Below are positions 1 to 64,000 of a DNA stretch of 64,000 nt, piece after piece. Below the pieces are notes generated by a model. It searched no databases. It saw only the letters and a list, made by a program, of their open reading frames with translations, and was not told the DNA's origin. Within the stretch, counting starts at the first letter, position 1. Each line of letters begins with the position of its first letter. Origin of the DNA: Haladaptatus caseinilyticus (lineage in GTDB: Archaea > Halobacteriota > Halobacteria > Halobacteriales > Haladaptataceae); assembly GCF_026248685.1 (NCBI RefSeq), contig NZ_CP111036.1, positions 1,488,001 to 1,552,000 on the forward strand, read 5' to 3'. The translations under genes and the position numbers were made by a program.

Positions 1-40
1 AATGGTTATTCAGCGGGAGAGCGTACAGGGGGGAGAGGCG

Positions 41-403
41 ATGGTACAGGGAACGATTACTGATGAGCGGTCACTGAACAAGATATTCCGACTGCTGGCG
101 GACGAACAACGACGGTACGTGCTCTACTACCTTCACGAGTTGGAAGGCTCGGCGGAACTCGAAGATATTGCCGTTCAGGTATCTGCGTGGCAAGGCGAAA
201 AACCGATCAGTGACGTAACCGACGACGAGTGCCAACTTACGGCGACACGTCTGCGAAACATCGACCTACCGAGATTGGCGGACGTGGGCGTCGTGGAGTA
301 CGATTCGAGGACGGAGATGGCGCGGTTCCGCGAACCCGGCAAGCTTCTCGGCCTCTTCCTTCTCCTCGCGGCGCGGATAGAGCGGCCGCTCATCAACGAG
401 TAG
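41..403 (+). CDS. DUF7344-type winged-helix regulator
   Basis: This is a 120-residue protein of the haloarchaeal DUF7344 winged-helix class, thought to bind DNA as a regulator. The N-terminal part (LNKIFRLLADEQRRYVLYYL) is the typical first helix pair, followed by a recognition region and the wing motif LPRLADVGVVEYD near residues 80-95. The ATG at 41 was chosen because a purine-rich ribosome site (gggggagag) lies just upstream; an in-frame ATG at position 2 would add 13 atypical residues. Related proteins lie at 37662 and 42664. Its target genes are unknown. Confidence 0.75.
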   Translation: MVQGTITDERSLNKIFRLLADEQRRYVLYYLHELEGSAELEDIAVQVSAWQGEKPISDVTDDECQLTATRLRNIDLPRLADVGVVEYDSRTEMARFREPGKLLGLFLLLAARIERPLINE

Positions 404-709
404 CAACTTCAGGAGCTATTGTGGACATCGGCTCACAACGTCATACGACGCGTTCGCGCGGAAAATGGGGGCGTTATTTCTCAGCCGCTTTTTTGACGGC
501 CCACTTCTTCAAGTCCTGTACGAACAGTCGGTAGTTTTCGATTTTACTCATACACGAGTAAACACTCGGCCGGAGTAGAAAAGTGTCACGGTTGGAGGTA
601 TATTTGACTTGTGAAGGCATATCACGGGTTGCGACTGGGTGTCTCCTCCCATCCGAGCCAGAATTGACAGAACACGAACCGTCATATCGACGACAGCCGT
701 CGTCCTGGT
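404..709. other. Intergenic stretch, one possible micro-ORF
   Basis: About 300 bases without a clear gene. It holds a 25-codon reading frame on the minus strand at 474-551 and an AT-rich TATA-like run near 598-606. Nothing else is recognisable. Confidence 0.5.
474..551 (-). CDS. Possible micro-protein, 25 residues
   Basis: A short frame starting MSKIENYRLFVQDLKKW and ending in a Lys/Ala-rich tail would make a basic amphipathic helix. On the minus strand a TATA-like AAATATA lies near 598-605, about 50 bases upstream, which would give a short leader. No Shine-Dalgarno is obvious. It resembles no family I know and could be a gene fragment or chance. Confidence 0.3.
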   Translation of the reverse strand: MSKIENYRLFVQDLKKWAVKKAAEK

Positions 710-1456
710 ATGGACGACTTCGAACGAAAACGGACGACGACCGCATCGTTCGGCGACATCGCCGACGCCTATCTCGATAGCGACGTCCACCAGTCCGGCG
801 CGGATTTGGAACTTCTCGTATCGTGGTGCTCCGACGCGAGTCGCGCCCTCGACATAGCGTGCGGGGCGGGGCACACCGCGGGCGCACTCGCGGAGCGCGT
901 CAAAACTGTCATCGCGGCTGACGCGACACCCGCGATGGTCGAGACAGCAACCGCCGCGTTCGACCTTCCCGGCACCGTCGCCGACGCGGAACGACTCCCG
1001 TTCGCTGACGATTCGTTCGACGCCGTCACGTGCCGAATCGCGGCCCATCACTTTCCTGCTCCCCAAGCTTTCTTGGACGAAACCGCCCGCGTCCTCACAC
1101 CCGGCGGCGTTCTGGCGTTCGAGGATAACGTCGCACCCGCTGACGACGAACTGGCCGACTTTTACAACCGGTTCGAGCGTCTCCGCGACTCGACGCATGG
1201 GGAATCGTACACCGTCGAGCAGTGGTTGGATTGGTTCCGGGATGCCGGATTTACCATCGACGAGAGCGTGACCATGCGCAAGGAACTCGATTACGAGTCG
1301 TGGGTGGAGCGCACGAACCCTGCTGCGGAAAAGCGGGAACGATTGAACGAATTGGTTCGACGACCGGCGGCAGAGACGGTGTACAACGTGACCCTCGAGG
1401 TGGGAACCGTCCGTGGATTCAGCAACGAGAAACTGTTGGTTCGGGCGAGAAGGTAA
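710..1456 (+). CDS. Class I SAM-dependent methyltransferase
   Basis: This 248-residue protein is a Methyltransf_11/UbiE-like enzyme that would transfer a methyl group from S-adenosylmethionine to an unknown small substrate. Motif I is LDIACGAGHTAG (residues 47-58), the acidic residue of motif II is D71 (VIAADATPAM), motif III is the DAERLPFADDSFDAV segment (about 92-106), and PGGVLAFED (131-139) is the post-III strand. The start ATG has almost no leader. It stands alone between the regulator at 41 and a lipoprotein, so context does not indicate the substrate. Confidence 0.85.
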   Translation: MDDFERKRTTTASFGDIADAYLDSDVHQSGADLELLVSWCSDASRALDIACGAGHTAGALAERVKTVIAADATPAMVETATAAFDLPGTVADAERLPFADDSFDAVTCRIAAHHFPAPQAFLDETARVLTPGGVLAFEDNVAPADDELADFYNRFERLRDSTHGESYTVEQWLDWFRDAGFTIDESVTMRKELDYESWVERTNPAAEKRERLNELVRRPAAETVYNVTLEVGTVRGFSNEKLLVRARR

Positions 1457-1514
1457 GAAATCCCAAAATCACTTTATCCTTGGGGGAATGGTTCTGTTTC
1501 CACGGTCGATTACT

Positions 1515-1952
1515 ATGAAAGGACGAACCCTATCCCTCCTCCTGTTGATTCTGGTGGCCGGTTGTGCTGGTGGACCGCTCAACGGGCCGGGCCAACCGTC
1601 TGATACCGCCGAGCAAAAACAGAAACTTCAGTTCGTAGTTCAAAACGATGCATCATCGACCGAAAAAGTCCGTATCACGTTCACATCGAACGGTGGAAAA
1701 ACGGCGCTCAACCGGTCACAAACGCTTGATTCGGGCGAAGTGTGGGTGGTTTCAACAGTCAACGTATCTTCCCTGAACACACCCGTGAAAGTCACTGCAC
1801 GACTTCCGAAGCGAGGATACAGCACCGAACTCGCTCCGATTCGATCGACTGAGCGAGGTTCCCGTCTTCACACGGTAACGGAGGACGGAATCGATCTTTT
1901 CGAATGTAATTCAAATACAACGTGTTGGAAGCAAGAAGTCCATAAGCCATAG
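1515..1952 (+). CDS. Small predicted lipoprotein
   Basis: This 145-residue protein begins with a short signal peptide and a lipobox (LVAGC, Cys17), so it should be anchored to the outer face of the membrane. The mature part starts with a Gly/Pro linker and then a beta-rich domain with alternating hydrophobic residues. No catalytic motif is visible. The ATG at 1515 was chosen because it begins the signal sequence; the frame is open further upstream without a signal. Function is unknown. Confidence 0.7.
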   Translation: MKGRTLSLLLLILVAGCAGGPLNGPGQPSDTAEQKQKLQFVVQNDASSTEKVRITFTSNGGKTALNRSQTLDSGEVWVVSTVNVSSLNTPVKVTARLPKRGYSTELAPIRSTERGSRLHTVTEDGIDLFECNSNTTCWKQEVHKP

Positions 1953-2115
1953 AACCTGCATAACGTTGTTTGTAGATGAATCGATGTTCGAACTAAGTGA
2001 GACGCTTCTACTCGGTCGTATACGCTTTTTTTCGCTAGCGTATGGTTTTCCCGCCAAAACCTGTTTTTCGAGCGCAAACGCGTCGCTCCGTTCGTCGATA
2101 ATGTATTTGCCAAAA

Positions 2116-2128
2116 CGTCCTGACGGAG
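2116..2128 (-). repeat. 13-bp partial copy of tRNA-Arg 3' end
   Basis: The 13 bases cgtcctgacggag are identical to the first 13 bases (2339-2351) of the tRNA-Arg gene as read on the plus strand, which are the discriminator, 3' acceptor strand and start of the T stem. It has the same orientation as the tRNA gene. Confidence 0.6.
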
Positions 2129-2157
2129 TCTCACGCGAGCGTAGCGAGTGTGAGGCA

Positions 2158-2189
2158 CGTCAGGTCGCGAACGAAGTGAGCGTCCTGAC
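2158..2189. repeat. Stem-loop, 7-bp arms
   Basis: Arms cgtcagg (2158-2164) and cctgacg (2183-2189) flank a loop containing gcgaacgaagtgagcg. The right arm overlaps the 23-bp tRNA-Arg repeat, so part of the pairing may be fortuitous. Confidence 0.4.
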
Positions 2190-2203
2190 GGAGATTTGAA
2201 CTC
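2181..2203 (-). repeat. 23-bp copy of tRNA-Arg 3' end (att-like)
   Basis: The bases 2181-2203 are identical to 2339-2361, which is the 3' acceptor strand and most of the T arm of the intact tRNA-Arg. Same orientation, 158 bp away. A truncated 3' copy beyond a tRNA is the usual mark left by a tRNA-targeting integrase. No integrase gene lies between the copies. Confidence 0.65.
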
Positions 2204-2293
2204 GTGAAACCGTTCCGGGATGATCACTGCGTTGCGCTTCCCGGCGTGCGATTTCCCTGCTCAAACCTCCGCGAGTCGTCATCTTCCTCCATG

Positions 2294-2321
2294 ACCCGAG
2301 AGAGGCGTTGCCCCTCTCGGG
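2294..2321. terminator. Stem-loop, possible terminator
   Basis: A 9-bp perfect stem (acccgagag with ctctcgggt) lies just downstream of the 3' end of the minus-strand tRNA-Arg. It could end its transcript or be a remnant of the former insert. No T-run follows. Confidence 0.35.
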
Positions 2322-2338
2322 TTGATTCCGTAAGAAGA

Positions 2339-2411
2339 CGTCCTGACGGAGATTTGAACTCCGGTCCCTGGCTCCGCAAGCCAAGAGGATAGTCCACTAC
2401 CCTACCAGGAC
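2339..2411 (-). tRNA. tRNA-Arg (anticodon GCG)
   Basis: The 73-base minus-strand gene folds as a full cloverleaf. The acceptor GTCCTGG pairs with TCAGGAC (one G-T), the anticodon stem TTGGC/GCCAG encloses loop TTGCGGA with anticodon GCG, and the T arm is CGGAG-TTCAAAT-CTCCG. CCA is not encoded. It reads CGC arginine codons. A TATA-like TATTAAGG lies about 25-30 bases upstream on the minus strand. Confidence 0.93.
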
Positions 2412-2575
2412 TCATTCATTCATTTCGCGGTTCCCTTAATAGGGGTTACGGTCTGGAGACACTGTGCGTGTGGTACGCACCCTCTCGAATGTCGTTCGAG
2501 GGAATCATGCCAGTAACTCAAATCGCTATTTTCGCCTACAGGAGTTCTTTTACGGTAGGCATGGTGGTTGTTGCT

Positions 2576-3124
2576 ATGCTACGACGCGACATCCTCAAAC
2601 GAACCGGTGCGGCAGTGACGGTCGGTGCACTCGCTGGCTGTCTCAGCCAGGGAAGTTCGCCCGGCGGTAGTGGCCCCGACGATGGGTCCGGTAACGAATC
2701 CACTACCACGACTAAAGAGACGACACAGCCGAAGCCGACCCTCCAGAATCGTTCTCTCACGGTAGTCAATGCGGGGTGTGCATCCGGCACAGCCGACGAA
2801 TCGTCGGTGGCGTTCAAGGAGTCGAAAAACAAGCTCGTCGTGAGAGGAACCGTTCAAACGAGCGACCCGTGTTACGTCGCAAAGCTCGGGAAAGTGAACT
2901 ACGACCGGGACGCTGAAACGATCGACATTACCGTTCAAGCGAAGAAAAAGAAGGGCGTCGGTGCCTGCCAACAGTGCCTCGGGGCGATCGAATACGAATC
3001 GACATTCGTGTTCGACTCCGGCGTCCCGAAGTCGGTAACGGTCTCTCACAGACGAGACGACGAGAAGAAAAAGAAGGTCACGACGGCGGAGCACGCGAGC
3101 GCAAGCAGTAGCGAGGGAACGTAA
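2576..3124 (+). CDS. Tat-type lipoprotein, unknown function
   Basis: This 182-residue protein starts with an RR-containing n-region (MLRRDILKRTG) and a lipobox (ALAGC, Cys22), the usual haloarchaeal Tat-lipoprotein arrangement, so it is likely folded before export and lipid-anchored outside. A Ser/Thr/Gly-rich linker (about 23-60) precedes a beta-rich domain. The domain contains a CQQC pair near residue 128 and a Lys-rich turn (KKKKG). The C-terminus is again Lys- and Ser-rich. The ATG at 2576 is chosen because it begins the signal. The function is not recognised. Confidence 0.75.
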   Translation: MLRRDILKRTGAAVTVGALAGCLSQGSSPGGSGPDDGSGNESTTTTKETTQPKPTLQNRSLTVVNAGCASGTADESSVAFKESKNKLVVRGTVQTSDPCYVAKLGKVNYDRDAETIDITVQAKKKKGVGACQQCLGAIEYESTFVFDSGVPKSVTVSHRRDDEKKKKVTTAEHASASSSEGT

Positions 3125-3322
3125 GCAGTCGAACGACGGATAACAGAACGAAGATGAGCCGAGCGGGTCGAGACGAATTCTCCGAGGAGGCGTAGGTTTA
3201 TTTTGAAAGACGCGACCATCCTTCTTCGTGAGCAGAAGCGCAATAAAATCACCAGACGGCGTCGGACTGCCGACACAAAGACAACGCTTAAGCGACGGCC
3301 AACCCTGCACCAGAGTACGATT

Positions 3323-4783
3323 ATGGGCGTTATAGACGAGGTACATGGGGACCTCGACGCCGACATCTCTCTGGACGAGTTCCGGGACGCCGTCGAGGAA
3401 AAAGTAGAACAGATGGGCGGGCTCGCGGACGAGGAAACCGCCGCGATGCTCATTGCCCACGAACTGGACGAGGACGAGGTCAACGGGGTCGCCGACATCG
3501 AACCCGGCATGGACGAAGTGAAGTTCATCGCCAAGGTCACGAGCGTCGGCGATATTCGCACCTTCGAACGCGACGGGGACGACGAGGACGGACGCGTTCT
3601 CAACGTCGATGTCGCCGACGAGACTGGTTCGATTCGCATCTCACTCTGGGACGAACAGGCGGCAGCCGCGAAGGAGGAACTCGAACCGGGGCAGGTGCTT
3701 CGGATCAAGGGTCGCCCGAAGGACGGCTACAACGGTACTGAGGTCAACGTTGACCAAGCAGAACAGGACGAGGATACCGAAATCGACGTTCAGGTGCAGG
3801 ACACCTACTCGATTTCCGACCTCTCGCTCGGTCTCTCGGACGTGAACCTGCAAGGAAAGCTTCTCGACACGGGGACGGTCCGTACCTTCGACCGTGACGA
3901 CGGGTCGGAGGGGCGGGTCGCGAACCTGACGCTTGGCGACGAGACGGGGCGACTGCGCGTCACACTCTGGGACGAACAGGCGAACACCGCGGAAGAACTC
4001 TCGCCCGGCATCGCAGTCGAAGTAGTCGATGGGTACGTGCGCGAACGGGATGGCAGTCTCGAACTCCACGTTGGAAACCGTGGCGCAGTCGAAACCATCG
4101 ATGTGGACATCGAGTACGTCCCCGAAAGCACGCCGATTGCCGACCTCCAAATCGGCGATACGACAGACATCGCGGGCGTGATTCGTTCGGCGGACCCCAA
4201 GCGAACTTTTGATCGGGACGACGGGTCGGAAGGCCAAGTCAAAAACGTCCGTGTGCAGGACGAAACCGGCGACATCCGGGTCGCGCTCTGGGGCGAGAAA
4301 GCTGACCACGAACTCGCGCCGGGTGATAAAGCCCAGTTTGCGGACGTGGACATCAAAGATGGGTGGGCCGATGACATCGAGGCCTCCGCGGGCTGGCAGT
4401 CCACTATCACCGTCTTGGATAGCGGTTCACCGACGGAGGCTTCGGAGTCCGCGGAATCGGACGACGACGCGACCGGTCTCGGTGCGTTCAGTGGCGACAC
4501 CGCGGATGAGTCCGAAACGGACAGTTCCACTGAGTCCTCTACGGCGGACACGGAAACGGACTCGGAAGGGAGTGCTTCAGCAGATAGCACGACAGCAAAC
4601 GGTACTAACGGTGAGCAAGTGGAATTCACGGGAACGGTCGTTCAAGCGGGCAATCCAGTGGTTCTGGACGACGGCGAAGAAACAATGAGCGTCGAGACGA
4701 GCGCGGATGTGCACCTCGGGCAAGAAGTCACGGCCCGAGGCAAACTCCGCGACGGAACACTCGACGCGGAAGACGTGTTTTAA
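3323..4783 (+). CDS. rpa2: RPA-type single-stranded DNA-binding protein
   Basis: This 486-residue protein coats single-stranded DNA during replication and repair. After a helical N-terminus (1-60) it has three OB folds with the same signature: about 65-150, 172-262 and 272-368, each with a TFxRDxxxxxGxV segment and a LWDEQA or LWGEKA strand. An acidic Ser/Thr-rich linker (370-435) leads to a small OB-like C-terminal strand set (about 437-486). From memory, H. volcanii Rpa2 (HVO_0519) also neighbours the histone and deacetylase genes, which supports orthology. The ATG at 3323 begins the family-like sequence; the upstream in-frame extension is basic and atypical. Confidence 0.85.
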   Translation: MGVIDEVHGDLDADISLDEFRDAVEEKVEQMGGLADEETAAMLIAHELDEDEVNGVADIEPGMDEVKFIAKVTSVGDIRTFERDGDDEDGRVLNVDVADETGSIRISLWDEQAAAAKEELEPGQVLRIKGRPKDGYNGTEVNVDQAEQDEDTEIDVQVQDTYSISDLSLGLSDVNLQGKLLDTGTVRTFDRDDGSEGRVANLTLGDETGRLRVTLWDEQANTAEELSPGIAVEVVDGYVRERDGSLELHVGNRGAVETIDVDIEYVPESTPIADLQIGDTTDIAGVIRSADPKRTFDRDDGSEGQVKNVRVQDETGDIRVALWGEKADHELAPGDKAQFADVDIKDGWADDIEASAGWQSTITVLDSGSPTEASESAESDDDATGLGAFSGDTADESETDSSTESSTADTETDSEGSASADSTTANGTNGEQVEFTGTVVQAGNPVVLDDGEETMSVETSADVHLGQEVTARGKLRDGTLDAEDVF

Positions 4784-4992
4784 CTCTCGAACGGTTCTTC
4801 GTCGCGGTGGTTATCGATGTTCTGTTCGTCAGCCGCGGCGTCTTCACGCGCTTCTTTGTGTTCGACTTCCGTTTCGTCTTCGAGCTCCTCCTCGCGAGCT
4901 TGCTCCGCTTCCTGTTTCCCATCCGCCTCGTCCGTTTCTTCTTTCTCCTTTGCCATCGTTCGGTCCCGTTCGTGTGGGTTTTCGTCACTCAT
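4780..4992 (-). CDS. Small, highly charged acidic protein
   Basis: A 70-residue frame made almost entirely of Glu, Asp, Lys, Arg, Gln and Ala, with no hydrophobic core, so it is probably disordered or a single charged helix. It converges with rpa2 and overlaps its stop codon. A second ATG (MAKEKEE) lies 12 codons in. It occupies the gap between rpa2 and the histone gene and may be a partner or a nucleoid-associated factor, but that is inference. No family is recognised. Confidence 0.55.
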   Translation of the reverse strand: MSDENPHERDRTMAKEKEETDEADGKQEAEQAREEELEDETEVEHKEAREDAAADEQNIDNHRDEEPFES

Positions 4993-5116
4993 CGTGGTCG
5001 GTGCTTCGTCGTCATCGCTCTTATTCGTGCTGGCAGATTTTCACCGCCACCCCGTCCCGTTTGCCGCGAACGACAGTAGGGAAAGATTAAGGGCGACCGA
5101 CTCCCGCTGTTGGATT

Positions 5117-5548
5117 ATGAGCGTTGAGCTTCCGTTTGCGCCGGTCGATACGATAATCCGACGGAACGCGGGTTCCCTCCGCGTCAGTGCGGGGGCAGCA
5201 GAGGAACTCGCCCGTCGTATTCAAATTCACGGGGCTGATTTGGCCGTAGATGCCGCAACGCAGGCGACAAGGGATGGACGGAAGACGCTGATGGCGGAGG
5301 ATTTCGGTGTTCAGCAGGTCATCGACAAGGATGAACTCACCTTGCCGGTCGCGCCGGTCGATCGAATTGCGCGACTCGAAATCGCCGACGATTATCGCGT
5401 TGCGATGGACGCGCGCGTGGCACTAGCGGACATTCTCGAAGACTACGCCGATAACGTCGCGTCCGCGGCATCGATCCTCGCGCATCACGCGGACCGGAGA
5501 ACGGTTAAGGCCGAGGACATCGAGACTTACTTCAGGCTGTTCGAATGA
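5117..5548 (+). CDS. hpyA: Doublet archaeal histone
   Basis: This 143-residue protein contains two histone folds in one chain: about residues 4-68 (FAPVDTIIRRNAGSLRVSAG and following helices) and 76-140 (VAPVDRIARLEIADDYRVAM and following). Each ends in a DxEDxx-type helix (TLMAEDFGV, TVKAEDIETYF). Haloarchaeal histones have this fused form and are thought to act more as regulators than as bulk chromatin. Its stop TGA overlaps the ATG of the histone deacetylase gene by four bases, so the two are probably translated together. Confidence 0.92.
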   Translation: MSVELPFAPVDTIIRRNAGSLRVSAGAAEELARRIQIHGADLAVDAATQATRDGRKTLMAEDFGVQQVIDKDELTLPVAPVDRIARLEIADDYRVAMDARVALADILEDYADNVASAASILAHHADRRTVKAEDIETYFRLFE

Positions 5549-6561
5549 AATTCGGCTACAGCGAGGTTTGTTTAGCTCACGACACCGGCAAACGCCACCC
5601 AGAGAATCCGGATCGACTGCGCGCGATTCGACAGGCGCTCACGCGCAAACACGGTATCGAGTATATCGATCCCGACCCCGCGACCGAGTCGGAGATAACT
5701 GCCGTCCACGACGCGGACTACGTCGAGGAGTTCCGGGAGTTCTGTGCGAACGGTGGCGGAAACTGGGACCCGGACACCGTCGCCGTCGAGGAGACGTGGG
5801 ACGCCGCACTCCAAAGCTCGGGATTGGCGTGCTGGTCAGCACACGCTGCGCTGGCTGGCAATGACGGTCGCGAAACACCCTTCGCATTGGGGCGACCGCC
5901 GGGGCATCACGCGGTCGGTGACGACGCCATGGGATTTTGTTTCTTCAACAACGCTGCGGTTGCGGCCCAGTCAGTCATCGACCGGGGCGACGCGGAACGC
6001 GTCGCCATCTTCGACTGGGACGTTCATCACGGAAACGGAACCCAGGACATCTTCTACGACGACGAGAACGTGTTCTACGCCTCGATTCACGAGGAGGGAC
6101 TGTATCCCGGTACCGGCGAAATCGAAGAATTCGGAGACGGGGACGGAGAAGGAACGACCCTCAACGTTCCGCTCCCGGCGGGGTCGGGCGACTCGGAGTA
6201 TCGGACGGTGTTCGACGAACTGATTGCACCCGCGATTATCGAGTTCGACCCCGACCTGCTGTTGGTGAGTGCCGGATTCGATGCGCACCGACACGATCCG
6301 ATCTCTCGAATGCGCGTTTCCACGGAAGGATACGGGATGCTAACCGCACGAGTGCGGTCCGTCGCTGACGAGGTCGGTGCAGCCCTCGGATTCATTCTGG
6401 AAGGCGGTTACGGATTGGATACGCTTTCGGACGGAGTTGCCATCGTCCACGAAGTCTTCGACGGGATGGAACCGGTGGTTCCGGATGAGGACGCGGATGA
6501 GGACGTTCGAGGGCTGATTTCGAAGGCTCGGGAGACGCATCCGCTTTTCGACTCTGCTTGA
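5545..6561 (+). CDS. hdaI: Class II histone deacetylase / acetoin utilisation family
   Basis: This 338-residue zinc deacetylase removes acetyl groups from lysine or related amides. Catalytic features are the paired histidines in RPPGHHAVGDDAMGF (H121, H122), the zinc ligands in FDWDVHHGNG (D159, H161) and the SAGFDAHRHDP motif that carries the third zinc ligand. The C-terminal LEGGYG motif is intact. It overlaps the histone gene by ATGA, which suggests the histone or other DNA-binding proteins as a substrate, although this is not shown. In H. volcanii the homologue is reported as essential. Confidence 0.9.
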   Translation: MKFGYSEVCLAHDTGKRHPENPDRLRAIRQALTRKHGIEYIDPDPATESEITAVHDADYVEEFREFCANGGGNWDPDTVAVEETWDAALQSSGLACWSAHAALAGNDGRETPFALGRPPGHHAVGDDAMGFCFFNNAAVAAQSVIDRGDAERVAIFDWDVHHGNGTQDIFYDDENVFYASIHEEGLYPGTGEIEEFGDGDGEGTTLNVPLPAGSGDSEYRTVFDELIAPAIIEFDPDLLLVSAGFDAHRHDPISRMRVSTEGYGMLTARVRSVADEVGAALGFILEGGYGLDTLSDGVAIVHEVFDGMEPVVPDEDADEDVRGLISKARETHPLFDSA

Positions 6562-6748
6562 GCGGGGACCACGATTGGAAACCGCTGCTTTTCTCGCCGC
6601 CGTTCGCGAACACGGGACAGTGTGTTCCGGGATATCGTCGAGGGGCGTTTTGTATCCCACTCGCGAAGGAGTCATCTCTGATTCAAAAATTACCCGTGAT
6701 TTATGTTCTAACGTGGTGTAGGGTTGTCAGACCCGAAGGGGTGGGCCA

Positions 6749-7924
6749 ATGAAGAAGGCAACACAGAACGTGGCGGTGTTACACGACCGGTTTCCCGGTA
6801 TGGGAGGGGGAGAACGTTTCGCCATCGAGGCGGCACGCGTGCTCGATGCACCGATTTATACTACGTACGTCGCAAACGGCGTTCATCTCCCGGACGACGT
6901 GACCGTCGTACCGATTCATCAGGAGAAGTACACTCGCGGCCTCTCGGGCCGATTCCTCGAATGGAAAAACGAGGGCATGAATCCGCTCGAAACGCTATCG
7001 GTCGCGCTCGACCTGACCGATGCACACGACGAATTGGCGACCTACGACGTGCTTCTCGAGAGTGCGCCGCTGTCGAAGTCGTACGTCCCCCCCGTCGAAC
7101 AGACAGTGCTTCACTATCCACACAGCCCTCCGAGATGGCTCTACGACCTTTATCGAGAGCGTCTCACCGGTTTCGACTACCCCGGCGTCCGGTTCGCGCT
7201 GAAGGCGTACGCAAAGGGGTGGCGAGCACTCGACAAGGAGGCGAACGACTACGTGGACCGGTTCGTCGCCAACAGCGAACTCGTTCGTGATCGTATCCAA
7301 CGATACTACGGACGAGACGCCGCCGTCGTCTATCCTCCGGTAATCGGGGACTGGTATAACGACGGCGACGACGGCTATTTCGTCACGTGGTCTCGTCTGG
7401 CACCGGAAAAACGAATCGACCTCGTGGTCGATGCATTCGCCGAGTTGGACGACCGACTCGTGGTGGTGGGTGATGGACAGGAACGCGAGCGACTCGAACG
7501 AAAAGCACGCGACTGCGACAACATCGAACTGCTCGGCTACGTGAACAACATCGAAGAAGTGGTTTCCCGTGCGACAGCGGTGGTGTACGCGCCGAAAGAC
7601 GAGGATTTCGGCCTCGTCGGCGCGGAAGCACTGTCGGCCGGAAAACCGCTCATCGGTGTGAACGAGGGTTACACTCGCCAGCAGGTCGTCGACGGGACGA
7701 CCGGACTCCGGTTCGAGCCGACCGTGGATTCGTTGCGCGCCGCCGTCGAACGGTTTGACCCGGACGATTTCGACGGCGGTGAAATTCAGCAGTTTGCCGA
7801 ACGGTACGAACGAACGACGTTTGAAGAAGCCCTTCTCGACCTCGTCGAGGAGACCCACGCGGAAGCCGCCTCGAAGCGCTCCGCAGTCGATAGCGATGAT
7901 ACGAAAACCATACACATCTACTGA
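6749..7924 (+). CDS. Glycosyltransferase family 4
   Basis: This 391-residue GT-B enzyme would transfer a sugar from a nucleotide donor to a growing lipid-linked glycan on the cytoplasmic face. The N-terminal domain starts with the acceptor-side glycine loop HDRFPGMGGGERF. The C-terminal donor domain has FVTWSRLAPEKRIDLVVDAF and the E-x7-E motif in DEDFGLVGAEALSAGKPLIG. It opens a tight five-gene cluster; the next gene starts inside its last 29 bases. A run resembling a promoter (atttatgttc) lies about 50 bases upstream. Confidence 0.88.
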   Translation: MKKATQNVAVLHDRFPGMGGGERFAIEAARVLDAPIYTTYVANGVHLPDDVTVVPIHQEKYTRGLSGRFLEWKNEGMNPLETLSVALDLTDAHDELATYDVLLESAPLSKSYVPPVEQTVLHYPHSPPRWLYDLYRERLTGFDYPGVRFALKAYAKGWRALDKEANDYVDRFVANSELVRDRIQRYYGRDAAVVYPPVIGDWYNDGDDGYFVTWSRLAPEKRIDLVVDAFAELDDRLVVVGDGQERERLERKARDCDNIELLGYVNNIEEVVSRATAVVYAPKDEDFGLVGAEALSAGKPLIGVNEGYTRQQVVDGTTGLRFEPTVDSLRAAVERFDPDDFDGGEIQQFAERYERTTFEEALLDLVEETHAEAASKRSAVDSDDTKTIHIY

Positions 7925-8567
7925 ACCTCGTGTTTCAGTCGTCATCCCGACGCTTCCGACGCACGACCACGAGAAAGTGATCACCACTCTCCGCAACCAG
8001 ACGATGCGAGCGTTCGAGGTGATACTGGTGGACGACGCAACGCTCGACATCTGTGAGGCTCGAAATGCCGGTATCGAGGCCGCATGTGCGGATGTAATCG
8101 CGCTCACCGACGATGACTGCCGACCGCCACCGGACTGGGTTACGAAGATAGACCAAGCGTTCTCGGACGACGTAGTGTGTGTAGAGGGAAGCGTGGAGGG
8201 CGGTCGAACGTATCGCGGTGAAGGGCTGTACGTCGGCTGTAATCTCGCGTTCGACCGCGATACGGCGCTGTCCGCTGGTGGGTTCCGAAACGAGTACGCC
8301 GGATGGCGAGATGACACCGAATTCGGTTGGCGCATGGAAGCCTACGGACCGTGCCGCTACGACCCGAACCTGGTGATGTACCATCCCGACCGTCCACGTG
8401 CCACCATCGATGAACGGAAGGAAGCACGCCTTCGGCGCGAATATCCGTCTCACTACGAGAAACGAATCGTTCCGCACTCGACCGTCGGACGTGTCAACGA
8501 CTGGCTCTGGCGGCGCGGGGTTTGGGCCGCGGTCGATAGGGTTCGATACGCTGGGGGTGGACGATGA
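7896..8567 (+). CDS. Glycosyltransferase family 2
   Basis: This 223-residue GT-A enzyme begins VSVVIPTLPTHDHEKVITTL, has the ILVDDATLD strand, the metal-binding DDDC (about residue 73) and the acceptor-side motif GGFRNEYAGWRDDTEFGWRM typical of rhamnosyl- or galactosyltransferase-like GT2 members. It is shorter than most family 2 enzymes and lacks membrane segments. It overlaps the upstream GT4 gene by 29 bases and the downstream hydrolase gene by four, so the set is one transcript. The sugar is unknown. Confidence 0.85.
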   Translation: MIRKPYTSTEPRVSVVIPTLPTHDHEKVITTLRNQTMRAFEVILVDDATLDICEARNAGIEAACADVIALTDDDCRPPPDWVTKIDQAFSDDVVCVEGSVEGGRTYRGEGLYVGCNLAFDRDTALSAGGFRNEYAGWRDDTEFGWRMEAYGPCRYDPNLVMYHPDRPRATIDERKEARLRREYPSHYEKRIVPHSTVGRVNDWLWRRGVWAAVDRVRYAGGGR

Positions 8568-9469
8568 CGTTCGGAGACTGGATCGTTGAAACCCACGAGA
8601 GAGTCCGTACCGACGGCTGGCACGGCGTGGATACGTCTGCCTACGAGTTGTACAAAGGTGTCCTTCGAAGAATCGGCGGACGACGAAACTACGGCGAATC
8701 GATATACGACGAGCCGTGGGACGCGCTCGTCGTCCTCGATGGTTGTCGCGTCGATTGCATGCGGGAGGTCGCCGGAGAGTTTTCGTTTATCGACCATATC
8801 GGCCGGTTTCAATCGGCGGGAACTCGCTCCGACGAGTGGATGCGCGCGAACTTCTCGGGGAGGGATTGCACCGACACGGTTCACGTCACGGCGAACCCGA
8901 ACTCGGACGTACATCTCGACTCGGACAATTTCGCCCTCCTGGACGAAGTTTGGCGTGACGGCTGGGACGACGAACTCGGGACGGTTCCCGCTCGCGCGGT
9001 TACCGATCGCGCGATCTCGGCAGGCCGCGAACACGACCCGGAAAAACTCGTTGTCCATTACATGCAACCACATTTCCCCTCCGTGTCGGATCCGATTCCG
9101 GGCGATGCGATGAGCCGGGACCAGTTCGGCAGTCGAGTCGGCGTCTGGGAGCGTCTGCGTAGGGGCGACCTCACACGAGAGCGTGTCTGGAGCGCCTATC
9201 GCGAAAATCTTCGATACGTGCTCGCTGACGTTTCCCTCCTCCTCGATAATCTCGATGCTCATCGCGTCGTGCTAACCGCTGACCACGGCAACGGGTTCGG
9301 CGAATGGTACATCTACGGTCATCCGGACAGGATTCCGATTCGCGTCCTTCGGGAGGTCCCGTGGTCCGTGACGAGTGCTCACGATTCCGGATCACACGAC
9401 CCGGAATCGTGGATGGAAGGGGCGAACGCATCGGTCGAAGACCGTCTTTCCGCGTTGGGGTACCGATGA
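8564..9469 (+). CDS. Alkaline phosphatase/sulfatase-superfamily hydrolase
   Basis: This 301-residue protein has the compact sulfatase-like fold seen in archaeal glycan clusters. The first metal site is in ALVVLDGCRVDCMRE (about residues 49-63), a second segment is SAGTRSDEWM, followed by HYMQPHFP and the C-terminal metal motif VVLTADHGNGFGEW (about 230-243). No signal peptide is present, so it should act in the cytoplasm or at the inner membrane face. It could add or remove sulfate or phosphate on a glycan. It is a homologue of the gene at 13245 and overlaps both neighbours by ATGA. Confidence 0.75.
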   Translation: MTFGDWIVETHERVRTDGWHGVDTSAYELYKGVLRRIGGRRNYGESIYDEPWDALVVLDGCRVDCMREVAGEFSFIDHIGRFQSAGTRSDEWMRANFSGRDCTDTVHVTANPNSDVHLDSDNFALLDEVWRDGWDDELGTVPARAVTDRAISAGREHDPEKLVVHYMQPHFPSVSDPIPGDAMSRDQFGSRVGVWERLRRGDLTRERVWSAYRENLRYVLADVSLLLDNLDAHRVVLTADHGNGFGEWYIYGHPDRIPIRVLREVPWSVTSAHDSGSHDPESWMEGANASVEDRLSALGYR

Positions 9470-10782
9470 ACGTCGCGCTCGTCGTCCTCGACACCCTTCG
9501 GAAGGATGCCTTCGACAGCCACTTCGACTGGCTCCCTGGCCAGCGGTTCGAGAACGCGTACTCCACATCACACTGGACGGTTCCAGCGCACGCCTCCCTG
9601 TTCGCGGGCAAGTACGCCAGCGAACTCGGCGTGTACGCCGGGGCACAACTGCTCGACTGCGAAGAACCAGTTCTCGCGGAATCGTTTCGGGAGGCAGGCT
9701 ACACGACGCGGGCGTTCAGCGCGAACGTGAACATCTCCCGCCCGTTCGGTTTTCATCGCGGATTCGACCAGTTCGAGGGCAGTTGGCGACTGCAAGCCCT
9801 CTCGGAGAACGTCTTCGACTGGGACGGGTTCATCGCGGAAACGAGGGAATCGGGACCAGAACGCTACTTGTCTGCCCTTCACGAGGTGGTAACGGGCGAC
9901 TGTGATACGGTTCCATCGCTCAAACGAGGTGCACTGCTCAAGCTCCGCGATTTAGGCTGGGGGAAAACGACACGTGACGACGGTGCGACCGAGGCGCTTC
10001 GGTTCGTCCGCGACACCGAGTTCGGCGACGACGAATTCCTGTTCGTCAACCTGATGGAAGCCCACACGCCGTACGATCCACCGGAGGAGTTTCGGACGGT
10101 CGAACCGCCCGAACTGAACGGGCTTCGGGCCACGCTCGACGAACCGGAAGCCGACCCGGACACGATTCGGCAAGCATACAACGACAGCGTCCGGTACCTC
10201 TCGTCGATGTATCGTGCCATCTTCGCGGAACTCCGGGAGGAGTTCGACTACGTCATCACGCTTGCAGACCACGGGGAAGCCCTCGGTGAATACGGCGCGT
10301 GGGAGCATCTTTGTGGCCTGTATCCCGAAGTAACACGGATTCCACTGTGTATCTGGAACGGAGAGACGAACGAACAGAACGCGATCCGCGAAGAGACGGT
10401 GAGCATCCTCAACGTGCACGGAACACTGCTCGACATCGCCAATCTCGACGGCGAGTCGCGGGGTCGCTGTCTCCTCGGCCATCACGAAACGACGAGCAGG
10501 GAGTGGCTCGCGGAGTATCACGGTCTGACCGACCGCCATCGAACGTCGCTCGGTCGCGACGGGTTCGATACCGAGCGACTCGACGACGAGATGCACGGGC
10601 TGATCGCTCGCGACTATTACGGCTGGGAGGCGATCGATGGATTCCACGAACTGGGCAGTATAGACGATCCCCGCGAGCGAATCGATGCCCTCGTAGACTG
10701 TCTCGACAGGCGGGTCGTCGAAAACGACGTGGCCGTCTCGGAGTCGGTCGAAGCCCAACTCCGCGACTTGGGCTACGCATGA
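9466..10782 (+). CDS. Sulfatase-like hydrolase
   Basis: This 438-residue protein is a longer member of the sulfatase superfamily. It begins MNVALVVLDTLRKDAFD (metal ligand Asp) followed by the nucleophile region YSTSHWTVPAHASLFAGKY, in which Thr stands where classical sulfatases have Cys or Ser before P-x-R. The distal metal motif is LADHGEALGEYG (about residues 266-277). It lacks a signal peptide. Thr as nucleophile would favour phosphatase or phosphotransferase chemistry, but substrate cannot be told. It begins in an ATGA overlap with the preceding gene and ends the same way with the flippase gene. Confidence 0.82.
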   Translation: MNVALVVLDTLRKDAFDSHFDWLPGQRFENAYSTSHWTVPAHASLFAGKYASELGVYAGAQLLDCEEPVLAESFREAGYTTRAFSANVNISRPFGFHRGFDQFEGSWRLQALSENVFDWDGFIAETRESGPERYLSALHEVVTGDCDTVPSLKRGALLKLRDLGWGKTTRDDGATEALRFVRDTEFGDDEFLFVNLMEAHTPYDPPEEFRTVEPPELNGLRATLDEPEADPDTIRQAYNDSVRYLSSMYRAIFAELREEFDYVITLADHGEALGEYGAWEHLCGLYPEVTRIPLCIWNGETNEQNAIREETVSILNVHGTLLDIANLDGESRGRCLLGHHETTSREWLAEYHGLTDRHRTSLGRDGFDTERLDDEMHGLIARDYYGWEAIDGFHELGSIDDPRERIDALVDCLDRRVVENDVAVSESVEAQLRDLGYA

Positions 10783-12224
10783 GCGAGGCGGCGGGAATCA
10801 GCCTCAGCAGGGAAACGCTCGGCGGAACCGTCGCCCAGTTTACGATGGCTGCGGTCGGGTTCGCGGGAACCGTCATCTTCGCCCGCTGGCTTGGCCCATC
10901 CGCGTTCGGTGGGGTGTACCTCCTGTTCGCAGTGGCGAAACTCGTGGACCGCCCGATGAACGGTTGGTCGCTCGCCGCGAAAAAACGCCTCTCCGAGTCG
11001 GACGCACTCCGCCCGCCCGCGTTCGGCGCGCAGTTACTGTTCAACGTCGCATGGATAGCGGTTGCCGCAGTTGCCGTCTTTTTCGCGAACGACGCGCTAC
11101 GGAGCTACACCGGGCTCGCACTCGCACCGCTTCTGCTCGTTCTGTTGTTGGCGACCGAATCGATGTACGAAACCATCGAAAGTCTCGTTCAAGGGAGAGG
11201 CCGAATCAGCGCCGCGACGTGGAACGACACGCTTCGCTCGGTGGTGACCCTCCCGCTTCAGATTTGGTTCGTCGCACTTCCCGGAATCGCGGCCGCGGGA
11301 ATGGTGTACGGTCTCGCCGTCGCGTCGGCAGTGACGCTTCCCGTGGTCGCGCTGTTCGTCTCCTCGCGGCCGAGGCTTCCGTCCCGGGCGTTCGTTCGAA
11401 GTCTCGCCGACTACGCCCGCTACAGCATCCCGACGACTGTGCTGGGAACGACGTACGACCGCCTCGACGTTCTCCTGCTCGGGTTGTTGCTCGGATCGGC
11501 ATCGGCAGGTTTCTACGAAGTCGCGTGGAAACTCACGCTCCCTGCGGTGTTCGTCGCCGACGTGGCGGGCAGGGGACTGATGGCAACCGTGAGCGCCCGC
11601 CGCGCTGAGGGTGGTGGTGTCGGACGAGACGTTTCGAACACCATCGCATATGCTGGTGTTCTCGCGTTTCCCATCTTTTTCGGGTCACTCGCACTTTCGG
11701 AATCGCTCGTCGTGACCGTGTACGGCCCCGACTACCGGAACGCCGCGCTCTTGTTGGTCGGACTGGCCGGATACCGTGTCATCAGAACTCAAAGCGGTCC
11801 GCTCATGCAAGCAGTCAATGGACTCGACAGGCCGGATGTCGCTATGCGACTCTCCGCAGTGTCGGTCGTCGTGAATCTCGTTCTCGGTGTCGTGCTGACG
11901 CTCCGTTTCGGTCCCATCGGCGTCGTCGTTGCGACCATCATCGCGGAAACGTGCCTCTACCTCGGCGGTCTCCTGTTTCTGCGACAGGTGGTTTCGAGAC
12001 TCGCCCCGATTTCTCGACCGATGATCGAACAGATCGGTTCGAGTCTCGCCATGTTCGTCGTCGTGGCGATGACCCGTGCTTCGTTTTCGATTACGTCATG
12101 GATAGACCTCGCAGTTCTCGTTTCCCTCGGTGGCGGTGTCTACGTCGGCATCCTCCTCGTTGTCAGCCCGGGTGTCAGGCGGACGCTCGAAAAAGCAGTT
12201 CGCGGGTCGTTCGCGTCGCTCTAA
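10779..12224 (+). CDS. Polysaccharide flippase (MOP/Wzx-like)
   Basis: This 481-residue integral membrane protein of the oligosaccharide-flippase superfamily would move lipid-linked glycan across the membrane. It starts SLSRETLGGTVAQFTMAAVG, a typical Wzx/AglR N-terminus, and contains about 12-14 hydrophobic segments, for example PLLLVLLLATES, VVNLVLGVVLTLRFGPIGVV and LAVLVSLGGGVYVGILLVV. The ATG at 10779 overlaps the stop of the hydrolase gene. It is the last gene of the cluster and its presence indicates that the glycan made by the two transferases is exported. Confidence 0.87.
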   Translation: MSEAAGISLSRETLGGTVAQFTMAAVGFAGTVIFARWLGPSAFGGVYLLFAVAKLVDRPMNGWSLAAKKRLSESDALRPPAFGAQLLFNVAWIAVAAVAVFFANDALRSYTGLALAPLLLVLLLATESMYETIESLVQGRGRISAATWNDTLRSVVTLPLQIWFVALPGIAAAGMVYGLAVASAVTLPVVALFVSSRPRLPSRAFVRSLADYARYSIPTTVLGTTYDRLDVLLLGLLLGSASAGFYEVAWKLTLPAVFVADVAGRGLMATVSARRAEGGGVGRDVSNTIAYAGVLAFPIFFGSLALSESLVVTVYGPDYRNAALLLVGLAGYRVIRTQSGPLMQAVNGLDRPDVAMRLSAVSVVVNLVLGVVLTLRFGPIGVVVATIIAETCLYLGGLLFLRQVVSRLAPISRPMIEQIGSSLAMFVVVAMTRASFSITSWIDLAVLVSLGGGVYVGILLVVSPGVRRTLEKAVRGSFASL

Positions 12225-12313
12225 TGTACCGACTCACGGGACCCCAGTCGGTTGCTGGAGTCCGAACGACAAGCCAGAAGGTATAACGATGGTTGGTAAC
12301 GAATTGGACTGTG

Positions 12314-12658
12314 ATGTCGCTCCTCGAAATCAACATCGAAAAACCCGCACTCGTCGAAGAACGGGTGTACCCAAACAGAGACACCGCTCCTGCCAGTGCG
12401 AGGACGAAATCCGAGTCGTCGGGTCGCTCCGCCGTGTCGCTGGTCAAACCACTGGTCGGACTCCTTATCGTTGCCGGTATCGCTCTGTTGGTCGGCAAAC
12501 GTCGCACCACGTCGGACGAGTCGTCTGCCTTCGAGACGGACGATGCAGACTCACAGTCAGGACGACAAAGTGCGGCCAGCGTCGTCGGCGTGCTGGGAAC
12601 GATTCTCGCCGTCGTCGCGCTCGCACGAAAAGTTCGTGGTGGGTCGGCGGACGAATAG
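12314..12658 (+). CDS. Small two-helix membrane protein
   Basis: This 114-residue protein has a charged N-terminus with several Glu and Arg, then a transmembrane helix (about residues 44-62, VGLLIVAGIALLVG) and a second hydrophobic segment (about 88-104, VVGVLGTILAVVALAR), separated by an acidic loop. The ATG at 12314 is used; upstream in-frame codons give only a TTG start. It follows the flippase by about 90 bases. Function is unknown. Confidence 0.6.
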   Translation: MSLLEINIEKPALVEERVYPNRDTAPASARTKSESSGRSAVSLVKPLVGLLIVAGIALLVGKRRTTSDESSAFETDDADSQSGRQSAASVVGVLGTILAVVALARKVRGGSADE

Positions 12659-12708
12659 GGAATTATCGATTTTTGACATCGAATTTGGAAAAAGCCCCGT
12701 ACCAAGAG

Positions 12709-12716
12709 TTAAATAG
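12709..12716 (+). promoter_or_regulatory. TATA box of FlaD/E-like gene
   Basis: The sequence ttaaatag lies about 30 bases ahead of the ATG at 12746, the usual distance for a leaderless or near-leaderless haloarchaeal transcript. This also argues against the alternative ATG at 12719. Confidence 0.5.
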
Positions 12717-12745
12717 GTATGGTGAGTTGTATTCGAAATATCAGG

Positions 12746-13213
12746 ATGACGATCAAACCCGCCAACTACGACCTGCGGGAACTTCGCAGGATGGCTGACG
12801 AGGATGAGTCACCTCTCGACTGTTCCGCGGGCGACGAAGAGCGGACCGCAGAAGATTTCTTTCGGCTCGGCCAGCGGGAGGAACTGATGAAGTTACAGAC
12901 GCGGTTGCTCGCGGCCGGTTCGCTTCCGGACAAACCGTATCTGAGTCTCCTTCCGAGCAGATACGGAGCGGAGGTCATCGTCTTCGAATGGCTTGATTTC
13001 CTCATCGAAAAGGCTGGCTTCGAGAACACTGCCAACGCACTCTCGTACTACGAAGATGTCGGGTGGTTGAGCGAACCGGCCTGCGATGCGCTCCAGTCGT
13101 ACATGTTCGGATTCTCTGAAATAGACCGATTCGGCTCCGACGGGCCAAATGACCTCGACACGAACGACCATGTGTTGAGTTTGGTGTACATCGCTCGCCT
13201 CGCCTCATTGTAG
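12746..13213 (+). CDS. Orphan archaellum FlaD/E-domain protein
   Basis: This 155-residue protein has an acidic N-terminus (1-50) and then the FlaD/FlaE (ArlD/ArlE) C-terminal domain: KPYLSLLPSRYGAEVIVFEW (about 65-84), the ALSYYEDVGWLSEPACD segment (about 99-115) and the terminal HVLSLVYIARLAS helix. In haloarchaea these domains occur in ArlCE and ArlD, which sit at the archaellum motor and dock chemotaxis adaptors such as CheF. No other archaellum or chemotaxis gene lies in this window. It follows a glycan operon. It may be a paralogue acting as a motor or signalling adaptor; that role is inference. Confidence 0.75.
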   Translation: MTIKPANYDLRELRRMADEDESPLDCSAGDEERTAEDFFRLGQREELMKLQTRLLAAGSLPDKPYLSLLPSRYGAEVIVFEWLDFLIEKAGFENTANALSYYEDVGWLSEPACDALQSYMFGFSEIDRFGSDGPNDLDTNDHVLSLVYIARLASL

Positions 13214-13244
13214 CCGACGTTACGACTGACTTTCCTGCGTCATC

Positions 13245-14204
13245 TCACTCCGCGTAGCCGAGATTCCGTAATCTATCCTCGATAACCTCGTCGGTCATCT
13301 CTTCGCGTGTCTCGGGCGACTCCGCCGTGATTTTGCGGCGTTCGTCGGAATCGATCTCCGCCCATGGAACCTCGATGAGTTCTCGTTTGTGCAACCCACC
13401 GGGATGACCGAAGGTTCGCATCGGAATTGGATACGTTCGCTCGCCGATGAGGTTGCCGTGGTCCGCGGTGATGACCGATTTGCCCGGCAGTTCGTCCAGC
13501 AGTCGCTCTACGTGCGGGAGCGTTACGTTGAGGTTCTCGACGTAAGCCTCGATTATTTCCGACTCCTTGTCCGTCTCGCCGAACTGCAGGGCGTTCCACG
13601 GATGTGGTTCGTCGCTGTGTTCGTCCGAGTCGAGTTGCATTTCGATGCCCGCGTGGCCGAATTCCCGCCCCTTCTCGCCGATGAAGGGGAAGTGCGGTTG
13701 CATGAAATGCGTGATGATGCGCTTGTCGGGATATTTCTCGAAGGCCGCGATGGTCTGCTCGACCATCGTTTCAGGCATGACCGTCCGGAACTTGTCGTCC
13801 CAGTGGCTGTCCAACAGGTTGATGACGGCGTGGAAGGTTCCATCGGGCAGTTTGTACGCGTGTGGATTCGACGTGACGTACACCGTGTCGTGGTACTCGC
13901 CCCCGACGAAACTCTCCTGCATGAACTCCCAACTTTCACTTCCTGGCGAAAGTTTGCTCGTCACTCGGTCACCAATGGTGGCCCGCGCGGCAAACATATC
14001 GTATCGGCAGGCGTCCAGAATGACCAGATTATCCCAGTCCTCCGCCATCACGTCCACTCGGTCGTCGGTGTTCAGTAACCGGGAGACGTAGGCGTTCGCT
14101 TTCAGTGCGTCCTTGCGTAGTCGTCGTGTTTCTCCACGAAGAAGCTCGGGATTTTCCAGAACCCGACGTGCGTTCTGGAGAGAGTACCGCCTCCAAACAG
14201 ACAT
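13245..14204 (-). CDS. Sulfatase-superfamily hydrolase
   Basis: This 319-residue protein is a homologue of the gene at 8564. It shares the metal motif LVILDACRYDMFAAR (about residues 61-75), a SPGSESWEFMQESF segment, HFMQPHFPFIGEKG (about 165-178) and the distal VITADHGNLIGERTY motif (about 246-260). No signal peptide is visible; the N-terminus is basic and helical. It converges with the FlaD/E-like gene and is transcribed toward the glycan cluster, so it may act on the same glycan. It is not part of that operon. Confidence 0.75.
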   Translation of the reverse strand: MSVWRRYSLQNARRVLENPELLRGETRRLRKDALKANAYVSRLLNTDDRVDVMAEDWDNLVILDACRYDMFAARATIGDRVTSKLSPGSESWEFMQESFVGGEYHDTVYVTSNPHAYKLPDGTFHAVINLLDSHWDDKFRTVMPETMVEQTIAAFEKYPDKRIITHFMQPHFPFIGEKGREFGHAGIEMQLDSDEHSDEPHPWNALQFGETDKESEIIEAYVENLNVTLPHVERLLDELPGKSVITADHGNLIGERTYPIPMRTFGHPGGLHKRELIEVPWAEIDSDERRKITAESPETREEMTDEVIEDRLRNLGYAE

Positions 14205-14772
14205 GATTCCCCCTTGGCGTTCTACTCCCTTATTTATGCCATTCCTAAAGCCGAAGACGGCAGTAATAAGATATTTGACTTAACGAAGGTTTTGTAATTT
14301 AACTGCTCTACACAGATATGTGTCCAGCTATGGTAATAGCTCCAATGATTATTTGTTGCCGTGGATTATATCATGGCAAAAATCAGCACCAAATATGTTG
14401 GAATTTTAACATTTGTATCAAAAATGTGTTTTGGTCAACAATAAATATGTCGCTCTCATGTATGGATCTACCACTTCTATATGCAAACATGGCCTTGAAT
14501 AGAGTGCACGATTGCATCAGGAATGATTATCTGAGGTGTTCGGTTCGTTCCTACAATTTTGGCATGTACCCAGCGAATCGTGCAATCGGCGATTGATTAC
14601 CTCCTATCGCACCGTCGGCCCGCAGTGGTGGCAATATAGAAGCGACCCGAGGAGACCCAGTGGTTGTACTCCGAAGTGGCTGAAAATAGTCTCTGAACCA
14701 AAAATCAGAAAATAACGAATAAACTCCCTGTAGCGCACAAATCCGCTGGCTTAGAATCAACCAAAATCTGGA
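14205..14772. other. AT-rich gene-free stretch beside tRNA genes
   Basis: About 570 bases without a convincing gene. From about 14225 to 14530 the base composition is much richer in A and T than the surroundings, with runs such as gatatttgacttaacg and aatttaac. The part from about 14560 to 14700 is more GC-rich and contains a small palindrome (caatcggcgattg). No terminal repeats or tRNA fragment were found. It may be the remains of an insertion at the tRNA gene at 14773. Confidence 0.55.
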
Positions 14773-14847
14773 TGGGCCCTATCGGATTCGAACCAATGAC
14801 CACCCGGTTATGAGCCGAGCGCTCTAACCAGACTGAGCTAAGGGCCC
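14773..14847 (-). tRNA. tRNA with CAT anticodon (Met or Ile2)
   Basis: The 75-base minus-strand gene folds with acceptor GGGCCCT/AGGGCCC, T arm ATTGG-TTCGAAT-CCGAT and an anticodon loop CTCATAA, anticodon CAT. It could be elongator methionine tRNA or the isoleucine-2 tRNA whose C34 becomes agmatidine. The sequence alone does not settle this for me. CCA is not encoded. A second tRNA lies about 110 bases upstream in its own direction. Confidence 0.88.
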
Positions 14848-14955
14848 TGTCGGCTATCGGTAATCCGTGACACCTCTTTAACGTACCGGGTTTTACGTGA
14901 ATACCGGCCGTTGAAAGACACAGCAATCACTCACGGAACAACGAACCGAGAGAAG

Positions 14956-15028
14956 CGCCGCCGCCAGGGCTCGAACCTGGGACAACCTGGGTAACAACCA
15001 GGTGCTCTACCAACTGAGCTACGGCGGC
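14956..15028 (-). tRNA. tRNA-Asn (anticodon GTT)
   Basis: The 73-base minus-strand gene has acceptor GCCGCCG/CGGCGGC, anticodon stem CCTGG/CCAGG with loop TTGTTAC (anticodon GTT) and T arm CCAGG-TTCGAGC-CCTGG. It lies next to the gene for the CCA-adding enzyme, which is divergently transcribed. Confidence 0.94.
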
Positions 15029-15130
15029 TTCCGACTGCATCTTTGCATAGACGGAGTTCTTTGATAGGGCTTTCGTTTTCATCCAGCAGCATCGATACGC
15101 TTTCACGCGTTCGTGGAAAACCATCGCGTG

Positions 15131-16480
15131 ATGGAACGCTTCGAGGATGTCGTCGCGGGGGTCCGCGAACGGGTCGAACCGGACGGCGACGAGCGCGAGC
15201 GTCTTCGCGAGGTCGTCCGTGCGCTCGCTTCGCGAACCGAGAAGGCGGTCGCCGACCTGCCGGTCGAGGCCGACGTGATACAGGTCGGGAGCACCGCCCG
15301 TGGAACGTGGACGAGTGGGGACCGGGATATCGACTTGTTCGTTCGATTCCCGCCGGACCTCGATCGCGAAACGCTGGAATCCTACGGGTTGGAAGTCGGT
15401 CACGCCGTGCTTCCGGATGGTCACGAAGAGTTCGCGGAACATCCGTACGTCAAAGGCGAGTTCGAGGGGTTCGACGTGGACCTCGTCCCCTGCTATCACG
15501 TCGAATCTGCGACGAAGATTCAGTCGGCGGTCGACCGCACGCCATTCCACACGCAGTATCTCGAAGCACGGTTGGACGACGACCTCGCCCGCGACGTTTT
15601 GCTTTTCAAACAGTTTTTGAAGGGTATCGGGGCATACGGAAGCGACCTCCGGACGAAGGGGTTTTCGGGCTATCTGGCGGAGCTTCTCGTCCTCGAATAC
15701 GGTGGCTTCCGCGACCTACTCGAAGCAGTGTCGGAGTGGAAACCACAGGTTCGGTTCGATCCGGAAGACCACGGAACGGAAACGTTTGCCGACCCGCTGG
15801 TGGTTATCGATCCGACGGACCCCGAGCGAAACGTCGCCGCCGTTCTCTCCGCGGAGAACATCGCCCGACTCCAGCACTATGCCCGCGATTTGCTTGCCGA
15901 CCCGCGTGAATCGCTCTTTTTCGCCGATTCACCCGACCCGCTGTCGCCGGCCGAGCTAGGTGAACTCGTCGCCGACCGCGGCACCACGCCCGTTGCGATT
16001 CGATTCGACGCACCGAACGTGGTCGAAGACCAACTGTATCCGCAACTGCAGAAATCGCTCTCAGGGGTGGCTGACGCGCTCTCCCGACGGGGATTCGAAG
16101 TACTACGTGCCGAACTGTTCGCGGACGACAGTGCCGTATTGTTCTTCGAACTCGCGGTCGCCGAGCGTCCGGCAGTCGAGCGCCACGACGGCCCGCCCGT
16201 TCACGTCCGTCAGCACGCGACCGGGTTCTATGAGAAGTACGCTGACGACGATTCGTACGGCCCGTTCATCGACGGCGACCGGTACGTCGTCGAACGAGAA
16301 CGTGCGTTCACCACTGCGATAGCGTTCCTCGAAAGCGACCTGGTTTTCGATGCGGCACTCGGCGTTCACGTCGAGAAAGCGATGCGAGAAGGATACGAAC
16401 TGCTGTCTGGCGACGAAATCGGAACGGTAGCCGAGGAGTTCGGTGACGAACTCGCCCGCTACTTCGATCCGAAACCGTAA
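15131..16480 (+). CDS. cca: CCA-adding enzyme (class I tRNA nucleotidyltransferase)
   Basis: This 449-residue archaeal enzyme adds C, C and A to tRNA 3' ends without a nucleic-acid template. The nucleotidyltransferase signature GSTARGTWTSGDRDIDLF (about residues 53-70) has the catalytic carboxylates of the DxD pair, and a third acidic residue is in GFDVDLVPCY. The central and tail domains (KFFKQFLKGIGAYGSDL-like and VHVRQHATGFYEKY segments) fit the archaeal class. None of the four tRNA genes in the window encodes CCA, so the enzyme is needed. An ATG at 15113 is also in frame; 15131 gives the usual length. Confidence 0.92.
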   Translation: MERFEDVVAGVRERVEPDGDERERLREVVRALASRTEKAVADLPVEADVIQVGSTARGTWTSGDRDIDLFVRFPPDLDRETLESYGLEVGHAVLPDGHEEFAEHPYVKGEFEGFDVDLVPCYHVESATKIQSAVDRTPFHTQYLEARLDDDLARDVLLFKQFLKGIGAYGSDLRTKGFSGYLAELLVLEYGGFRDLLEAVSEWKPQVRFDPEDHGTETFADPLVVIDPTDPERNVAAVLSAENIARLQHYARDLLADPRESLFFADSPDPLSPAELGELVADRGTTPVAIRFDAPNVVEDQLYPQLQKSLSGVADALSRRGFEVLRAELFADDSAVLFFELAVAERPAVERHDGPPVHVRQHATGFYEKYADDDSYGPFIDGDRYVVERERAFTTAIAFLESDLVFDAALGVHVEKAMREGYELLSGDEIGTVAEEFGDELARYFDPKP

Positions 16481-16588
16481 TTCCACCGAATCAAACGGAA
16501 AATTTTCCACGATTTTCGCAGTTGTAGTCAGATCGATGTCTGTTTTACCATCAGGATTATATGGTTGGTGTGCATTAGCATATCATGT

Positions 16589-16768
16589 ATGGCTTCCGCA
16601 CCGACCGGCAATGACGAGTCCGTGTTCGACCAGTTTCTCACCGACCGTGGTCACGAGACAGAACGGGTAGACTGGGAGCAGGAGTATAACAAAAAGCAGT
16701 GCCCGGAGTGCGGCGGACTCCACGAAATGGCCGCGACTGAATGTACAGTCTGTGGGTGGAACTCGTAA
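16589..16768 (+). CDS. Small CPxCG zinc-finger protein
   Basis: This 59-residue protein has an acidic helical N-terminal half and a zinc ribbon made by CPECG (about residue 38) and CTVCGW (about 53). It resembles the NCBI family named after HVO_0416; the name is from memory. A TATA-like ggattatatgg lies about 35 bases upstream and the transcript is probably leaderless. Such proteins in haloarchaea often act in stress or growth regulation, but the role here is unknown. Confidence 0.75.
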   Translation: MASAPTGNDESVFDQFLTDRGHETERVDWEQEYNKKQCPECGGLHEMAATECTVCGWNS

Positions 16769-16810
16769 ACAGCGAGCGAAAAAGTAGTACCTCACATACG
16801 AAATCCGCGC

Positions 16811-17707
16811 TCACAGCGCGGTGATGATTCCGGCACCGACGACGACCAACATCGCGCCCGCGACGATTCCGCGGGTCACTCGTTCTACATCCCGGAGCAG
16901 AAAGTACGCAAAGAAGGTCGTAAACAGCGGTGCGGTTCCCGTTAGCGGATCGACGATGGCGACCCGTCCTTCCGGAAGCGCCAGCGCGGAGAACAGCGAC
17001 AACAGCGCGGCTGCGGTGAGCAGGCCGCTCGCCGCGAACAGTCCGTACGTTCGCCTCGGAGCAGCGAGTACGTCGCGACGGTTTCGAGCGAGAGCGTACC
17101 CAGCAAGCGCGACCAGTGCCGCCGTCTCGTTCAGGGCGACCGCTTCGAGTGCGGTCACCGGCGTCGTCTCCTATCCGAACCGACGAACGACGTTTCCGAC
17201 TGCGAACGCTCCTGCAGCAGCTAGCGGAAACGACAAATCCCATGGCTCCCATCCGGAGAGGTCCCCGCCCTTCGCCAGCGTCAGCACCGTGAGTCCACCG
17301 ACGAGGACGAGAATACCGAACGCGGTCGTGAGCGCCAGTGGCTCGTCGAGGGTAAATACCGCCAGTGTCGTTGCGAACAACGGTCGCGTGCTGATTCCGG
17401 CGCTGTTGACGCTGGCACCGACGCGCCGGATACCAGTGAACGCGGCCAGTCGGCCGATTGCGGTTCCGACGAATCCCGCGAGGAGGAAGATACCGATGGT
17501 GGCGTTCGAGAGGTCCGCGAGCGGATTTCCACCTTCTAGCGCAATGAGAGCGACCCAGAACACGACCGTATCTACGACGACTACGACGAGCGATGCTTGA
17601 AGGGTATCACCACCGCTCGCCATCGCTCGCTTGGAGACGATGGGTTCGAATCCCCACAGGACGGCCGGGATGAGCGAAAGGAGGTACACTTCGAAAGGAA
17701 GTGCCAT
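16811..17707 (-). pseudogene. EamA/DMT transporter interrupted by in-frame TAG
   Basis: Read on the minus strand, the two halves form one drug/metabolite-transporter family protein of about 297 codons with ten hydrophobic helices and two EamA repeats. The first half (178 residues from ATG 17707) ends NVVRRFG, then a TAG at 17171-17173, and the frame continues without shift through ETTPVTALEAVALNETAAL to the natural end at 16811. The second half has only a GTG start (17156-17158) and no ribosome site. A single base change from Tyr or another codon would explain it. The gene is probably inactive, unless the amber codon is read through. Confidence 0.8.
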
Positions 17708-17916
17708 TGTCCCCGTCTTTCCGTCCGTGGGGGTTAACTCTCGCGTTCGGATGGATGTCGGAAAATAAATCGGTTGTCATCGATTCAGTGAAGCGTTCGA
17801 GTATCGGAGGTCTCTCCGAACTATGAAGGGAATATTCGAGACGGCTCGGTGATTCACGAGGCATGTTCACTGCGGAACCCCTGAGACGCTAAAATTCGTC
17901 GGTTCGATTCACGTCG

Positions 17917-17924
17917 TTTTATAC
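17917..17924 (+). promoter_or_regulatory. TATA box of UvrD-like helicase gene
   Basis: ttttatac lies about 30 bases ahead of the ATG at 17949, consistent with a leaderless transcript. Confidence 0.5.
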
Positions 17925-17948
17925 GTCCCCGTCACTTGTGGTGGTGTA

Positions 17949-19787
17949 ATGACCATGCCAACGGCAGAGGCGGATGCGAAAGTAACTCGGTTGTTCGGTG
18001 GACCGGGAAGCGGTAAAACCACCGAACTCCTCGACCGGGTCGAGGATATTCTCGCAAAGGATGGCGTCACGGTCAACGACCTTCTCGTCGTTTCGTACAC
18101 TCGTGCGGCCGCAAACGAAGTTCGGGAACGACTGGCTGAACGACTCGACGTGGACCCACGTTCGCTCCAAGGCAACGTCTGTACGATGCACGCGAAAGCA
18201 TACGAACTCCTCAACCTCTCGCGTGGCGACGTCGTCAGCGAGAAACACAAACAGGAGTTCTGTGAGGATTTCGGTCTGGAGTACGAGGACGAATACAGCG
18301 GCAAAGGTCGTCGAACGGCACGCTCGACGACGCTCGGAAACAAAATCATCGCTACTTCACAGTGGCTTCAGCGAACCCGCCGGGATGTCGCAGACTGGTA
18401 TGACGTTCCGTTCCAGTGGGATGTGGAGACTGTTCGATTGCCGCCGGAAATCGACCCGAACTCACAGGAGGGTAACAAATACACACCGACGTGGCCGAGC
18501 AGTGACGACCGATTCGACGTTCCCGAAGCGATTCGCGGATGGCGGAAGTACAAAGGCGACGAGGGACTCGTCGGATTCGCCGATATGCTCGAACGTGTCA
18601 AACAGCGCTCGCTCCTGCCGAGCGTCGATTATCTCATCATCGACGAGTTTCAGGACATTACCCGACTCCAGTTCGACATCTACGAGGAGTGGAAACCACA
18701 CATGGAGAACGTTCTCATCGCAGGTGACGACGACCAGGTCGTCTACGCGTGGCAGGGCGCAGACCCGAAACTCCTCCTTCAGGAAGGGGGCGAAGACGTC
18801 ATTCTCGACACCTCTCACCGTCTTCCCTCTCGGGTTCTCAAGGTCGTCCAGCAGGAAGTCACACACATCGAAGAGCGACAGGAGAAGAACCTCAAACCGC
18901 GTAAAGAGGGCGGTGTCGTTGAGGCCGTCGAGAACCCCTCGATGCTCGACCTCGTGCGGAACGTCCGCTACACGATCGGCGAGTTCGACGGCACCGCGAT
19001 GGTGTTGTTCCGTGCTCGCTATCAGATGTTTCGGTTCATCGACGAGTTCATCGACGAGGGAATGCCGTTCCGCACGCTCACCGACCAGCGGATGTGGACC
19101 GACCGTCTGTGCCAGTACGTCGATGCGGTCGAACAGATCGATGAGGGCGAACCCATCGACGGTCTGCAGGCCCGCCGACTTGCGGACATGCTCGCAGATT
19201 CCACGTTTGGGTCGAACGACCGCGACGAGATGTTCGACGCCATCGACGAGCGCAAGGAAGAAACAGGTGTCGACGACCTCACTGACCTGGAGTTCGACGG
19301 GGACTTCGTCCGGAACTTTGCCCCCTTCATGCCCGGTCCGAAATCCGCGTCCGATATGGTTCGGAAGGTGACGAGCTATCAGAAGCGCTCGATGAAGGCG
19401 TATTTCAGCGGAAAGTATCAGGGAATGGATCGGGACCGAATCCGCATCGGTACTATCCACAGCGCGAAAGGTCGTGAAGCGGACCACGTGTTCGTCGCAA
19501 CCGACCTGACCGAGAAGGTCGTAGAGCAGATGGCGGCGACCGTCGAAAACGAGGGCCTCGAAGTTCCGGGCGTGGACGAGTTCACGGCGGGAACCGACCC
19601 CGTGCCGGTGCTTACCGACAACGAACGACGTGTCTTCTACGTCGGGATGAGCCGTGCCCGAGAACGCCTCGTCCTCATGGAGAACCTCGTCAGCGGCGCG
19701 CCGACCCTCGAACTCGACGTGCTGTTGTTCAACGAACCGAACGGACGGTCGGTCGACGACATCCTCGACCAGGAACTCGAAGCGTAG
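17949..19787 (+). CDS. UvrD/Rep-family superfamily 1 helicase
   Basis: This 612-residue protein is an SF1A helicase. Motif I is LFGGPGSGKTTEL (Walker A about residues 17-24), motif Ia is VVSYTRAAANEVRERL, motif II is IIDEFQDITRLQ, motif III is AGDDDQVVYAWQGAD, motif IV has TAMVLFRARYQ, and motif V/VI are GTIHSAKGREADHVFVA and RRVFYVGMSRARERL. It is shorter than bacterial UvrD because the 1B and 2B insertions are reduced. It likely unwinds DNA in repair or at stalled forks. It stands alone with its own promoter. An ATG two codons later is possible. Confidence 0.9.
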   Translation: MTMPTAEADAKVTRLFGGPGSGKTTELLDRVEDILAKDGVTVNDLLVVSYTRAAANEVRERLAERLDVDPRSLQGNVCTMHAKAYELLNLSRGDVVSEKHKQEFCEDFGLEYEDEYSGKGRRTARSTTLGNKIIATSQWLQRTRRDVADWYDVPFQWDVETVRLPPEIDPNSQEGNKYTPTWPSSDDRFDVPEAIRGWRKYKGDEGLVGFADMLERVKQRSLLPSVDYLIIDEFQDITRLQFDIYEEWKPHMENVLIAGDDDQVVYAWQGADPKLLLQEGGEDVILDTSHRLPSRVLKVVQQEVTHIEERQEKNLKPRKEGGVVEAVENPSMLDLVRNVRYTIGEFDGTAMVLFRARYQMFRFIDEFIDEGMPFRTLTDQRMWTDRLCQYVDAVEQIDEGEPIDGLQARRLADMLADSTFGSNDRDEMFDAIDERKEETGVDDLTDLEFDGDFVRNFAPFMPGPKSASDMVRKVTSYQKRSMKAYFSGKYQGMDRDRIRIGTIHSAKGREADHVFVATDLTEKVVEQMAATVENEGLEVPGVDEFTAGTDPVPVLTDNERRVFYVGMSRARERLVLMENLVSGAPTLELDVLLFNEPNGRSVDDILDQELEA

Positions 19788-19864
19788 TAGCCGGACGATC
19801 CGGGTTTTGACTCCCTTTTCCGATACCCGTGCATTGATACCGTCAGCCGATGGAATAGCTTCGC

Positions 19865-21376
19865 ATGGCAACTTCCGAACAGGAATTTCATTCCGCCTAC
19901 GACGAACTCGAATCCCGAACGAAGCGAATCTCGAATATCGGGAACGCGACGATGGTTCTCTACTGGGACCAGCAGACGAAGATGCCGGATGGTGGAACAC
20001 CCGCCCGGGCAAAACAGCTTTCCTCGCTTCAGTCGATTCAACACGAACTGTTGACCGAGGACCGAACGGGCGAGTTGTTGACCGAGCTCGAATCGCAGGA
20101 GTTGAACGACGAACAGGCCGCCGTCGTCCGCGAAGTACGCCGCCAGTACGAGCGAGCGGTCAACGTCCCCAACGAACTCGTCACCGAAATCACCGAGACG
20201 AGTAGCGAGGCGCAACCTGCGTGGCAGGAAGCGAAAGCCGAGGACGAGTTCGAGACGTTCGAATCGTATCTCGACCGATTGCGCGAACTCCAAATCGAGC
20301 GTGCAGAACACATCGACCCAGACAAAGACCCGTACGAGGTCATGTTCGAGGACGGCGAACCGTACCTCCCACTGAACACCGTGGAACGAATCTTCGACGA
20401 ACTCCGGGACGGACTGGTTCCTCTCATCGAGGAGATTCAGGAAAACGGTGCGGACATCGCCGCCGACGCCTTTTCGGGAACGTTCGACACGAACACGCAG
20501 GAAGCAGTCGCGCGCGACGCGCTCGACGTCCTCGGCTATGACTGGAATCGCGGCCGTCTGGACACCGCACCACATCCGTTCATGTCCGGAACGCAGTTCG
20601 ATGCTCGTGTCACGACGCGGTATAACGAGGACGACCCGATCGACTCGCTCACGGCGACGATTCACGAGTTCGGGCACGCAACCTACCAACTCGGCCTGCG
20701 CGACGATGCCTACGGAACGCCGCTCGGTGAGTCGCGGAGTTCGGGTATTCACGAATCCCAGTCGCGGTTTTGGGAGAATCACGTCGGACGAACGAAGGCG
20801 TTCTGGGAACTGTTCCTGCCGACGTTCAAGGAGCGATTCCCGCAGGCGGACGACGTGACGGTGGACGAGGCCTACGAGGCGGTCAATCAGGTGTTCACGG
20901 ACAACACGATTCGCGTCGAGGCGGACGAACTCACCTACCACATGCATATCATTCTCCGATCGGAGATCGAACAGGAGTTCGTCGCCGGCGAGTTGAACGT
21001 CGGGGAGATCCCCGCGCGGTGGAACGAACTCATGGACGAGTATCTCGGTATCGTGCCCGAGACGGATTCGGAGGGCTGTCTGCAAGACATCCATTGGTCG
21101 AGTCGGTTCGGCGGCTTCCAGAACTACACGGTCGGGAGCGTCTTCGCGGCCCAACTGTGGGCGACCATCGAAGCAGAAATCGACGACCCGATGGACCTCA
21201 TCCGCGATGGGAACTTCGACCCCATCCGCGAATGGTTGACCGAAAACATCCACGAACACGGATGCCGATACACCACCGACGAACTCATCGAGGAGGCGAC
21301 CGGCGAACCGCTCACCGCGGAGTATTTCTTGGACTACGTACGCGAGAAGTATTCCGACATCTACGATTTGGACTGA
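19865..21376 (+). CDS. M32 carboxypeptidase (Taq family)
   Basis: This 503-residue zinc carboxypeptidase removes C-terminal residues from peptides in the cytoplasm. The zinc motif HEFGHATYQ is near residue 265, followed by the family motif HESQSRFWENHVGR (about 296-309) and the distal SEGCLQDIHWS segment. The N-terminus has the family pattern WDQQTKMPDGGTPARAKQ. A full-length paralogue lies at 39643 on the other strand. The gene follows the helicase gene by about 80 bases. Confidence 0.93.
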   Translation: MATSEQEFHSAYDELESRTKRISNIGNATMVLYWDQQTKMPDGGTPARAKQLSSLQSIQHELLTEDRTGELLTELESQELNDEQAAVVREVRRQYERAVNVPNELVTEITETSSEAQPAWQEAKAEDEFETFESYLDRLRELQIERAEHIDPDKDPYEVMFEDGEPYLPLNTVERIFDELRDGLVPLIEEIQENGADIAADAFSGTFDTNTQEAVARDALDVLGYDWNRGRLDTAPHPFMSGTQFDARVTTRYNEDDPIDSLTATIHEFGHATYQLGLRDDAYGTPLGESRSSGIHESQSRFWENHVGRTKAFWELFLPTFKERFPQADDVTVDEAYEAVNQVFTDNTIRVEADELTYHMHIILRSEIEQEFVAGELNVGEIPARWNELMDEYLGIVPETDSEGCLQDIHWSSRFGGFQNYTVGSVFAAQLWATIEAEIDDPMDLIRDGNFDPIREWLTENIHEHGCRYTTDELIEEATGEPLTAEYFLDYVREKYSDIYDLD

Positions 21377-21428
21377 AACGGCGAATCTGGCCGCTCCGCG
21401 TAGGAAGACGAACGGCGACCGTTTTCCG

Positions 21429-21674
21429 TTACTCCTCCTCGTCGTCGTCGGTCTTCGCAACCGTCCCGACCACCTTCTTCGCGGCGCTTGCGGGCACGTC
21501 TTCGGGAGTCGTAACCCATTCGCGCAGGACGACCATCAACACGCCAATCGAAAGAAAAGCACCGCCGAGGAGTGTCTGCCCCGCGATGAGGCGCTCGATG
21601 CCGAGCAGGGCGATGGGAAGCGCGAACACCAGCGTCGCCGCCAGACTCACGGTGTCGAGAATACCGAGGTTCAT
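21429..21674 (-). CDS. Small two-helix membrane protein
   Basis: An 81-residue protein with two hydrophobic segments (LDTVSLAATLVFALPIALLG and LLGGAFLSIGVLMVVL) and an acidic C-terminal tail. It resembles the haloarchaeal DUF7533 group; that name is tentative. It converges with the M32 gene. An ATG five codons upstream is in frame; the later ATG at 21674 begins the first helix more naturally. Confidence 0.65.
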   Translation of the reverse strand: MNLGILDTVSLAATLVFALPIALLGIERLIAGQTLLGGAFLSIGVLMVVLREWVTTPEDVPASAAKKVVGTVAKTDDDEEE

Positions 21675-21794
21675 GGTCGTTCTATCCAACGACCGATTAA
21701 AAGTGCGACGTCACGGCGGTGGGGGCGCTACGAGATACGTACGGCAGTCCCCGATTCGGAACGGTTTTCACCCGTCCACCGTAACAGTTCCGTT

Positions 21795-22382
21795 ATGTTT
21801 ACCGGAATTGTTGCGGAAGCCGGCGAGGTTCGTCGCGTGGAAGACGCCGACGGTGGTCGCCGACTAACGATTTCAGCCGAGGAAGTTCTCACGGACGTCG
21901 AACACGGTGCGAGCATCAGCGTGAACGGGGCGTGTCTTACCGTCGAGAAGTTCGACGACGAGACGTTTGAGGTGTTTCTGGCCGAGGAAACGGTGGCCAA
22001 GACGTACCTCGGCGACGTAACTGTGGGCGACACCGTCAACTTGGAACGCGCGCTTCGGGCGGACACCAGACTTGACGGCCACTTCGTGCAGGGTCACGTC
22101 GATACGACGACCGAGGTGGTTGACGTGCGGCAGGTCCGTGAGGATTGGGAGTACGAGTTCGCCATTCCGGAGGAGTTCGGGCAGTACATCGTGAACAAAG
22201 GGTCGGTCGCGCTGGACGGCATCAGTCTCACCGTCGCCGAAAAAGGCGAGGACACCTTCACCGTGGCCATCATTCCGACGACACGCGATGTGACGAACCT
22301 CTCCGGGAAGGAACCCGGCGACCCTGTCCACCTCGAAGTGGACGTGTTGGCGAAGTACGCGGAACAACTGTTGGCGAAGTAA
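21795..22382 (+). CDS. ribE: Riboflavin synthase, alpha chain type
   Basis: This 195-residue enzyme dismutates two molecules of 6,7-dimethyl-8-ribityllumazine to riboflavin and its pyrimidine precursor. It has the two lumazine-binding repeats of the bacterial/eukaryotic type: MFTGIVAEAGEV with SVNGACLTV (first, about residues 1-50) and GHFVQGHVDTT with LDGISLTVAEKG (second, about 95-150). This differs from the unrelated pentameric enzyme of methanogens. No other rib gene is adjacent. Confidence 0.93.
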   Translation: MFTGIVAEAGEVRRVEDADGGRRLTISAEEVLTDVEHGASISVNGACLTVEKFDDETFEVFLAEETVAKTYLGDVTVGDTVNLERALRADTRLDGHFVQGHVDTTTEVVDVRQVREDWEYEFAIPEEFGQYIVNKGSVALDGISLTVAEKGEDTFTVAIIPTTRDVTNLSGKEPGDPVHLEVDVLAKYAEQLLAK

Positions 22383-22404
22383 GCAACTATCGGCAGCGGC
22401 GGTG

Positions 22405-23616
22405 CTATTTCGAGTCGAGGCCGAACGGGTCGTCGTCCCGCTGTCGGTTGCGGTCGTCCTCCGATTCCCCCTCCGGGATGTCGTCGTTTCCGACCCCTGT
22501 GTACTCGTCGTTCCCGCCGTTTTCGGTGAGTCTCGACCCGTCGCGGATTCGTGCACTTTTGTCGATTCGTCCAGTTCCCTCGACTCCTGTATACCCTTCG
22601 ACATTTGCGCCTTCACCGACTTGCTTCCCTACACCGACGCCGAACGTCTCGGGTTCGCGGTGATCTACCTGTTCGTACAGCTTGCGGTATCGTGAGAGTT
22701 TTCGATAGAGCAAATAGCCGAAGAAGCCATCGTAAACGATTACGAAGGCGATGTAGGCCATAACCGGTGTAACCGAAGGATAGATCATGGTCGCTAACGC
22801 CGGCACGAATCCGACCAGCGTGTTGTAGGTCGCGTGGATGGCCGCCGCGATAAGTAATCCTTTGATCACGATCGGCCCGGCGTTTTCGCGGTTGAACTTC
22901 GCCAACCCGAGATAGTAGCCCGCGAAAGCCGAATAAATGACGTGGCCGGGTCCGGCGAACAGCCGAAAAATGGCTGTCTGACCGGCCTGTAGAAGCGGGT
23001 CGGTGCTAGACGTGTTGAGCACCCCCTGGCTGATGTAGATGGCGTTTTCGATGGTTGCGAAGCCGAGTCCGGCCATTGCCCCGTACACGGCACCGTCGAT
23101 GACCGCGTTGAACCGACTGCTTCGAAAAGCGTAGAGACGCACCGCGAGCAGTTTCACCGTTTCTTCGACCGGTGCGACGATGATGTAGAAAAACAACACC
23201 GTTCCGACCAGCGGAATCTCGTTGAACACCGGTTGTGCGTACGAGTTCAAAATCGCCGCGAACCCGGCGAACAACACGCCGAGCAGGAACGTCCCGACGA
23301 GGAGTGGAAGCGGTTCCGACATCGTCACGTCGGCATACCAGATGTAGGCCGCGAGGGCGAACGCGGGAACGACCGAGAGCACGACGAACAGCCCGATCCA
23401 CGGGTCGGCAAGCGCCGCCAGTCCACCCAACGCGAACTGGAGTAAGAGGATCGCCACCGCGAGCAGAATGATGAACGCCCGCGCCGAAACGACGATGGTT
23501 CCGTAGAGCTTCGTCGCGAACCGATCGAGACGCGATCGCTCGTCCCACGTCGCGATGTCGTACAGGTCCACCGAGTCGTCCGTCCCCCGAGCAACCGGAT
23601 CCCGATTCTCGTCCAT
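22405..23616 (-). CDS. PrsW-family intramembrane metalloprotease
   Basis: This 403-residue protein has about eight or nine membrane segments and the PrsW motifs: EETVKL (first, carrying the paired glutamates, about residue 158), GPGHVIYSAFAGYYLG with its His, and HATYNTLVG (third). PrsW proteases in bacteria cleave membrane anti-sigma factors; the archaeal substrate is unknown. The C-terminal 70 residues are hydrophilic, Gly/Asp-rich and likely disordered. The ATG at 23616 begins MDENRDP; an upstream in-frame ATG would add 19 unlikely residues. AT-rich promoter sequence lies at 23680-23700. Confidence 0.85.
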   Translation of the reverse strand: MDENRDPVARGTDDSVDLYDIATWDERSRLDRFATKLYGTIVVSARAFIILLAVAILLLQFALGGLAALADPWIGLFVVLSVVPAFALAAYIWYADVTMSEPLPLLVGTFLLGVLFAGFAAILNSYAQPVFNEIPLVGTVLFFYIIVAPVEETVKLLAVRLYAFRSSRFNAVIDGAVYGAMAGLGFATIENAIYISQGVLNTSSTDPLLQAGQTAIFRLFAGPGHVIYSAFAGYYLGLAKFNRENAGPIVIKGLLIAAAIHATYNTLVGFVPALATMIYPSVTPVMAYIAFVIVYDGFFGYLLYRKLSRYRKLYEQVDHREPETFGVGVGKQVGEGANVEGYTGVEGTGRIDKSARIRDGSRLTENGGNDEYTGVGNDDIPEGESEDDRNRQRDDDPFGLDSK

Positions 23617-23748
23617 GCTCCAGCGAACGAACGGACGGGGAGTAAATCGTTCGGCACTTCCGTCCTTTAACACCTTAAATGGAATTAAATAACATAAACA
23701 AATGTAGGGTTGCGCTTATTAGTCAGGGCTCACGATTCGTGACACACG

Positions 23749-23925
23749 ATGACACCCACGAGTCATAGCCGAGGAATACTGTACTCGGCACCGCCCACAG
23801 AATCGACAGCAAACGAAGAACCACGAGAAGAGGATACGTCCCTCGAAACGGAAGAAAAAGAAGCGACGCAGATATCCCCCGGTACTGAGGCGAACTGGAC
23901 GGGCGCCGTTTCGGCGGACGACTGA
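23749..23925 (+). CDS. Small acidic protein, 58 residues
   Basis: The frame begins MTPTSHSRGILYSAPP and is rich in Glu, Thr and Ser (EEPREEDTSLETEEKE), ending AVSADD. It uses the acidic composition of haloarchaeal proteins and lies downstream of AT-rich, TATA-like sequence (aattaaataac near 23687-23697). It is divergent from the PrsW gene. No domain is seen and it would be disordered. A chance frame cannot be excluded. Confidence 0.4.
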   Translation: MTPTSHSRGILYSAPPTESTANEEPREEDTSLETEEKEATQISPGTEANWTGAVSADD

Positions 23926-23988
23926 GACGGTTCCCATCCAACGGCCGACCTCGTCACGCTGAAAACCCCTCCGCACCAATCGGGAGGC

Positions 23989-24093
23989 ATGACTAGCAAG
24001 CGCGACACACTCGCCTCTCGTGGGACGATTGGTTCCTGCGTGACGACCACCCGCATCCCGACTGACCGTTGCTTTTTCGCGAATCGACGATGA
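23989..24093 (+). CDS. Possible leader ORF upstream of FAU-1
   Basis: A 34-codon frame (starting MTSKRDTLASRG) is preceded directly by cgggaggc, a strong Shine-Dalgarno, although only about one base separates it from the ATG. Its TGA stop overlaps the ATG of the FAU-1 gene (ATGA at 24090-24093). It could couple translation of FAU-1 to an upstream peptide. Composition is not distinctive and it may be chance. Confidence 0.3.
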   Translation: MTSKRDTLASRGTIGSCVTTTRIPTDRCFFANRR

Positions 24094-25517
24094 GCTCTAC
24101 GAGTCGAATCCGTATTCGAGGTATCTACACCACTGCACTCACACACCTGCTTGGCGATGAGTTCGATATCGTCCAAGCGTCGCCGCCGATTCGACGCCGG
24201 TTCGATGACGAGTTCGAAACCGGCGAGTACGACGTGACGGTCGAAACTACCGACGACAGGCAGGGAATCGGCATCTCCGGCGAAGGCGGCGTAGTCGAGA
24301 CGGTCGTCGAACGATTGGCAGGAACGGGAATCGACACGTTCGATTGGAAGGACCCTACGCCCCGCGGTTCGCTGTTCGATGGCGTCGTCACGGAAACCCT
24401 CGGCAGCGGTGCAGTCGTTACCCTCGGCGAGCGCGACGGCTTTCTCCCCTTCCGGAACATCGATCGACGGATCGACGAGGGTGACCAGGTTCGCGTGCAG
24501 GTTCACGACCCCGCACCGCCGTGGTCGCGCGACCGACCCCTCCTCGGAACCGACGTGCAGGTGTTCGGCGGCGTGGCGAGCCTCTCGAAAGGGGTGAATC
24601 GCGTCGTCGCGAGCGCACCGGACGACGCAAGCAGGCGCGAACTCGCCCGAACCACCGAGATGCTGCCGACCGACGTTCCGGAGGACTGGGGTGTTCGCTG
24701 GGAGTACGGTGCGAACGACGCCGCCATCGGCGAGATGGACGCCGCACTGTCAAGCGCCGTTGAACGCGCAGAAACCATCGACAGTGCGCTCGGGGAGTCG
24801 GTAAACACGGCACGCGACGCTGACGCACCACAATCCATCACGAAACCCGATGCCACAGCGTGGCTCTGGTTCGGTCGGGAGTCGCGATTCGAACTGGACG
24901 ACGCCCGGCGGGAAGTCACGACGACTCTCCCTGGCCATCACCGAATCAAGGCCGCGGACGAGTCCGCCAGCGCGGCGGTCGATTTTGCCGAAGACCTCCA
25001 CGAACCCGGGGACGAAGTGCCGATCGGTGCCACGCTCCGTCAGTTCGGCCCCGAGGAAGACGGCGAGGTGTTCATCGACCACGGCAAACCGGACGGCCGC
25101 TGTTTCTCGCTCGGGAAGGGTGCCGTCGTTGAACGCGACCCCGAATCGGGTAAATACACCGTCCATCGGGAGATGCAGGGGCCGGGAACCTACGACGCAA
25201 TCGGCACCGACCGCGAGGCAGGTGACGTGGCAGTCACCAAATTCCGCGAAGGCCGTTGGTGGTATCCAACAGCCTATCGGAGCGAGGACGGCGAGTCGAA
25301 GGGAACCTACGTCAACGTCTGCACGCCGGTCGAATTGTTCCCGCGTTCCGTGCGCTACGTCGATTTGCATGTCGATGTCGTGAAACGCCCCGACGGAACC
25401 GTCGAGCGAGTGGACGACGACGAACTCGATTCGGCAGTCGAAGCGGAGTACATCTCCGAGGAACTCGCCGAGAAAGCGCGGAGCGTAGCGGCGAGCGTGG
25501 AGAAAGTGCTTCGGTAG
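24090..25517 (+). CDS. FAU-1-type ribonuclease/RNA-binding protein
   Basis: This 475-residue protein belongs to the archaeal FAU-1 family, which binds AU-rich RNA and is reported to process 5S rRNA precursors. The N-terminal half carries an RNase E/G-like S1 region (GVVTETLGSGAVVTLGERDGFLPF, in parts about residues 92-115; then VRVQVHDPAPPW). The C-terminal half is the DUF402 domain, with VVERDPESGKYTVHREMQG and the acidic end of YVDLHVDVVKRPDG. The start overlaps a possible leader frame. It is monocistronic. Confidence 0.85.
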   Translation: MSSTSRIRIRGIYTTALTHLLGDEFDIVQASPPIRRRFDDEFETGEYDVTVETTDDRQGIGISGEGGVVETVVERLAGTGIDTFDWKDPTPRGSLFDGVVTETLGSGAVVTLGERDGFLPFRNIDRRIDEGDQVRVQVHDPAPPWSRDRPLLGTDVQVFGGVASLSKGVNRVVASAPDDASRRELARTTEMLPTDVPEDWGVRWEYGANDAAIGEMDAALSSAVERAETIDSALGESVNTARDADAPQSITKPDATAWLWFGRESRFELDDARREVTTTLPGHHRIKAADESASAAVDFAEDLHEPGDEVPIGATLRQFGPEEDGEVFIDHGKPDGRCFSLGKGAVVERDPESGKYTVHREMQGPGTYDAIGTDREAGDVAVTKFREGRWWYPTAYRSEDGESKGTYVNVCTPVELFPRSVRYVDLHVDVVKRPDGTVERVDDDELDSAVEAEYISEELAEKARSVAASVEKVLR

Positions 25518-25529
25518 TTAGTTCGACGT

Positions 25530-26037
25530 TTACAACTCTGCATTCAACATGCTGTCATCGACTTCGAAGCCGGCGCGTTCGAACGCCCTCTTTCCGGTTT
25601 GAGGCCGCCAATGGCGTTACCAAAGGAACCCCCGAGAGGGAGTCAGACGTTGACAGCATCCCCCGTCTCGAAATAAATGAGAATCTCGGCTTGCTCCATT
25701 TCCCGCCATCCACGTAGACGACCTTTTTCACAGTTGATACCGGAATTTCCGCCGTCAACGAAAGCCGAGTGAAACGAGCCTGTATATGACCGAAGAGCAG
25801 TACCATCACAACAGCTCCGACCGCAATAGCGAACACAAAAACGGGATCTATGAAGGCAAAAGTGGAAGAAAGCCACCAGAGAAATCCGACAGTTACCGCG
25901 TAAAACCCGAAAAGGGCGAGGAACTGTACTGGGTCGTGTCGAAACTGTTTGCGAAGTGCCCCTACTGCACCGCCTTGAATCCGAATCGTCCCATCCTCGA
26001 TCCGACACCGACCCCTCGCTGTCTCGAACTCGGACAT
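25530..26037 (-). pseudogene. Frameshifted two-helix membrane protein
   Basis: The intact N-terminal part from ATG 26037 reads MSEFETARGRCRIEDGTIRI, two transmembrane helices (FLALFGFYAVTVGFLWWLSS and VFVFAIAVGAVVMVLLFG), then STVKKVVYVDGGKWSKPRF. After about 25683 the coding sense moves to a second frame (LIYFETGDAVNV, stop TGA at 25643-25645, then LPLGGSFGNAIGGLKP), and after about 25598 to a third (RAFERAGFEVDDSMLNAEL, stop at 25530). Taken literally the first frame runs on to 25555 and gives 160 residues with an unnatural tail. Two frameshifts and a nonsense codon make it a decayed gene. The family is a haloarchaeal PH-like membrane protein of unknown role. Confidence 0.65.
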
Positions 26038-26204
26038 GGTAGTAAAACATGTCTTCAATATATGTGACGGCCAGAAACGAACCGATGAACGGAGAGAAGC
26101 ATAGAAACCACGAGAATCGGCAAGCGACACAACCACGGAGGCCAGCACACTCACCGCGAGTGAGGAACGAAGTGACGAACGAGCGGGCCGACGAATCCCT
26201 CTAA

Positions 26205-26223
26205 GGAGCGTCTTTGGCGCTCC
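26205..26223. repeat. Stem-loop, 6-bp arms
   Basis: ggagcg and cgctcc flank the loop tctttgg. It sits in the same gene-free stretch as the larger inverted repeat at 26269. Confidence 0.4.
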
Positions 26224-26268
26224 TGACGGGGTGAGGAGTGCTTTTGCTCCAGCTTTTACAGGGAACCA

Positions 26269-26303
26269 GCAAGAACGGCGACGAACAGCGACGGCGTTCT
26301 TGC
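26269..26303. repeat. Inverted repeat, 12-bp arms with one mismatch
   Basis: Arms gcaagaacggcg and cggcgttcttgc surround an 11-base loop. It lies just beyond the stop of the nifU-like gene on its strand and could terminate that transcript. Confidence 0.5.
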
Positions 26304-26327
26304 CTGCGACCGTCGTAAAAGGTGGTT

Positions 26328-26708
26328 TTAGAAGTGTTCTTGGTCGGATGATGTGTTGAGCTTTCCACCACGGCCACCTTCGCTTCGGTCGATGCCCATT
26401 ACGCTCTCCGACTGCTCGGTTTTCCACTGACTGGTTCCGTCCTCGGCGATGCGAACCGTCACGTCCTCGACTTCTTCGAACTCCTTGAGGAGTTCTATCT
26501 CGATGTTTTGGGACGTGATGGGCGTGATGGAACACCCGCTACAGGCTCCGCCGAGTTCGATGACGACCTCACCGTCCTCCGGGTCCGCCTTCCGAACCGC
26601 GCTCGTTCCGCCGTGCATTTGAATGATCGGCATTTGGGCGGTGAGCCAGCGTTCGACCCGCGATTTGAGGTCGTCTTCCGTCGCTTCCGTCTCGCTGGAC
26701 TTGCTCAT
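26328..26708 (-). CDS. NifU C-terminal-domain iron-sulfur scaffold protein
   Basis: This 126-residue protein has the NifU/Nfu domain (about residues 15-85): IIQMHGGTSAV, then the cluster-binding GACSGCSITPIT, and the helix NIEIELLKEFEEVEDV. The C-terminal 40 residues are an extension without known fold. It should hold a 4Fe-4S cluster on the CxxC pair and pass it to target proteins. No suf or isc gene is adjacent. Confidence 0.88.
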   Translation of the reverse strand: MSKSSETEATEDDLKSRVERWLTAQMPIIQMHGGTSAVRKADPEDGEVVIELGGACSGCSITPITSQNIEIELLKEFEEVEDVTVRIAEDGTSQWKTEQSESVMGIDRSEGGRGGKLNTSSDQEHF

Positions 26709-26929
26709 TGACTATCCCTAGGTGCTGGAGGTATGGGAATGTTGGGGTTCGTGTTCGTAGGTGCGTGTAAATCCATGATGTTTGGTGTCGTGAGACGGAC
26801 GTTCCCGTTCTCGCCGATGCTCCTTTCCCCTCCCTCGCGTGAACAACCACCAACCGACAATCGTCGATGGGTCCCATCCCCGACGATGGACGGCGCATGT
26901 GCCACGAGGATGGTGACAATCCACGAACC

Positions 26930-28420
26930 CTACTCTCGATTTCGAACCCGATTCAGAATCCCGACCCCGAGCACCGACAGTCCGGCAACGCCGAGGCCGA
27001 AACCGGGTTGTTTCGCCGACGTGGTCGAACCGTCCTTCGGCGCGGGTATCGTACTCCCGGTTCCGTTCCCACCTCCGTTTCCACCCCCGGTGAGTTTCGG
27101 CGGGTTCGCCTGTTTTCCGGCGCGGTTCGGGAAGGTGTAAAGTGCACCCTTTCCGTCGTGCTGGCCCATGCTCGACGCGATGAAGAAAGCGTCCGAGACG
27201 CGCTGACTTGTCCAAAAGGCGGTGGTCTTGGGGTCGCGCCACCAGACGAGTTCTTCGGGATTCGCCGGGTCGCTGATGTCGAACAGCTTCACACCACCTT
27301 GATACCACGAGGTGTAGAGACGATCGCCGACGATGTCGAAGTTGTGTGAGGTGGTCCACTGCCCCCCGCTTCCAGCCCCGCCCGTGCATTCGTGGCATTT
27401 TCCGTGCGCCGAGGCGACGCCGATCGGAAGCAGTGATGGCAGTTGCAGATCGTAGGTCGGGTCGGCTGATTTCGGAGCGGAAATCGTGGACAGCCGTTTC
27501 GGGTTCCGTGGGTTCGACAGGTCCCAGAGAGCCAGTCCACCGGGTCCGTTGCCACCCGGACCGTCCGTGTCCCACGCTTCCTTGTTGACGACGACTAATG
27601 ACCCGTCCTCGTTCGCCATGACGTAGTGGTCGTTTCCGGGCAAGCCGAGAACGGCGTCCTGCTCTTCGTCGTCCGGAATCGACGCGAGCTTGCCGACCGG
27701 TCGCCCACCGAAACGGGTGACGTAGGTCGGTTGCTTCGGGTTCGATACGTCCACGAGCCACGTTCCGGCGTCCCACATCGCGAGATACGCCGTACCGTCC
27801 TGCACCCACACGTCGTGAATCGTTCGGACCCACGAATCGACGTTCGACCATTTCGAATCGTACTCCGTAATCGACCACCGACCGACTTCGTTCGGTTCGT
27901 CGTTCGACGTATCGACCATCACGAGCGGATTCCCCGCCCCGTCGTTCCCCGTGAGATACGCGATTTCGTCCACGAACATCGCGTTGTGAATCGGATAGTC
28001 GGTCTCGTGGAACGCCACCCGTTTTGGCTTCGCCGGGTTACTCACGTCGTACAACAAAAACCCGTGGACAGCATCGCTGGAGATGGGATTCGCCGGTCCT
28101 GCGACGAGGAGGCGGTTGCCGTCTATTTTCACGTCCCAGATCTGGGACAGTGGGCCACCGTCCCTGTCGGCGAGCAAGTCCCGTCGCTCCGCCAACACGG
28201 TCGGCTTCGCTGGATTACTGATATCTACCGTCGCAAACCCGTCCGTCGCGGCGACGAATGCAGTCTTTCCGCCGTTGCCAACTACGGCCTCTTTTGCGTT
28301 TTCGATAGCCACCTTCCCGAGCGGTTCGTACGGTTCTTCTGCAGTAACGCCCCCGGACGCGAGCAAAGTCGCGCTTGCACCCCCTACGGCGGTAGCGTGG
28401 AGGAACTCTCGCCGTCGCAT
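26930..28420 (-). CDS. LVIVD-repeat beta-propeller surface protein (PGF-CTERM)
   Basis: This 496-residue protein begins with a Tat signal (MRRREFLHATAVGGASATLL) and carries at least five LVIVD-type propeller blades, each marked by a DxSNPxxP motif, for example TVDISNPAKPTVLAE, LYDVSNPAKPKRVAF, LVDVSNPKQPTYV, LWDLSNPRNPKRL and LFDISDPANPEEL. A CHEC pair lies between the later blades. After a Gly/Asn-rich linker the C-terminus is PGFGLGVAGLSVLGVGI with RVRNRE, an archaeosortase A sorting signal, so it is predicted to be processed and lipid-anchored at the cell surface. Function is unknown. Confidence 0.85.
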   Translation of the reverse strand: MRRREFLHATAVGGASATLLASGGVTAEEPYEPLGKVAIENAKEAVVGNGGKTAFVAATDGFATVDISNPAKPTVLAERRDLLADRDGGPLSQIWDVKIDGNRLLVAGPANPISSDAVHGFLLYDVSNPAKPKRVAFHETDYPIHNAMFVDEIAYLTGNDGAGNPLVMVDTSNDEPNEVGRWSITEYDSKWSNVDSWVRTIHDVWVQDGTAYLAMWDAGTWLVDVSNPKQPTYVTRFGGRPVGKLASIPDDEEQDAVLGLPGNDHYVMANEDGSLVVVNKEAWDTDGPGGNGPGGLALWDLSNPRNPKRLSTISAPKSADPTYDLQLPSLLPIGVASAHGKCHECTGGAGSGGQWTTSHNFDIVGDRLYTSWYQGGVKLFDISDPANPEELVWWRDPKTTAFWTSQRVSDAFFIASSMGQHDGKGALYTFPNRAGKQANPPKLTGGGNGGGNGTGSTIPAPKDGSTTSAKQPGFGLGVAGLSVLGVGILNRVRNRE

Positions 28421-28480
28421 AACGACCTAGTCGGGAGCGAGAAGAATAAAAGCGCGGGTGGCGGAAGCGAACCGACGGAA

Positions 28481-29458
28481 CTAGTCGGGCGCTCGTGTCT
28501 CGTCTCCGGTACCCTCGGTGAGCGCACTCGCGACGGCACCTTTCAGCACGATTTCGTCGCCGAGAGTGGTCAACTGTACATCGGGAACGTTGTTCAGCAG
28601 ACCGTTTTCGATTCGTTCCCGAATCGGGTCGAGAACGAGTTCCTCATTGTTAAGCGCCACGGCGCCGCCCAGATAGACGACGAGAGGGGCGTACGCCTGC
28701 ACGACGTTCGTTACGCCGACGGTATTCCAGTGGGCGACTTGCTCGATGACGTGGTCCGCAAAGGCGTCGAGTCCAGCGTTTTCGAACACGTCTTTGGCGG
28801 AGAAATCCGGATTGTCGAGTGGAAGGGCGGTTTCGACGTCGCCGTCTTCTTCGGCCAGCATCCGCGCGAATTCCGGGATGTTGTTCCCCGAACAGTAGGC
28901 TTCCCAGTGACCGTCGTGGCCACAGCCACAGGTGCGTCTCCCCTGTGGGTCTACAACCATGTGACCGACTTCGCCAGCGTTTCCGTCCCATCCAGTCAGG
29001 ACGTTTCCATCGACGGTCACGCCAGCACCGATACCGCTCGAAATCGTGATGTAGACCATATCATCGGGGTTGCGGTCGCTATAAAATCGTTGTCCGATGG
29101 CGCCCGCGTTGGTGTCGTTGTGGAGATACACCCGGTCACTGTGAATGAGGTTTCCGACCGGCCCGGTGAGCGGTATTCGGCCGATGGTGTCCGGTAGGTT
29201 CGCCGGGTTCTCGACCGCCCCTTCTGCGAGATCGAGCGGGCCGATACTGCCGATACCCGCCGCGCGGATTTCGGCCGGGTCGATACCCGCATCGGCACAT
29301 GCGTTTCGCAAACATTCGAGCACTGCTTCGGTAACCGCGATGCCAGTCGGACCTCCTGGCGTGCCGCGGTCGTACGCGCTGACGACGTTCCCGTCCCTGT
29401 CGGCGACCGCCGCTCTGACGTTGGTCGCCCCCAGGTCTACACCCGCGTAGTAGGCCAT
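28481..29458 (-). CDS. glk: ROK-family glucokinase
   Basis: This 325-residue kinase phosphorylates glucose or a related hexose with ATP. It has the ATP-binding GVDLGATNVRAAV (about residues 6-18), the sugar-site LHNDTNAGAIGQ with catalytic Asp, the ISSGIGAGV loop, and the ROK zinc motif CGCGHDGHWEAYCSG (about 167-181). The C-terminal VVYLGGAVALNN motif is typical of archaeal glucokinases. It lies near surface and stress genes but not in a sugar operon. Confidence 0.88.
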   Translation of the reverse strand: MAYYAGVDLGATNVRAAVADRDGNVVSAYDRGTPGGPTGIAVTEAVLECLRNACADAGIDPAEIRAAGIGSIGPLDLAEGAVENPANLPDTIGRIPLTGPVGNLIHSDRVYLHNDTNAGAIGQRFYSDRNPDDMVYITISSGIGAGVTVDGNVLTGWDGNAGEVGHMVVDPQGRRTCGCGHDGHWEAYCSGNNIPEFARMLAEEDGDVETALPLDNPDFSAKDVFENAGLDAFADHVIEQVAHWNTVGVTNVVQAYAPLVVYLGGAVALNNEELVLDPIRERIENGLLNNVPDVQLTTLGDEIVLKGAVASALTEGTGDETRAPD

Positions 29459-29565
29459 TCAGATGTACAAACGTCGCCCGACCCATTTAACTACAGGCAT
29501 TTACTCGCGGGTGAGTATCATCTCACCGACTAAAGCTAACTTCGTCCAGAACGATATGTGATACT

Positions 29566-29958
29566 ATGTCTGACGATCTACCCCAACTCAACGACGATGA
29601 AGCGGTCGCTCTCCACGAACTCGAACTCGGCGTCGAAGGACTCAGAAAGGCACACGGTTACCTCGTTCATTTCCACCACGCGACAGGTCACGCGATGAAC
29701 CACCTCCGCGACGCCGAAACGAGCCTCCGTGCGGCGGGCCACGACGAGTTCGCCGACCACATTCGGGACGAAATCCTGCCGTGCGGTGTCCTCGGTGACG
29801 ACAGATGGACGTACGATATGCTCGAAAAATTCGAAGAGGAGTTCTTTCACGACGTGCTCACGTTCGAACGGAACGCCTGCGAAACCATCGCATCCGGCGA
29901 GCGCCACGTCATGGAGCGCCGCCAACAGCGACGGTGGCGGGAGCGCGCGAGAGATTGA
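29566..29958 (+). CDS. Conserved haloarchaeal helical protein
   Basis: This 130-residue protein is all-helical and rich in His, Glu and Arg, with LELGVEGLRKAHGYLVHFHH, an ATGHAMNHLRDAETSLRAAGH segment and a basic C-terminus. The spacing of His and Glu suggests a helical bundle, possibly metal-binding, but no known motif is present. A good start is present after an AT-containing leader. Function is unknown. Confidence 0.65.
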   Translation: MSDDLPQLNDDEAVALHELELGVEGLRKAHGYLVHFHHATGHAMNHLRDAETSLRAAGHDEFADHIRDEILPCGVLGDDRWTYDMLEKFEEEFFHDVLTFERNACETIASGERHVMERRQQRRWRERARD

Positions 29959-29968
29959 TTCGGTCGCC

Positions 29969-30418
29969 TCAGTCCGCTCGCACGAACGTTACCGGACAGG
30001 GTGACGAGAGCATCACTTCCTGTGCAGTGCTTCCGAACACCGCCTTTCCGGTCGGTGAACGCTTCCGTCCGCCGACGAAGACGCTGTCGGCATTGACGTC
30101 CTTCGCGAGTTTCACGATGGTTTGAGCGTGGTCACCGATAGCGCCACGAACCGAGTAGCCGATGTTCGCCTCGTCCAGCGCGTTCGAGAGTGAGCGAATC
30201 GTCGCGTGACGCGTCGCCACCTCGTCCGAGTTCGGTTTTCCGGATGGGTCGTAGTCGAGTCGTTCGAGCACGTCATCGAACTCCTCGTTCGTAAATACGT
30301 GTGCGAGCACGACTGTCGCACCAGTCGGCCCTGCAACGTCCGCGACGGCGGATGCGAGCCTGTCGGTACGGTCCGCGTCGCCCGGTCCCACGGCGAGCAG
30401 AATAGTATCGATTGCCAT
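29969..30418 (-). CDS. Universal stress protein (UspA family)
   Basis: This 149-residue cytoplasmic protein has the Usp fold: MAIDTILLAVGPGDADRTDR at the start and the nucleotide-binding G-x2-G-x9-GS pattern in VGGRKRSPTGKAVFGSTAQ near the C-terminus, followed by PCPVTFVR. It probably binds ATP and dimerises. Its stop lies eleven bases from the stop of the convergent gene at 29566. Confidence 0.9.
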   Translation of the reverse strand: MAIDTILLAVGPGDADRTDRLASAVADVAGPTGATVVLAHVFTNEEFDDVLERLDYDPSGKPNSDEVATRHATIRSLSNALDEANIGYSVRGAIGDHAQTIVKLAKDVNADSVFVGGRKRSPTGKAVFGSTAQEVMLSSPCPVTFVRAD

Positions 30419-30520
30419 AGTATTAGCTCTTCGTGCAGAATCTTAAAACTGCGGGGGTCAACGTAGAATCGAAGAAATGGGAACCTCAAGCTAGTTTATT
30501 CCTCCCAACGAAATGGGCAC

Positions 30521-31258
30521 ATGATTACGCCCGAGTTGAGTGGACGAATTGCGCTGGTTACCGGCAGTTCGAACGGTATCGGAACAGAGCTACTGTTGTC
30601 GCTGGCCGACTGCGGGGCCGACGTGGCGGTTCACTATCGTTCGAGCGAGACGGATGCCAAAGCAGTCGCAGCACGAGCGCGGAATCGTGGCGTGGACGCG
30701 ATTCCCGTTCAGGGTGACGTTACCGACCCCGATAGCGTGGACGACCTCTTTTCGACTATCGAAGACGAACTCGGTTCGGTGGACGTGCTGGTGAACAACG
30801 TCGGCCCGTTCGCCCCGGACCACTGGGAAGACATCTCGTTCGAAGCGTGGAACACGGTGATTCAGGGAAACATCAACGGAACCTACCTCTGTTCGAAGCG
30901 GGCACTCCCCGAAATGCGCGAGGGGGGCTACGGGCGAATCGTCAACGTCGGCTACGCCAGTTCCGAGAAGGGCCTCATCAATCCCAAAAACGCACCATAC
31001 TTCATGGCCAAAGCGGGCGTCCTGATGTTCACTCGAATGCTCGCCGGGGACACCCAAGACGACGGCATCACCGTCAACGCGGTTTCGCCCTACGTCGTCG
31101 AGAACTCCGACGAGTTCCCCGACGAGTTGCCTCGCGGTCGTGCCGCCCGATTCGAGGACATGGAACAGGCAGTTCGGTTTTTCCTGGATGAAGACAGTGA
31201 TTACCTGAGTGGAGTCAACGTCGAAGTCGATGGAGGGTGGTTACCCGAGACCGTTTAA
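30521..31258 (+). CDS. Short-chain dehydrogenase/reductase
   Basis: This 245-residue SDR uses NAD(P)H to reduce a ketone, or the reverse. It has the TGSSNGIGTELL coenzyme motif (about residues 15-26), the NNVGP motif, a catalytic Ser in VGYASSEKG and the YxxxK pair in APYFMAKAG (about 159-167). The C-terminus YLSGVNVEVDGGW fits 3-oxoacyl-ACP reductase-like members (FabG group). The substrate is unknown. It converges with the LURP-one gene and overlaps its stop by four bases. Confidence 0.88.
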   Translation: MITPELSGRIALVTGSSNGIGTELLLSLADCGADVAVHYRSSETDAKAVAARARNRGVDAIPVQGDVTDPDSVDDLFSTIEDELGSVDVLVNNVGPFAPDHWEDISFEAWNTVIQGNINGTYLCSKRALPEMREGGYGRIVNVGYASSEKGLINPKNAPYFMAKAGVLMFTRMLAGDTQDDGITVNAVSPYVVENSDEFPDELPRGRAARFEDMEQAVRFFLDEDSDYLSGVNVEVDGGWLPETV

Positions 31259-31836
31259 TTACCTTCTAGCGCGTCGATGGCGACGGCTCCGACGACGAGG
31301 GGGGTTTTAGGCACGGACCCCGCATCGTGGATTCGAATGTCGTATCTATCCCGGAGCGAAAACTGCCCCGCGATTTCGCCGACCGATTCCCCGTCCGGGG
31401 TCGTAATCGAGTATTTGTGCGGCAGGAGTGAGAAGATATTCGAGATCGAGCGGAGGGCTTCGACGAACGCACTGCGTGAAGCGACTTCCGCGACTTCGGT
31501 TCCATCGGGACGCTTGATACTCCAGCGGTGGTGGAAGAAGGTGAAGTTCTTCGTGAGCACCAACACCGGTTCGTCCGATCCATCCTCCGTGAGGACGTAA
31601 TCGCCCGCGACATCGAGGATGTTCTTCGCTTTTACGCGGAAAACCGTGTTCCCGTTCGAATCGAAAAACGGGAACTCCTCTTTCATCTTGAACATCTTCT
31701 GTTTCGACTTCAGAACGAGATTTCCGGCCGTGTCGTACACTTTGTACTTGTTTCGGAAGTAGCTCTGTTCGACCGTGTATTCGTCCTCGTCGAGGACGAT
31801 GCCGCCGATGTCGCGTTCCTGCGTGCGGTCTTCCAT
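31255..31836 (-). CDS. LURP-one-related (tubby-like fold) protein
   Basis: This 193-residue protein has the LURP-one/scramblase-like beta-barrel pattern: YTVEQSYFRNKYKVYDTAGN, an FRVKAKNILDVAGDYVL strand pair, and the repeated RPDGTEVAEV and TPDGESVGEI turns. The fold surrounds a central helix in relatives and may bind a lipid. It has no signal or membrane segment. Its role in archaea is not known. Confidence 0.75.
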   Translation of the reverse strand: MEDRTQERDIGGIVLDEDEYTVEQSYFRNKYKVYDTAGNLVLKSKQKMFKMKEEFPFFDSNGNTVFRVKAKNILDVAGDYVLTEDGSDEPVLVLTKNFTFFHHRWSIKRPDGTEVAEVASRSAFVEALRSISNIFSLLPHKYSITTPDGESVGEIAGQFSLRDRYDIRIHDAGSVPKTPLVVGAVAIDALEGN

Positions 31837-31903
31837 CGAACATCGTTTGTCGTCCTCTGCTATTTAAATTTGAGGTCGAGCGGTTTCCCCTCGGTTCTGT
31901 GGA

Positions 31904-33862
31904 TCATTCACCGCCATCCGCTTGCGCATCGACTCCTCCGAGGCTCGCCTCTTCCTCTTCGACTTCGGCACGCCGTCGAATCGCACGTTCGATGAAATCC
32001 CGTGGAAGCGATTCGATTTCTCCGGCTTGCACCCGCCAGAGGTTGGCGTAGAGTCCGTCACGCGCGAGCAGCTCGTCGTGGGTTCCGCGTTCGACGATCT
32101 TCCCGTCGTCCAACACCGCGATTTCGTCGGCTTCTCTGATGGTCGAAAGTCGGTGAGCGATCGCGAACGTCGTTTTTTCTCGGACGAGTCGTGCCAGACT
32201 GCGCTGAATGAGTGCCTCGGTTTCGGTATCCACGTGACTCGTCGCTTCGTCCAGTACGAGGACGGCGGGGTCCTTGAGAATCGTCCGCGCGATGGAGAGT
32301 CGCTGTCGCTGACCGCCCGAGAGTTTCATGCCACGTTCGCCGACCATCGTGTCGTATCCGTCCGGGAGATTGACGATGAATTCGTGAGCTTCTGCGGCTT
32401 TCGCCGCGGATACGATCTCTTCCTCGCTCGCCTCGAAGGTTCCGTAGGCGATGTTCTCTTTCACCGTTCCGTAGAACAGGAACGGCTCTTGGCTGACGTA
32501 CCCGATTTCCCGGCGAAGACTCCGGAGGTTCACGTCGCGGATGTCAGTTTCATCGATTCGGATAGCGCCTCCGTCCACGTCGTACATTCGGAGCAGGAGT
32601 TTCAGAACCGTGGACTTTCCTGCTCCGGTGGGTCCGACCAGTGCTATCGTGTCGCCTCGTTCGGCGTGCAAATCGACGTTTTTGATGACGACTTCGTCGT
32701 CGTAGCCGAAGGTCACGTCGTCGTATTCGACACGGCCCTCAGTGACGGCCAACGCGGGCGCGTCCGTGCTTTCGTCGAGCGTCCCGCGCTCGCTCATCAG
32801 CGTGAAGACGCGGTCGCTCGACGCCTCTGCGCGCTGGTAGATGTTGATTATCTGGCCGAACTGGGCCATGGGCCAGATGAACTGCTGGCTGAGGATGACG
32901 AAGGTGACGAACACCCCGGGTTCCAGCACGCCGGAAAACGGTCCCGGCGGGCCGGAAAGCAACCAGAACCCACCGACGGTGAAGGTGATGGCGTACCCCA
33001 CACCGGTTAACAGACTGAGACCGGGAAAGAAGGTAATACGCGTCGTGATTGCGTCCCAGTTCGCGTCGTAGTAATCGCCCGACGCAGCTTCGATTCTGTC
33101 CGATTCGTACCCCTCCGCTGTCTCCGATTTGATGACGCGAATCCCGCCGAGATTGTTCTCCAGTCGGGAATTGAGTGCGCCGACGCTGGCCCGCATCGCC
33201 GCGTATTTCGGCTGAATCGTTCGGACGAAGAGATAGGTGAACAGCGCGAGGAGAGGAACCGGAAAGAGGGCGACGAGCGCGAGCGACGGGTTGAGCGAGA
33301 ACAGAACGCCTCCGATTCCGATCACCATCACGACGATTCGAAGCGCAGAGCTCAACCCGTCGTTGAGGAACGTCTCCAACTGATTCACGTCGTTATTGAG
33401 GATTGACATTAGCTCACCCGTCTGCTTGCCGTCGAAAAACGTCATGTCCAGCAGTTGCATCTTGTCGTAGGTATCGACCCGAAGTCGATGCTGGACCCCC
33501 TGTGCGAACGCGTTCCAACCCCACCCTTCGACCCACGAGAATCCTGCGCCAACGAGGAACGACGCGAGAACGACGGCGATAGAGAGCCAAAGCTGTCCAC
33601 TCGCAGTGGTCGGTGTCCACTCTGCCGGGAGCAACGGGAGGGTGAACGGCCGCTTGTCGAGGAAGATCGCGTCGATAGCGATACCGAGAACGAGTGGCGG
33701 GAGCAGCCCTGACAGTCGCGACAGTATCGTGGCGACTACTCCCGCGACGAACTGTGAGGCGTACTCGCGGCCGTATTCAACGAAGAGTCGCCACATCGTG
33801 TGCCGTTCCGTGGCCGGTTCCGGCGTGTCAGAAAGTCGGTTGCGGACGCTGAATGATATCAC
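31904..33862 (-). CDS. ABC exporter, fused permease and ATPase (MsbA-like)
   Basis: This 652-residue half-transporter has six membrane helices (about residues 35-320) and an ATPase domain with Walker A VGPTGAGKSTVLK, the Q-loop VSQEPFLFYG, signature LSGGQRQRLSIAR and Walker B VLVLDEATSHVD, then the H-loop AHRLSTIREAD. It should work as a homodimer that exports a lipid or hydrophobic compound. It ends in an acidic tail. A later start at MWRLFVEYG is possible and would remove 22 residues. Confidence 0.9.
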   Translation of the reverse strand: MISFSVRNRLSDTPEPATERHTMWRLFVEYGREYASQFVAGVVATILSRLSGLLPPLVLGIAIDAIFLDKRPFTLPLLPAEWTPTTASGQLWLSIAVVLASFLVGAGFSWVEGWGWNAFAQGVQHRLRVDTYDKMQLLDMTFFDGKQTGELMSILNNDVNQLETFLNDGLSSALRIVVMVIGIGGVLFSLNPSLALVALFPVPLLALFTYLFVRTIQPKYAAMRASVGALNSRLENNLGGIRVIKSETAEGYESDRIEAASGDYYDANWDAITTRITFFPGLSLLTGVGYAITFTVGGFWLLSGPPGPFSGVLEPGVFVTFVILSQQFIWPMAQFGQIINIYQRAEASSDRVFTLMSERGTLDESTDAPALAVTEGRVEYDDVTFGYDDEVVIKNVDLHAERGDTIALVGPTGAGKSTVLKLLLRMYDVDGGAIRIDETDIRDVNLRSLRREIGYVSQEPFLFYGTVKENIAYGTFEASEEEIVSAAKAAEAHEFIVNLPDGYDTMVGERGMKLSGGQRQRLSIARTILKDPAVLVLDEATSHVDTETEALIQRSLARLVREKTTFAIAHRLSTIREADEIAVLDDGKIVERGTHDELLARDGLYANLWRVQAGEIESLPRDFIERAIRRRAEVEEEEASLGGVDAQADGGE

Positions 33863-34179
33863 CTGATCGTGGGATCTAGGTGTTCAGTGGGTTTGTGTGT
33901 TTAGGTGAGGGAACGTACGGCTGCTTCGTGGATCGGCCATTCACTTTTCGAGTCCCATCGACGTCTTCGTGACTTTTCCCCTTCGATCGGCTTTCGCTCG
34001 CGTCAAACGCTTTCTGAGCGTCCTGCTCGTACTCGGCGTTTCGACCGCCTCGTCACTGGCCTTCCGAGTCCAGCATAACGTATAAAAAATCAGTTACCCA
34101 ACCCTATACCGTCGAGCACTGCTGCTCGGCGTTGGAAAAACAATTGTAAGGTTTCGGTCGAGCGGTGTTGTCTGAACCC
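33863..34179. other. Intergenic stretch, no clear gene
   Basis: About 300 bases between the ABC exporter and a small membrane-protein gene. A TATA-like run (taaaaaat) lies near 34083 and a short basic frame without a start codon is visible on the minus strand around 33950-34060. Nothing convincing is encoded. Confidence 0.5.
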
Positions 34180-34320
34180 TCACTCGACCGACTTCCTTTG
34201 CGCCCATAACACGCCGATAGCGACGAGTATCCAACCAGTGGATTGTCCGCTCGCCAACACCGTTCCGCCAGCCGTTATGAGAGCGATGGAAGGGCCAAAC
34301 GTCGATGCTCCCCTCGGCAC
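34180..34320 (-). CDS. Small membrane protein, 46 residues, GTG start
   Basis: The minus-strand frame reads from GTG 34320 to TGA 34180. It starts with a short basic segment, then two hydrophobic stretches (PSIALITAGGTVLA and GWILVAIGVLWA) and ends QRKSVE. A very strong ribosome site, ggggggtga, ends four bases before the GTG and decides the start. A TATA-like tttaaata lies about 50 bases upstream (34371-34378). No family is recognised; it could be a small membrane regulator. Confidence 0.55.
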   Translation of the reverse strand: MPRGASTFGPSIALITAGGTVLASGQSTGWILVAIGVLWAQRKSVE

Positions 34321-34370
34321 TTTTCACCCCCCATCTTTTCAGACGGGAACATGAATGACAGTCGCCTCGG

Positions 34371-34378
34371 TATTTAAA
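34371..34378 (-). promoter_or_regulatory. TATA box of small membrane-protein gene
   Basis: tttaaata on the minus strand lies at the proper distance to start a transcript near 34346, giving a leader of about 25 bases with a strong Shine-Dalgarno. Confidence 0.45.
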
Positions 34379-34513
34379 CTCAGTCTTAAGCGCGGTGAAA
34401 GTGAACGAGGACAGCAATCACCGATATCATGTATTCGATCCCCGTTTCACTTTCACTCTGCTTTCATCTGCAACCGACAGGCATACCCTCATTCAGTCGC
34501 TGTCTGTGGATAG

Positions 34514-37456
34514 ATGAGCAAGGACTACATCGAAGTGCGGGGGGCCGAGGAGCACAACCTCAAGGACCTCGACGTGAGGATTCCGCGCGAGGAGTTCAAC
34601 GTCGTGACCGGCCTATCCGGGTCGGGCAAGTCCTCGCTCGCCTTCGAAACGGTGTACGCGGAAGGACAGCGACGATACATCGAGAGCCTGTCGGCCTACG
34701 CCCGAAACTTCCTCGGGCAGATGGACAAACCGCAGGTCGAGAACGTCGAAGGCTTGTCGCCCGCCATTTCCATCGATCAGAAGAACGCGGCGAACAACCC
34801 ACGCTCGACGGTCGGGACGGTGACCGAACTGCACGACTATCTGCGTTTGCTGTACGCGCGTGTAGGAACACCCCACTGTCCGCAGTGTGGACAGGAAGTC
34901 GGCGAGCAAAGCGCCCAGAACATGGTTCGACGGGTGTTGGATCTACCGGAAGGAACCAAAGCGAAGATCGCAGCGCCGGTCGTCCGCGACCAGAAAGGCG
35001 CCTTCGCGGACCTGTTCGACGACCTCGTTTCGGACGGTTACTCCCGTGTCGAAGTAGACGGCGAGGAGTTCGATTTGACCCTCGACCGTCCGGAGCTCGA
35101 TAAGAACTACGACCACACTATCGACGTTATCGTGGACCGGGTGAAGGTCAGCGAAGAAGCGCGATCGCGCATCACCGACAGTGTCGAGACCGCGCTGGAA
35201 GAGGCCGATGGGATGATGAAACTCATCGTGCCGGACCCGCCAGAGGACGTGGATCTGGGTTCGGAGTCGCGCTCGACGGGTGACTTGGCTGGCGACGGCG
35301 ACGACCGACTCACCGTGGAGTTCTCGGAAGACCTCGCTTGTACGCATTGTGGCATCGATTTCCGCGAAATCGAGACGCGCAGCTTCTCCTTTAACAGTCC
35401 ACACGGCGCATGTCCGGAGTGTGAGGGAATCGGCGAAACGAAGGAAGTCGACGAAGACCTCGTCGTCCAGGACCCATCGAAACAGCTGAAACACGTGTTC
35501 GAACCGTGGGGGTACCAGCGAACGTACTATCGGCGACAACTCGATTCGGTTGCCCGTCATTTTGACGTGGAACTGACCACGCCGTTCGAGGAACTCGACT
35601 CCGAAATTCGAGACGCGTTCCTCTACGGCACCGACGAGGACGTGCTGTTCAAATGGAACACGAAGAACGGCATTCGACGAAAGGAAGAGCCGTTCGAGGG
35701 CGTGATGTCGAACCTCGAACGTCGCTACGTCGAAACGGATAGCGACCGTGCTCGAAAGCACATCGAGGAGTACATGGCGGTGACCGAGTGTCCCGCTTGT
35801 GACGGAACCCGACTGCGGCCACAGAGTCGTTCGGTGTACGTCGATGGCACCTCGATTTCGCAGGTCAACCGGATGTCCATCGGCGACGCTTTGGAACACT
35901 TCGAAAACCTCGAAGCGAACCTCACCGACCGCCAGAACCGGATCGCCGAGGAGATCCTGAAGGAGATCCGCGCCCGTCTCGGCTTCATGGAGGAAGTCGG
36001 CTTACAGTACCTCACGCTCGACCGCGAAGCATCGACGCTCTCGGGTGGCGAGAGCCAACGGATTCGGCTGGCCACCCAAATCGGATCGGGACTGGTCGGC
36101 GTGCTGTACGTCCTCGACGAACCATCGATCGGTCTTCACCAGCGAGACAACGACCGTCTGCTCAACACGCTCTGTGAACTTCGGGATTTGGGTAATACCC
36201 TCATCGTCGTGGAACACGACGAGGAAACGATGCGCCGGGCGGACAACGTCATCGACATGGGCCCCGGCCCCGGCAGACGCGGCGGCGAAGTCGTCGTACA
36301 GGGCGACGTGGACGAAGTGATGGCCCACGAGGAGAGCATCACGGGCGACTACCTCGCCGGGCGCAAGGAAATTCCGGTACCGGACGAGCGCAGGGACAGC
36401 GACACCTACCTCACCGTTCGCGGTGCCCGCCAGCACAATCTGAAAAACCTCGACGTGGACATACCGGTCGGCAAGTTCACCGCGATCACGGGTGTTTCCG
36501 GGTCCGGGAAATCTACCCTGATGCACGACATCCTCTACAAGGGACTGGCTCGCGAGATGAACAACAACACCTCCGTGGACCCCGGCGAACACGACGACAT
36601 CGAGCGAATGGGCGAAATCGAGAAGGTACGACTCATCGACCAGTCGCCCATCGGTCGAACGCCACGGTCGAACCCGGCAACGTACACCGGGGTCTTCGAC
36701 TACGTTCGTGAGGCATTCGCGGAGACGAAACTCGCCAAACAGCGTGGCTACGAGAAAGGTCGCTTCTCGTTCAACGTGAAAGGCGGGCGCTGTGAGGAAT
36801 GTGGCGGACAGGGAACCGTAAAAATCGAAATGAACTTCCTGTCGGACGTATACGTCCCCTGTGAAGAGTGCGAAGGCGCACGCTACAACGACGAGACGTT
36901 GGACGTCACCTACCGCGGCAAGACGATCGCGGAGGTGCTCGACATGTCCGTGGAGGACGCTCACGACTTCTTCGAACACGACTCGCGGATTCGGCGTAGG
37001 CTGAAGCTGTTGAAGGACGTTGGCCTCGACTACATGAAGCTCGGCCAGCCGTCCACGACGCTATCGGGTGGGGAAGCCCAGCGCATCAAACTCGCCGAAG
37101 AACTCGGCAAGAAATCGACGGGTGACACGCTCTACTTGCTGGACGAACCGACCACCGGACTGCACCACGAAGACGAGCGCAAACTCATCTCCGTACTCCA
37201 ACGGCTGACCGAGAAGGGGAACTCCATCGTCGTCATCGAACACGAACTCGACCTCGTAAAGAACGCGGACCACGTCATCGACCTCGGTCCTGAGGGCGGC
37301 GAGAAGGGCGGCGAAATCGTCGCCACCGGAACGCCGGAGGAGGTTGCACGGAACGAAGATTCGTACACCGGGCAGTATCTCCGCGATAAACTCCCAGGTG
37401 TGGAACTCGATGGTCCGCGTGCCGACAGACCAGCACCTGCCGCGATGGACGATTGA
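34514..37456 (+). CDS. uvrA: UvrA, excinuclease ABC subunit A
   Basis: This 980-residue protein detects bulky DNA lesions and loads UvrB in nucleotide excision repair. It has two ABC domains: Walker A TGLSGSGKSSLAFET (about residues 33-47) and TGVSGSGKSTLMHDI (about 658-672), with signature motifs LSGGESQRIRLATQ and LSGGEAQRIKLAEE and Walker B segments VLYVLDEPSIGLH and LYLLDEPTTGLH. Zinc sites are CPQC with partners in the first domain, a central CTHC/CPEC pair and CEEC/CEEC in the second. Archaeal UvrA is of bacterial origin. It is monocistronic here. Confidence 0.97.
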   Translation: MSKDYIEVRGAEEHNLKDLDVRIPREEFNVVTGLSGSGKSSLAFETVYAEGQRRYIESLSAYARNFLGQMDKPQVENVEGLSPAISIDQKNAANNPRSTVGTVTELHDYLRLLYARVGTPHCPQCGQEVGEQSAQNMVRRVLDLPEGTKAKIAAPVVRDQKGAFADLFDDLVSDGYSRVEVDGEEFDLTLDRPELDKNYDHTIDVIVDRVKVSEEARSRITDSVETALEEADGMMKLIVPDPPEDVDLGSESRSTGDLAGDGDDRLTVEFSEDLACTHCGIDFREIETRSFSFNSPHGACPECEGIGETKEVDEDLVVQDPSKQLKHVFEPWGYQRTYYRRQLDSVARHFDVELTTPFEELDSEIRDAFLYGTDEDVLFKWNTKNGIRRKEEPFEGVMSNLERRYVETDSDRARKHIEEYMAVTECPACDGTRLRPQSRSVYVDGTSISQVNRMSIGDALEHFENLEANLTDRQNRIAEEILKEIRARLGFMEEVGLQYLTLDREASTLSGGESQRIRLATQIGSGLVGVLYVLDEPSIGLHQRDNDRLLNTLCELRDLGNTLIVVEHDEETMRRADNVIDMGPGPGRRGGEVVVQGDVDEVMAHEESITGDYLAGRKEIPVPDERRDSDTYLTVRGARQHNLKNLDVDIPVGKFTAITGVSGSGKSTLMHDILYKGLAREMNNNTSVDPGEHDDIERMGEIEKVRLIDQSPIGRTPRSNPATYTGVFDYVREAFAETKLAKQRGYEKGRFSFNVKGGRCEECGGQGTVKIEMNFLSDVYVPCEECEGARYNDETLDVTYRGKTIAEVLDMSVEDAHDFFEHDSRIRRRLKLLKDVGLDYMKLGQPSTTLSGGEAQRIKLAEELGKKSTGDTLYLLDEPTTGLHHEDERKLISVLQRLTEKGNSIVVIEHELDLVKNADHVIDLGPEGGEKGGEIVATGTPEEVARNEDSYTGQYLRDKLPGVELDGPRADRPAPAAMDD

Positions 37457-37661
37457 GAACCATCAGAGAGCGACGCTCGCTTGTGGAATGCCGGGCTTAC
37501 CCCGGAGAATCGCACACCTATACCCGAGTATTCTAATTAATTTGAAAATTACTGCCAGCTAAGCACTGGATAACAAAGTGTCGTCCGCGGTAATTTCGCA
37601 CTCGTGTTACGTCCGGGTGGTAATGGCATAGCGAAACAACGGATTGCAGGTCACTGGTGGC

Positions 37662-38207
37662 ATGAGTTCGACTGATGGAACCCCACAAGAACTGTCCGAA
37701 GACCTCATCTTCGACGTTCTGAAAAACCGACGGCGACGATACACACTCCACTACCTCAAACAGCAGGGGCGACCTGTGGAGCTAAGCGAGCTTGCGGAAC
37801 AGGTCGCCGCATGGGAGAACGACACGACCGTCGAGGGGTTGTCGGCCAACGAGCGCAAATCGGTGTACACCTCGCTCTATCAGACCCATCTACCGAAGCT
37901 CGCGGACGCGGGCATTGTAGATTATAATCAGAGCAGGGGTGTGGTCGAACTCTCGGCGAACGCCGCACAGTTGGAGGGGTATCTACGCCCACAGGACGAA
38001 TTCCCGTGGATTCGGTACTACCTCGGACTCGCCATCGTCAGCGCGATTCTCGTACTCGCGGACTTCCTCGGTATTCCTCCGTTTACGGCCATCCCGGACG
38101 AAATCTGGGGCGTCATCATCGTCGCCGCCTTCGCACTGTCGGCACTGGTTCACTACCTTCGGCGCCGTCAACTCGGGGCGGGAGAGCGACCTCCGTCCGC
38201 GAGGTAA
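37662..38207 (+). CDS. DUF7344 winged-helix protein with membrane anchor
   Basis: This 181-residue protein has an N-terminal DUF7344 winged helix (LIFDVLKNRRRRYTLHYLKQ, then LPKLADAGIVDYNQSRGVV) and C-terminal hydrophobic helices (about residues 122-160, including YLGLAIVSAILVLADFLG and IIVAAFALSALVHYL). A DNA-binding domain tethered to the membrane is common in haloarchaea and suggests sensing at the membrane. The ATG at 37662 begins MSSTDGTP; an upstream ATG adds six residues. Confidence 0.85.
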   Translation: MSSTDGTPQELSEDLIFDVLKNRRRRYTLHYLKQQGRPVELSELAEQVAAWENDTTVEGLSANERKSVYTSLYQTHLPKLADAGIVDYNQSRGVVELSANAAQLEGYLRPQDEFPWIRYYLGLAIVSAILVLADFLGIPPFTAIPDEIWGVIIVAAFALSALVHYLRRRQLGAGERPPSAR

Positions 38208-38297
38208 AAACACGCAGTCCCGCTTTCGATTCACTCCGTCTTCACTTCCCGCAACGAGAAAGAAGGTATTTGACTCGGCGGCCAGTAAGCGAGGACA

Positions 38298-39383
38298 ATG
38301 TACGATTTCGTGGTGGTCGGCGCAGGCCCTGCCGGGTCGCGGTTCGCTCGACGAGCCGCGGACGCAGGGCGCGACGTCCTCGTCCTCGAGCGCGGGGAGG
38401 TCGGGACACCACTTGCCTGCTCCGGCCACGTGAGCACCGATATCTGGGAGTTTATCCCCGACGGTGCGCGTGACCATCTCCTCCAGAACGAAATCTATGG
38501 TGCGCGTTTCCACGTCGGTGGTCCTCGTTCTTCGGAACATCCGTTCTACAAAGATGAAGTCATCTCGAACGTTATCGATCGGGTAGGTCTCGACAGGGTA
38601 CTCGCCCGCGCCGCACGCGATGCGGGCGCGGATGTACGCGAGGAACACAGCGTTACCGACGTAGCAGAACACGGAAACTTCGTGGACGTGACGGCAAACA
38701 CCCCCGACGGAACTGAAACCTTCCGTGGAAAGATGGTCGTCGGTTGTGATGGTCCCGTTTCGCGCGTTCGGCGGGAACTCGGCCTGCCGGAACCGGCGGA
38801 AAAACTACAGGGCGTCCTCGGATTCGCACCGAAAGCTCACGGCGGGAACTTCGTGGACGTGCATCTCACCGCCCCGAAATTCTTCGCATGGCGCATCCCG
38901 CGCGGTGACGCTGGCGTGGAATACGGTCTAGCCGCACCGCCGGGACGGAGCGCCCGTGCCCTCTTCGATGAGTTCACCGCCGATTACGACGTGGAGACGA
39001 ACGAGTTCTGTGCCGGGATGATCCCTATCGGTCCTCCGGCCAGCGTTACGGCCCACCGAGGATTTCTCATCGGTGACGCCGCGGCCCAGACGAAACCGTT
39101 CACCGGCGGCGGTATCCTCTACGGAATGACGTCCGCGGACCACGCGGTTCGGACCATCGACCCCGACGACCCCGGCACGTTGGCCGATTACGAGCGCGCG
39201 TGGCGCAAGGAGTTGAAAAACGAGATTCGGCTGGGTCATTGGGTCCGACGGGCATACTCGCTCCCGAAACCGATACAAACCGTCGGACTCAGAACGATGT
39301 CCGGGGAAATCGGCGTTCACATGGACAGGCCGACGTCGCTCTTTTCCACGGAACACCTTCGGACACTTTTACGACGAACGTAG
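38298..39383 (+). CDS. Geranylgeranyl reductase-family flavoprotein
   Basis: This 361-residue FAD-dependent oxidoreductase has the dinucleotide motif VVVGAGPAGSRFARRAADAG (about residues 5-24), the ERGEVGTPLACSGHVS segment and the second FAD motif FLIGDAAAQTKPFTGGGI (about 256-273). Family members reduce isoprenoid double bonds, for example in archaeal lipid chains; several paralogues usually occur and only one is the main lipid reductase. The exact substrate here is uncertain. Confidence 0.85.
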   Translation: MYDFVVVGAGPAGSRFARRAADAGRDVLVLERGEVGTPLACSGHVSTDIWEFIPDGARDHLLQNEIYGARFHVGGPRSSEHPFYKDEVISNVIDRVGLDRVLARAARDAGADVREEHSVTDVAEHGNFVDVTANTPDGTETFRGKMVVGCDGPVSRVRRELGLPEPAEKLQGVLGFAPKAHGGNFVDVHLTAPKFFAWRIPRGDAGVEYGLAAPPGRSARALFDEFTADYDVETNEFCAGMIPIGPPASVTAHRGFLIGDAAAQTKPFTGGGILYGMTSADHAVRTIDPDDPGTLADYERAWRKELKNEIRLGHWVRRAYSLPKPIQTVGLRTMSGEIGVHMDRPTSLFSTEHLRTLLRRT

Positions 39384-39642
39384 CGCGGTTGTGTTTGACT
39401 AAGTGATGGGTTCTCGAAGTTTTTTTCTCCGTTGTGAATTGTGGCTTTCGAATCGTTGTGAATGCAACTCACGCCTACAAACCACGCCCTCACTCGTCAC
39501 TTCCCTTGCAGTCGTTCGTTCCCCGTTCGTCCGCGCTCATCAGGTACTATAGGACGGGCGGGCCAACGGCCCGCTCGTCCAACCTACACCCGACAAACCG
39601 TCCTCTCCGGAAAAAGAAGAAGCGTGAGAAAAATCCGACGCT
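39384..39642. other. Intergenic stretch between convergent genes
   Basis: No gene. It contains a T-run (agtttttttct near 39419) and a strong hairpin at 39552-39580. Confidence 0.5.
39552..39580. terminator. Hairpin between convergent genes
   Basis: ggacgggcgggcc and ggcccgctcgtcc pair over 12 of 13 positions around a three-base loop. It lies between the stops of the flavoprotein and M32 genes and could end both transcripts. The mechanism in haloarchaea mostly depends on T-runs, so this is tentative. Confidence 0.4.
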
Positions 39643-41154
39643 CTACTCCAAGTCGTACAGTTCGGAGTATTTCTCGTTTACGTACTCCACGAAGTAATCC
39701 GCGGTGAACTCCTCGCCAGTCGCTTCCTGGATAAGGTCGTCAGTGGTGTATAAACAGCCGTGCTGGTGGACGTTGGTGGTCAGCCAGTCGTGGAAGTCGT
39801 CGAACTCGCCCGCACGAATCTGGTCTTCCAAGTCCGGAATGTCCTCCTCGGCTTTCGCGTAGAGTTGGGCCGCGAGGACGCTTCCGAGCGAGTAGGTGGG
39901 GAAGTACCCGAAGCTTCCGTGGCTCCAGTGGATGTCCTGCAAACAGCCCTCCGAATCGGTATCGGGTCGGATGCCGAGATACTCCTCGTACTTGTCGTTC
40001 CAGAGTTCCGGCACGTCCTCGACTTCGATTTCGCCGCGGATGAGCGCCTTCTCGATTTCGAACCGAACCACGATATGCATGTGGTAGGTGAGTTCGTCGG
40101 CTTCGACACGAATCAGGTTGTCCTCGTAGACGCGGTTTGCGGCCTCGTACATATCCTCGACTGAGACGTCTTCCACGTCGGGGAATCGCTCTTTGAGGGC
40201 GGGGAGGAATCGCTCCCAGAAGGCGCGCGACCGACCGACGTGGTTCTCCCAAATCCGGGATTGGGATTCGTGAGCGGTCAGGTCGCGGGATTGACCGAGC
40301 GGTGTCCCGTATTGTTCGTCCGGAAGTCCCTGTGTATAGGTCGCGTGCCCGAACTCGTGGATGGTGCTCATCATCGCGCCGAGCGGGTCGCTCTCGTCGA
40401 ACCGTGTGGTCACGCGAGCGTCGAACTGCGTTCCGCTGGAGAATGGGTGTGGTGCGGTGTCGAGTCGGCCACGGTCCCAATCGTACCCGAGCGTGTCGAG
40501 AATGTCCCGCGAAAGCTGCTCCTGCGTATCGGTGTCGTAGGTGCCGTCGAACGGGCTTGCGAGTTCGACGCCACTCTCCCGAATCGAGTCGATAAGGGGG
40601 ACGAGTTCGTCGCGGAGGCGTGACAGCATCTCCTCCGCGGTGTCGATTCCGAGGTAGGGTTCGTAGTCCGCAAACAGGACTTCGTATGGATCTTTCTCCG
40701 GATCGATATGTTCCGCGTACTCGCGTTTCAGTTCGACCAGCTTTTCCAGCGTCGGCGCGAAAATCGAGAAATCGTCCTCCGCTTTCGCTTCTTTCCACTG
40801 CGGAAGCGCCTCGGACGTGGTGCGGGAGATTTCCTCGACCAGTTCGCCGGGGACGCGGGTCGCTCGCTCGTATTCGCGCCGTACTTCGCGGACGACGGCG
40901 GCCTGTTCGTCGTCCAACTCCTGCGATTCGAGTTCGTCCAGCAGTTCACCCATCTCGTCGTCGGTGAGCAGTTCGTGGGCGATCGCTGACAGGGCGGACC
41001 GTTGCTGTGACCGAGCGGGTGTGCCGCCTTCGGGCATCACGACTTCCTGGTCCCAGCCAAGAATTCCTGCGGCGTTTTTCACGTTCGAAATTCGCTTGAC
41101 TTTGCCGAGAAACTCCTCGTACGTGGCGTTCTCTGTGGCGGCTTCGGTTGCCAT
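39643..41154 (-). CDS. M32 carboxypeptidase (second copy)
   Basis: This 503-residue paralogue of the gene at 19865 keeps the zinc motif HEFGHATYT, the HESQSRIWENHVGRS motif and the SEGCLQDIHWS segment. The N-terminus WDQEVVMPEGGTPARSQQ is of family type. Both copies look fully functional, with divergence spread along the chain, so they are old paralogues and not a recent duplication. The ATG at 41154 (MATEAATE) was chosen over one 10 codons upstream. Confidence 0.93.
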   Translation of the reverse strand: MATEAATENATYEEFLGKVKRISNVKNAAGILGWDQEVVMPEGGTPARSQQRSALSAIAHELLTDDEMGELLDELESQELDDEQAAVVREVRREYERATRVPGELVEEISRTTSEALPQWKEAKAEDDFSIFAPTLEKLVELKREYAEHIDPEKDPYEVLFADYEPYLGIDTAEEMLSRLRDELVPLIDSIRESGVELASPFDGTYDTDTQEQLSRDILDTLGYDWDRGRLDTAPHPFSSGTQFDARVTTRFDESDPLGAMMSTIHEFGHATYTQGLPDEQYGTPLGQSRDLTAHESQSRIWENHVGRSRAFWERFLPALKERFPDVEDVSVEDMYEAANRVYEDNLIRVEADELTYHMHIVVRFEIEKALIRGEIEVEDVPELWNDKYEEYLGIRPDTDSEGCLQDIHWSHGSFGYFPTYSLGSVLAAQLYAKAEEDIPDLEDQIRAGEFDDFHDWLTTNVHQHGCLYTTDDLIQEATGEEFTADYFVEYVNEKYSELYDLE

Positions 41155-41208
41155 CACAGGGTGTTTGCTGTCACCGATTATCAATGACCGGGTTTCGGAA
41201 CGAAACTC

Positions 41209-42276
41209 TCACAGGTGTTCGGCGGTATTCCGATAGATCCGATAACATCGCTCCAACACGTCGATACCCACACTCTCGTCTTTCGTATGCGCCTCGCCGG
41301 GTTCCGAGGCTCCGCAAACGACGCAGGTCGTTCCGGCCTGCGAGAGCCACCCGGCGTCGGTCGCGTGCGGCTTCGTGACGTGTTCTGGATCGCCGTCCTG
41401 TGCGTGACGGGCGGCAGTGAGTACCGTGTCGGCGAACTCGGCGTCGTCACACTCCATCGGTGGTAGGTCCTGTTCGACGGTCCACGTGACGCCTTCGATC
41501 TCCTCGACCGATTCGAGTGTGGCGCGTTCGCCGGGGACGGTTCGCTCGTCTATCGTCACCTCACAGATAGCAGGAATTACGTTCCACGCGCTCCCGCCGT
41601 CGATTTCCGTGGCAACTACACTTCCGGAAAGATCGTGTCCGAGCACGGAGACGGTCGGAACCTCGCACTCACGGACGATGTCGGTGGCATCACAGGCTCG
41701 GTAGATGGCGTTTTCGCCTGCTTCCGGTTCACTCGCGTGGGCCGCCGACCCACGCGCCGTGATGGTGCTTGCACGTCTCCCCCGATGGGCAATGACCACG
41801 TCAGTGACGCCGTCTTTCGAATAGTTCGTGGAGCCTTCGGCGACGATAGCGTACTCCGGCGCGAAGCCGTTTTCGAGGGCGTGGCGCGCGCCGTCGCCGC
41901 CCAACTCCTCCGCGACGAAACTGGCGAAAACGAGTTCACAGGTGGGGTCCGAATCACGAAACGCGAGCATCGAAGCGACCACCGACCCTTTCATGTCCGC
42001 GGCCCCCCGTCCGTAGAGTCTGCCGTCGCGCTCTTCGACGACATACTTCCCGTCTTCGACCTGCGATTCGTCCGGCGGCACGACATCGTGATGGCCGACG
42101 AGCGCCAGTTCGGCGCCGTCCCCTTTTCGAGCGATGACGTTTCCGACCTCGTCCCGAGTTACTTCCGCATCCGTCTCCGCTCGAAGCCATTTCTCGATAA
42201 AATCGCCCGCCTTCGTTTCGTCCTCGTGACTCGAAATGGACACGAGGTCATGGGTAATATCGACCAGTTCGTCCAT
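41209..42276 (-). CDS. M20-family metallopeptidase
   Basis: This 355-residue protein belongs to the DapE/ArgE/CPG2 group that hydrolyses amide bonds with two metal ions. Metal-site motifs are ALVGHHDVVPP, YGRGAADMKGSV and VAEELGGDGA with the catalytic Glu pair, and a distal His lies near the end in the THVTKPHATDAGW-like stretch. A dimerisation domain is in the centre (about 160-270). It follows the M32 gene closely on the same strand, so the two may share a peptide-degradation role. Confidence 0.85.
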   Translation of the reverse strand: MDELVDITHDLVSISSHEDETKAGDFIEKWLRAETDAEVTRDEVGNVIARKGDGAELALVGHHDVVPPDESQVEDGKYVVEERDGRLYGRGAADMKGSVVASMLAFRDSDPTCELVFASFVAEELGGDGARHALENGFAPEYAIVAEGSTNYSKDGVTDVVIAHRGRRASTITARGSAAHASEPEAGENAIYRACDATDIVRECEVPTVSVLGHDLSGSVVATEIDGGSAWNVIPAICEVTIDERTVPGERATLESVEEIEGVTWTVEQDLPPMECDDAEFADTVLTAARHAQDGDPEHVTKPHATDAGWLSQAGTTCVVCGASEPGEAHTKDESVGIDVLERCYRIYRNTAEHL

Positions 42277-42300
42277 ACCCTCCTCATTACGGGCAGTGGA

Positions 42301-42591
42301 TTAGTACTCTATGTCCTCGGCAACCAACTGGAGGTTTTGTTGAATCGTGTGCAGTTCCGTCGCTATCTCTTCCCCAACCTCGTGTTCGAGTTCCGAAAGC
42401 CGGTTTTCCGTCTCACGGAGTTGCGTTTCCTTCGTTTCCGCGTCGTCAGGCAGGTTCGTCAGGCCCTTTTTCAGTGACCGAAGTTCCGAGGCGACGGACT
42501 CCGGTGCCTCGTCGGCAACGATTTCGAGTTCGGTTCGAATTTCGTCGAGGTCTGCTCGCGGCATATCAGCAGGAACTATGTCGATGGGCAA
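42301..42591 (-). CDS. Small coiled-coil protein
   Basis: A 96-residue, acidic, all-helical protein with heptad-like leucine spacing (LRETENRLSELEHEVGEE, then TELHTIQQNLQLVAED), likely a coiled coil. A second ATG nine codons in (MPRADLDE) is a good alternative start. It lies 24 bases from the M20 gene and may be cotranscribed. It matches no family I know. Confidence 0.6.
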   Translation of the reverse strand: MPIDIVPADMPRADLDEIRTELEIVADEAPESVASELRSLKKGLTNLPDDAETKETQLRETENRLSELEHEVGEEIATELHTIQQNLQLVAEDIEY

Positions 42592-42663
42592 ATCGGTGCT
42601 GGCCTGAACATTTCGATTGGATGGGACTTCGAGCGGTCATCGCCGTTTCCACATCCATCCTCC

Positions 42664-42966
42664 TCAGAGTGCCGGGTCGCTGTCGAGACAACAACTGATG
42701 ACCTTTTCGAGGGACTGATTGCCACGGTACCGAACCGTTTCGCTCCTGGCATCGTATTCGACCAGCTTCGTCTCATTGAGGCGTGGAAGGTGGACGTGTC
42801 GGAGATGAACCTGGCTGTGCGTTGGGTCGTCGCTGAGCGCAGCTAGTTCCGAAACGGTCGCCGTTCCGTCGGTCTCCTTGGAAAGGTGGTCGATTATACG
42901 CCGCCGTTTGCGGTCGGAGAGTGCAGAAAACACTGCGTCGAGTCGGCGTGACTCGGATTGTACCAT
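42664..42966 (-). CDS. DUF7344/ArsR-like winged-helix regulator
   Basis: This 100-residue protein has a single winged helix: LDAVFSALSDRKRRRIIDHL, a recognition helix region near THSQVHLRHVHLPRL, and the wing KLVEYDARSETVRYRG. It likely regulates transcription. It lies in the same direction as the small coiled-coil gene. The target is unknown. Confidence 0.75.
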   Translation of the reverse strand: MVQSESRRLDAVFSALSDRKRRRIIDHLSKETDGTATVSELAALSDDPTHSQVHLRHVHLPRLNETKLVEYDARSETVRYRGNQSLEKVISCCLDSDPAL

Positions 42967-43024
42967 CGGTCTTTCGTTTACTCGTCACACCCCTAACGAT
43001 GGCGCTTGCTATCGCAAGTCGTCA

Positions 43025-43186
43025 TCATATCGAACAATCATCGACGAATTCGTATTCGTCGTATCGGCCGAGTTTCCGCTCGATTGCGTCCAACAGCCAT
43101 TCGTCGATGGTTTCGTCGGCGCAGTCGGCTTTGATCTGTTCGCGCGTTTCGGCGTCGATGGTGAGGACGAGATGGGTGTGTCGCAT
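43025..43186 (-). CDS. Small ribbon-helix-helix-like protein, 53 residues
   Basis: The minus-strand frame from ATG 43186 starts MRHTHLVLTIDAETREQIK, continues with ETIDEWLLDAIERKLGRY and ends EFVDDCSI. A beta strand followed by two helices with a conserved turn resembles CopG/Arc-type domains, as in antitoxins and small regulators. It is divergent from the PIN-ATPase gene, with starts about 80 bases apart. The acidic character and codon pattern are those of a real gene. Confidence 0.65.
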   Translation of the reverse strand: MRHTHLVLTIDAETREQIKADCADETIDEWLLDAIERKLGRYDEYEFVDDCSI

Positions 43187-43268
43187 CGACTATGGTACGT
43201 CATGGAATGGCAAAAGCATGACTCCGAACGCTGAAACCCTTATCAGTCCCCCACACGAACGTGCAGCC

Positions 43269-45107
43269 ATGAACGTAGTGCCGGATACGAGCGCCGTCAT
43301 CGATGGTCGAATTTCACAGAAGATCGATGACGGTGACTTTGCCGGGGCGACGGTACTCATCCCCGAGGCCGTCGTCAGCGAACTGGAATCGCAGGCGAAC
43401 AACGGCGAAGAGAGCGGATGGAACGGATTGTCGGAACTCCAACGACTGGCGGACATCGCGGATACGGGTGATATCAACCTCGAATACGTCGGCGTGCGTC
43501 CGGAACCCGAACAGCAGGGATACGCCCATCGCGGCGAGATCGATGCCCTCATCCGGGAACTCGCGGACGAATACGACGCGACGTTCGTCACCAGCGATCT
43601 CGTCCAGAGCGAGGTAGCGAAGGCGAAAGGATTGGACGTCGAGTACATCTCGCCGAAGACCCGCGACGTGGGACGACTCGGTATCGAGGACTACTTCGAC
43701 GAACAGACGATGAGCGTCCACCTCCGGGCCGACGTCGAACCGATGGCCAAACGTGGTGAGGTCGGTGAGATGCATTACCAGCGGATTCGTGACGATATCT
43801 CGACCGAACAGGAGCTCAAAGAGTACACACAGGAGATCATCGAAAGTGCGAAACAGAGTACGGAGGGGTTCATCGAAATCGACGAACCCGGCATGACCAT
43901 CGTCCAGTTCCGCGACTACCGAATCGCCATCGCGGAACCGCCGTTCGCCGATGCGTGGGAGATTACCGCAGTTCGACCCATCGTCAAGACCTCGATGGAG
44001 GATTACGAACACGCCGACGAACTCAAGGGGCGACTGCTTGAACGCCAGCGTGGTGTCCTCATCTCCGGTGCACCCGGTGCCGGGAAATCGACGTTCGCAC
44101 AGGCCGTCGCGGAGTTCCTCGCGGACAACGACTTCGCCGTCAAAACGATGGAGAAACCCCGCGACTTGCAGGTCGGTCCGGAGATCACCCAGTACACCGA
44201 ACTCGCCGGGGAGATGGAGAAAACCGCCGACTCCCTGCTGATGGTGCGCCCTGACTACACCATCTACGACGAGGTGCGAAAGACGAACGACTTCGAGGTG
44301 TTCGCGGACATGCGCCTCGCAGGTGTCGGCATGGTCGGTGTCGTCCACGCGACGCGACCCATCGACGCGCTTCAGCGCCTCATCGGTCGCGTCGAACTCG
44401 GCATGATTCCGCAAATCGTGGACACCGTCGTCTACATCGAAAACGGTCAAATCGAGAAAGTGTACGACGTGACGACGAAGGTCAAAGTGCCCGAAGGCAT
44501 GATGGAAGAGGATCTCGCCCGCCCCGTCATCATGGTCGAGGAGTTCGAAACCGGGACGCCCGAGTACGAGATTTACACGTTCAACCGGCAGGTCGTCACC
44601 GTCCCACTACAGGAGGGCGACCGTGACGAAGGTGGCGTTTCACGCCTCGCCAAACAGGAAATCGAACGGGAAATCCAATCCGTCACTCGCGGCCGAGTGG
44701 ACGTAGAAATCCAAGGACAGAACAACGCGGTCGTCTACGTGGAGGAAAACGACATCTCCTACGTCATCGGCAAGGGTGGCGGTCGAATCGACGATATCGA
44801 AAACCGACTCGGAATAAGCATCGACGTACGCACGCACGAGGAAAAACCGTCATCGGTCGGAAACGGTTCTGCACAGGCCGAACCGCGCGGTGACGTCGTC
44901 GTTCCGGAAATCACCTCGCGGCACGTCATCATTCCGCTGGACGGCCACGCGGGGGAGACCGTCGAAGTGCAGGCGGATGGCGATTATCTGTTCACCGCGA
45001 CGGTCGGCCGTGGTGGCGACATCCAAGTGTCGCGCGGAAGCGCGATTGCGGAGGAGTTGGAACACGCAATCGACAGGGAACGACAGATTACGGTGGTGAC
45101 TGCGTAG
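43269..45107 (+). CDS. PIN domain-ATPase-KH fusion protein
   Basis: This 612-residue protein joins three modules. Residues 1-140 are a PIN nuclease-like domain (VPDTSAVIDG, VVSELE and TFVTSDLVQSEVAKAKG carry the acidic site). Residues about 200-480 are a secretion-type (VirB11/PilT-like) ATPase with Walker A SGAPGAGKSTFAQA (about 266-279), a VRPDYTIYDEVRKTNDFEVF segment and GVVHATRPIDAL. Residues about 490-545 form a KH RNA-binding domain with VIGKGGGRIDDIENRLG. The PIN and KH parts point to RNA binding or cleavage. It is conserved in archaea, but its function is unsettled. The ATG at 43269 is the family-like start. Confidence 0.88.
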   Translation: MNVVPDTSAVIDGRISQKIDDGDFAGATVLIPEAVVSELESQANNGEESGWNGLSELQRLADIADTGDINLEYVGVRPEPEQQGYAHRGEIDALIRELADEYDATFVTSDLVQSEVAKAKGLDVEYISPKTRDVGRLGIEDYFDEQTMSVHLRADVEPMAKRGEVGEMHYQRIRDDISTEQELKEYTQEIIESAKQSTEGFIEIDEPGMTIVQFRDYRIAIAEPPFADAWEITAVRPIVKTSMEDYEHADELKGRLLERQRGVLISGAPGAGKSTFAQAVAEFLADNDFAVKTMEKPRDLQVGPEITQYTELAGEMEKTADSLLMVRPDYTIYDEVRKTNDFEVFADMRLAGVGMVGVVHATRPIDALQRLIGRVELGMIPQIVDTVVYIENGQIEKVYDVTTKVKVPEGMMEEDLARPVIMVEEFETGTPEYEIYTFNRQVVTVPLQEGDRDEGGVSRLAKQEIEREIQSVTRGRVDVEIQGQNNAVVYVEENDISYVIGKGGGRIDDIENRLGISIDVRTHEEKPSSVGNGSAQAEPRGDVVVPEITSRHVIIPLDGHAGETVEVQADGDYLFTATVGRGGDIQVSRGSAIAEELEHAIDRERQITVVTA

Positions 45108-45135
45108 AACAGCACGAAAGAAAAGAAGAAATCAG

Positions 45136-45414
45136 TTATTCAGCACACTGAGCGTCCGCACACTGCTCCAGCTCCGTCTCGGTCGGAAGATCGATGTCGT
45201 AGAGGTTCTGTCGGGCGTCAGCGAAGTAGATATCTTCCGTAACCACGCCGATGTCTTCGAGTCGTTCGAGCGCATAGCGAACCGTTCGCGCGGACAGCAT
45301 CGACTCATCGACGATCTGTTTTTGCGTGAGCGATCCCTGATATTCGAGGACCTTGAATACGAGTTTGGCACTCGGTGGCAGATCGTCGATTTCCTCCCGT
45401 TCTGTTTGGCTCAT
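45136..45414 (-). CDS. MarR/TrmB-like winged-helix regulator
   Basis: This 92-residue protein has a winged helix: LPPSAKLVFKVLEYQGSLTQ, KQIVDESMLSARTVRYALER (recognition helix) and LEDIGVVTEDIYFAD (wing), then an acidic tail ending CADAQCAE. It is a typical small haloarchaeal regulator. It converges with the PIN-ATPase gene. In-frame ATGs at 45417 and 45435 are also possible. Confidence 0.78.
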   Translation of the reverse strand: MSQTEREEIDDLPPSAKLVFKVLEYQGSLTQKQIVDESMLSARTVRYALERLEDIGVVTEDIYFADARQNLYDIDLPTETELEQCADAQCAE

Positions 45415-45678
45415 CATCGTTACGAATCGAAACACCCCATCGGCATAAAACTATTGAGACACGGTGACATGGGATATGGGTAGCCATCCCTCTCCGTGCG
45501 GTTTTCGGAAGCCATTGGATGATATAGTCGGCTTGCCGACGGGGTGCGGATGACGCTCTCGTTCGTGATGACAGGAGCATCATCAAAAATCATCCACCGT
45601 CTCTGTTCGGGTCTCTTCTCACCGCTCCGATTCCGCGAGCACAGCTTTTTATCCGTTCTCCCGAAAGGTTCGATTTGA

Positions 45679-46545
45679 ATGCTGAATCTGGCGGTCGCGT
45701 ACCGAAAACAGACGTTCGAACGGATGTGTGAGCCACTCGCGGAACGAGGTATCCATGCACGCCACGTTCCGAACGAGGCGCGGACGTTCGACCTCTCGAA
45801 CCCGTCGTGGGAATCGGGCGAGTTCGACGTTGGATTCGTCTATCCATCCCGGATGATGGAGGGTGGTGTCGTTGACACACTGCTCTCGGTTCCGTGGATA
45901 AACGATCGGGCAGCAGTGCTCACCTCGCGGAACAAGGCCGGTGTCGTCACTCGACTCGGGCAGGCGGATGTTCCGGTTCCGAGAACGGTGATGGTTTCGA
46001 ACCCCGTCGAAGAGGGCGACCTTCGCGACGTCTTCGACCGATTCGACCCGCCGGTCGTCGTCAAACCCAACTCGACCACGCGCGGGACGGGCATCGCAAA
46101 GGTCGGCGACTTCGACTCGTTCCTCGGCGTCGTCGATTATCTGAATCTCGTTCACGACTATCGAGCGACGGGTGACAAATCGTTTCTCGTCCAGGAGTTT
46201 CTCCCGGCGGCCGTCGATTATCGTGCGATGGTCGTCGATGGGGAGTACGTCGGGGCGGTCGAACGACGACTACCGGATGATGCGCTCGCATCCGGTCGCT
46301 GGAAACACAACGTCCACCGTGGGGCAACCGCTCGCGGCGTTAGCCTACCGGACGAACATCGGAAAATCGCGGAGCAAACGGCGGCCGTGCTCGACATTCC
46401 GTTTTGTGGCGTCGATTTGCTCGATACCGGTGACCGAATCGTCGTCGGCGAAACGAACGCTCGTCCGACTATCGACGCGGAAACGAAATACGAAAACGGG
46501 TTTTACGACCGCCTCGCCGGACTGATTCGAGCAACCAGCCGTTGA
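45679..46545 (+). CDS. ATP-grasp (RimK-like) ligase
   Basis: This 288-residue protein has an ATP-grasp fold. It has VVVKPNSTTRGTGIAKVGD (ATP loop), FLVQEFLPAAVDYRAMVVDG and the metal-site end VDLLDTGDRIVVGETNARPTI. RimK-type enzymes join an amino acid such as Glu to a carboxyl group. The N-terminal domain is unlike LysX. No substrate or partner gene is adjacent. Confidence 0.82.
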   Translation: MLNLAVAYRKQTFERMCEPLAERGIHARHVPNEARTFDLSNPSWESGEFDVGFVYPSRMMEGGVVDTLLSVPWINDRAAVLTSRNKAGVVTRLGQADVPVPRTVMVSNPVEEGDLRDVFDRFDPPVVVKPNSTTRGTGIAKVGDFDSFLGVVDYLNLVHDYRATGDKSFLVQEFLPAAVDYRAMVVDGEYVGAVERRLPDDALASGRWKHNVHRGATARGVSLPDEHRKIAEQTAAVLDIPFCGVDLLDTGDRIVVGETNARPTIDAETKYENGFYDRLAGLIRATSR

Positions 46546-46575
46546 CGTTTTTCCAGACGGTTCGACGCTTTAGGC

Positions 46576-46965
46576 CTATTCGACGCTGATGTTCGCCGAT
46601 TCGTCGGTCTTTTCGAGGGTGACTTCCAGGACGCCGTTGTTGTAGGTCGCTTTTGCAGATCGTTCGTCGACACGTGCCGGAAGCGAGATGCGTTCGTCGT
46701 ACTCGCGGTGGTCACTGACGGCGCTGATGGTCATCATCTCGCCGTCGCATTTGAGGTTGATGTCCTGTTTTTCGACACCGGGAAGGTCGGCGATGACGCG
46801 AACGTGTTCGTCATCCTCGTGGATGTCGACGTGCGTGTCTGCCCCGAATCCCGACGCGCCGGTATCGACCTGCATGTCCACGTTTCCGCCCATCATATCG
46901 TTCATCATACGTTCGATTTCGCGAAAGAGGTCGTCGAAGGGGTCGTCGCGGTCGTCTCGTCGCAT
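46576..46965 (-). CDS. Hsp20/alpha-crystallin small heat-shock protein
   Basis: This 129-residue chaperone has a Met/Asp/Arg-rich N-terminal arm (FREIERMMNDMMGGN), an alpha-crystallin domain with HVRVIADLPGVEKQDINLKC and ATYNNGVLEVTLEK, and the terminal IxV-type motif NISVE. It forms oligomers that hold unfolding proteins. It converges with the ATP-grasp gene. The ATG at 46965 begins MRRDDR. Confidence 0.9.
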   Translation of the reverse strand: MRRDDRDDPFDDLFREIERMMNDMMGGNVDMQVDTGASGFGADTHVDIHEDDEHVRVIADLPGVEKQDINLKCDGEMMTISAVSDHREYDERISLPARVDERSAKATYNNGVLEVTLEKTDESANISVE

Positions 46966-47092
46966 ACGCGATAGTAAGCCCCTCCCAAGCAAAAGGTTTT
47001 GGACGGCCGCCAGGTGTACCGCAATTCGATTCGGTATCGAAACGTCTCACTTGTCGCTAAAATAAAACTCCGCGATCGCTAATTAGTGTGTT

Positions 47093-47437
47093 TTATGCGT
47101 CGACCCAAGGTGGCTTTTTGCGGTCTTTCTTGTGCTTGTTGATCCACTGGTTCTGCTCGGCGTTGTTCTCGGCTTCCGCGATGCCGATCTGCGCGTTGTT
47201 GTTCTCCTGCTCGTTGTACTGGACCGCCGTTGCGTCACCGAAGGCTGCACCCGCAACAGCAGCACCTTGCACGTTTGAGTTACCCTGCGCGACAGCCTGT
47301 GCCTGGCTGACTTCGGCGTTTGCTTCTTGATCGATTTCCTGTTCGTTCTCGTCTGCGGCCACTGTTCCTGCGAAGCCAGCGACGAACAGACTCGCCACGA
47401 GCGACAGCGTCATTAGGACTTTGAGCGTTTGTTTCAT
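47093..47437 (-). CDS. Secreted Asn/Gln-rich protein, copy A
   Basis: This 114-residue precursor has a Sec signal (MKQTLKVLMTLSLVASLFVA, cleavage likely after TVA near residue 27). The mature part is rich in Asn, Gln, Ala and Glu, for example ATAVQYNEQENNNAQIGIAE and AENNAEQNQW, with alternating Gln/Asn and small residues that could form stacked beta strands as in curlin-like fibres; this is inference. It ends in a basic tail. The ATG 47437 has a GGAGAG ribosome site six bases upstream. A near-identical paralogue lies at 48612. The frame is open upstream to 47500, but the signal starts at 47437. Confidence 0.75.
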   Translation of the reverse strand: MKQTLKVLMTLSLVASLFVAGFAGTVAADENEQEIDQEANAEVSQAQAVAQGNSNVQGAAVAGAAFGDATAVQYNEQENNNAQIGIAEAENNAEQNQWINKHKKDRKKPPWVDA

Positions 47438-48611
47438 GGTTTTCTCTCCGGGCGGGAGAGAGTTATCGGACGCACGTTCGCTCCGTGCGATCCGTCCCAC
47501 CCGTTTCGCACCATCGCCCGAGGTGTAAATGAATGGCCAGCACCGTTAATACGGTTTTGTCGTTTCGTAAACGGTCAAATCCCGAACTTACCGTGAGTAA
47601 CGAAGAACGTGGGTGAATACGTCGTGGTCTCCGTGATACTAATTCCGTTACTGCTTCCTTATCGTCAGCCCGAATCGCCGACCTGTACCCGGTGCTATCG
47701 GCCAGTAATCGGAACAACCGTTCTGTACGCTGAAGCCGATAAAAAGCGTGACTATCTAGCCGGATTCCGTAGATAACGGTGGCACGTGCTCCGTTCTCGC
47801 TCGAGGAAACGAACAAGTACTGTCACGGTTCAGGCATCGATGAACGAGTCAACGCAAGTCGCGTAAGTGAACATCGATACGGGATGCACGTCCATGAACT
47901 GGCTGAATGGGGGTGTGATTGTAGACCTGCGATGGACGTTCACCTCGATTCGATATGGCTCGGAGGATGCTGGGACTGAGATGATTCGGAGACCACACCC
48001 ACATACCCGCTCACGACGCCGTTTTTCCGCCGCTAACTGCGTTCGTCGAGTACCTCGATTCACTGTTCAATCCTCGTACTGGTATACCCGTTTATGACGG
48101 AGTGTGTACCAGCTAACTAGACGATTCGTGCTGAGAACCTCACGACGTCAGGTACGAAAATCGAATCCTCTGTCCGCTCCCGCGATGCGGAGATAACTTC
48201 GGCGTCTTGACTCGGCCGCTTTGCCATCGGTTGTGGTCGCGTCCCGTTGGTGATTGCTGTTCGGAGAAGGATGTGTCGTGTATCCACACTTGGTTTATGA
48301 GGAAACTCCCCTCATCGACGTGGCGTCGGAGTATCTCCGGAAGCGTTTCGTCGGACAGAGGGGTTCGACTCCATTTGATAATCGTTCAATCGCCGGTTGT
48401 CTCTTCTCGCTGCTAGCGCTCGCCGAGGCGTACGGCCGAACGACATGGAACTCGCACTGGTGGACTTCATGCCAGATAATCAACTCGGTGAGCACTCTAG
48501 GAACAGTTTGGACGGCTCGAATCGGCCACCTGCGCGTAATGTGGTTTCCGCTTGCGTCGCTCGCGAGGTCGCTCAACAAAAATAAAAATTCTCGTCGGCT
48601 ATCTGCCGATT
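47438..48611. other. Long stretch between the Asn/Gln-rich genes
   Basis: About 1,170 bases. The first 90 bases (to about 47525) are the leader of copy A and are nearly identical to the leader of copy B. A TATA-like gtattaacgg (minus strand, near 47547) fits a transcript start near 47520. The rest holds several weak frames (for example 47867-48097 and 48254-48655 plus) with no recognisable protein and uneven codon use. It may be decayed coding DNA. Confidence 0.5.
47443..47461 (-). promoter_or_regulatory. Hairpin enclosing the ribosome site, copy A
   Basis: On the minus strand TCTCTCC pairs with GGAGAGA around a five-base loop. The right arm is the Shine-Dalgarno of the gene starting at 47437. 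Opening of the stem would control translation. The same hairpin precedes copy B. Confidence 0.5.
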
Positions 48612-48950
48612 TTACATTTGGTCCGGTCGCTCTCGGTCTTTCTTGTGCTTGTTGACCCACTGGTTCTGCTCGGCGTTGTTCTCGGCTTCCGCGATGCCGA
48701 TCTGCGCGTTGTTGTTCTCCTGCTCGTTGTACTGGACTGCCGTTGCGTCACCGTAGTACGCGTCTGCAGCAGCGACACCTTGGTAGTTGCTATTGCTCTG
48801 ATAGACGTCTTGGTACTGGTTGACTTCGGCGTTTGCTTCTTGGTCGATTTCCTGTTCGTTCTCGTCTGCGGCCACTGTTCCTGCGAAGCCAGCGACGAAC
48901 AGACTCGCCACGAGCGACAGCGTCATTAGGACTTTGAGCGTTTGTTTCAT
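48612..48950 (-). CDS. Secreted Asn/Gln-rich protein, copy B
   Basis: This 112-residue paralogue of copy A has an identical signal peptide and first 43 residues, and an almost identical ATAVQYNEQENNNAQIGIAE block. The central segment differs strongly: NQYQDVYQSNSNYQG replaces SQAQAVAQGNSNVQG, and ADAYYGDA replaces AGAAFGDA, with Tyr and Asp in place of Ala and Val. The C-terminal tail also differs (DRERPDQM). It is predicted to be exported by Sec and perhaps to assemble with copy A. Confidence 0.75.
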   Translation of the reverse strand: MKQTLKVLMTLSLVASLFVAGFAGTVAADENEQEIDQEANAEVNQYQDVYQSNSNYQGVAAADAYYGDATAVQYNEQENNNAQIGIAEAENNAEQNQWVNKHKKDRERPDQM

Positions 48951-49362
48951 GGTTTTCTCTCCGGGCGGGAGAGAGTTATCGGACGCACGTTCGCTCCGTG
49001 CGATCCGTCCCACCCGTTTCGCACCATCGCCCGAGGTGAAAATGAACGGTCGCCACTGTTGAATCCGTTTGTACGTTCACGAACGACCAAATCACCGACT
49101 ACTCGTGAGTATTGTAGAACATCACTGTCGGCTCTCGCTCGGCACAGACCGTTACGTACGAGATACCTCGTATTTCACCCCGGTCTAGCGACAGAATTCG
49201 AGGATTTTCGACAGTATCGTGTCTTTTAAATGGTGGATGCTAACACGAGCCAATACCGAACTGTCGAATATTTCCCGTCATCGAGGTGTTTTGATTTCGT
49301 CGAATATCGACACGAAACTAACGAATGCCGCTTCCCGACAATAGATCGAAAACAGCGACGGT
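48951..49362. other. Leader of copy B and gene-free stretch
   Basis: About 410 bases. The part to about 49040 matches the leader of copy A; similarity fades by about 49110. A TATA-like catttaaaag (minus strand) lies at 49223-49232, too far for the short leader of copy A type. No gene is seen. Confidence 0.5.
48956..48974 (-). promoter_or_regulatory. Hairpin enclosing the ribosome site, copy B
   Basis: Same hairpin as at 47443-47461, at the same distance from the ATG (48950), with identical sequence. Confidence 0.5.
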
Positions 49363-50376
49363 TTAGAAACCGATGTCCAGCGCTTCGTTCGTCGTTTCGA
49401 TACTCTCTTGTGCGTCCGCGGTGTTCGTCACCGCGCGAATCGCATCGACGTTCTCGGGAACCACGTCGCTCTCCTGGTGAATCGCTTGGAAGAGGTAGAG
49501 GTCGTTGCCTTCCATCGAGACCGATTCGCCCCAGAGGCAGTTCTCCCAGAGGTCTGCCCGCGGTCGGTCCCTGTCCATGGCGTGCTCCTTGAGTTTGCCA
49601 GCGCCGTCGATATCCATTCGTTCCGGAACGACGAAGATGCGCGACTGGCGTTCGAGCAGCTCACGAACTTCCTGCGCGTCCGGTTCGGATTCGAGCGAAA
49701 CGTTGACGCTGTGCATGTGCATCAGCGTCGCCGGAACCTTCAGACCGAGCGTGTCGATGGAAAGGTCGGGGAAGATGGTTTTCACGTCGGGACCGTGGTG
49801 CGACGGCAGGCTGACCGGGTTTGGCACGATGTCGTTGATGGGGCCACGACCGGTCTGGGCCGGGTCGCCACCACGCCGGACGAGTGTCGCGCGAACCTTC
49901 TCGACGCCGTACTCCTCTCGGAGTGGCGCGATGAGGCGTGATAGTCCGGTCGTGTTGCACGAAACGACGCGGACGTGTCGTGCATCCACGGCTTTCTCGA
50001 AGTTTGCGCGTGCGTTGAAGCTCACGTCGGCAACGTCCGCGTCCTCACCGCCCTGATACAGAGCGGGTGTGTCATACTCCTCGTACAGCGATTTGTTGTC
50101 CGCACCGATTCCGGAGGGACAGGCGTCCACGACCACGTCGGCCTTCTCGACCATCTCTTCGACCATTCCGGCGAGTTCGATTCCCGCGTCGTCGAACTGC
50201 CCTGCGCGCTCCTCAATCGCGGCGTAGAGCGGATACCCTTTCTCGACTGCTCCCTCGGCTTCGAAATTGGGTCGGGTCTTTGCGACACCCACGACCTCCA
50301 TGTCCGGTTGCGCCCGAACAGCGTCAGCGACTCGTTTCCCGATAGTCCCGTACCCGTTGATGCCGACCTGTAGCAT
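49363..50376 (-). CDS. gap: Type II glyceraldehyde-3-phosphate dehydrogenase
   Basis: This 337-residue archaeal enzyme oxidises glyceraldehyde-3-phosphate to 1,3-bisphosphoglycerate, or the reverse in gluconeogenesis. It has the coenzyme motif [17 protein letters not shown] (about residues 3-19), the catalytic Cys in [11 protein letters not shown] and the archaeal [10 protein letters not shown] segment. In H. volcanii this type works mainly in gluconeogenesis. The ATG at 50376 gives the usual length; an ATG seven codons earlier is in frame. The following genes match the HVO_0476-0481 region from memory. Confidence 0.93.
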
Positions 50377-50500
50377 GTACATCCCCAAATCCAACACCCG
50401 CCACTAAAACCGTTTCGAGCCGTCTCGCCCCGGAACTAACTCGCCTCCGAGTAAGGCTGAAAGGGAACACCTAACCGCACCCGAAAGCTACGCCAGACAC

Positions 50501-51445
50501 ATGAGTCTGGACGACGCGGCGAAAACCGCTGTCGAGCAGTGTATGGCCCTCCGACCGGACGAAAGCTGTGCGGTCATCACCGACGACAAACGGTGGGACA
50601 TCGGAAAGGCGTTATACGACGCGGCCCGCGAAATCACGGACGACGTCGTTATCGCGCGCTATCCAGTCGGCAATCAGCACGGCGAGGAACCGCCGGAACC
50701 CGTCGCCGCCGCGATGTCCGGCGCGGACGTCGTTCTCGCACCGACGACGAAGAGTCTAAGTCACACTCGTGCACGTGGCGAGGCAAACGATGCGGGGACA
50801 CGAGCGGCCACCCTCCCAGGAATCACGGAGGAAGTGATGGTCACAGGTCTGTCCGCCGACTACGAAACCATCGACCAACAGTGTCAGGACGTGCTCGCGC
50901 AGGTCGAAGGCGCGGACCAAATCCGCGTCACGACCAAAAAAGGAACCGATATCACGTTCGAACCCGGTGACCGCGAGTGGTACGACGACACCGGCCTCTG
51001 TCACGAACCCGGCGACTTCACGAACCTCCCGGCCGGTGAGGTGTTCGTCAGCCCCGAGAACGTAAACGGACGCTACGTCGTGGACGGTACGATGCGCCCC
51101 CACGGCCTTCTCGAAGACGGACAAACCCTCGAATTCGAAGTCGAGGACGGCTACGTAACCGAAATCAGTGACGACGAAATTCGCTCGCAGGTCGAAACCG
51201 CCGCCGAGGAAGTCGGCCAAGACGCCTACAACCTCGCAGAACTCGGTATCGGAACGAACGTCGCCGTCACCGAACTCGTCGGCTCCGTCCTGCTCGACGA
51301 GAAAGCGGGCGGGACGGTTCACATCGCAATCGGCGACGACGCAGGCATCGGCGGCGACACCGACGCTCCGCTGCATCTCGACGGTATCATCCGCGAACCG
51401 ACCGTCTATGCAGACGGGGAGGAAGTCGAACTGCCGCGATCCTGA
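50501..51445 (+). CDS. M29-like aminopeptidase
   Basis: This 314-residue protein resembles archaeal M29-type leucyl aminopeptidases, which release N-terminal residues with metal ions. Recognisable parts are VGNQHGEEPPEPVAAAMSGA, TKSLSHTRARGEANDAGTRA, LPAGEVFVSPEN with its acidic residue and LAELGIGTNVAVTELVGSVL with the later LDEKAGGTVHIAIGDD. Family metal ligands (Glu and His) are in these blocks. It is divergent from the GAPDH gene. Confidence 0.83.
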   Translation: MSLDDAAKTAVEQCMALRPDESCAVITDDKRWDIGKALYDAAREITDDVVIARYPVGNQHGEEPPEPVAAAMSGADVVLAPTTKSLSHTRARGEANDAGTRAATLPGITEEVMVTGLSADYETIDQQCQDVLAQVEGADQIRVTTKKGTDITFEPGDREWYDDTGLCHEPGDFTNLPAGEVFVSPENVNGRYVVDGTMRPHGLLEDGQTLEFEVEDGYVTEISDDEIRSQVETAAEEVGQDAYNLAELGIGTNVAVTELVGSVLLDEKAGGTVHIAIGDDAGIGGDTDAPLHLDGIIREPTVYADGEEVELPRS

Positions 51446-51468
51446 AGTCGCCACCTTTCCACTTCCGA

Positions 51469-51801
51469 ATGCCAATCATCCACGGAACCAAAGTTCACGG
51501 CGTCGAGGTCGATGCAGAGACACGATGCTCGCACTATCACACTGAGCGAGACGTAATCGCGATTCGGTACCCGTGCTGTGACGAATTCTATCCCTGTTTT
51601 CAGTGTCACGACGAAGTAGCCGACCATCCCCGGGAAACGTGGCCCGAAAACCAGCGCGATTCGGAGGCGGTGCTGTGTGGTGCTTGCGGTTCCGAACTAA
51701 CGATTGCGGAGTATTTGGCCTGTGAATCGCAGTGCCCTGACTGCGACACGGAATTCAATCCGGGCTGTGCGAACCATTCTCATCTGTACTTCGAGGACTG
51801 A
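51469..51801 (+). CDS. CHY-type zinc-finger protein
   Basis: This 110-residue protein has the CHY zinc-finger pattern: CSHYHTERDVIAIRYPCC, FYPCFQCHDEVADH, a LCGACGSELT pair and CPDCDTEFNPGC ending NHSHLYFED. At least three zinc ions could be bound. In eukaryotes the domain occurs in ubiquitin ligases; free-standing archaeal forms are of unknown role. The gene lies 23 bases after the aminopeptidase gene. Confidence 0.85.
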   Translation: MPIIHGTKVHGVEVDAETRCSHYHTERDVIAIRYPCCDEFYPCFQCHDEVADHPRETWPENQRDSEAVLCGACGSELTIAEYLACESQCPDCDTEFNPGCANHSHLYFED

Positions 51802-51845
51802 TTCGTCTCCACGCACTTTTACGCCCCGAGTCCATACCCTCCGAT

Positions 51846-52496
51846 ATGAGCGATACTGCGGAACGTGTGGCAGTCGTCTGCCCATCCTGTTCCCCCAACG
51901 ATGAAACCGTCCACGAGGTGCTCAAACCGGGTGGGCAAGCGACGGTGCGCTGTACCGAGTGCAGTCACGTCCACAAGACGAAAATAGAGCGAGTACAGAC
52001 CGAAGAAATCGACGTCATCGTTTCCCAGGAGGGCGAGTCGTTCTCCGCGGCGGCCGATGTGCCGGTCGAGGAGACGCTAGCTGTCGGCGAGGAATTCGTC
52101 CTCGAAACCGACGAGGCGATATTCGTCGTCCGAATCACGAGCCTCGAACAGGACCACGACCGACGCGTCGAGGAGTCCGCCGCCGAGGACGTCGAAACCA
52201 TCTGGACACGAGCGGTGGACAACGTCTCGGTTAACGTGACGATACATCCGAACGACGGACGCAGGGACAACTCCCGCGGCATCAAGGTGAACATCCCCGG
52301 TGATTACGAGTTCGTCGTCGGCGAAACCGAGGAACTCGCCAACGAGGAGTTCACGATCGACGGTATTCTCGTCACCGACGACGCGACTGGCTACAACCAC
52401 GACCGACTCGACTTCGACGGCGACACCGTGATAGCAAAGGACGTAAAGCGCATCTACGCGGAAGACGAGAGTTCGACCGCGTGGTCTGCGTGGTAG
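51846..52496 (+). CDS. HVO_0476-family zinc-finger protein
   Basis: This 216-residue protein has a zinc ribbon made by CPSC and CTEC (about residues 12-40), then an acidic beta-rich region (about 55-200) with ETDEAIFVVRITSLEQDHDR and a VNIPGDYEFVVGETEEL segment. It matches the haloarchaeal family named HVO_0476 by sequence and neighbours. It may bind RNA or protein. The function is not known. Confidence 0.82.
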   Translation: MSDTAERVAVVCPSCSPNDETVHEVLKPGGQATVRCTECSHVHKTKIERVQTEEIDVIVSQEGESFSAAADVPVEETLAVGEEFVLETDEAIFVVRITSLEQDHDRRVEESAAEDVETIWTRAVDNVSVNVTIHPNDGRRDNSRGIKVNIPGDYEFVVGETEELANEEFTIDGILVTDDATGYNHDRLDFDGDTVIAKDVKRIYAEDESSTAWSAW

Positions 52497-52616
52497 CGCA
52501 GTAAAGCGCGTCCGAATCCGACTCGAGACGACTCCGAACGAGCTTTTTGATTCCACCTCACGAGTTCGGCTGATGCGGAGGCCTAGCTTTTTTCGAATAC
52601 CACCCGAGCAATCCGT

Positions 52617-53528
52617 ATGGACTACCGTGAACTCTGTCTGCTGTGGGCTGCCCGCGAGACGGGCCTCATCGAGACGGTCATGTTCGAAGCAGGAACCGTC
52701 GAGGATGTCGCCGAAAAAACCGGTGTCACGGAGCGCTCGACTCGAATCACGCTCGAAGCGATGGTAGAGATGGGGTTTCTCGAACGGTTGGACGACGAAT
52801 ACGAAGCAACCAATCGTGCCCTCGGCCTGTTCACCAAAACGGACGTTCGATCGGTCGGAAGCGTTCCACATCGGCTCGATTGCCTCTCACGATGGATCGA
52901 ACTCCCGAAAACGATGCGAACTGGCTCTCCGCCGGACCTTCCGGACGATTGGACGACGAATTTCATGGGTGCGATGGCCACGGTGGAGGAACCGACGGTT
53001 CGGTCGTGTGTCACCGAGGCGGTACACGAACACCCGGACGCGGAGCGCGTTCTCGACGTCGGTGGCGGTCCCGGCACCTTTGCCACGGAGTTCGCTCGTC
53101 GGGGGTACGAAACAACGCTGGTCGACCAACCCGACGTTATCGACATCGACAGTCGGTTTCTCGAACACGAACCCGTCGTACTGGCCGCCGGTGATGTGAC
53201 CGACTCCCTTCCGACCGGATTCGATATCGTGTTCTGTTCCCGAGTAGCTCACGCCCTCGGTCCGGACGAAAACCGACAGCTCCTCGCAAACGCGTTCGAT
53301 GCGCTCGAACCCGGCGGTGTCGCCGTCTTCACCGACCAAGTACGCGGGCGTGCGGAGGGGGCCGCGCTGATGGGAGCACACATGCTCGCACAAACCGAAA
53401 ACGGCGACACGTACACTGCGAACGAGTTCGAAAACTGGTTCGCCAGCGCGGGGTTCGTGGAGTTCGAAATTCGTGATATTCCGGGCACGAATCAGCAAGC
53501 AATCGTCGGTCACAGGCCGCGCAATTGA
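52617..53528 (+). CDS. Methyltransferase with winged-helix dimerisation domain
   Basis: This 303-residue protein has an N-terminal winged-helix dimerisation domain (about residues 15-75) and a class I SAM-dependent methyltransferase domain. Motif I is VLDVGGGPGTFATEFAR (about 144-160), followed by the DQPDVID acidic strand, a FDIVFCSRVAHAL segment (motif IV) and LEPGGVAVFTDQ. This layout is shared by O-methyltransferases of secondary metabolites and by ubiquinone-type enzymes. The substrate is unknown. The pcm-like gene follows. Confidence 0.85.
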   Translation: MDYRELCLLWAARETGLIETVMFEAGTVEDVAEKTGVTERSTRITLEAMVEMGFLERLDDEYEATNRALGLFTKTDVRSVGSVPHRLDCLSRWIELPKTMRTGSPPDLPDDWTTNFMGAMATVEEPTVRSCVTEAVHEHPDAERVLDVGGGPGTFATEFARRGYETTLVDQPDVIDIDSRFLEHEPVVLAAGDVTDSLPTGFDIVFCSRVAHALGPDENRQLLANAFDALEPGGVAVFTDQVRGRAEGAALMGAHMLAQTENGDTYTANEFENWFASAGFVEFEIRDIPGTNQQAIVGHRPRN

Positions 53529-53554
53529 AGAACGTCCGAACCCAACGCGGGCGT

Positions 53555-54316
53555 ATGGAACCGCCGGTCCTGCGCGACGATATGGTCGCCAGTTTGGAGC
53601 ACGAAATGAAGGGCCTGGTGCGAAGCGATCACGTTGGTCTGGCACTTCGAACCGTACCTCGCCACGAGTTCGTGCCGATAGACGCCGACGAAGGGGCGTA
53701 CTCCGACCAGTCGTTCGATCACCGGGGGACGCGAATCCTCGCTCCAAGTATCGTCGCCCAACTGCTCGAAGCGCTCGACGTTCGGGAGGACGACTCCGTC
53801 CTCGTCGTCGGTGCCGGAGTCGGCTACACCTCGGCAGTACTGGCCGAAATCGTCGGCGAACACAACGTCCATGCGCTCGATATCACGCGAACCATCGTCT
53901 ACGAAGCCCGGCAAAACCTCGATTCCGCGGGATACGGTGGCGTCCTCGTGGATTGTCGCGACGGTGCCGACGGCCTGCCAGAGTACGCGCCGTTCGATCG
54001 GATTCTCGTCGAAGCCGCAGCCATCGAACCGCCGAGAACGCTCGTTTCGCAACTCACCAACGACGGCCGACTCGTAATTCCGCTTGGAAGTGGAACGCAG
54101 CAACTCGTCGCCGTCGAACCCGTGGACGCCGGAGTTCCCGAAATCGCCGAAGCGTTCGGAACCACTGCATTCGCACCGCTCCTCGTCGAGGGTGAACAGG
54201 CGGATACCATCGAGCGTAACCGAACCAACAGGGAAGACCGTGAGTTCGCCGAACGACACGCCCAGACACGGCACGGTTGGGAGCACGACTGGATCGACTG
54301 GGACGGCTACTGCTAA
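53555..54316 (+). CDS. Protein-L-isoaspartate O-methyltransferase family
   Basis: This 253-residue protein is of the Pcm family, which methylates damaged isoaspartyl residues so they can be repaired. It has VPRHEFVPIDADEGAYSDQS (substrate side), the motif I VLVVGAGVGYTSAVLAEIVG and the LVIPLGSGTQQLVAVEP end. The usual QP of the active region is replaced by SFDHRGTRILAP. H. volcanii has two adjacent paralogues; only one is here, beside the related methyltransferase. The ATG at 53555 is preferred over a TTG upstream. Confidence 0.8.
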   Translation: MEPPVLRDDMVASLEHEMKGLVRSDHVGLALRTVPRHEFVPIDADEGAYSDQSFDHRGTRILAPSIVAQLLEALDVREDDSVLVVGAGVGYTSAVLAEIVGEHNVHALDITRTIVYEARQNLDSAGYGGVLVDCRDGADGLPEYAPFDRILVEAAAIEPPRTLVSQLTNDGRLVIPLGSGTQQLVAVEPVDAGVPEIAEAFGTTAFAPLLVEGEQADTIERNRTNREDREFAERHAQTRHGWEHDWIDWDGYC

Positions 54317-54345
54317 TCGGCTCGGTAGTCCGTGAACCCGATTTT

Positions 54346-54795
54346 TCAATCACTGACTACCAGTATTCGGGTATTTTCACGTTTGTCCGCGAACTCACTC
54401 CCTGCAGGCGGCTTGATGTCTATTTCAAGCGTTCCGTCGTCCTGGTTCGGTCCGAGCCCTGGGTCTATCGAGAGGCGTGCCCGCCCGTCGCTTTCCGTCG
54501 TTGCAGTTTCGACGCTCTCCAGCCTCGCCGAATCGCTTTTCACGACGACGGTTGCGTCGGCAACCGGTTCTCCGTCCGCGTCGATGACGACGATGTCGAG
54601 CGTTTGGTGTCCCGGTTCGATAACTTCTGGTTCCGGTTTCGCATCGAGTTCGCTCACGGCCAATCCGTTGAGCCCCGAGAGCATGTTCATCATGACGCTC
54701 AAACTAGCCACGCCGACGACGAGCGCGATTACGAGCCGAATCGGGAGCCCCTCGATGGCGCGGTCGTCTGTCCGAAACCGCTGACGTATGGACAT
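54346..54795 (-). CDS. Membrane-anchored Ig-like (carboxypeptidase regulatory-like) protein
   Basis: This 149-residue protein has one N-terminal transmembrane helix (about residues 20-42, LVIALVVGVASLSVMMNML) and an external beta domain with HQTLDIVVIDADGEPVADAT and the TTESDGRARLSIDP pattern typical of carboxypeptidase regulatory-like or Ig folds. It resembles the haloarchaeal DUF7382 family (tentative). It may be a pilin-like or adhesion subunit. Its start lies 77 bases from that of the divergent HerA-like gene. Confidence 0.72.
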   Translation of the reverse strand: MSIRQRFRTDDRAIEGLPIRLVIALVVGVASLSVMMNMLSGLNGLAVSELDAKPEPEVIEPGHQTLDIVVIDADGEPVADATVVVKSDSARLESVETATTESDGRARLSIDPGLGPNQDDGTLEIDIKPPAGSEFADKRENTRILVVSD

Positions 54796-54871
54796 GCCCC
54801 GGTCTGGTACCGGTTTCGAATATAAACCTTCGTCCGAGAGTTTATCCGATAAGGCGGGACTATCCACCTCC

Positions 54872-55906
54872 ATGACGCAGGTTTTGGGCGGAACGAGGGG
54901 CTTGGATACGGCAGGTAACCTCGGCCACTACCGCGCCAGGGACGGAAGTCCGGGGGCAACTGTTCGAATCGACCTCGACAACCCCCACGTCGGGCTGATA
55001 GTGGGAAAACGGGGGTACGGAAAATCGTACACTCTCGGCGTGTTGGTCGAAGAACTTGCGGACGCGGAGGGGGTCACACCGGTCGTCGTGGATCCGATCG
55101 GGGTGTTCACGACGTTTGAAGGGGTTTCGGGCTTCGAGGTCGTTTCCGATCCTCGCGTGTCCGCCGATACGCTATCGCCGCGGGCGTGGTGTGATTTGCT
55201 TGGCCTCGATCACGAGAGTGCAACCGGTTCGCTGGTGTGGCGTGCTGTCAGTGAAACATCGACACTGGCTGAAATGAGGGATTTCGTCTCCGAGGCTGAC
55301 GCGAACCCGGCAACTTGCCGCTCGGCACGAAACCATCTCGCGCTCGCGGCGTCGTGGGACGTGTTCTCGTCGAACGGTCTCACCGCAGCGGCGTGTGTAG
55401 AACCCGAATCCGGGATTCTCCTCGATTGCTCCGGCTGCGATCACGCACCGATGAACGCCGTGGTTCGAGCGGTCGCGGGCGATCTGTACCGCGCCCGGGT
55501 TGCGGAATCCATCGATACGCTCCCGTGGTTAGTGGTGGACGAAGCCCACGCTTTCTTCGGTGGTATCGCCGACGCAGCACTCAGGACGATTATCACGAGA
55601 GGACGACATCCCGGCGTTAGCCTCGTTGCCGCAACACAGCGTCCCGCCGCACTGCCCGAGGTGGCGATTTCGCAGTCCGATCTGCTCGTCGCCCATCGAT
55701 TGACCTCTCGTCGCGACCGCGACGCGCTTGCCCGTGCTCGCCCGACCTACATGCAGGGGTCGTTCACCGATCGGATGCCGGAAACCCCCGGTTCAGCTGT
55801 CATCGTGGACGACGCTACCGAACGCGTCCATTCGGTACAAATCCGAAAACGACAGGTCGAACACGGCGGCGGGAGTCCGAGTGCGAACGAACTCCGAAAG
55901 GGATAG
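54872..55906 (+). CDS. HerA-like ATPase
   Basis: This 344-residue protein belongs to the HerA/FtsK/VirB4-type pumping ATPases. It has the Walker A VGKRGYGKSYTLGVL (about residues 47-61), Walker B WLVVDEAHAFFGG, a sensor region LVAATQRPAALPEVAISQSD and the arginine region LTSRRDRDAL. It lacks the N-terminal HAS barrel and is shorter than HerA. The nucleases NurA or SirA are not adjacent. It may translocate DNA or act as a membrane-linked motor. Confidence 0.82.
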   Translation: MTQVLGGTRGLDTAGNLGHYRARDGSPGATVRIDLDNPHVGLIVGKRGYGKSYTLGVLVEELADAEGVTPVVVDPIGVFTTFEGVSGFEVVSDPRVSADTLSPRAWCDLLGLDHESATGSLVWRAVSETSTLAEMRDFVSEADANPATCRSARNHLALAASWDVFSSNGLTAAACVEPESGILLDCSGCDHAPMNAVVRAVAGDLYRARVAESIDTLPWLVVDEAHAFFGGIADAALRTIITRGRHPGVSLVAATQRPAALPEVAISQSDLLVAHRLTSRRDRDALARARPTYMQGSFTDRMPETPGSAVIVDDATERVHSVQIRKRQVEHGGGSPSANELRKG

Positions 55907-56004
55907 GTTGCGCTGCTGATTGCAATCGGATACGAGAAACGGACCACGTTTCCCGGCGACGTTTCGGAAACTGCCCACCGGGCAGACGGTCCAACGATGG
56001 TACG

Positions 56005-56394
56005 ATGTCGGTACAAAAATCACACGCGCTGAAACGGTTCGAACCGATTCTGCTCATCGCAGTCGGTGGCTTCGTCGGTGCAATATTGCGTTCCGCGGTG
56101 AGCGATGCGCTTCCGGGAGCGTTTCCGTGGGGAACGCTCGCGGTCAACGTCACCGGGAGCTTCGCACTCGGTGTCCTCCTGTACGAGGCACATCTGGCCG
56201 ACATGCTCGCGCCCGAAACCCGACTGGTCGTCGGAACCGGTTTTCTCTCATCGTTCACGACCTACAGCACCTTCGCGGTGCAAACGTCACAGCTGTCGCC
56301 GATGGTCGCGGTCCTCAACATCGGTGCGAACTACGTCCTCGGATTTCTGGCCGTGCTTCTCGGTCGGCGAATCGTCGGCGGTGTCGTCTCGTGA
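56005..56394 (+). CDS. crcB: CrcB/Fluc fluoride channel, subunit 1
   Basis: This 129-residue protein has four membrane helices and the Fluc signature WGTLAVNVTGSFALG (about residues 39-53) and GTGFLSSFTTYSTFA with the Phe pair and the Thr/Ser of the ion path. Fluc channels export fluoride. Its stop codon overlaps the start of the second subunit by GTGA, so the two should be made in equal amounts and form a heterodimer. Confidence 0.92.
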   Translation: MSVQKSHALKRFEPILLIAVGGFVGAILRSAVSDALPGAFPWGTLAVNVTGSFALGVLLYEAHLADMLAPETRLVVGTGFLSSFTTYSTFAVQTSQLSPMVAVLNIGANYVLGFLAVLLGRRIVGGVVS

Positions 56395-56744
56395 ATCCCG
56401 TCGTTCTCGTGGGGGTCGGCGGGATGCTCGGCGCGTTGAGTCGTTACTTCGTCGGGCAGCGAGTGTCCGGTGATGGCCGGGGAACGCTCGCGGTAAACGT
56501 TCTCGGGAGTTTGTTCCTCGGCGCGCTGACCGCCAGTTTCACCCCAAACGCCTCACTGCTTATGCTGTTCGGAACCGGCTTTTGCGGCGCGTTCACGACC
56601 TTTTCCAGTTTCGCCTTCGAGACGGTCCGGCTGTACGAGCGTGGCAAACGCAGGAAAGCGATCAATAACGCGACGATCAATCTCGTCGGCGCACTGCTGG
56701 CGGTGGCGGTCGGCGGGTTCGTAGTCACCGTGATTTCACCTTGA
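56391..56744 (+). CDS. crcB: CrcB/Fluc fluoride channel, subunit 2
   Basis: This 117-residue protein is the second subunit of the fluoride channel, with four helices and GTLAVNVLGSLFLGA and GTGFCGAFTTFSSFA motifs. The GTG start at 56391 overlaps the TGA of the first gene (GTGA). Its 3' end overlaps by nine bases the 3' end of the convergent RND transporter gene. Confidence 0.9.
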   Translation: MNPVVLVGVGGMLGALSRYFVGQRVSGDGRGTLAVNVLGSLFLGALTASFTPNASLLMLFGTGFCGAFTTFSSFAFETVRLYERGKRRKAINNATINLVGALLAVAVGGFVVTVISP

Positions 56745-59204
56745 GTACCGACTCCACAGAACGATAGCGGAAGGCGTCAGGAAAATGGCGGTGAGATAGG
56801 AGTAGAAGATGCTTAACGCGGTCACGAGTCCGAACTGTCCGAGGACGGGTGTGATTGCGAGGACGAGTATTCCGGTACCGGAAATCGTCGTGAGCATGCT
56901 TCCCGTCAGTGCACCCCCGGTTCCGCGAACGGTTCGGATGAGTGCGTCGAGTACGTTATCGCTCGCTTGTCCATCGTCGAACGCATATTCGTCCGTAAAT
57001 CGATGGACGACGTGGGCGGAGTAATCCACACCCAATCCGAGTGCAATCGCCAGCACGGTTGCGGTCAGGGCGTTGAAGGGGATCCCGAGCAACCGCATCG
57101 TTCCCGCGAGCAACGAAACCGCAACGACGATCGGGAAGAGGTTGATGATGCCGAACGCGACGCGCCCCACGAGGACTCGATAGAGGAACATGAGGAAGAG
57201 CGCCGTCGCGACCAATGCGGTGGCTAAACTTCGAATGGCGGAAGAAAAGATAGTCGCTGCGATGGACTGAAACACGATGATTTCGCCGGTCGCAACCGCA
57301 TCGAAACGATACCGGTCGGCGACGAGACGGGCATCGCGTGTAATCGCGTCCTGCGACGCACCGCTCTTCGTCGAATAGATGACCTGTGCGCTTCGTCGGT
57401 CTTCGGAGATGAACTCCAGCGCCTGCTCCCGGACGGGCGAGGAGAGCAGTCGGTCGTAAATCAACTCCAGATTATCGTCCGGAACGCCGTTATCGTTGAT
57501 ATCGTTCCTCTCAACCAGTCGGCGGAATTCCGTCGACTGGTCGCTATAGGCGCGGATAACGCTAATGATGCTTTCGGCGTCGGCTTGCCGTTGGGACGAG
57601 AGAAACGAATCCGGCGGGTTCCGATTGGCGTGCTCGATCGATTCGAGAGCGTACTCCTCCTGTAGCGGTCCCTCGACGTACACCGTTACGGTGTCGTCTT
57701 CCGCGGACGCGAACTCTTCCGCCAAGAAGTTGGTGAGTTCGGTGATGGTGTACGTTTCCGGTGCAAATGGTTCGGGGAGAGCGTCCAGATACGCGGGTGT
57801 TTCCTCCGGCGGAAGGAAATCCTCGTTTGAAAACGACGTGTCGATTCCGGTCGCGTAGGTGCCAGAAACGATAGTGAGAACGACTGCACCGATAACGACG
57901 ACTGTGGCACCGTTACGCGCGAGAACGACACTGCTCGACAGAAGTCGGCCTAAAACCGACCCTTCCTCACCCAACGGTCGCTCGCCGAACGTCGGAAGGC
58001 CGAACCGAACGCGAAGGTCGTCGGAAGCGACCTTCACGGAGGGAAGGAAGATGCCGAAGATGAGAAAGGTAAAGACGATGCCGATGGCCGCGACCAGTCC
58101 GAATTCCCGAATCGGTTGGAGGCGACTCGTCATGTTCGATCCGAATCCGAGAACGGTGGTTCCCGTCACGATGAAAAAGGCGACGAGCAGTTGGTCGGTC
58201 GCCGGCCGCATCGACTGTTTTACGCCCGCACCGGTGACGCGCTCCTCGCGGTAGCGGTTGATAGCATGAATACCGTAGTCGATTCCGACGGCGAGCAAGA
58301 GCGGCGGTACAGCGACCAACAACTGCGTGAACGGGACGCCGACGATTCCCATAAACCCAAGCGTCCATACGATGGTCATCACAAGCGAGACGACTCCCAA
58401 AACGAGGTCGCCGGGGTCTCGATAGGCGAACAGCAGAAAGACGAATATCAGTATCCCGGCGGCAGGAATGACGATGATGAGCGAATCGAACGTAACGCTC
58501 GACAACTCATCGGAGAGAATACCACTTCCGAACAGTCGGATGTCGCTATCGACCGGCCCGACGACCGACTGCGACCGGAGCTGAATCCGTGCGAGCGGGT
58601 CGGTTTCCGGCGATGCTTCGGCGCCTGCCTCCTGAGAAACGCCCCGCGGAATCGCGTGTTCGACGATACCGATAGTCGCTGAGGCGGAGGCGGATCGTGG
58701 GTTGAAATCCTTGCTCACCAACGTACGAAATCGAGGATCCGTCGCCGACTCTCGAACCGCAATTTCGATTTCGGTAGGTGTTGCGCGCTCCAACACACGA
58801 ATCTGGTCTTCGAGCGTCGTCACGTTCGGGTCGAGTCGCTGGGCGACGATTCCTGCGGCGCTCACCGTGGATGCGACGCGCAGCTCCTCCCGCTGCTCGA
58901 GTCGATACTGCGCCGTCAGCATCGCCACGAGCTCCGGTTTCGAAAGCACGTTCCGGCCACTTTGGATGAGCTGTGTGCTCCCGTTTTCGGCCTCGAACGG
59001 GCGAGTGAACTCGCGGTTGACGTCGTCGAACGCCTCCTGTGCCGGGCTGTCTTCCGTGAATTCGCTCGTCCCGGCCTCCGTCGAAACGCGAGTCAACCCG
59101 ACGGCGAATACGGCAGTCAAGACGAGAAAGACGAGCAGGACGGTTTTCGAGCGGCCGACGATCCACTCGTCCGCTCTGTCGATGAGTGCCTGATAATCAA
59201 TCAC
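56736..59204 (-). CDS. RND-superfamily (MMPL-type) exporter
   Basis: This 822-residue protein has 12 membrane helices arranged as two repeats of one plus five, with large extracellular loops after the first and seventh. The first repeat has GIDYGIHAINRYREER and the second LGLGVDYSAHVVHRF in the fourth helix, both MMPL/SSD signatures with the acid residues of the proton relay. The start is GTG at 59204 or 59207, preceded by GGAGGTGG; it overlaps the end of the gene for the S-layer-like partner. The substrate is probably a lipid or hydrophobic compound. Confidence 0.86.
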   Translation of the reverse strand: MIDYQALIDRADEWIVGRSKTVLLVFLVLTAVFAVGLTRVSTEAGTSEFTEDSPAQEAFDDVNREFTRPFEAENGSTQLIQSGRNVLSKPELVAMLTAQYRLEQREELRVASTVSAAGIVAQRLDPNVTTLEDQIRVLERATPTEIEIAVRESATDPRFRTLVSKDFNPRSASASATIGIVEHAIPRGVSQEAGAEASPETDPLARIQLRSQSVVGPVDSDIRLFGSGILSDELSSVTFDSLIIVIPAAGILIFVFLLFAYRDPGDLVLGVVSLVMTIVWTLGFMGIVGVPFTQLLVAVPPLLLAVGIDYGIHAINRYREERVTGAGVKQSMRPATDQLLVAFFIVTGTTVLGFGSNMTSRLQPIREFGLVAAIGIVFTFLIFGIFLPSVKVASDDLRVRFGLPTFGERPLGEEGSVLGRLLSSSVVLARNGATVVVIGAVVLTIVSGTYATGIDTSFSNEDFLPPEETPAYLDALPEPFAPETYTITELTNFLAEEFASAEDDTVTVYVEGPLQEEYALESIEHANRNPPDSFLSSQRQADAESIISVIRAYSDQSTEFRRLVERNDINDNGVPDDNLELIYDRLLSSPVREQALEFISEDRRSAQVIYSTKSGASQDAITRDARLVADRYRFDAVATGEIIVFQSIAATIFSSAIRSLATALVATALFLMFLYRVLVGRVAFGIINLFPIVVAVSLLAGTMRLLGIPFNALTATVLAIALGLGVDYSAHVVHRFTDEYAFDDGQASDNVLDALIRTVRGTGGALTGSMLTTISGTGILVLAITPVLGQFGLVTALSIFYSYLTAIFLTPSAIVLWSRYSR

Positions 59205-60798
59205 CACGCCACCTCCGGAGTGCGATGAAACCCCCGACTGCCAACAGGACAACCGCGAAGATGCCCACAGCCAGACCAACGCCTCCACTTAGAAACGAGC
59301 GGAGGCCGTTTCCTTCCGGTTCGGACACACGCACTGGGACCTCGTAGGTATCCGAGAGCCGACTCTCGCCGTCAGGGGTCTCATACTGGAAATCCAGCGA
59401 CATCGGATAGGTTCCGGCCAGTGTTCCGCTGTCCGCCGAGATGCGAAACGAGATGGTCGCCGATTCGTTCGGTTCCAGTCGTGGAATAAACGCTTGGTTG
59501 TCGCTAAGTGTGAGCGGACTATCGACGAATCCCCGCGCGTCGATATTTCGGAGAGCCCTGTCGTCGTTGTTCGTGATGACGAGGGAAATGGTCGAACTCG
59601 ACCCTGCTTCGACCGACGCGCCACGTGGTTCGAGGACGAACTCGTCCTTTCGGGGAGAGACTACCACCGCGGTTTCGAGCGGTTTGCTCTGCCGTGGGTC
59701 GCCATCCTGATTCTGATATCGAACGACGAACGAGAACTGCCGCGGCCCGCGGTCCGCGCCGTCGCTGACATCGATTCGATAGTGGACGGGAACCGACTCG
59801 CCGCGGTCGAGGGTACCAAGTGCGTATTCCGTTTCTCGCGGAAAGACGTTCTCCCCCTGCGATTGTAGGACGAGTAACGCGTTTGGGGCGGTCTGCGGCC
59901 CTTCGTTCGTCACCCGCCCGGAGACGACACCCTCGTCTCCGACGCGGAGTGTGCTGTTCACGTCGGAAAGCGAAAACGACTGCTCGGGAGCCGGGATGAT
60001 TCCGATGAGTTGTGACTCGGTTTGATTCCGTGACCCGTCCTCCCGATACGATACCGAGATACTGAATGGATAGCTGCCACCGACGGTATCGTTGCTCGCC
60101 GTCACTTGATACTCTACCTGTACGTCCTCGTTTGTCGCCCACTCGTTGACGAACTGGGTCGCGTTTCGCGACTCCCCGAGACGGAGTTGGTCGGTTTGCG
60201 ACTGTAGCGAGATGACGGCATCGCTCACGTCCCGTCCCGTGTTTTCGAGCGTGAGGGATATCGTTCCCGTGTCGCCCGCTTGCACGTTCGAGGAGATGTC
60301 GGTTACCTCGAACCGTTCCAGTCGAATACGTTCAGTCGGACGAACGTCGAACGTGTACGGTCCCGCTCGCTCCCGCGAACCGTTCGCCGTCGTGTACGAG
60401 ATAAACGCCTGAAACGGGTAACTTCGAATTTCCGCGAACTCCTCCGCCAACAGTCTGTACGTGACTGTTCGTCGTTCCCCTGCGGACCAGTTCCCCACCG
60501 ATTTGCTGGCGGTCCGTGACTGACCGAACCGAACACTCTCGTTCGGTGACTGCACGGCGACACTGGCGTTCGTGATATCATCTCCGGTGTTCTCGAACGT
60601 GAGCGAAAGGTTGCCGGTCCCATCGACGGGGACGTTCGAAGCGACGGAAACCAGTTCGAATCGAGCAGTCGCACCTCCGTCCGTCGGTTGTGTCCGCTGT
60701 TCGATATCCGCGTCTGGATGGGTTCCACCGACGACGATGGAACCCTGTATGAGGAGAAGAGCGATGAAAATCGGTACGAACGACTCCCGACTCATCAT
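59197..60798 (-). CDS. COG1361-type S-layer-like membrane-anchored protein
   Basis: This 533-residue protein has a signal peptide (FVPIFIALLLIQGSIVVGG), three or four Ig-like beta domains with the repeated VxAGDTGTISLTLENTG pattern, including GNLSLTFENTGDDITNA and SSTISLVITNNDDRAL, and one C-terminal transmembrane helix (about residues 505-525). It is of the COG1361/NEW3 type that often accompanies RND exporters in archaea. Its 3' end overlaps the exporter's start by eight bases, so the two are cotranslated. It probably forms the external part of the export system. Confidence 0.85.
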   Translation of the reverse strand: MMSRESFVPIFIALLLIQGSIVVGGTHPDADIEQRTQPTDGGATARFELVSVASNVPVDGTGNLSLTFENTGDDITNASVAVQSPNESVRFGQSRTASKSVGNWSAGERRTVTYRLLAEEFAEIRSYPFQAFISYTTANGSRERAGPYTFDVRPTERIRLERFEVTDISSNVQAGDTGTISLTLENTGRDVSDAVISLQSQTDQLRLGESRNATQFVNEWATNEDVQVEYQVTASNDTVGGSYPFSISVSYREDGSRNQTESQLIGIIPAPEQSFSLSDVNSTLRVGDEGVVSGRVTNEGPQTAPNALLVLQSQGENVFPRETEYALGTLDRGESVPVHYRIDVSDGADRGPRQFSFVVRYQNQDGDPRQSKPLETAVVVSPRKDEFVLEPRGASVEAGSSSTISLVITNNDDRALRNIDARGFVDSPLTLSDNQAFIPRLEPNESATISFRISADSGTLAGTYPMSLDFQYETPDGESRLSDTYEVPVRVSEPEGNGLRSFLSGGVGLAVGIFAVVLLAVGGFIALRRWRGD

Positions 60799-61088
60799 TG
60801 CTGCGCCACCCGTCCCATCCGTCGCTCACTGTTCGACGTGAGCACTGAGCGTCTCGGTACCAGCCGCCCCCTGATTAGCGCCATCTGTCCCCTTCCCCTC
60901 TCCTGTCACGTCACGACGCTTCCTATAGATTTGCCTCCTGTCCAACTATCTTCCCGATAGTTCGCATCGGTAGTCTGTTATTTCTGGCCGAAAATCCTCC
61001 CCGTCCTATCTCTTTCTTCTCGAATCCTCCCGGCTTCGGTATCTACGCGGTGAAAGCGCCTTGCTCGCGAGTTGACGTTTGAAAAATA
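60799..61088. other. Intergenic stretch, no gene seen
   Basis: About 290 bases between the S-layer-like gene and tRNA-Asp copy A, with no supported gene or repeat. The T-rich run near 61010-61020 could terminate plus-strand transcripts. Confidence 0.5.
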
Positions 61089-61161
61089 CGCCCGAGGCGG
61101 GATTTGAACCCGCGTCACAACCGTGACAGGGTTGTATGATGGGCCACTACACCACCCGGGC
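61089..61161 (-). tRNA. tRNA-Asp (anticodon GTC), copy A
   Basis: The 73-base minus-strand gene has acceptor GCCCGGG/CTCGGGC (one G-T), an anticodon loop CTGTCAC (anticodon GTC) and T arm GCGGG-TTCAAAT-CCCGC. CCA is not encoded. It is identical to copy B. A TATA-like cttaataagg lies on the minus strand about 35 bases upstream (near 61196). Confidence 0.95.
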
Positions 61162-61173
61162 TTTCGAACGCAT
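61089..61173. repeat. 85-bp direct repeat, left copy
   Basis: This covers the whole of tRNA-Asp copy A and 12 bases of its 5' flank (tttcgaacgcat). It is identical to 61711-61795, in the same orientation, 622 bp away. Identity ends abruptly at both sides. Confidence 0.85.
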
Positions 61174-61710
61174 CTATTTGTTTAGCCTGCCCTTATTAAG
61201 GGGTGTCGATTTTGTCCTTGTTTGATAGTCCGTGACATAAGATTGTTCGAACTATCGTATCTCTCCATCAAATTCGTAATCTTCTGCCCAGTTGATGGAG
61301 GGATGGTTTATTTCGGCGTCAAACCGAAGTTCCATTTTTTGCGTTGTCGCATCTTTATTTGCCCATCCTGTCTTACACTGCACTCGACAGATATTCTGAC
61401 CGCTATCCACTATAATATCGTATTTGTCGTTATCTCCGAATGGGACCGAGATACTATATCCACGGGAGATGAATGTATGGATTATCTCAGCCTCCGTCTC
61501 GCCTCCTTTGCCTTTCGTATTCATCCTTCTATACTCCCCAGTATATTAATATATTGGTATTTGAACATAACAATTGTTGTTTTAGATTATATAATAAATA
61601 TTAATGAATCAACGACAGCTGATAAAAAGGAACAGTACCGTTCTCGAATAGATGATTAAAATTCTGCAGTCACAGAGAATTTGCTATTCGAACGTTATTT
61701 CGTCAGAAAG
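61174..61710. mobile_element. AT-rich segment between tRNA-Asp copies
   Basis: The 537 bases between the two repeats are much more AT-rich than the surroundings (for example agtatattaatatattgg and aatattaatgaatc) and hold one gene, for a PD-(D/E)XK nuclease-like protein. No integrase or terminal inverted repeat is present. It may be a minimal tRNA-targeted element, or a nuclease gene inserted between older tandem tRNA copies. Confidence 0.4.
61252..61524 (-). CDS. Small PD-(D/E)XK endonuclease-like protein
   Basis: This 90-residue protein has the PD-(D/E)XK core of the intron-associated endonuclease/PDDEXK_5 type: E9 or E11 in KGGETEAEIIHTF, D36 in DKYDIIVD and the QxK variant in RVQCKTGW (Q49, K51). 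It has the basic and polar residues needed to bind DNA but is shorter than most homing enzymes. The ATG at 61524 follows aGAAGG and an AT-rich TATA-like region. It could cut a tRNA-gene target and drive spread of the segment, or cut another site. Its low GC content is unlike its neighbours. Confidence 0.75.
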   Translation of the reverse strand: MNTKGKGGETEAEIIHTFISRGYSISVPFGDNDKYDIIVDSGQNICRVQCKTGWANKDATTQKMELRFDAEINHPSINWAEDYEFDGEIR

Positions 61711-61783
61711 CGCCCGAGGCGGGATTTGAACCCGCGTCACAACCGTGACAGGGTTGTATGATGGGCCACTACACCACCCGGGC
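61711..61783 (-). tRNA. tRNA-Asp (anticodon GTC), copy B
   Basis: Identical in all 73 bases to copy A. It has its own upstream AT-containing box (cttaag near 61819). Both copies appear functional. Confidence 0.95.
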
Positions 61784-61795
61784 TTTCGAACGCAT
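61711..61795. repeat. 85-bp direct repeat, right copy
   Basis: Right copy of the 85-bp repeat that contains tRNA-Asp and 12 bases of 5' flank; see 61089-61173. Confidence 0.85.
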
Positions 61796-61892
61796 TTCAT
61801 TCTTTCTGGCTTGTATGCTTAAGGCTTTCCAAACGGAGGCAGTGTGTCGGGTCGTACCGAGCGGTGGTACGACCGCCGGTCGGCCCAAATCA

Positions 61893-61900
61893 TTTATACC
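61893..61900 (+). promoter_or_regulatory. TATA box of RNA polymerase operon
   Basis: tttatacc lies about 170 bases before the rpoH start, which would place transcription start near 61922 and give a leader of about 145 bases. Confidence 0.5.
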
Positions 61901-61932
61901 AGAACGAAGTAGAGACTGGTGTTAGAGAACTG

Positions 61933-61950
61933 CCCACATGGTGATGTGGG
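61933..61950 (+). promoter_or_regulatory. Leader hairpin of RNA polymerase operon
   Basis: cccacat and atgtggg form a perfect 7-bp stem with a ggtg loop, close to the predicted 5' end of the rpoH transcript. More paired segments follow. Such leaders could hold an autoregulatory or attenuation element; this is inference. Confidence 0.45.
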
Positions 61951-62066
61951 GTGCGATAGCCGGGCGTGTGCGCGCTACTTAGCAAGCCTTAAATGAGTGC
62001 CGCCAGTAATACCCTGTAGTATCTCGTGATAGCCATTTCTCCCGCTGGCCAGAAAATCGTGCACAC

Positions 62067-62294
62067 ATGGTAGACGTAAGCCAACACAAGATGGTTCCGG
62101 AGCACTCCATCGTCGATGAGGGCGAACTCGACGAAGTGCTCGAGGAATACGAAATCAAGAGTACAGACTTGCCAAAAATCAAGCGAACGGACCCAGCGTT
62201 GCCTGACGATGCTGAAATCGGCGACGTGATCAAAATCGTCCGTGACTCACGAACGACAGACAGAGCAGTCGTATACCGACTCGTGGTGGAATAA
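62067..62294 (+). CDS. rpoH: DNA-directed RNA polymerase subunit H
   Basis: This 75-residue subunit is the archaeal counterpart of the C-terminal part of eukaryotic RPB5. It starts [20 protein letters not shown] and contains [20 protein letters not shown] and ends [12 protein letters not shown], matching the family well. It is the first gene of the operon, and its stop codon overlaps the start of rpoB'' by one base. Confidence 0.97.
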
Positions 62295-63850
62295 TGCAAC
62301 GGGAAGACAGACGCGCACTATCGAGACAGTATTTCTCGAAAGAACGACTCGCAGAGCATCACTACCGCTCGTTTAACTCCTTCCTGACTCGCGGCATGCA
62401 GGAAGTTGTGACCGAGAAGGGCACTATCGACACGGATATCGGCGACAAAGAGGGCGAAGAACCGGTCTTCGTGGAACTCGGCGACGTTCGCGTCGTCACT
62501 CCGCGCGTGCGTGAAGCGGACGGGAGCGAGGAGCTCCTCTATCCGCAGGAGGCCCGCCTCCGTAACATCACGTACGCCGCACCGGTCTTCATGGAAATGA
62601 CCATCGTCAAAGGCGAAGGCGACGACAAACGAGTCGTCGATACGACCGAGACGAAGGTCGGCCGGATGCCGATAATGGTCGGCTCCGAGAAATGTAATAT
62701 CGCCAACTTTGACGAGGAGGACCTCGTCGAAATCGGTGAAGACCCAGCAGACCCCGGTGGCTACTTCATCGTCAACGGTTCCGAGCGGGTGCTGATGACG
62801 TCGGAGGACCTCGCACCGAACAAGATTCTCGCCGAATACGATACAAAATACGGCGACGAGATTCAGGTCGCAAAGACGTTTAGCCAGCGCCGAGGATACC
62901 GCGCGCTGGTGCTCGTCGAGCGAACCCGTGACGGTCTGCTCGAAGTGTCGTTCCCGTCGGTTTCGGGGAGCGTCAACTTCGTCACGCTGGTTCGTGCGTT
63001 GGGACTGGAGTCGGACGAGGAAATCGTCCACCGTGTTTCCGACGACCCGGAAATCGTGAAGTTCATGCTGGAAAACCTGGAGGCTGCCGAAGTCCAGACC
63101 CAAGAGGAGGCAATCGAGTCCCTCGGGAAACGAGTCGCCTCCGGACAGGGCAAAAACTACCAGCTAAAGCGAGCGAACTACGTCATCGACCGCTACCTTC
63201 TCCCGCACCTCCACGAGGACGGCGTCGAGGAGGAGGAAGTGCGTATCAACAAGGCGTACTACCTCGCACGAATGGCCGAAGCGTGTTTCGAACTCGCACT
63301 CGGACGGCGTGACTCGGACGACAAAGACCACTACGCCAACAAACGTCTAAAGGTGTCCGGCGACCTGATGAAGGACCTGTTCCGCACGGCACTGAACAAA
63401 CTGGCACGCGACGTGAAATACCAGCTCGAACGTGCGAACATGCGTAACCGTCAGCTGTCGGTGAACACCGTCGTTCGTTCCGACGTGCTCACCGAGCGAC
63501 TCGAACATCCGATTGCGACCGGAAATTGGGTCGGTGGCCGTTCCGGCGTCTCACAGTTGGTCGACCGCACGGACTTCATGGGTGTACTCTCACACCTTCG
63601 CCGTCTGCGTAGTCCGCTGTCGCGAAGCCAGCCCCACTTCGAGGCGCGAGACCTACACGCGACCCAGTGGGGTCGCATCTGTCCCTCCGAGACGCCGGAA
63701 GGACCGAACTGTGGCCTGGTGAAGAACTTCGCGCAGGCGATGGAGTTGAGCCAGAATATCGAGGACGAACAGGAACTCAAACAGGAACTCTCGTCGATGG
63801 GCGTCGAGGGTATCCCCGGAATCGAGAGCATCGAAGGGAGCGCGGACTAA
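62294..63850 (+). CDS. rpoB2: RNA polymerase subunit B'' (N-terminal half of B)
   Basis: This 518-residue subunit corresponds to the N-terminal half of RPB2. It includes the protrusion and lobe regions (KCNIANFDEEDLVEIGEDPA, FIVNGSERVLMTSEDLAPN) and the fork-loop part GVSQLVDRTDFMGVLSHLRR and LHATQWGRICPSETPEGPNC near its C-terminus, which binds in the active-centre channel. Split B''/B' genes are the rule in haloarchaea and methanogens. Confidence 0.97.
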   Translation: MQREDRRALSRQYFSKERLAEHHYRSFNSFLTRGMQEVVTEKGTIDTDIGDKEGEEPVFVELGDVRVVTPRVREADGSEELLYPQEARLRNITYAAPVFMEMTIVKGEGDDKRVVDTTETKVGRMPIMVGSEKCNIANFDEEDLVEIGEDPADPGGYFIVNGSERVLMTSEDLAPNKILAEYDTKYGDEIQVAKTFSQRRGYRALVLVERTRDGLLEVSFPSVSGSVNFVTLVRALGLESDEEIVHRVSDDPEIVKFMLENLEAAEVQTQEEAIESLGKRVASGQGKNYQLKRANYVIDRYLLPHLHEDGVEEEEVRINKAYYLARMAEACFELALGRRDSDDKDHYANKRLKVSGDLMKDLFRTALNKLARDVKYQLERANMRNRQLSVNTVVRSDVLTERLEHPIATGNWVGGRSGVSQLVDRTDFMGVLSHLRRLRSPLSRSQPHFEARDLHATQWGRICPSETPEGPNCGLVKNFAQAMELSQNIEDEQELKQELSSMGVEGIPGIESIEGSAD

Positions 63851-63853
63851 ATC

Positions 63854-64000
63854 ATGAGCCAGGGACGAGAAGCGAAAGTATACGTCAACGGGAGTTTGGT
63901 CGGGACACATCCCGACCCGGAACAGCTTGCAGATCAGGTACGGGAGGCACGCCGACGCGGCGATGTCAGCGAGATGGTGAACGTCTCGGTCAAGGACCGT
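63854..64000 (+). CDS. rpoB1: RNA polymerase subunit B' (start only)
   Basis: The first 49 codons are seen; the gene runs off the window. It begins MSQGREAKVYVNGSLVGTHP and continues QLADQVREARRRGDVSEMVN, as expected for the wall region of the C-terminal RPB2 half. It starts three bases after the rpoB'' stop. Confidence 0.93.
   Translation, partial: MSQGREAKVYVNGSLVGTHPDPEQLADQVREARRRGDVSEMVNVSVKDR

Follow-up and report, generated by a model that had tools for sequence, protein, structure and literature searches.

A decayed PF11645 nuclease gene between two tRNA-Asp genes of Haladaptatus caseinilyticus and its tRNA-linked relatives in haloarchaea

Introduction

I-Ssp6803I is the homing endonuclease of a group I intron located in the tRNA-fMet gene of Synechocystis. 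LAGLIDADG introns of rRNA genes also reside in a stable-RNA gene, and they spread by cleavage of intronless alleles. Archaeal rDNA introns carrying LAGLIDADG genes have been described (PMC3943268). In phage T6 a free-standing GIY-YIG homing endonuclease, SegB, amplifies tRNA-Tyr (PMC13096335). The nuclease family considered here, Pfam PF11645, is already known, as is the concept of homing into tRNA genes; in the open-licence literature no description was found of tRNA-linked PF11645 nucleases in archaea, of a PF11645 nuclease encoded within a tRNA intron of an archaeon, or of immunity obtained by an anticodon-stem swap. Why archaeal tRNA genes have anticodon-loop introns and why certain isoacceptors vary in the anticodon stem are open questions, and this family may supply a direct answer that can be tested: the anticodon arm would be read by a parasite that cuts DNA.

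The locus described here lies in a stretch of 64,000 nucleotides of the Haladaptatus caseinilyticus genome (contig NZ_CP111036.1, positions 1,488,001 to 1,552,000), hereafter the window. All features of the locus are on the minus strand, unless indicated otherwise.

The tRNA-Asp locus of the window

Two identical tRNA-Asp(GTC) genes, both detected by ARAGORN, lie on either side of a short nuclease ORF. Copy A, at 61711..61783 (ARAGORN start 61710/61711), is upstream of the ORF, and copy B, at 61089..61161, is downstream; both have the anticodon stem CAACC..GGTTG, in which pair 28:42 is A-T. The anticodon arm, which is the putative recognition region of the nuclease, spans 61740..61756 in copy A and 61118..61134 in copy B. 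An exact repeat of 85 bp (61089-61173 = 61711-61795) includes the 73 nt of the tRNA and 12 nt of 5' flank, and identity drops to 96% when the comparison is made over 95 nt. These identical leaders, at 61784..61795 for copy A and 61162..61173 for copy B, fall within the gene-conversion tract discussed below. Farther upstream, each gene has a TATA-like element conserved in Haladaptatus, GCCTTAAGC at 61817..61825 for copy A and CCCCTTAATAAGGG at 61190..61203 for copy B; their putative promoter function is proposed from the sequence and the alignment.

The first-pass annotation, made from the window alone, had reported two complete and identical tRNA-Asp genes with 12 nt of flank, and ARAGORN and the exact-repeat comparison agree on this point. 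It had also described the 537-bp segment between them as AT-rich; indeed, the GC content is 38.6% in 61162-61710 versus 58.7% for the whole window. Within this segment, the AT-rich spacer from copy A to the nuclease (61525..61710, no strand assigned) varies in length and sequence in the alignment of relatives. The absence of an integrase also held, none being present among the ORFs between the two genes, and no partial tRNA copy was found at the window locus.

Elsewhere in the window, a tRNA-Asn (14773-14847) and a tRNA-Met (14955-15028) are separated by a nuclease-free gap of 107 bp, which is the empty form of a site holding PF11645 nucleases in other haloarchaea. The anticodon stem of this tRNA-Asn, CCTGG..CCAGG, is unlike the Haloferacaceae-like form.

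The nuclease remnant

The ORF between the two tRNA genes (61252..61524, 90 aa) belongs to clade c1 of the Asp-linked nucleases. It matches Pfam PF11645 (PDDEXK_5) with an E value of 7e-22, well over the family cut-off, and its genome has no other PF11645 match. Its match in the PDB is 2OST, the I-Ssp6803I structure, with a profile E value of 2e-11; the PADLOC homing endonuclease model matches with an E value of 2e-10, and a search of NCBIfam returned nothing. The residues E11, D36, Q49 and K51 are invariant in an alignment of 14 relatives, the window ORF included. An intact relative scores PF11645 at 1.5e-42; for the intact relative L001, a clade-c1 nuclease of Haladaptatus litoreus, the predicted model has a pLDDT of 88, and its best structural match in Foldseek is again 2OST (E 2e-9, TM 0.77).

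Haloarchaeal relatives of the window ORF are 130-135 aa long. An in-frame deletion has removed about 47 residues from the window ORF, numbers 59-105 in the intact relatives, and its two ends align; the junction, where about 47 codons are gone between residues 58 and 59, is located approximately at 61342..61356. This loss is visible by comparison with relatives and not from the window alone, and it leaves the ORF without a full-length core domain. The first-pass annotation had described a 90-residue nuclease with an E..D..QxK site: its residues and family are right, but the protein is not an intact small nuclease. The first-pass annotation, which knew of no described system of this form, had missed that the nuclease family was already named. 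Judged by these alignments, the window gene is best read as the remnant of a PF11645 member and not as a working one; being internally deleted, it probably cuts nothing now.

The window's genome belongs to a family in which PF11645 is matched in 25 of 28 genomes, and the genome table counts 16 intact and 9 broken copies at tRNA-Asp loci, with that of the window among the latter. The median dN/dS for 33 independent pairs of intact nucleases across the order is 0.10. The numbers of intact and broken copies, together with the low dN/dS between intact pairs, point to a gene that is kept up during its mobile phase and degenerates afterwards.

Distribution of the family and linkage to tRNA genes

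PF11645 is present in 194 of the 392 sampled Halobacteriales genomes. The 159 copies examined, which comprise nearly all those listed for the window's family and the best-scoring ones of the order, all have a tRNA gene linked to them in the same orientation: Asp in 110 cases, Pro in 25, Lys in 11, Asn in 8, Ser in 2, Arg in 2 and Gly in 1. In a first ARAGORN scan 145 of them were within 1.5 kb of a tRNA gene, always on the same strand, while about 4% would be expected by chance, a rough estimate based on an assumed 50 tRNA genes per 3.7 Mb. Once introns were allowed, 12 of the remaining 14 were found to adjoin intron-containing tRNA genes; at L183 a program call of Gly was re-read from the sequence as Arg(TCT). 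The thirteenth is L155, whose nuclease lies within a tRNA-Lys intron (see below). In the last of the 14 (L104, nuclease at 2504-2893), the 3' end of a tRNA-Pro, CGGGCGGTCCCAC, lies just upstream of the nuclease, and an apparent integrated element, read by eye, parts the tRNA-Pro from it. The nuclease is downstream of the tRNA in 139 of the 159 cases, with a median distance of 222 bp for those 139. Among low-scoring PF11645 members, five of the seven looked at have no nearby tRNA, and thus the statement of tRNA linkage is limited to the high-scoring family. The first-pass annotation had asked whether homologues also lie beside tRNA genes, and all 159 copies examined do; homologues unrelated to tRNA genes, which would have spoken against its reading, were found among the low-scoring members and not in the high-scoring family. 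At one locus (L196, nuclease at 2504-2899), which carries the most divergent nuclease of the set, a tRNA-Gly(TCC) is followed by the nuclease and, 12 nt beyond it, by a 25-nt partial copy of the tRNA-Gly 3' end.

A search of plasmids for relatives found none, and in the same phylum outside Halobacteriales there were only six weak matches, all below the cut-off. Two viruses have PF11645 nucleases over the cut-off, and in both the gene follows a tRNA-Asn, after 2 bp in the archaeal virus HSTV-4 (L353, 2890-3426) and after 24 bp in Klebsiella phage FKP10 (L355, 2405-2932). These proteins have 35-36% identity to the haloarchaeal Asp lineage, and viruses are possible vehicles for transfer.

In a tree of 144 intact proteins the nuclease lineages are separate for each type of tRNA: 6 changes suffice to place the seven tRNA labels, which is the minimum, compared with a mean of 43.7 in shuffles, although the tree is based on few columns and many inner forks are unresolved. 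Host families are intermixed inside the tRNA-type clades. In the window's family (Haladaptatus, Halorussus) three nuclease clades alternate at a single tRNA-Asp locus, and differing clades at one locus also occur within a genus. The intermixing of host families and the presence of different clades at one locus within a genus argue for horizontal spread of the nucleases relative to the host tree.

Empty and occupied alleles of one site were found at the Asp locus, in three genera and in G142, which has a single, nuclease-free tRNA-Asp, and at the Asn-Met locus. The filled loci, which carry the nuclease, differ from the empty ones by a few hundred bp. Alleles without the insert, for which the first-pass annotation had proposed to search, do exist: besides G142, there are several genera in which empty loci occur alongside filled ones.

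The doubled tRNA-Asp gene

Most genomes of families f1, f5, f7 and f8 contain two tRNA-Asp genes, with or without the nuclease, while most of f13 and many of f4 contain one, again irrespective of the nuclease; the overall range is 1 to 4 copies. Tandem tRNA-Asp pairs lacking a nuclease are common, nucleases are also found beside single tRNA-Asp genes, and within one genus single-tRNA loci occur in both empty and filled form. Of the sampled nucleases, 37/159 sit between two tRNA-Asp genes; in family f8 the nuclease usually comes after both. In Haladaptatus each tRNA-Asp copy has its own conserved TATA-like element. The tRNA duplication is independent of the nuclease.

The last 14 nt of the 5' flank have 80% identity between the copies of one genome, compared with 54-58% between genomes, and farther upstream there is no excess identity within the genome. 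The two copies are kept alike by gene conversion that covers the tRNA and a short stretch of leader, and as a consequence both copies of the window carry the c1-type stem. Of the two models put forward by the first-pass annotation, that of a tandem tRNA duplication with a free-standing homing nuclease inserted was mostly right, as regards the free-standing, homing-type gene, the separately promoted tRNAs and gene conversion, but it missed that the nuclease is decayed here. The other model, a selfish cassette carrying its own tRNA, does not agree with the common nuclease-less tandem pairs and with the nucleases that adjoin one tRNA-Asp.

At several loci (L113, L016, L160, L170, L022 and others) tRNA-Asp is followed by a series of 22-nt copies of its 3' end from the T-loop onwards, GGTTCAAATCCCGCCTCGGGCG, which lie about 110-150 bp apart, in units that each contain hairpins and an inverted T-arm, GGGATTTGAACC. 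Comparable units follow some tRNA-Lys, Arg and Asn genes. The 22-nt copies start at a match to the T-loop motif cut by phage SegB (PMC13096335). Their interpretation as footprints of nuclease insertion was dropped, since they are about equally common in nuclease-less genomes.

Stem alleles and introns of the anticodon arm

The Asp-linked nucleases split into three clades, c1, c2 and c3, and pair 28:42 of the neighbouring tRNA-Asp is associated with the clade (Cramer's V 0.956): it is A-T with c1 in 59 of 60 cases and G-C with c2 in 13 of 13 and with c3 in 23 of 24, so that c2 and c3 share one of the two alleles. Within the 12 genera where c1 occurs together with another clade, the rule holds at 66 of 67 loci, a result reached by 0 of 5000 within-genus permutations. 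Conversely, the acceptor pair 7:66 is not related to the clade (V 0.11, 36/67, p=0.69) and tracks the genus instead (V 0.94), even though its 3' strand sits between the anticodon arm and the nuclease. Passive linkage would have given the opposite pattern, and hitchhiking of the stem allele is thus disfavoured. Broken Asp copies obey the rule as well, apart from one mixed case, G176, where the nuclease is only a fragment; L032 is an exception to the rule. When all genomes with the nuclease were compared with all those without it, no general tRNA-Asp difference that could confer immunity was seen; the signal emerges only after separation of the clades.

The second commonest neighbour, tRNA-Pro(TGG), shows 13 anticodon-stem forms across the 37 genomes compared, and pairing is kept in 183 of 185 stem cells. 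In 23 genomes where both isoacceptors were compared, Pro(TGG) has six stem forms and Pro(CGG) one. Examples of variable Pro(TGG) loci are L036, L045, L116, L141, L157, L172, L248-L262 and L356-L358.

For other tRNA types, the association is with introns. At L155 the anticodon loop of tRNA-Lys(TTT) has an intron of 451 nt that contains an entire PF11645 ORF (2504-2893); this was first read by eye, and ARAGORN, allowed longer introns, then agreed with it. The intron occupies the usual site of archaeal tRNA introns and resembles them in the fold of its ends; in all the other examined copies the nuclease is free-standing, and the family is therefore not group I intron-encoded. An anticodon-loop intron is present in 10 of 10 tRNA-Lys genes linked to a nuclease versus 10 of 29 genomes without nuclease (Fisher p=4e-4, relatedness ignored), and in 7 of 12 Asn-linked cases versus 0 of 8 without nuclease (Fisher p=0.015, relatedness again ignored). 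The pre-tRNAs fold in a bulge-helix-bulge-like manner at the exon borders. The other five Asn-linked cases are intronless (G021, G068, G124, G285 and G039), and in G021 the tRNA-Asn next to an apparently intact nuclease does not differ from the tRNA-Asn of relatives with an empty site. The Ser- and Gly-linked cases have neither an intron nor a visible immune change.

Taken together, the ORF within the L155 intron, the association of Lys and Asn nucleases with introns, that of pair 28:42 with the Asp clades and the stem variability of Pro(TGG) suggest that the anticodon arm is likely the nuclease target.

Proposed mechanism and alternative explanations

We consider it probable, with some reserve, that the ORF in the window is a copy, now dying, from a family of free-standing homing endonucleases whose lineages would each be dedicated to one tRNA, would cut the anticodon arm and would travel together with an immune allele. 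The intact enzyme would recognise the quasi-palindromic anticodon arm of one type of tRNA gene, here tRNA-Asp(GTC), and cut alleles lacking the linked change that gives immunity; when the break is repaired from the chromosome of the carrier, the immune tRNA allele and the nuclease gene, which lies one to five hundred bases off, would be copied together. Immunity would be provided by an anticodon-loop intron for Lys, Arg and part of Asn, and by a compensatory swap of an anticodon-stem pair for Asp and probably Pro; either change would alter the site and leave the mature tRNA usable. A third of the nuclease length is gone in the window, and both tRNA-Asp genes keep the clade-c1 stem allele. The second tRNA-Asp is a separate tandem gene that has a putative promoter of its own and stays identical to the first through gene conversion.

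A different possibility is that the nuclease has another target or function and gathers downstream of tRNAs as a passenger, because insertions there are harmless and read-through transcription is available, with the links to alleles and introns as side effects of linkage. The same-strand downstream position in 139/159 copies suits read-through expression, and the intronless, allele-neutral Ser, Gly and some Asn cases would also be in line with it; however, fidelity to one tRNA type over deep divergence, a location inside a tRNA intron (L155) and an association with the anticodon-stem pair in which the acceptor pair has no part would all be unexpected, and we regard this explanation as unlikely, although it is the strongest of the rivals. 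Rather less probable is a nuclease that serves its host, in defence or in tRNA amplification as SegB does (PMC13096335), instead of being selfish. The match to the PADLOC model, the purifying selection and the variable tRNA-Asp copy number are compatible with such a role; frequent decay, which affects 9 of the 25 tRNA-Asp-locus copies in the window's family, a patchy presence and the fact that two tRNA-Asp copies are usual also where the nuclease is missing argue against it.

The remaining alternatives concern how the locus was assembled. A minimal selfish cassette carrying its own complete tRNA-Asp would explain the two identical copies that flank the window nuclease and the other nucleases found between two such genes, but it is very improbable, given the tandem pairs devoid of nuclease, the nucleases beside a single tRNA-Asp with empty single-tRNA relatives, the usual f8 position after both copies and a promoter-like conserved element for each tRNA. 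Haloarchaeal proviruses are known to integrate into tRNA genes (PMC8651126), and the tRNA location and the partial tRNA copies could in principle derive from tyrosine-recombinase elements; the 22-nt 3'-end copies near many loci and the apparent element of L104 would fit such an origin. Nevertheless, the window locus has no integrase, partial copies are about as frequent where the nuclease is absent, and filled and empty loci differ by a few hundred bp only, which makes a provirus remnant hardly credible.

If homing with a linked immune allele is the correct reading, its consequences may extend beyond single loci. We lean, with less assurance than for the reading itself, towards the view that selfish nucleases, each on one essential tRNA, drive haloarchaeal tRNA evolution, and that some archaeal tRNA introns and stem variants are homing scars that outlast the nuclease, the window being one example. 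Such a system would also supply a set of natural tRNA-specific DNA nucleases and would be a case of immunity reached through a compensatory base-pair swap in an essential RNA.

Comparison with known systems

The closest described relative is I-Ssp6803I (PDB 2OST), which has both Pfam family and fold in common with the haloarchaeal nucleases. Differently from it, the haloarchaeal members are mostly free-standing beside a tRNA gene and not intron-encoded, and the introns that accompany them are short and of archaeal type, with bulge-helix-bulge-like folds, and not group I. Moreover, they use seven tRNA types, their immunity appears to include stem swaps, and the window copy is decayed. Viral PF11645 nucleases, those of HSTV-4 and FKP10, are likewise tRNA-adjacent members of the family, but they reside in viral genomes. 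SegB resembles the haloarchaeal nucleases in being free-standing and located beside tRNA genes, and it cuts within tRNA genes and drives tRNA duplication (PMC13096335); it differs in its unrelated nuclease fold, its viral origin and the absence of a preference among tRNA isotypes. The LAGLIDADG endonucleases of archaeal rRNA introns are more distant, since they belong to another nuclease family, have an rRNA target and are not free-standing. The haloarchaeal genes would thus widen homing of the I-Ssp6803I type from one cyanobacterial intron to many free-standing archaeal genes.
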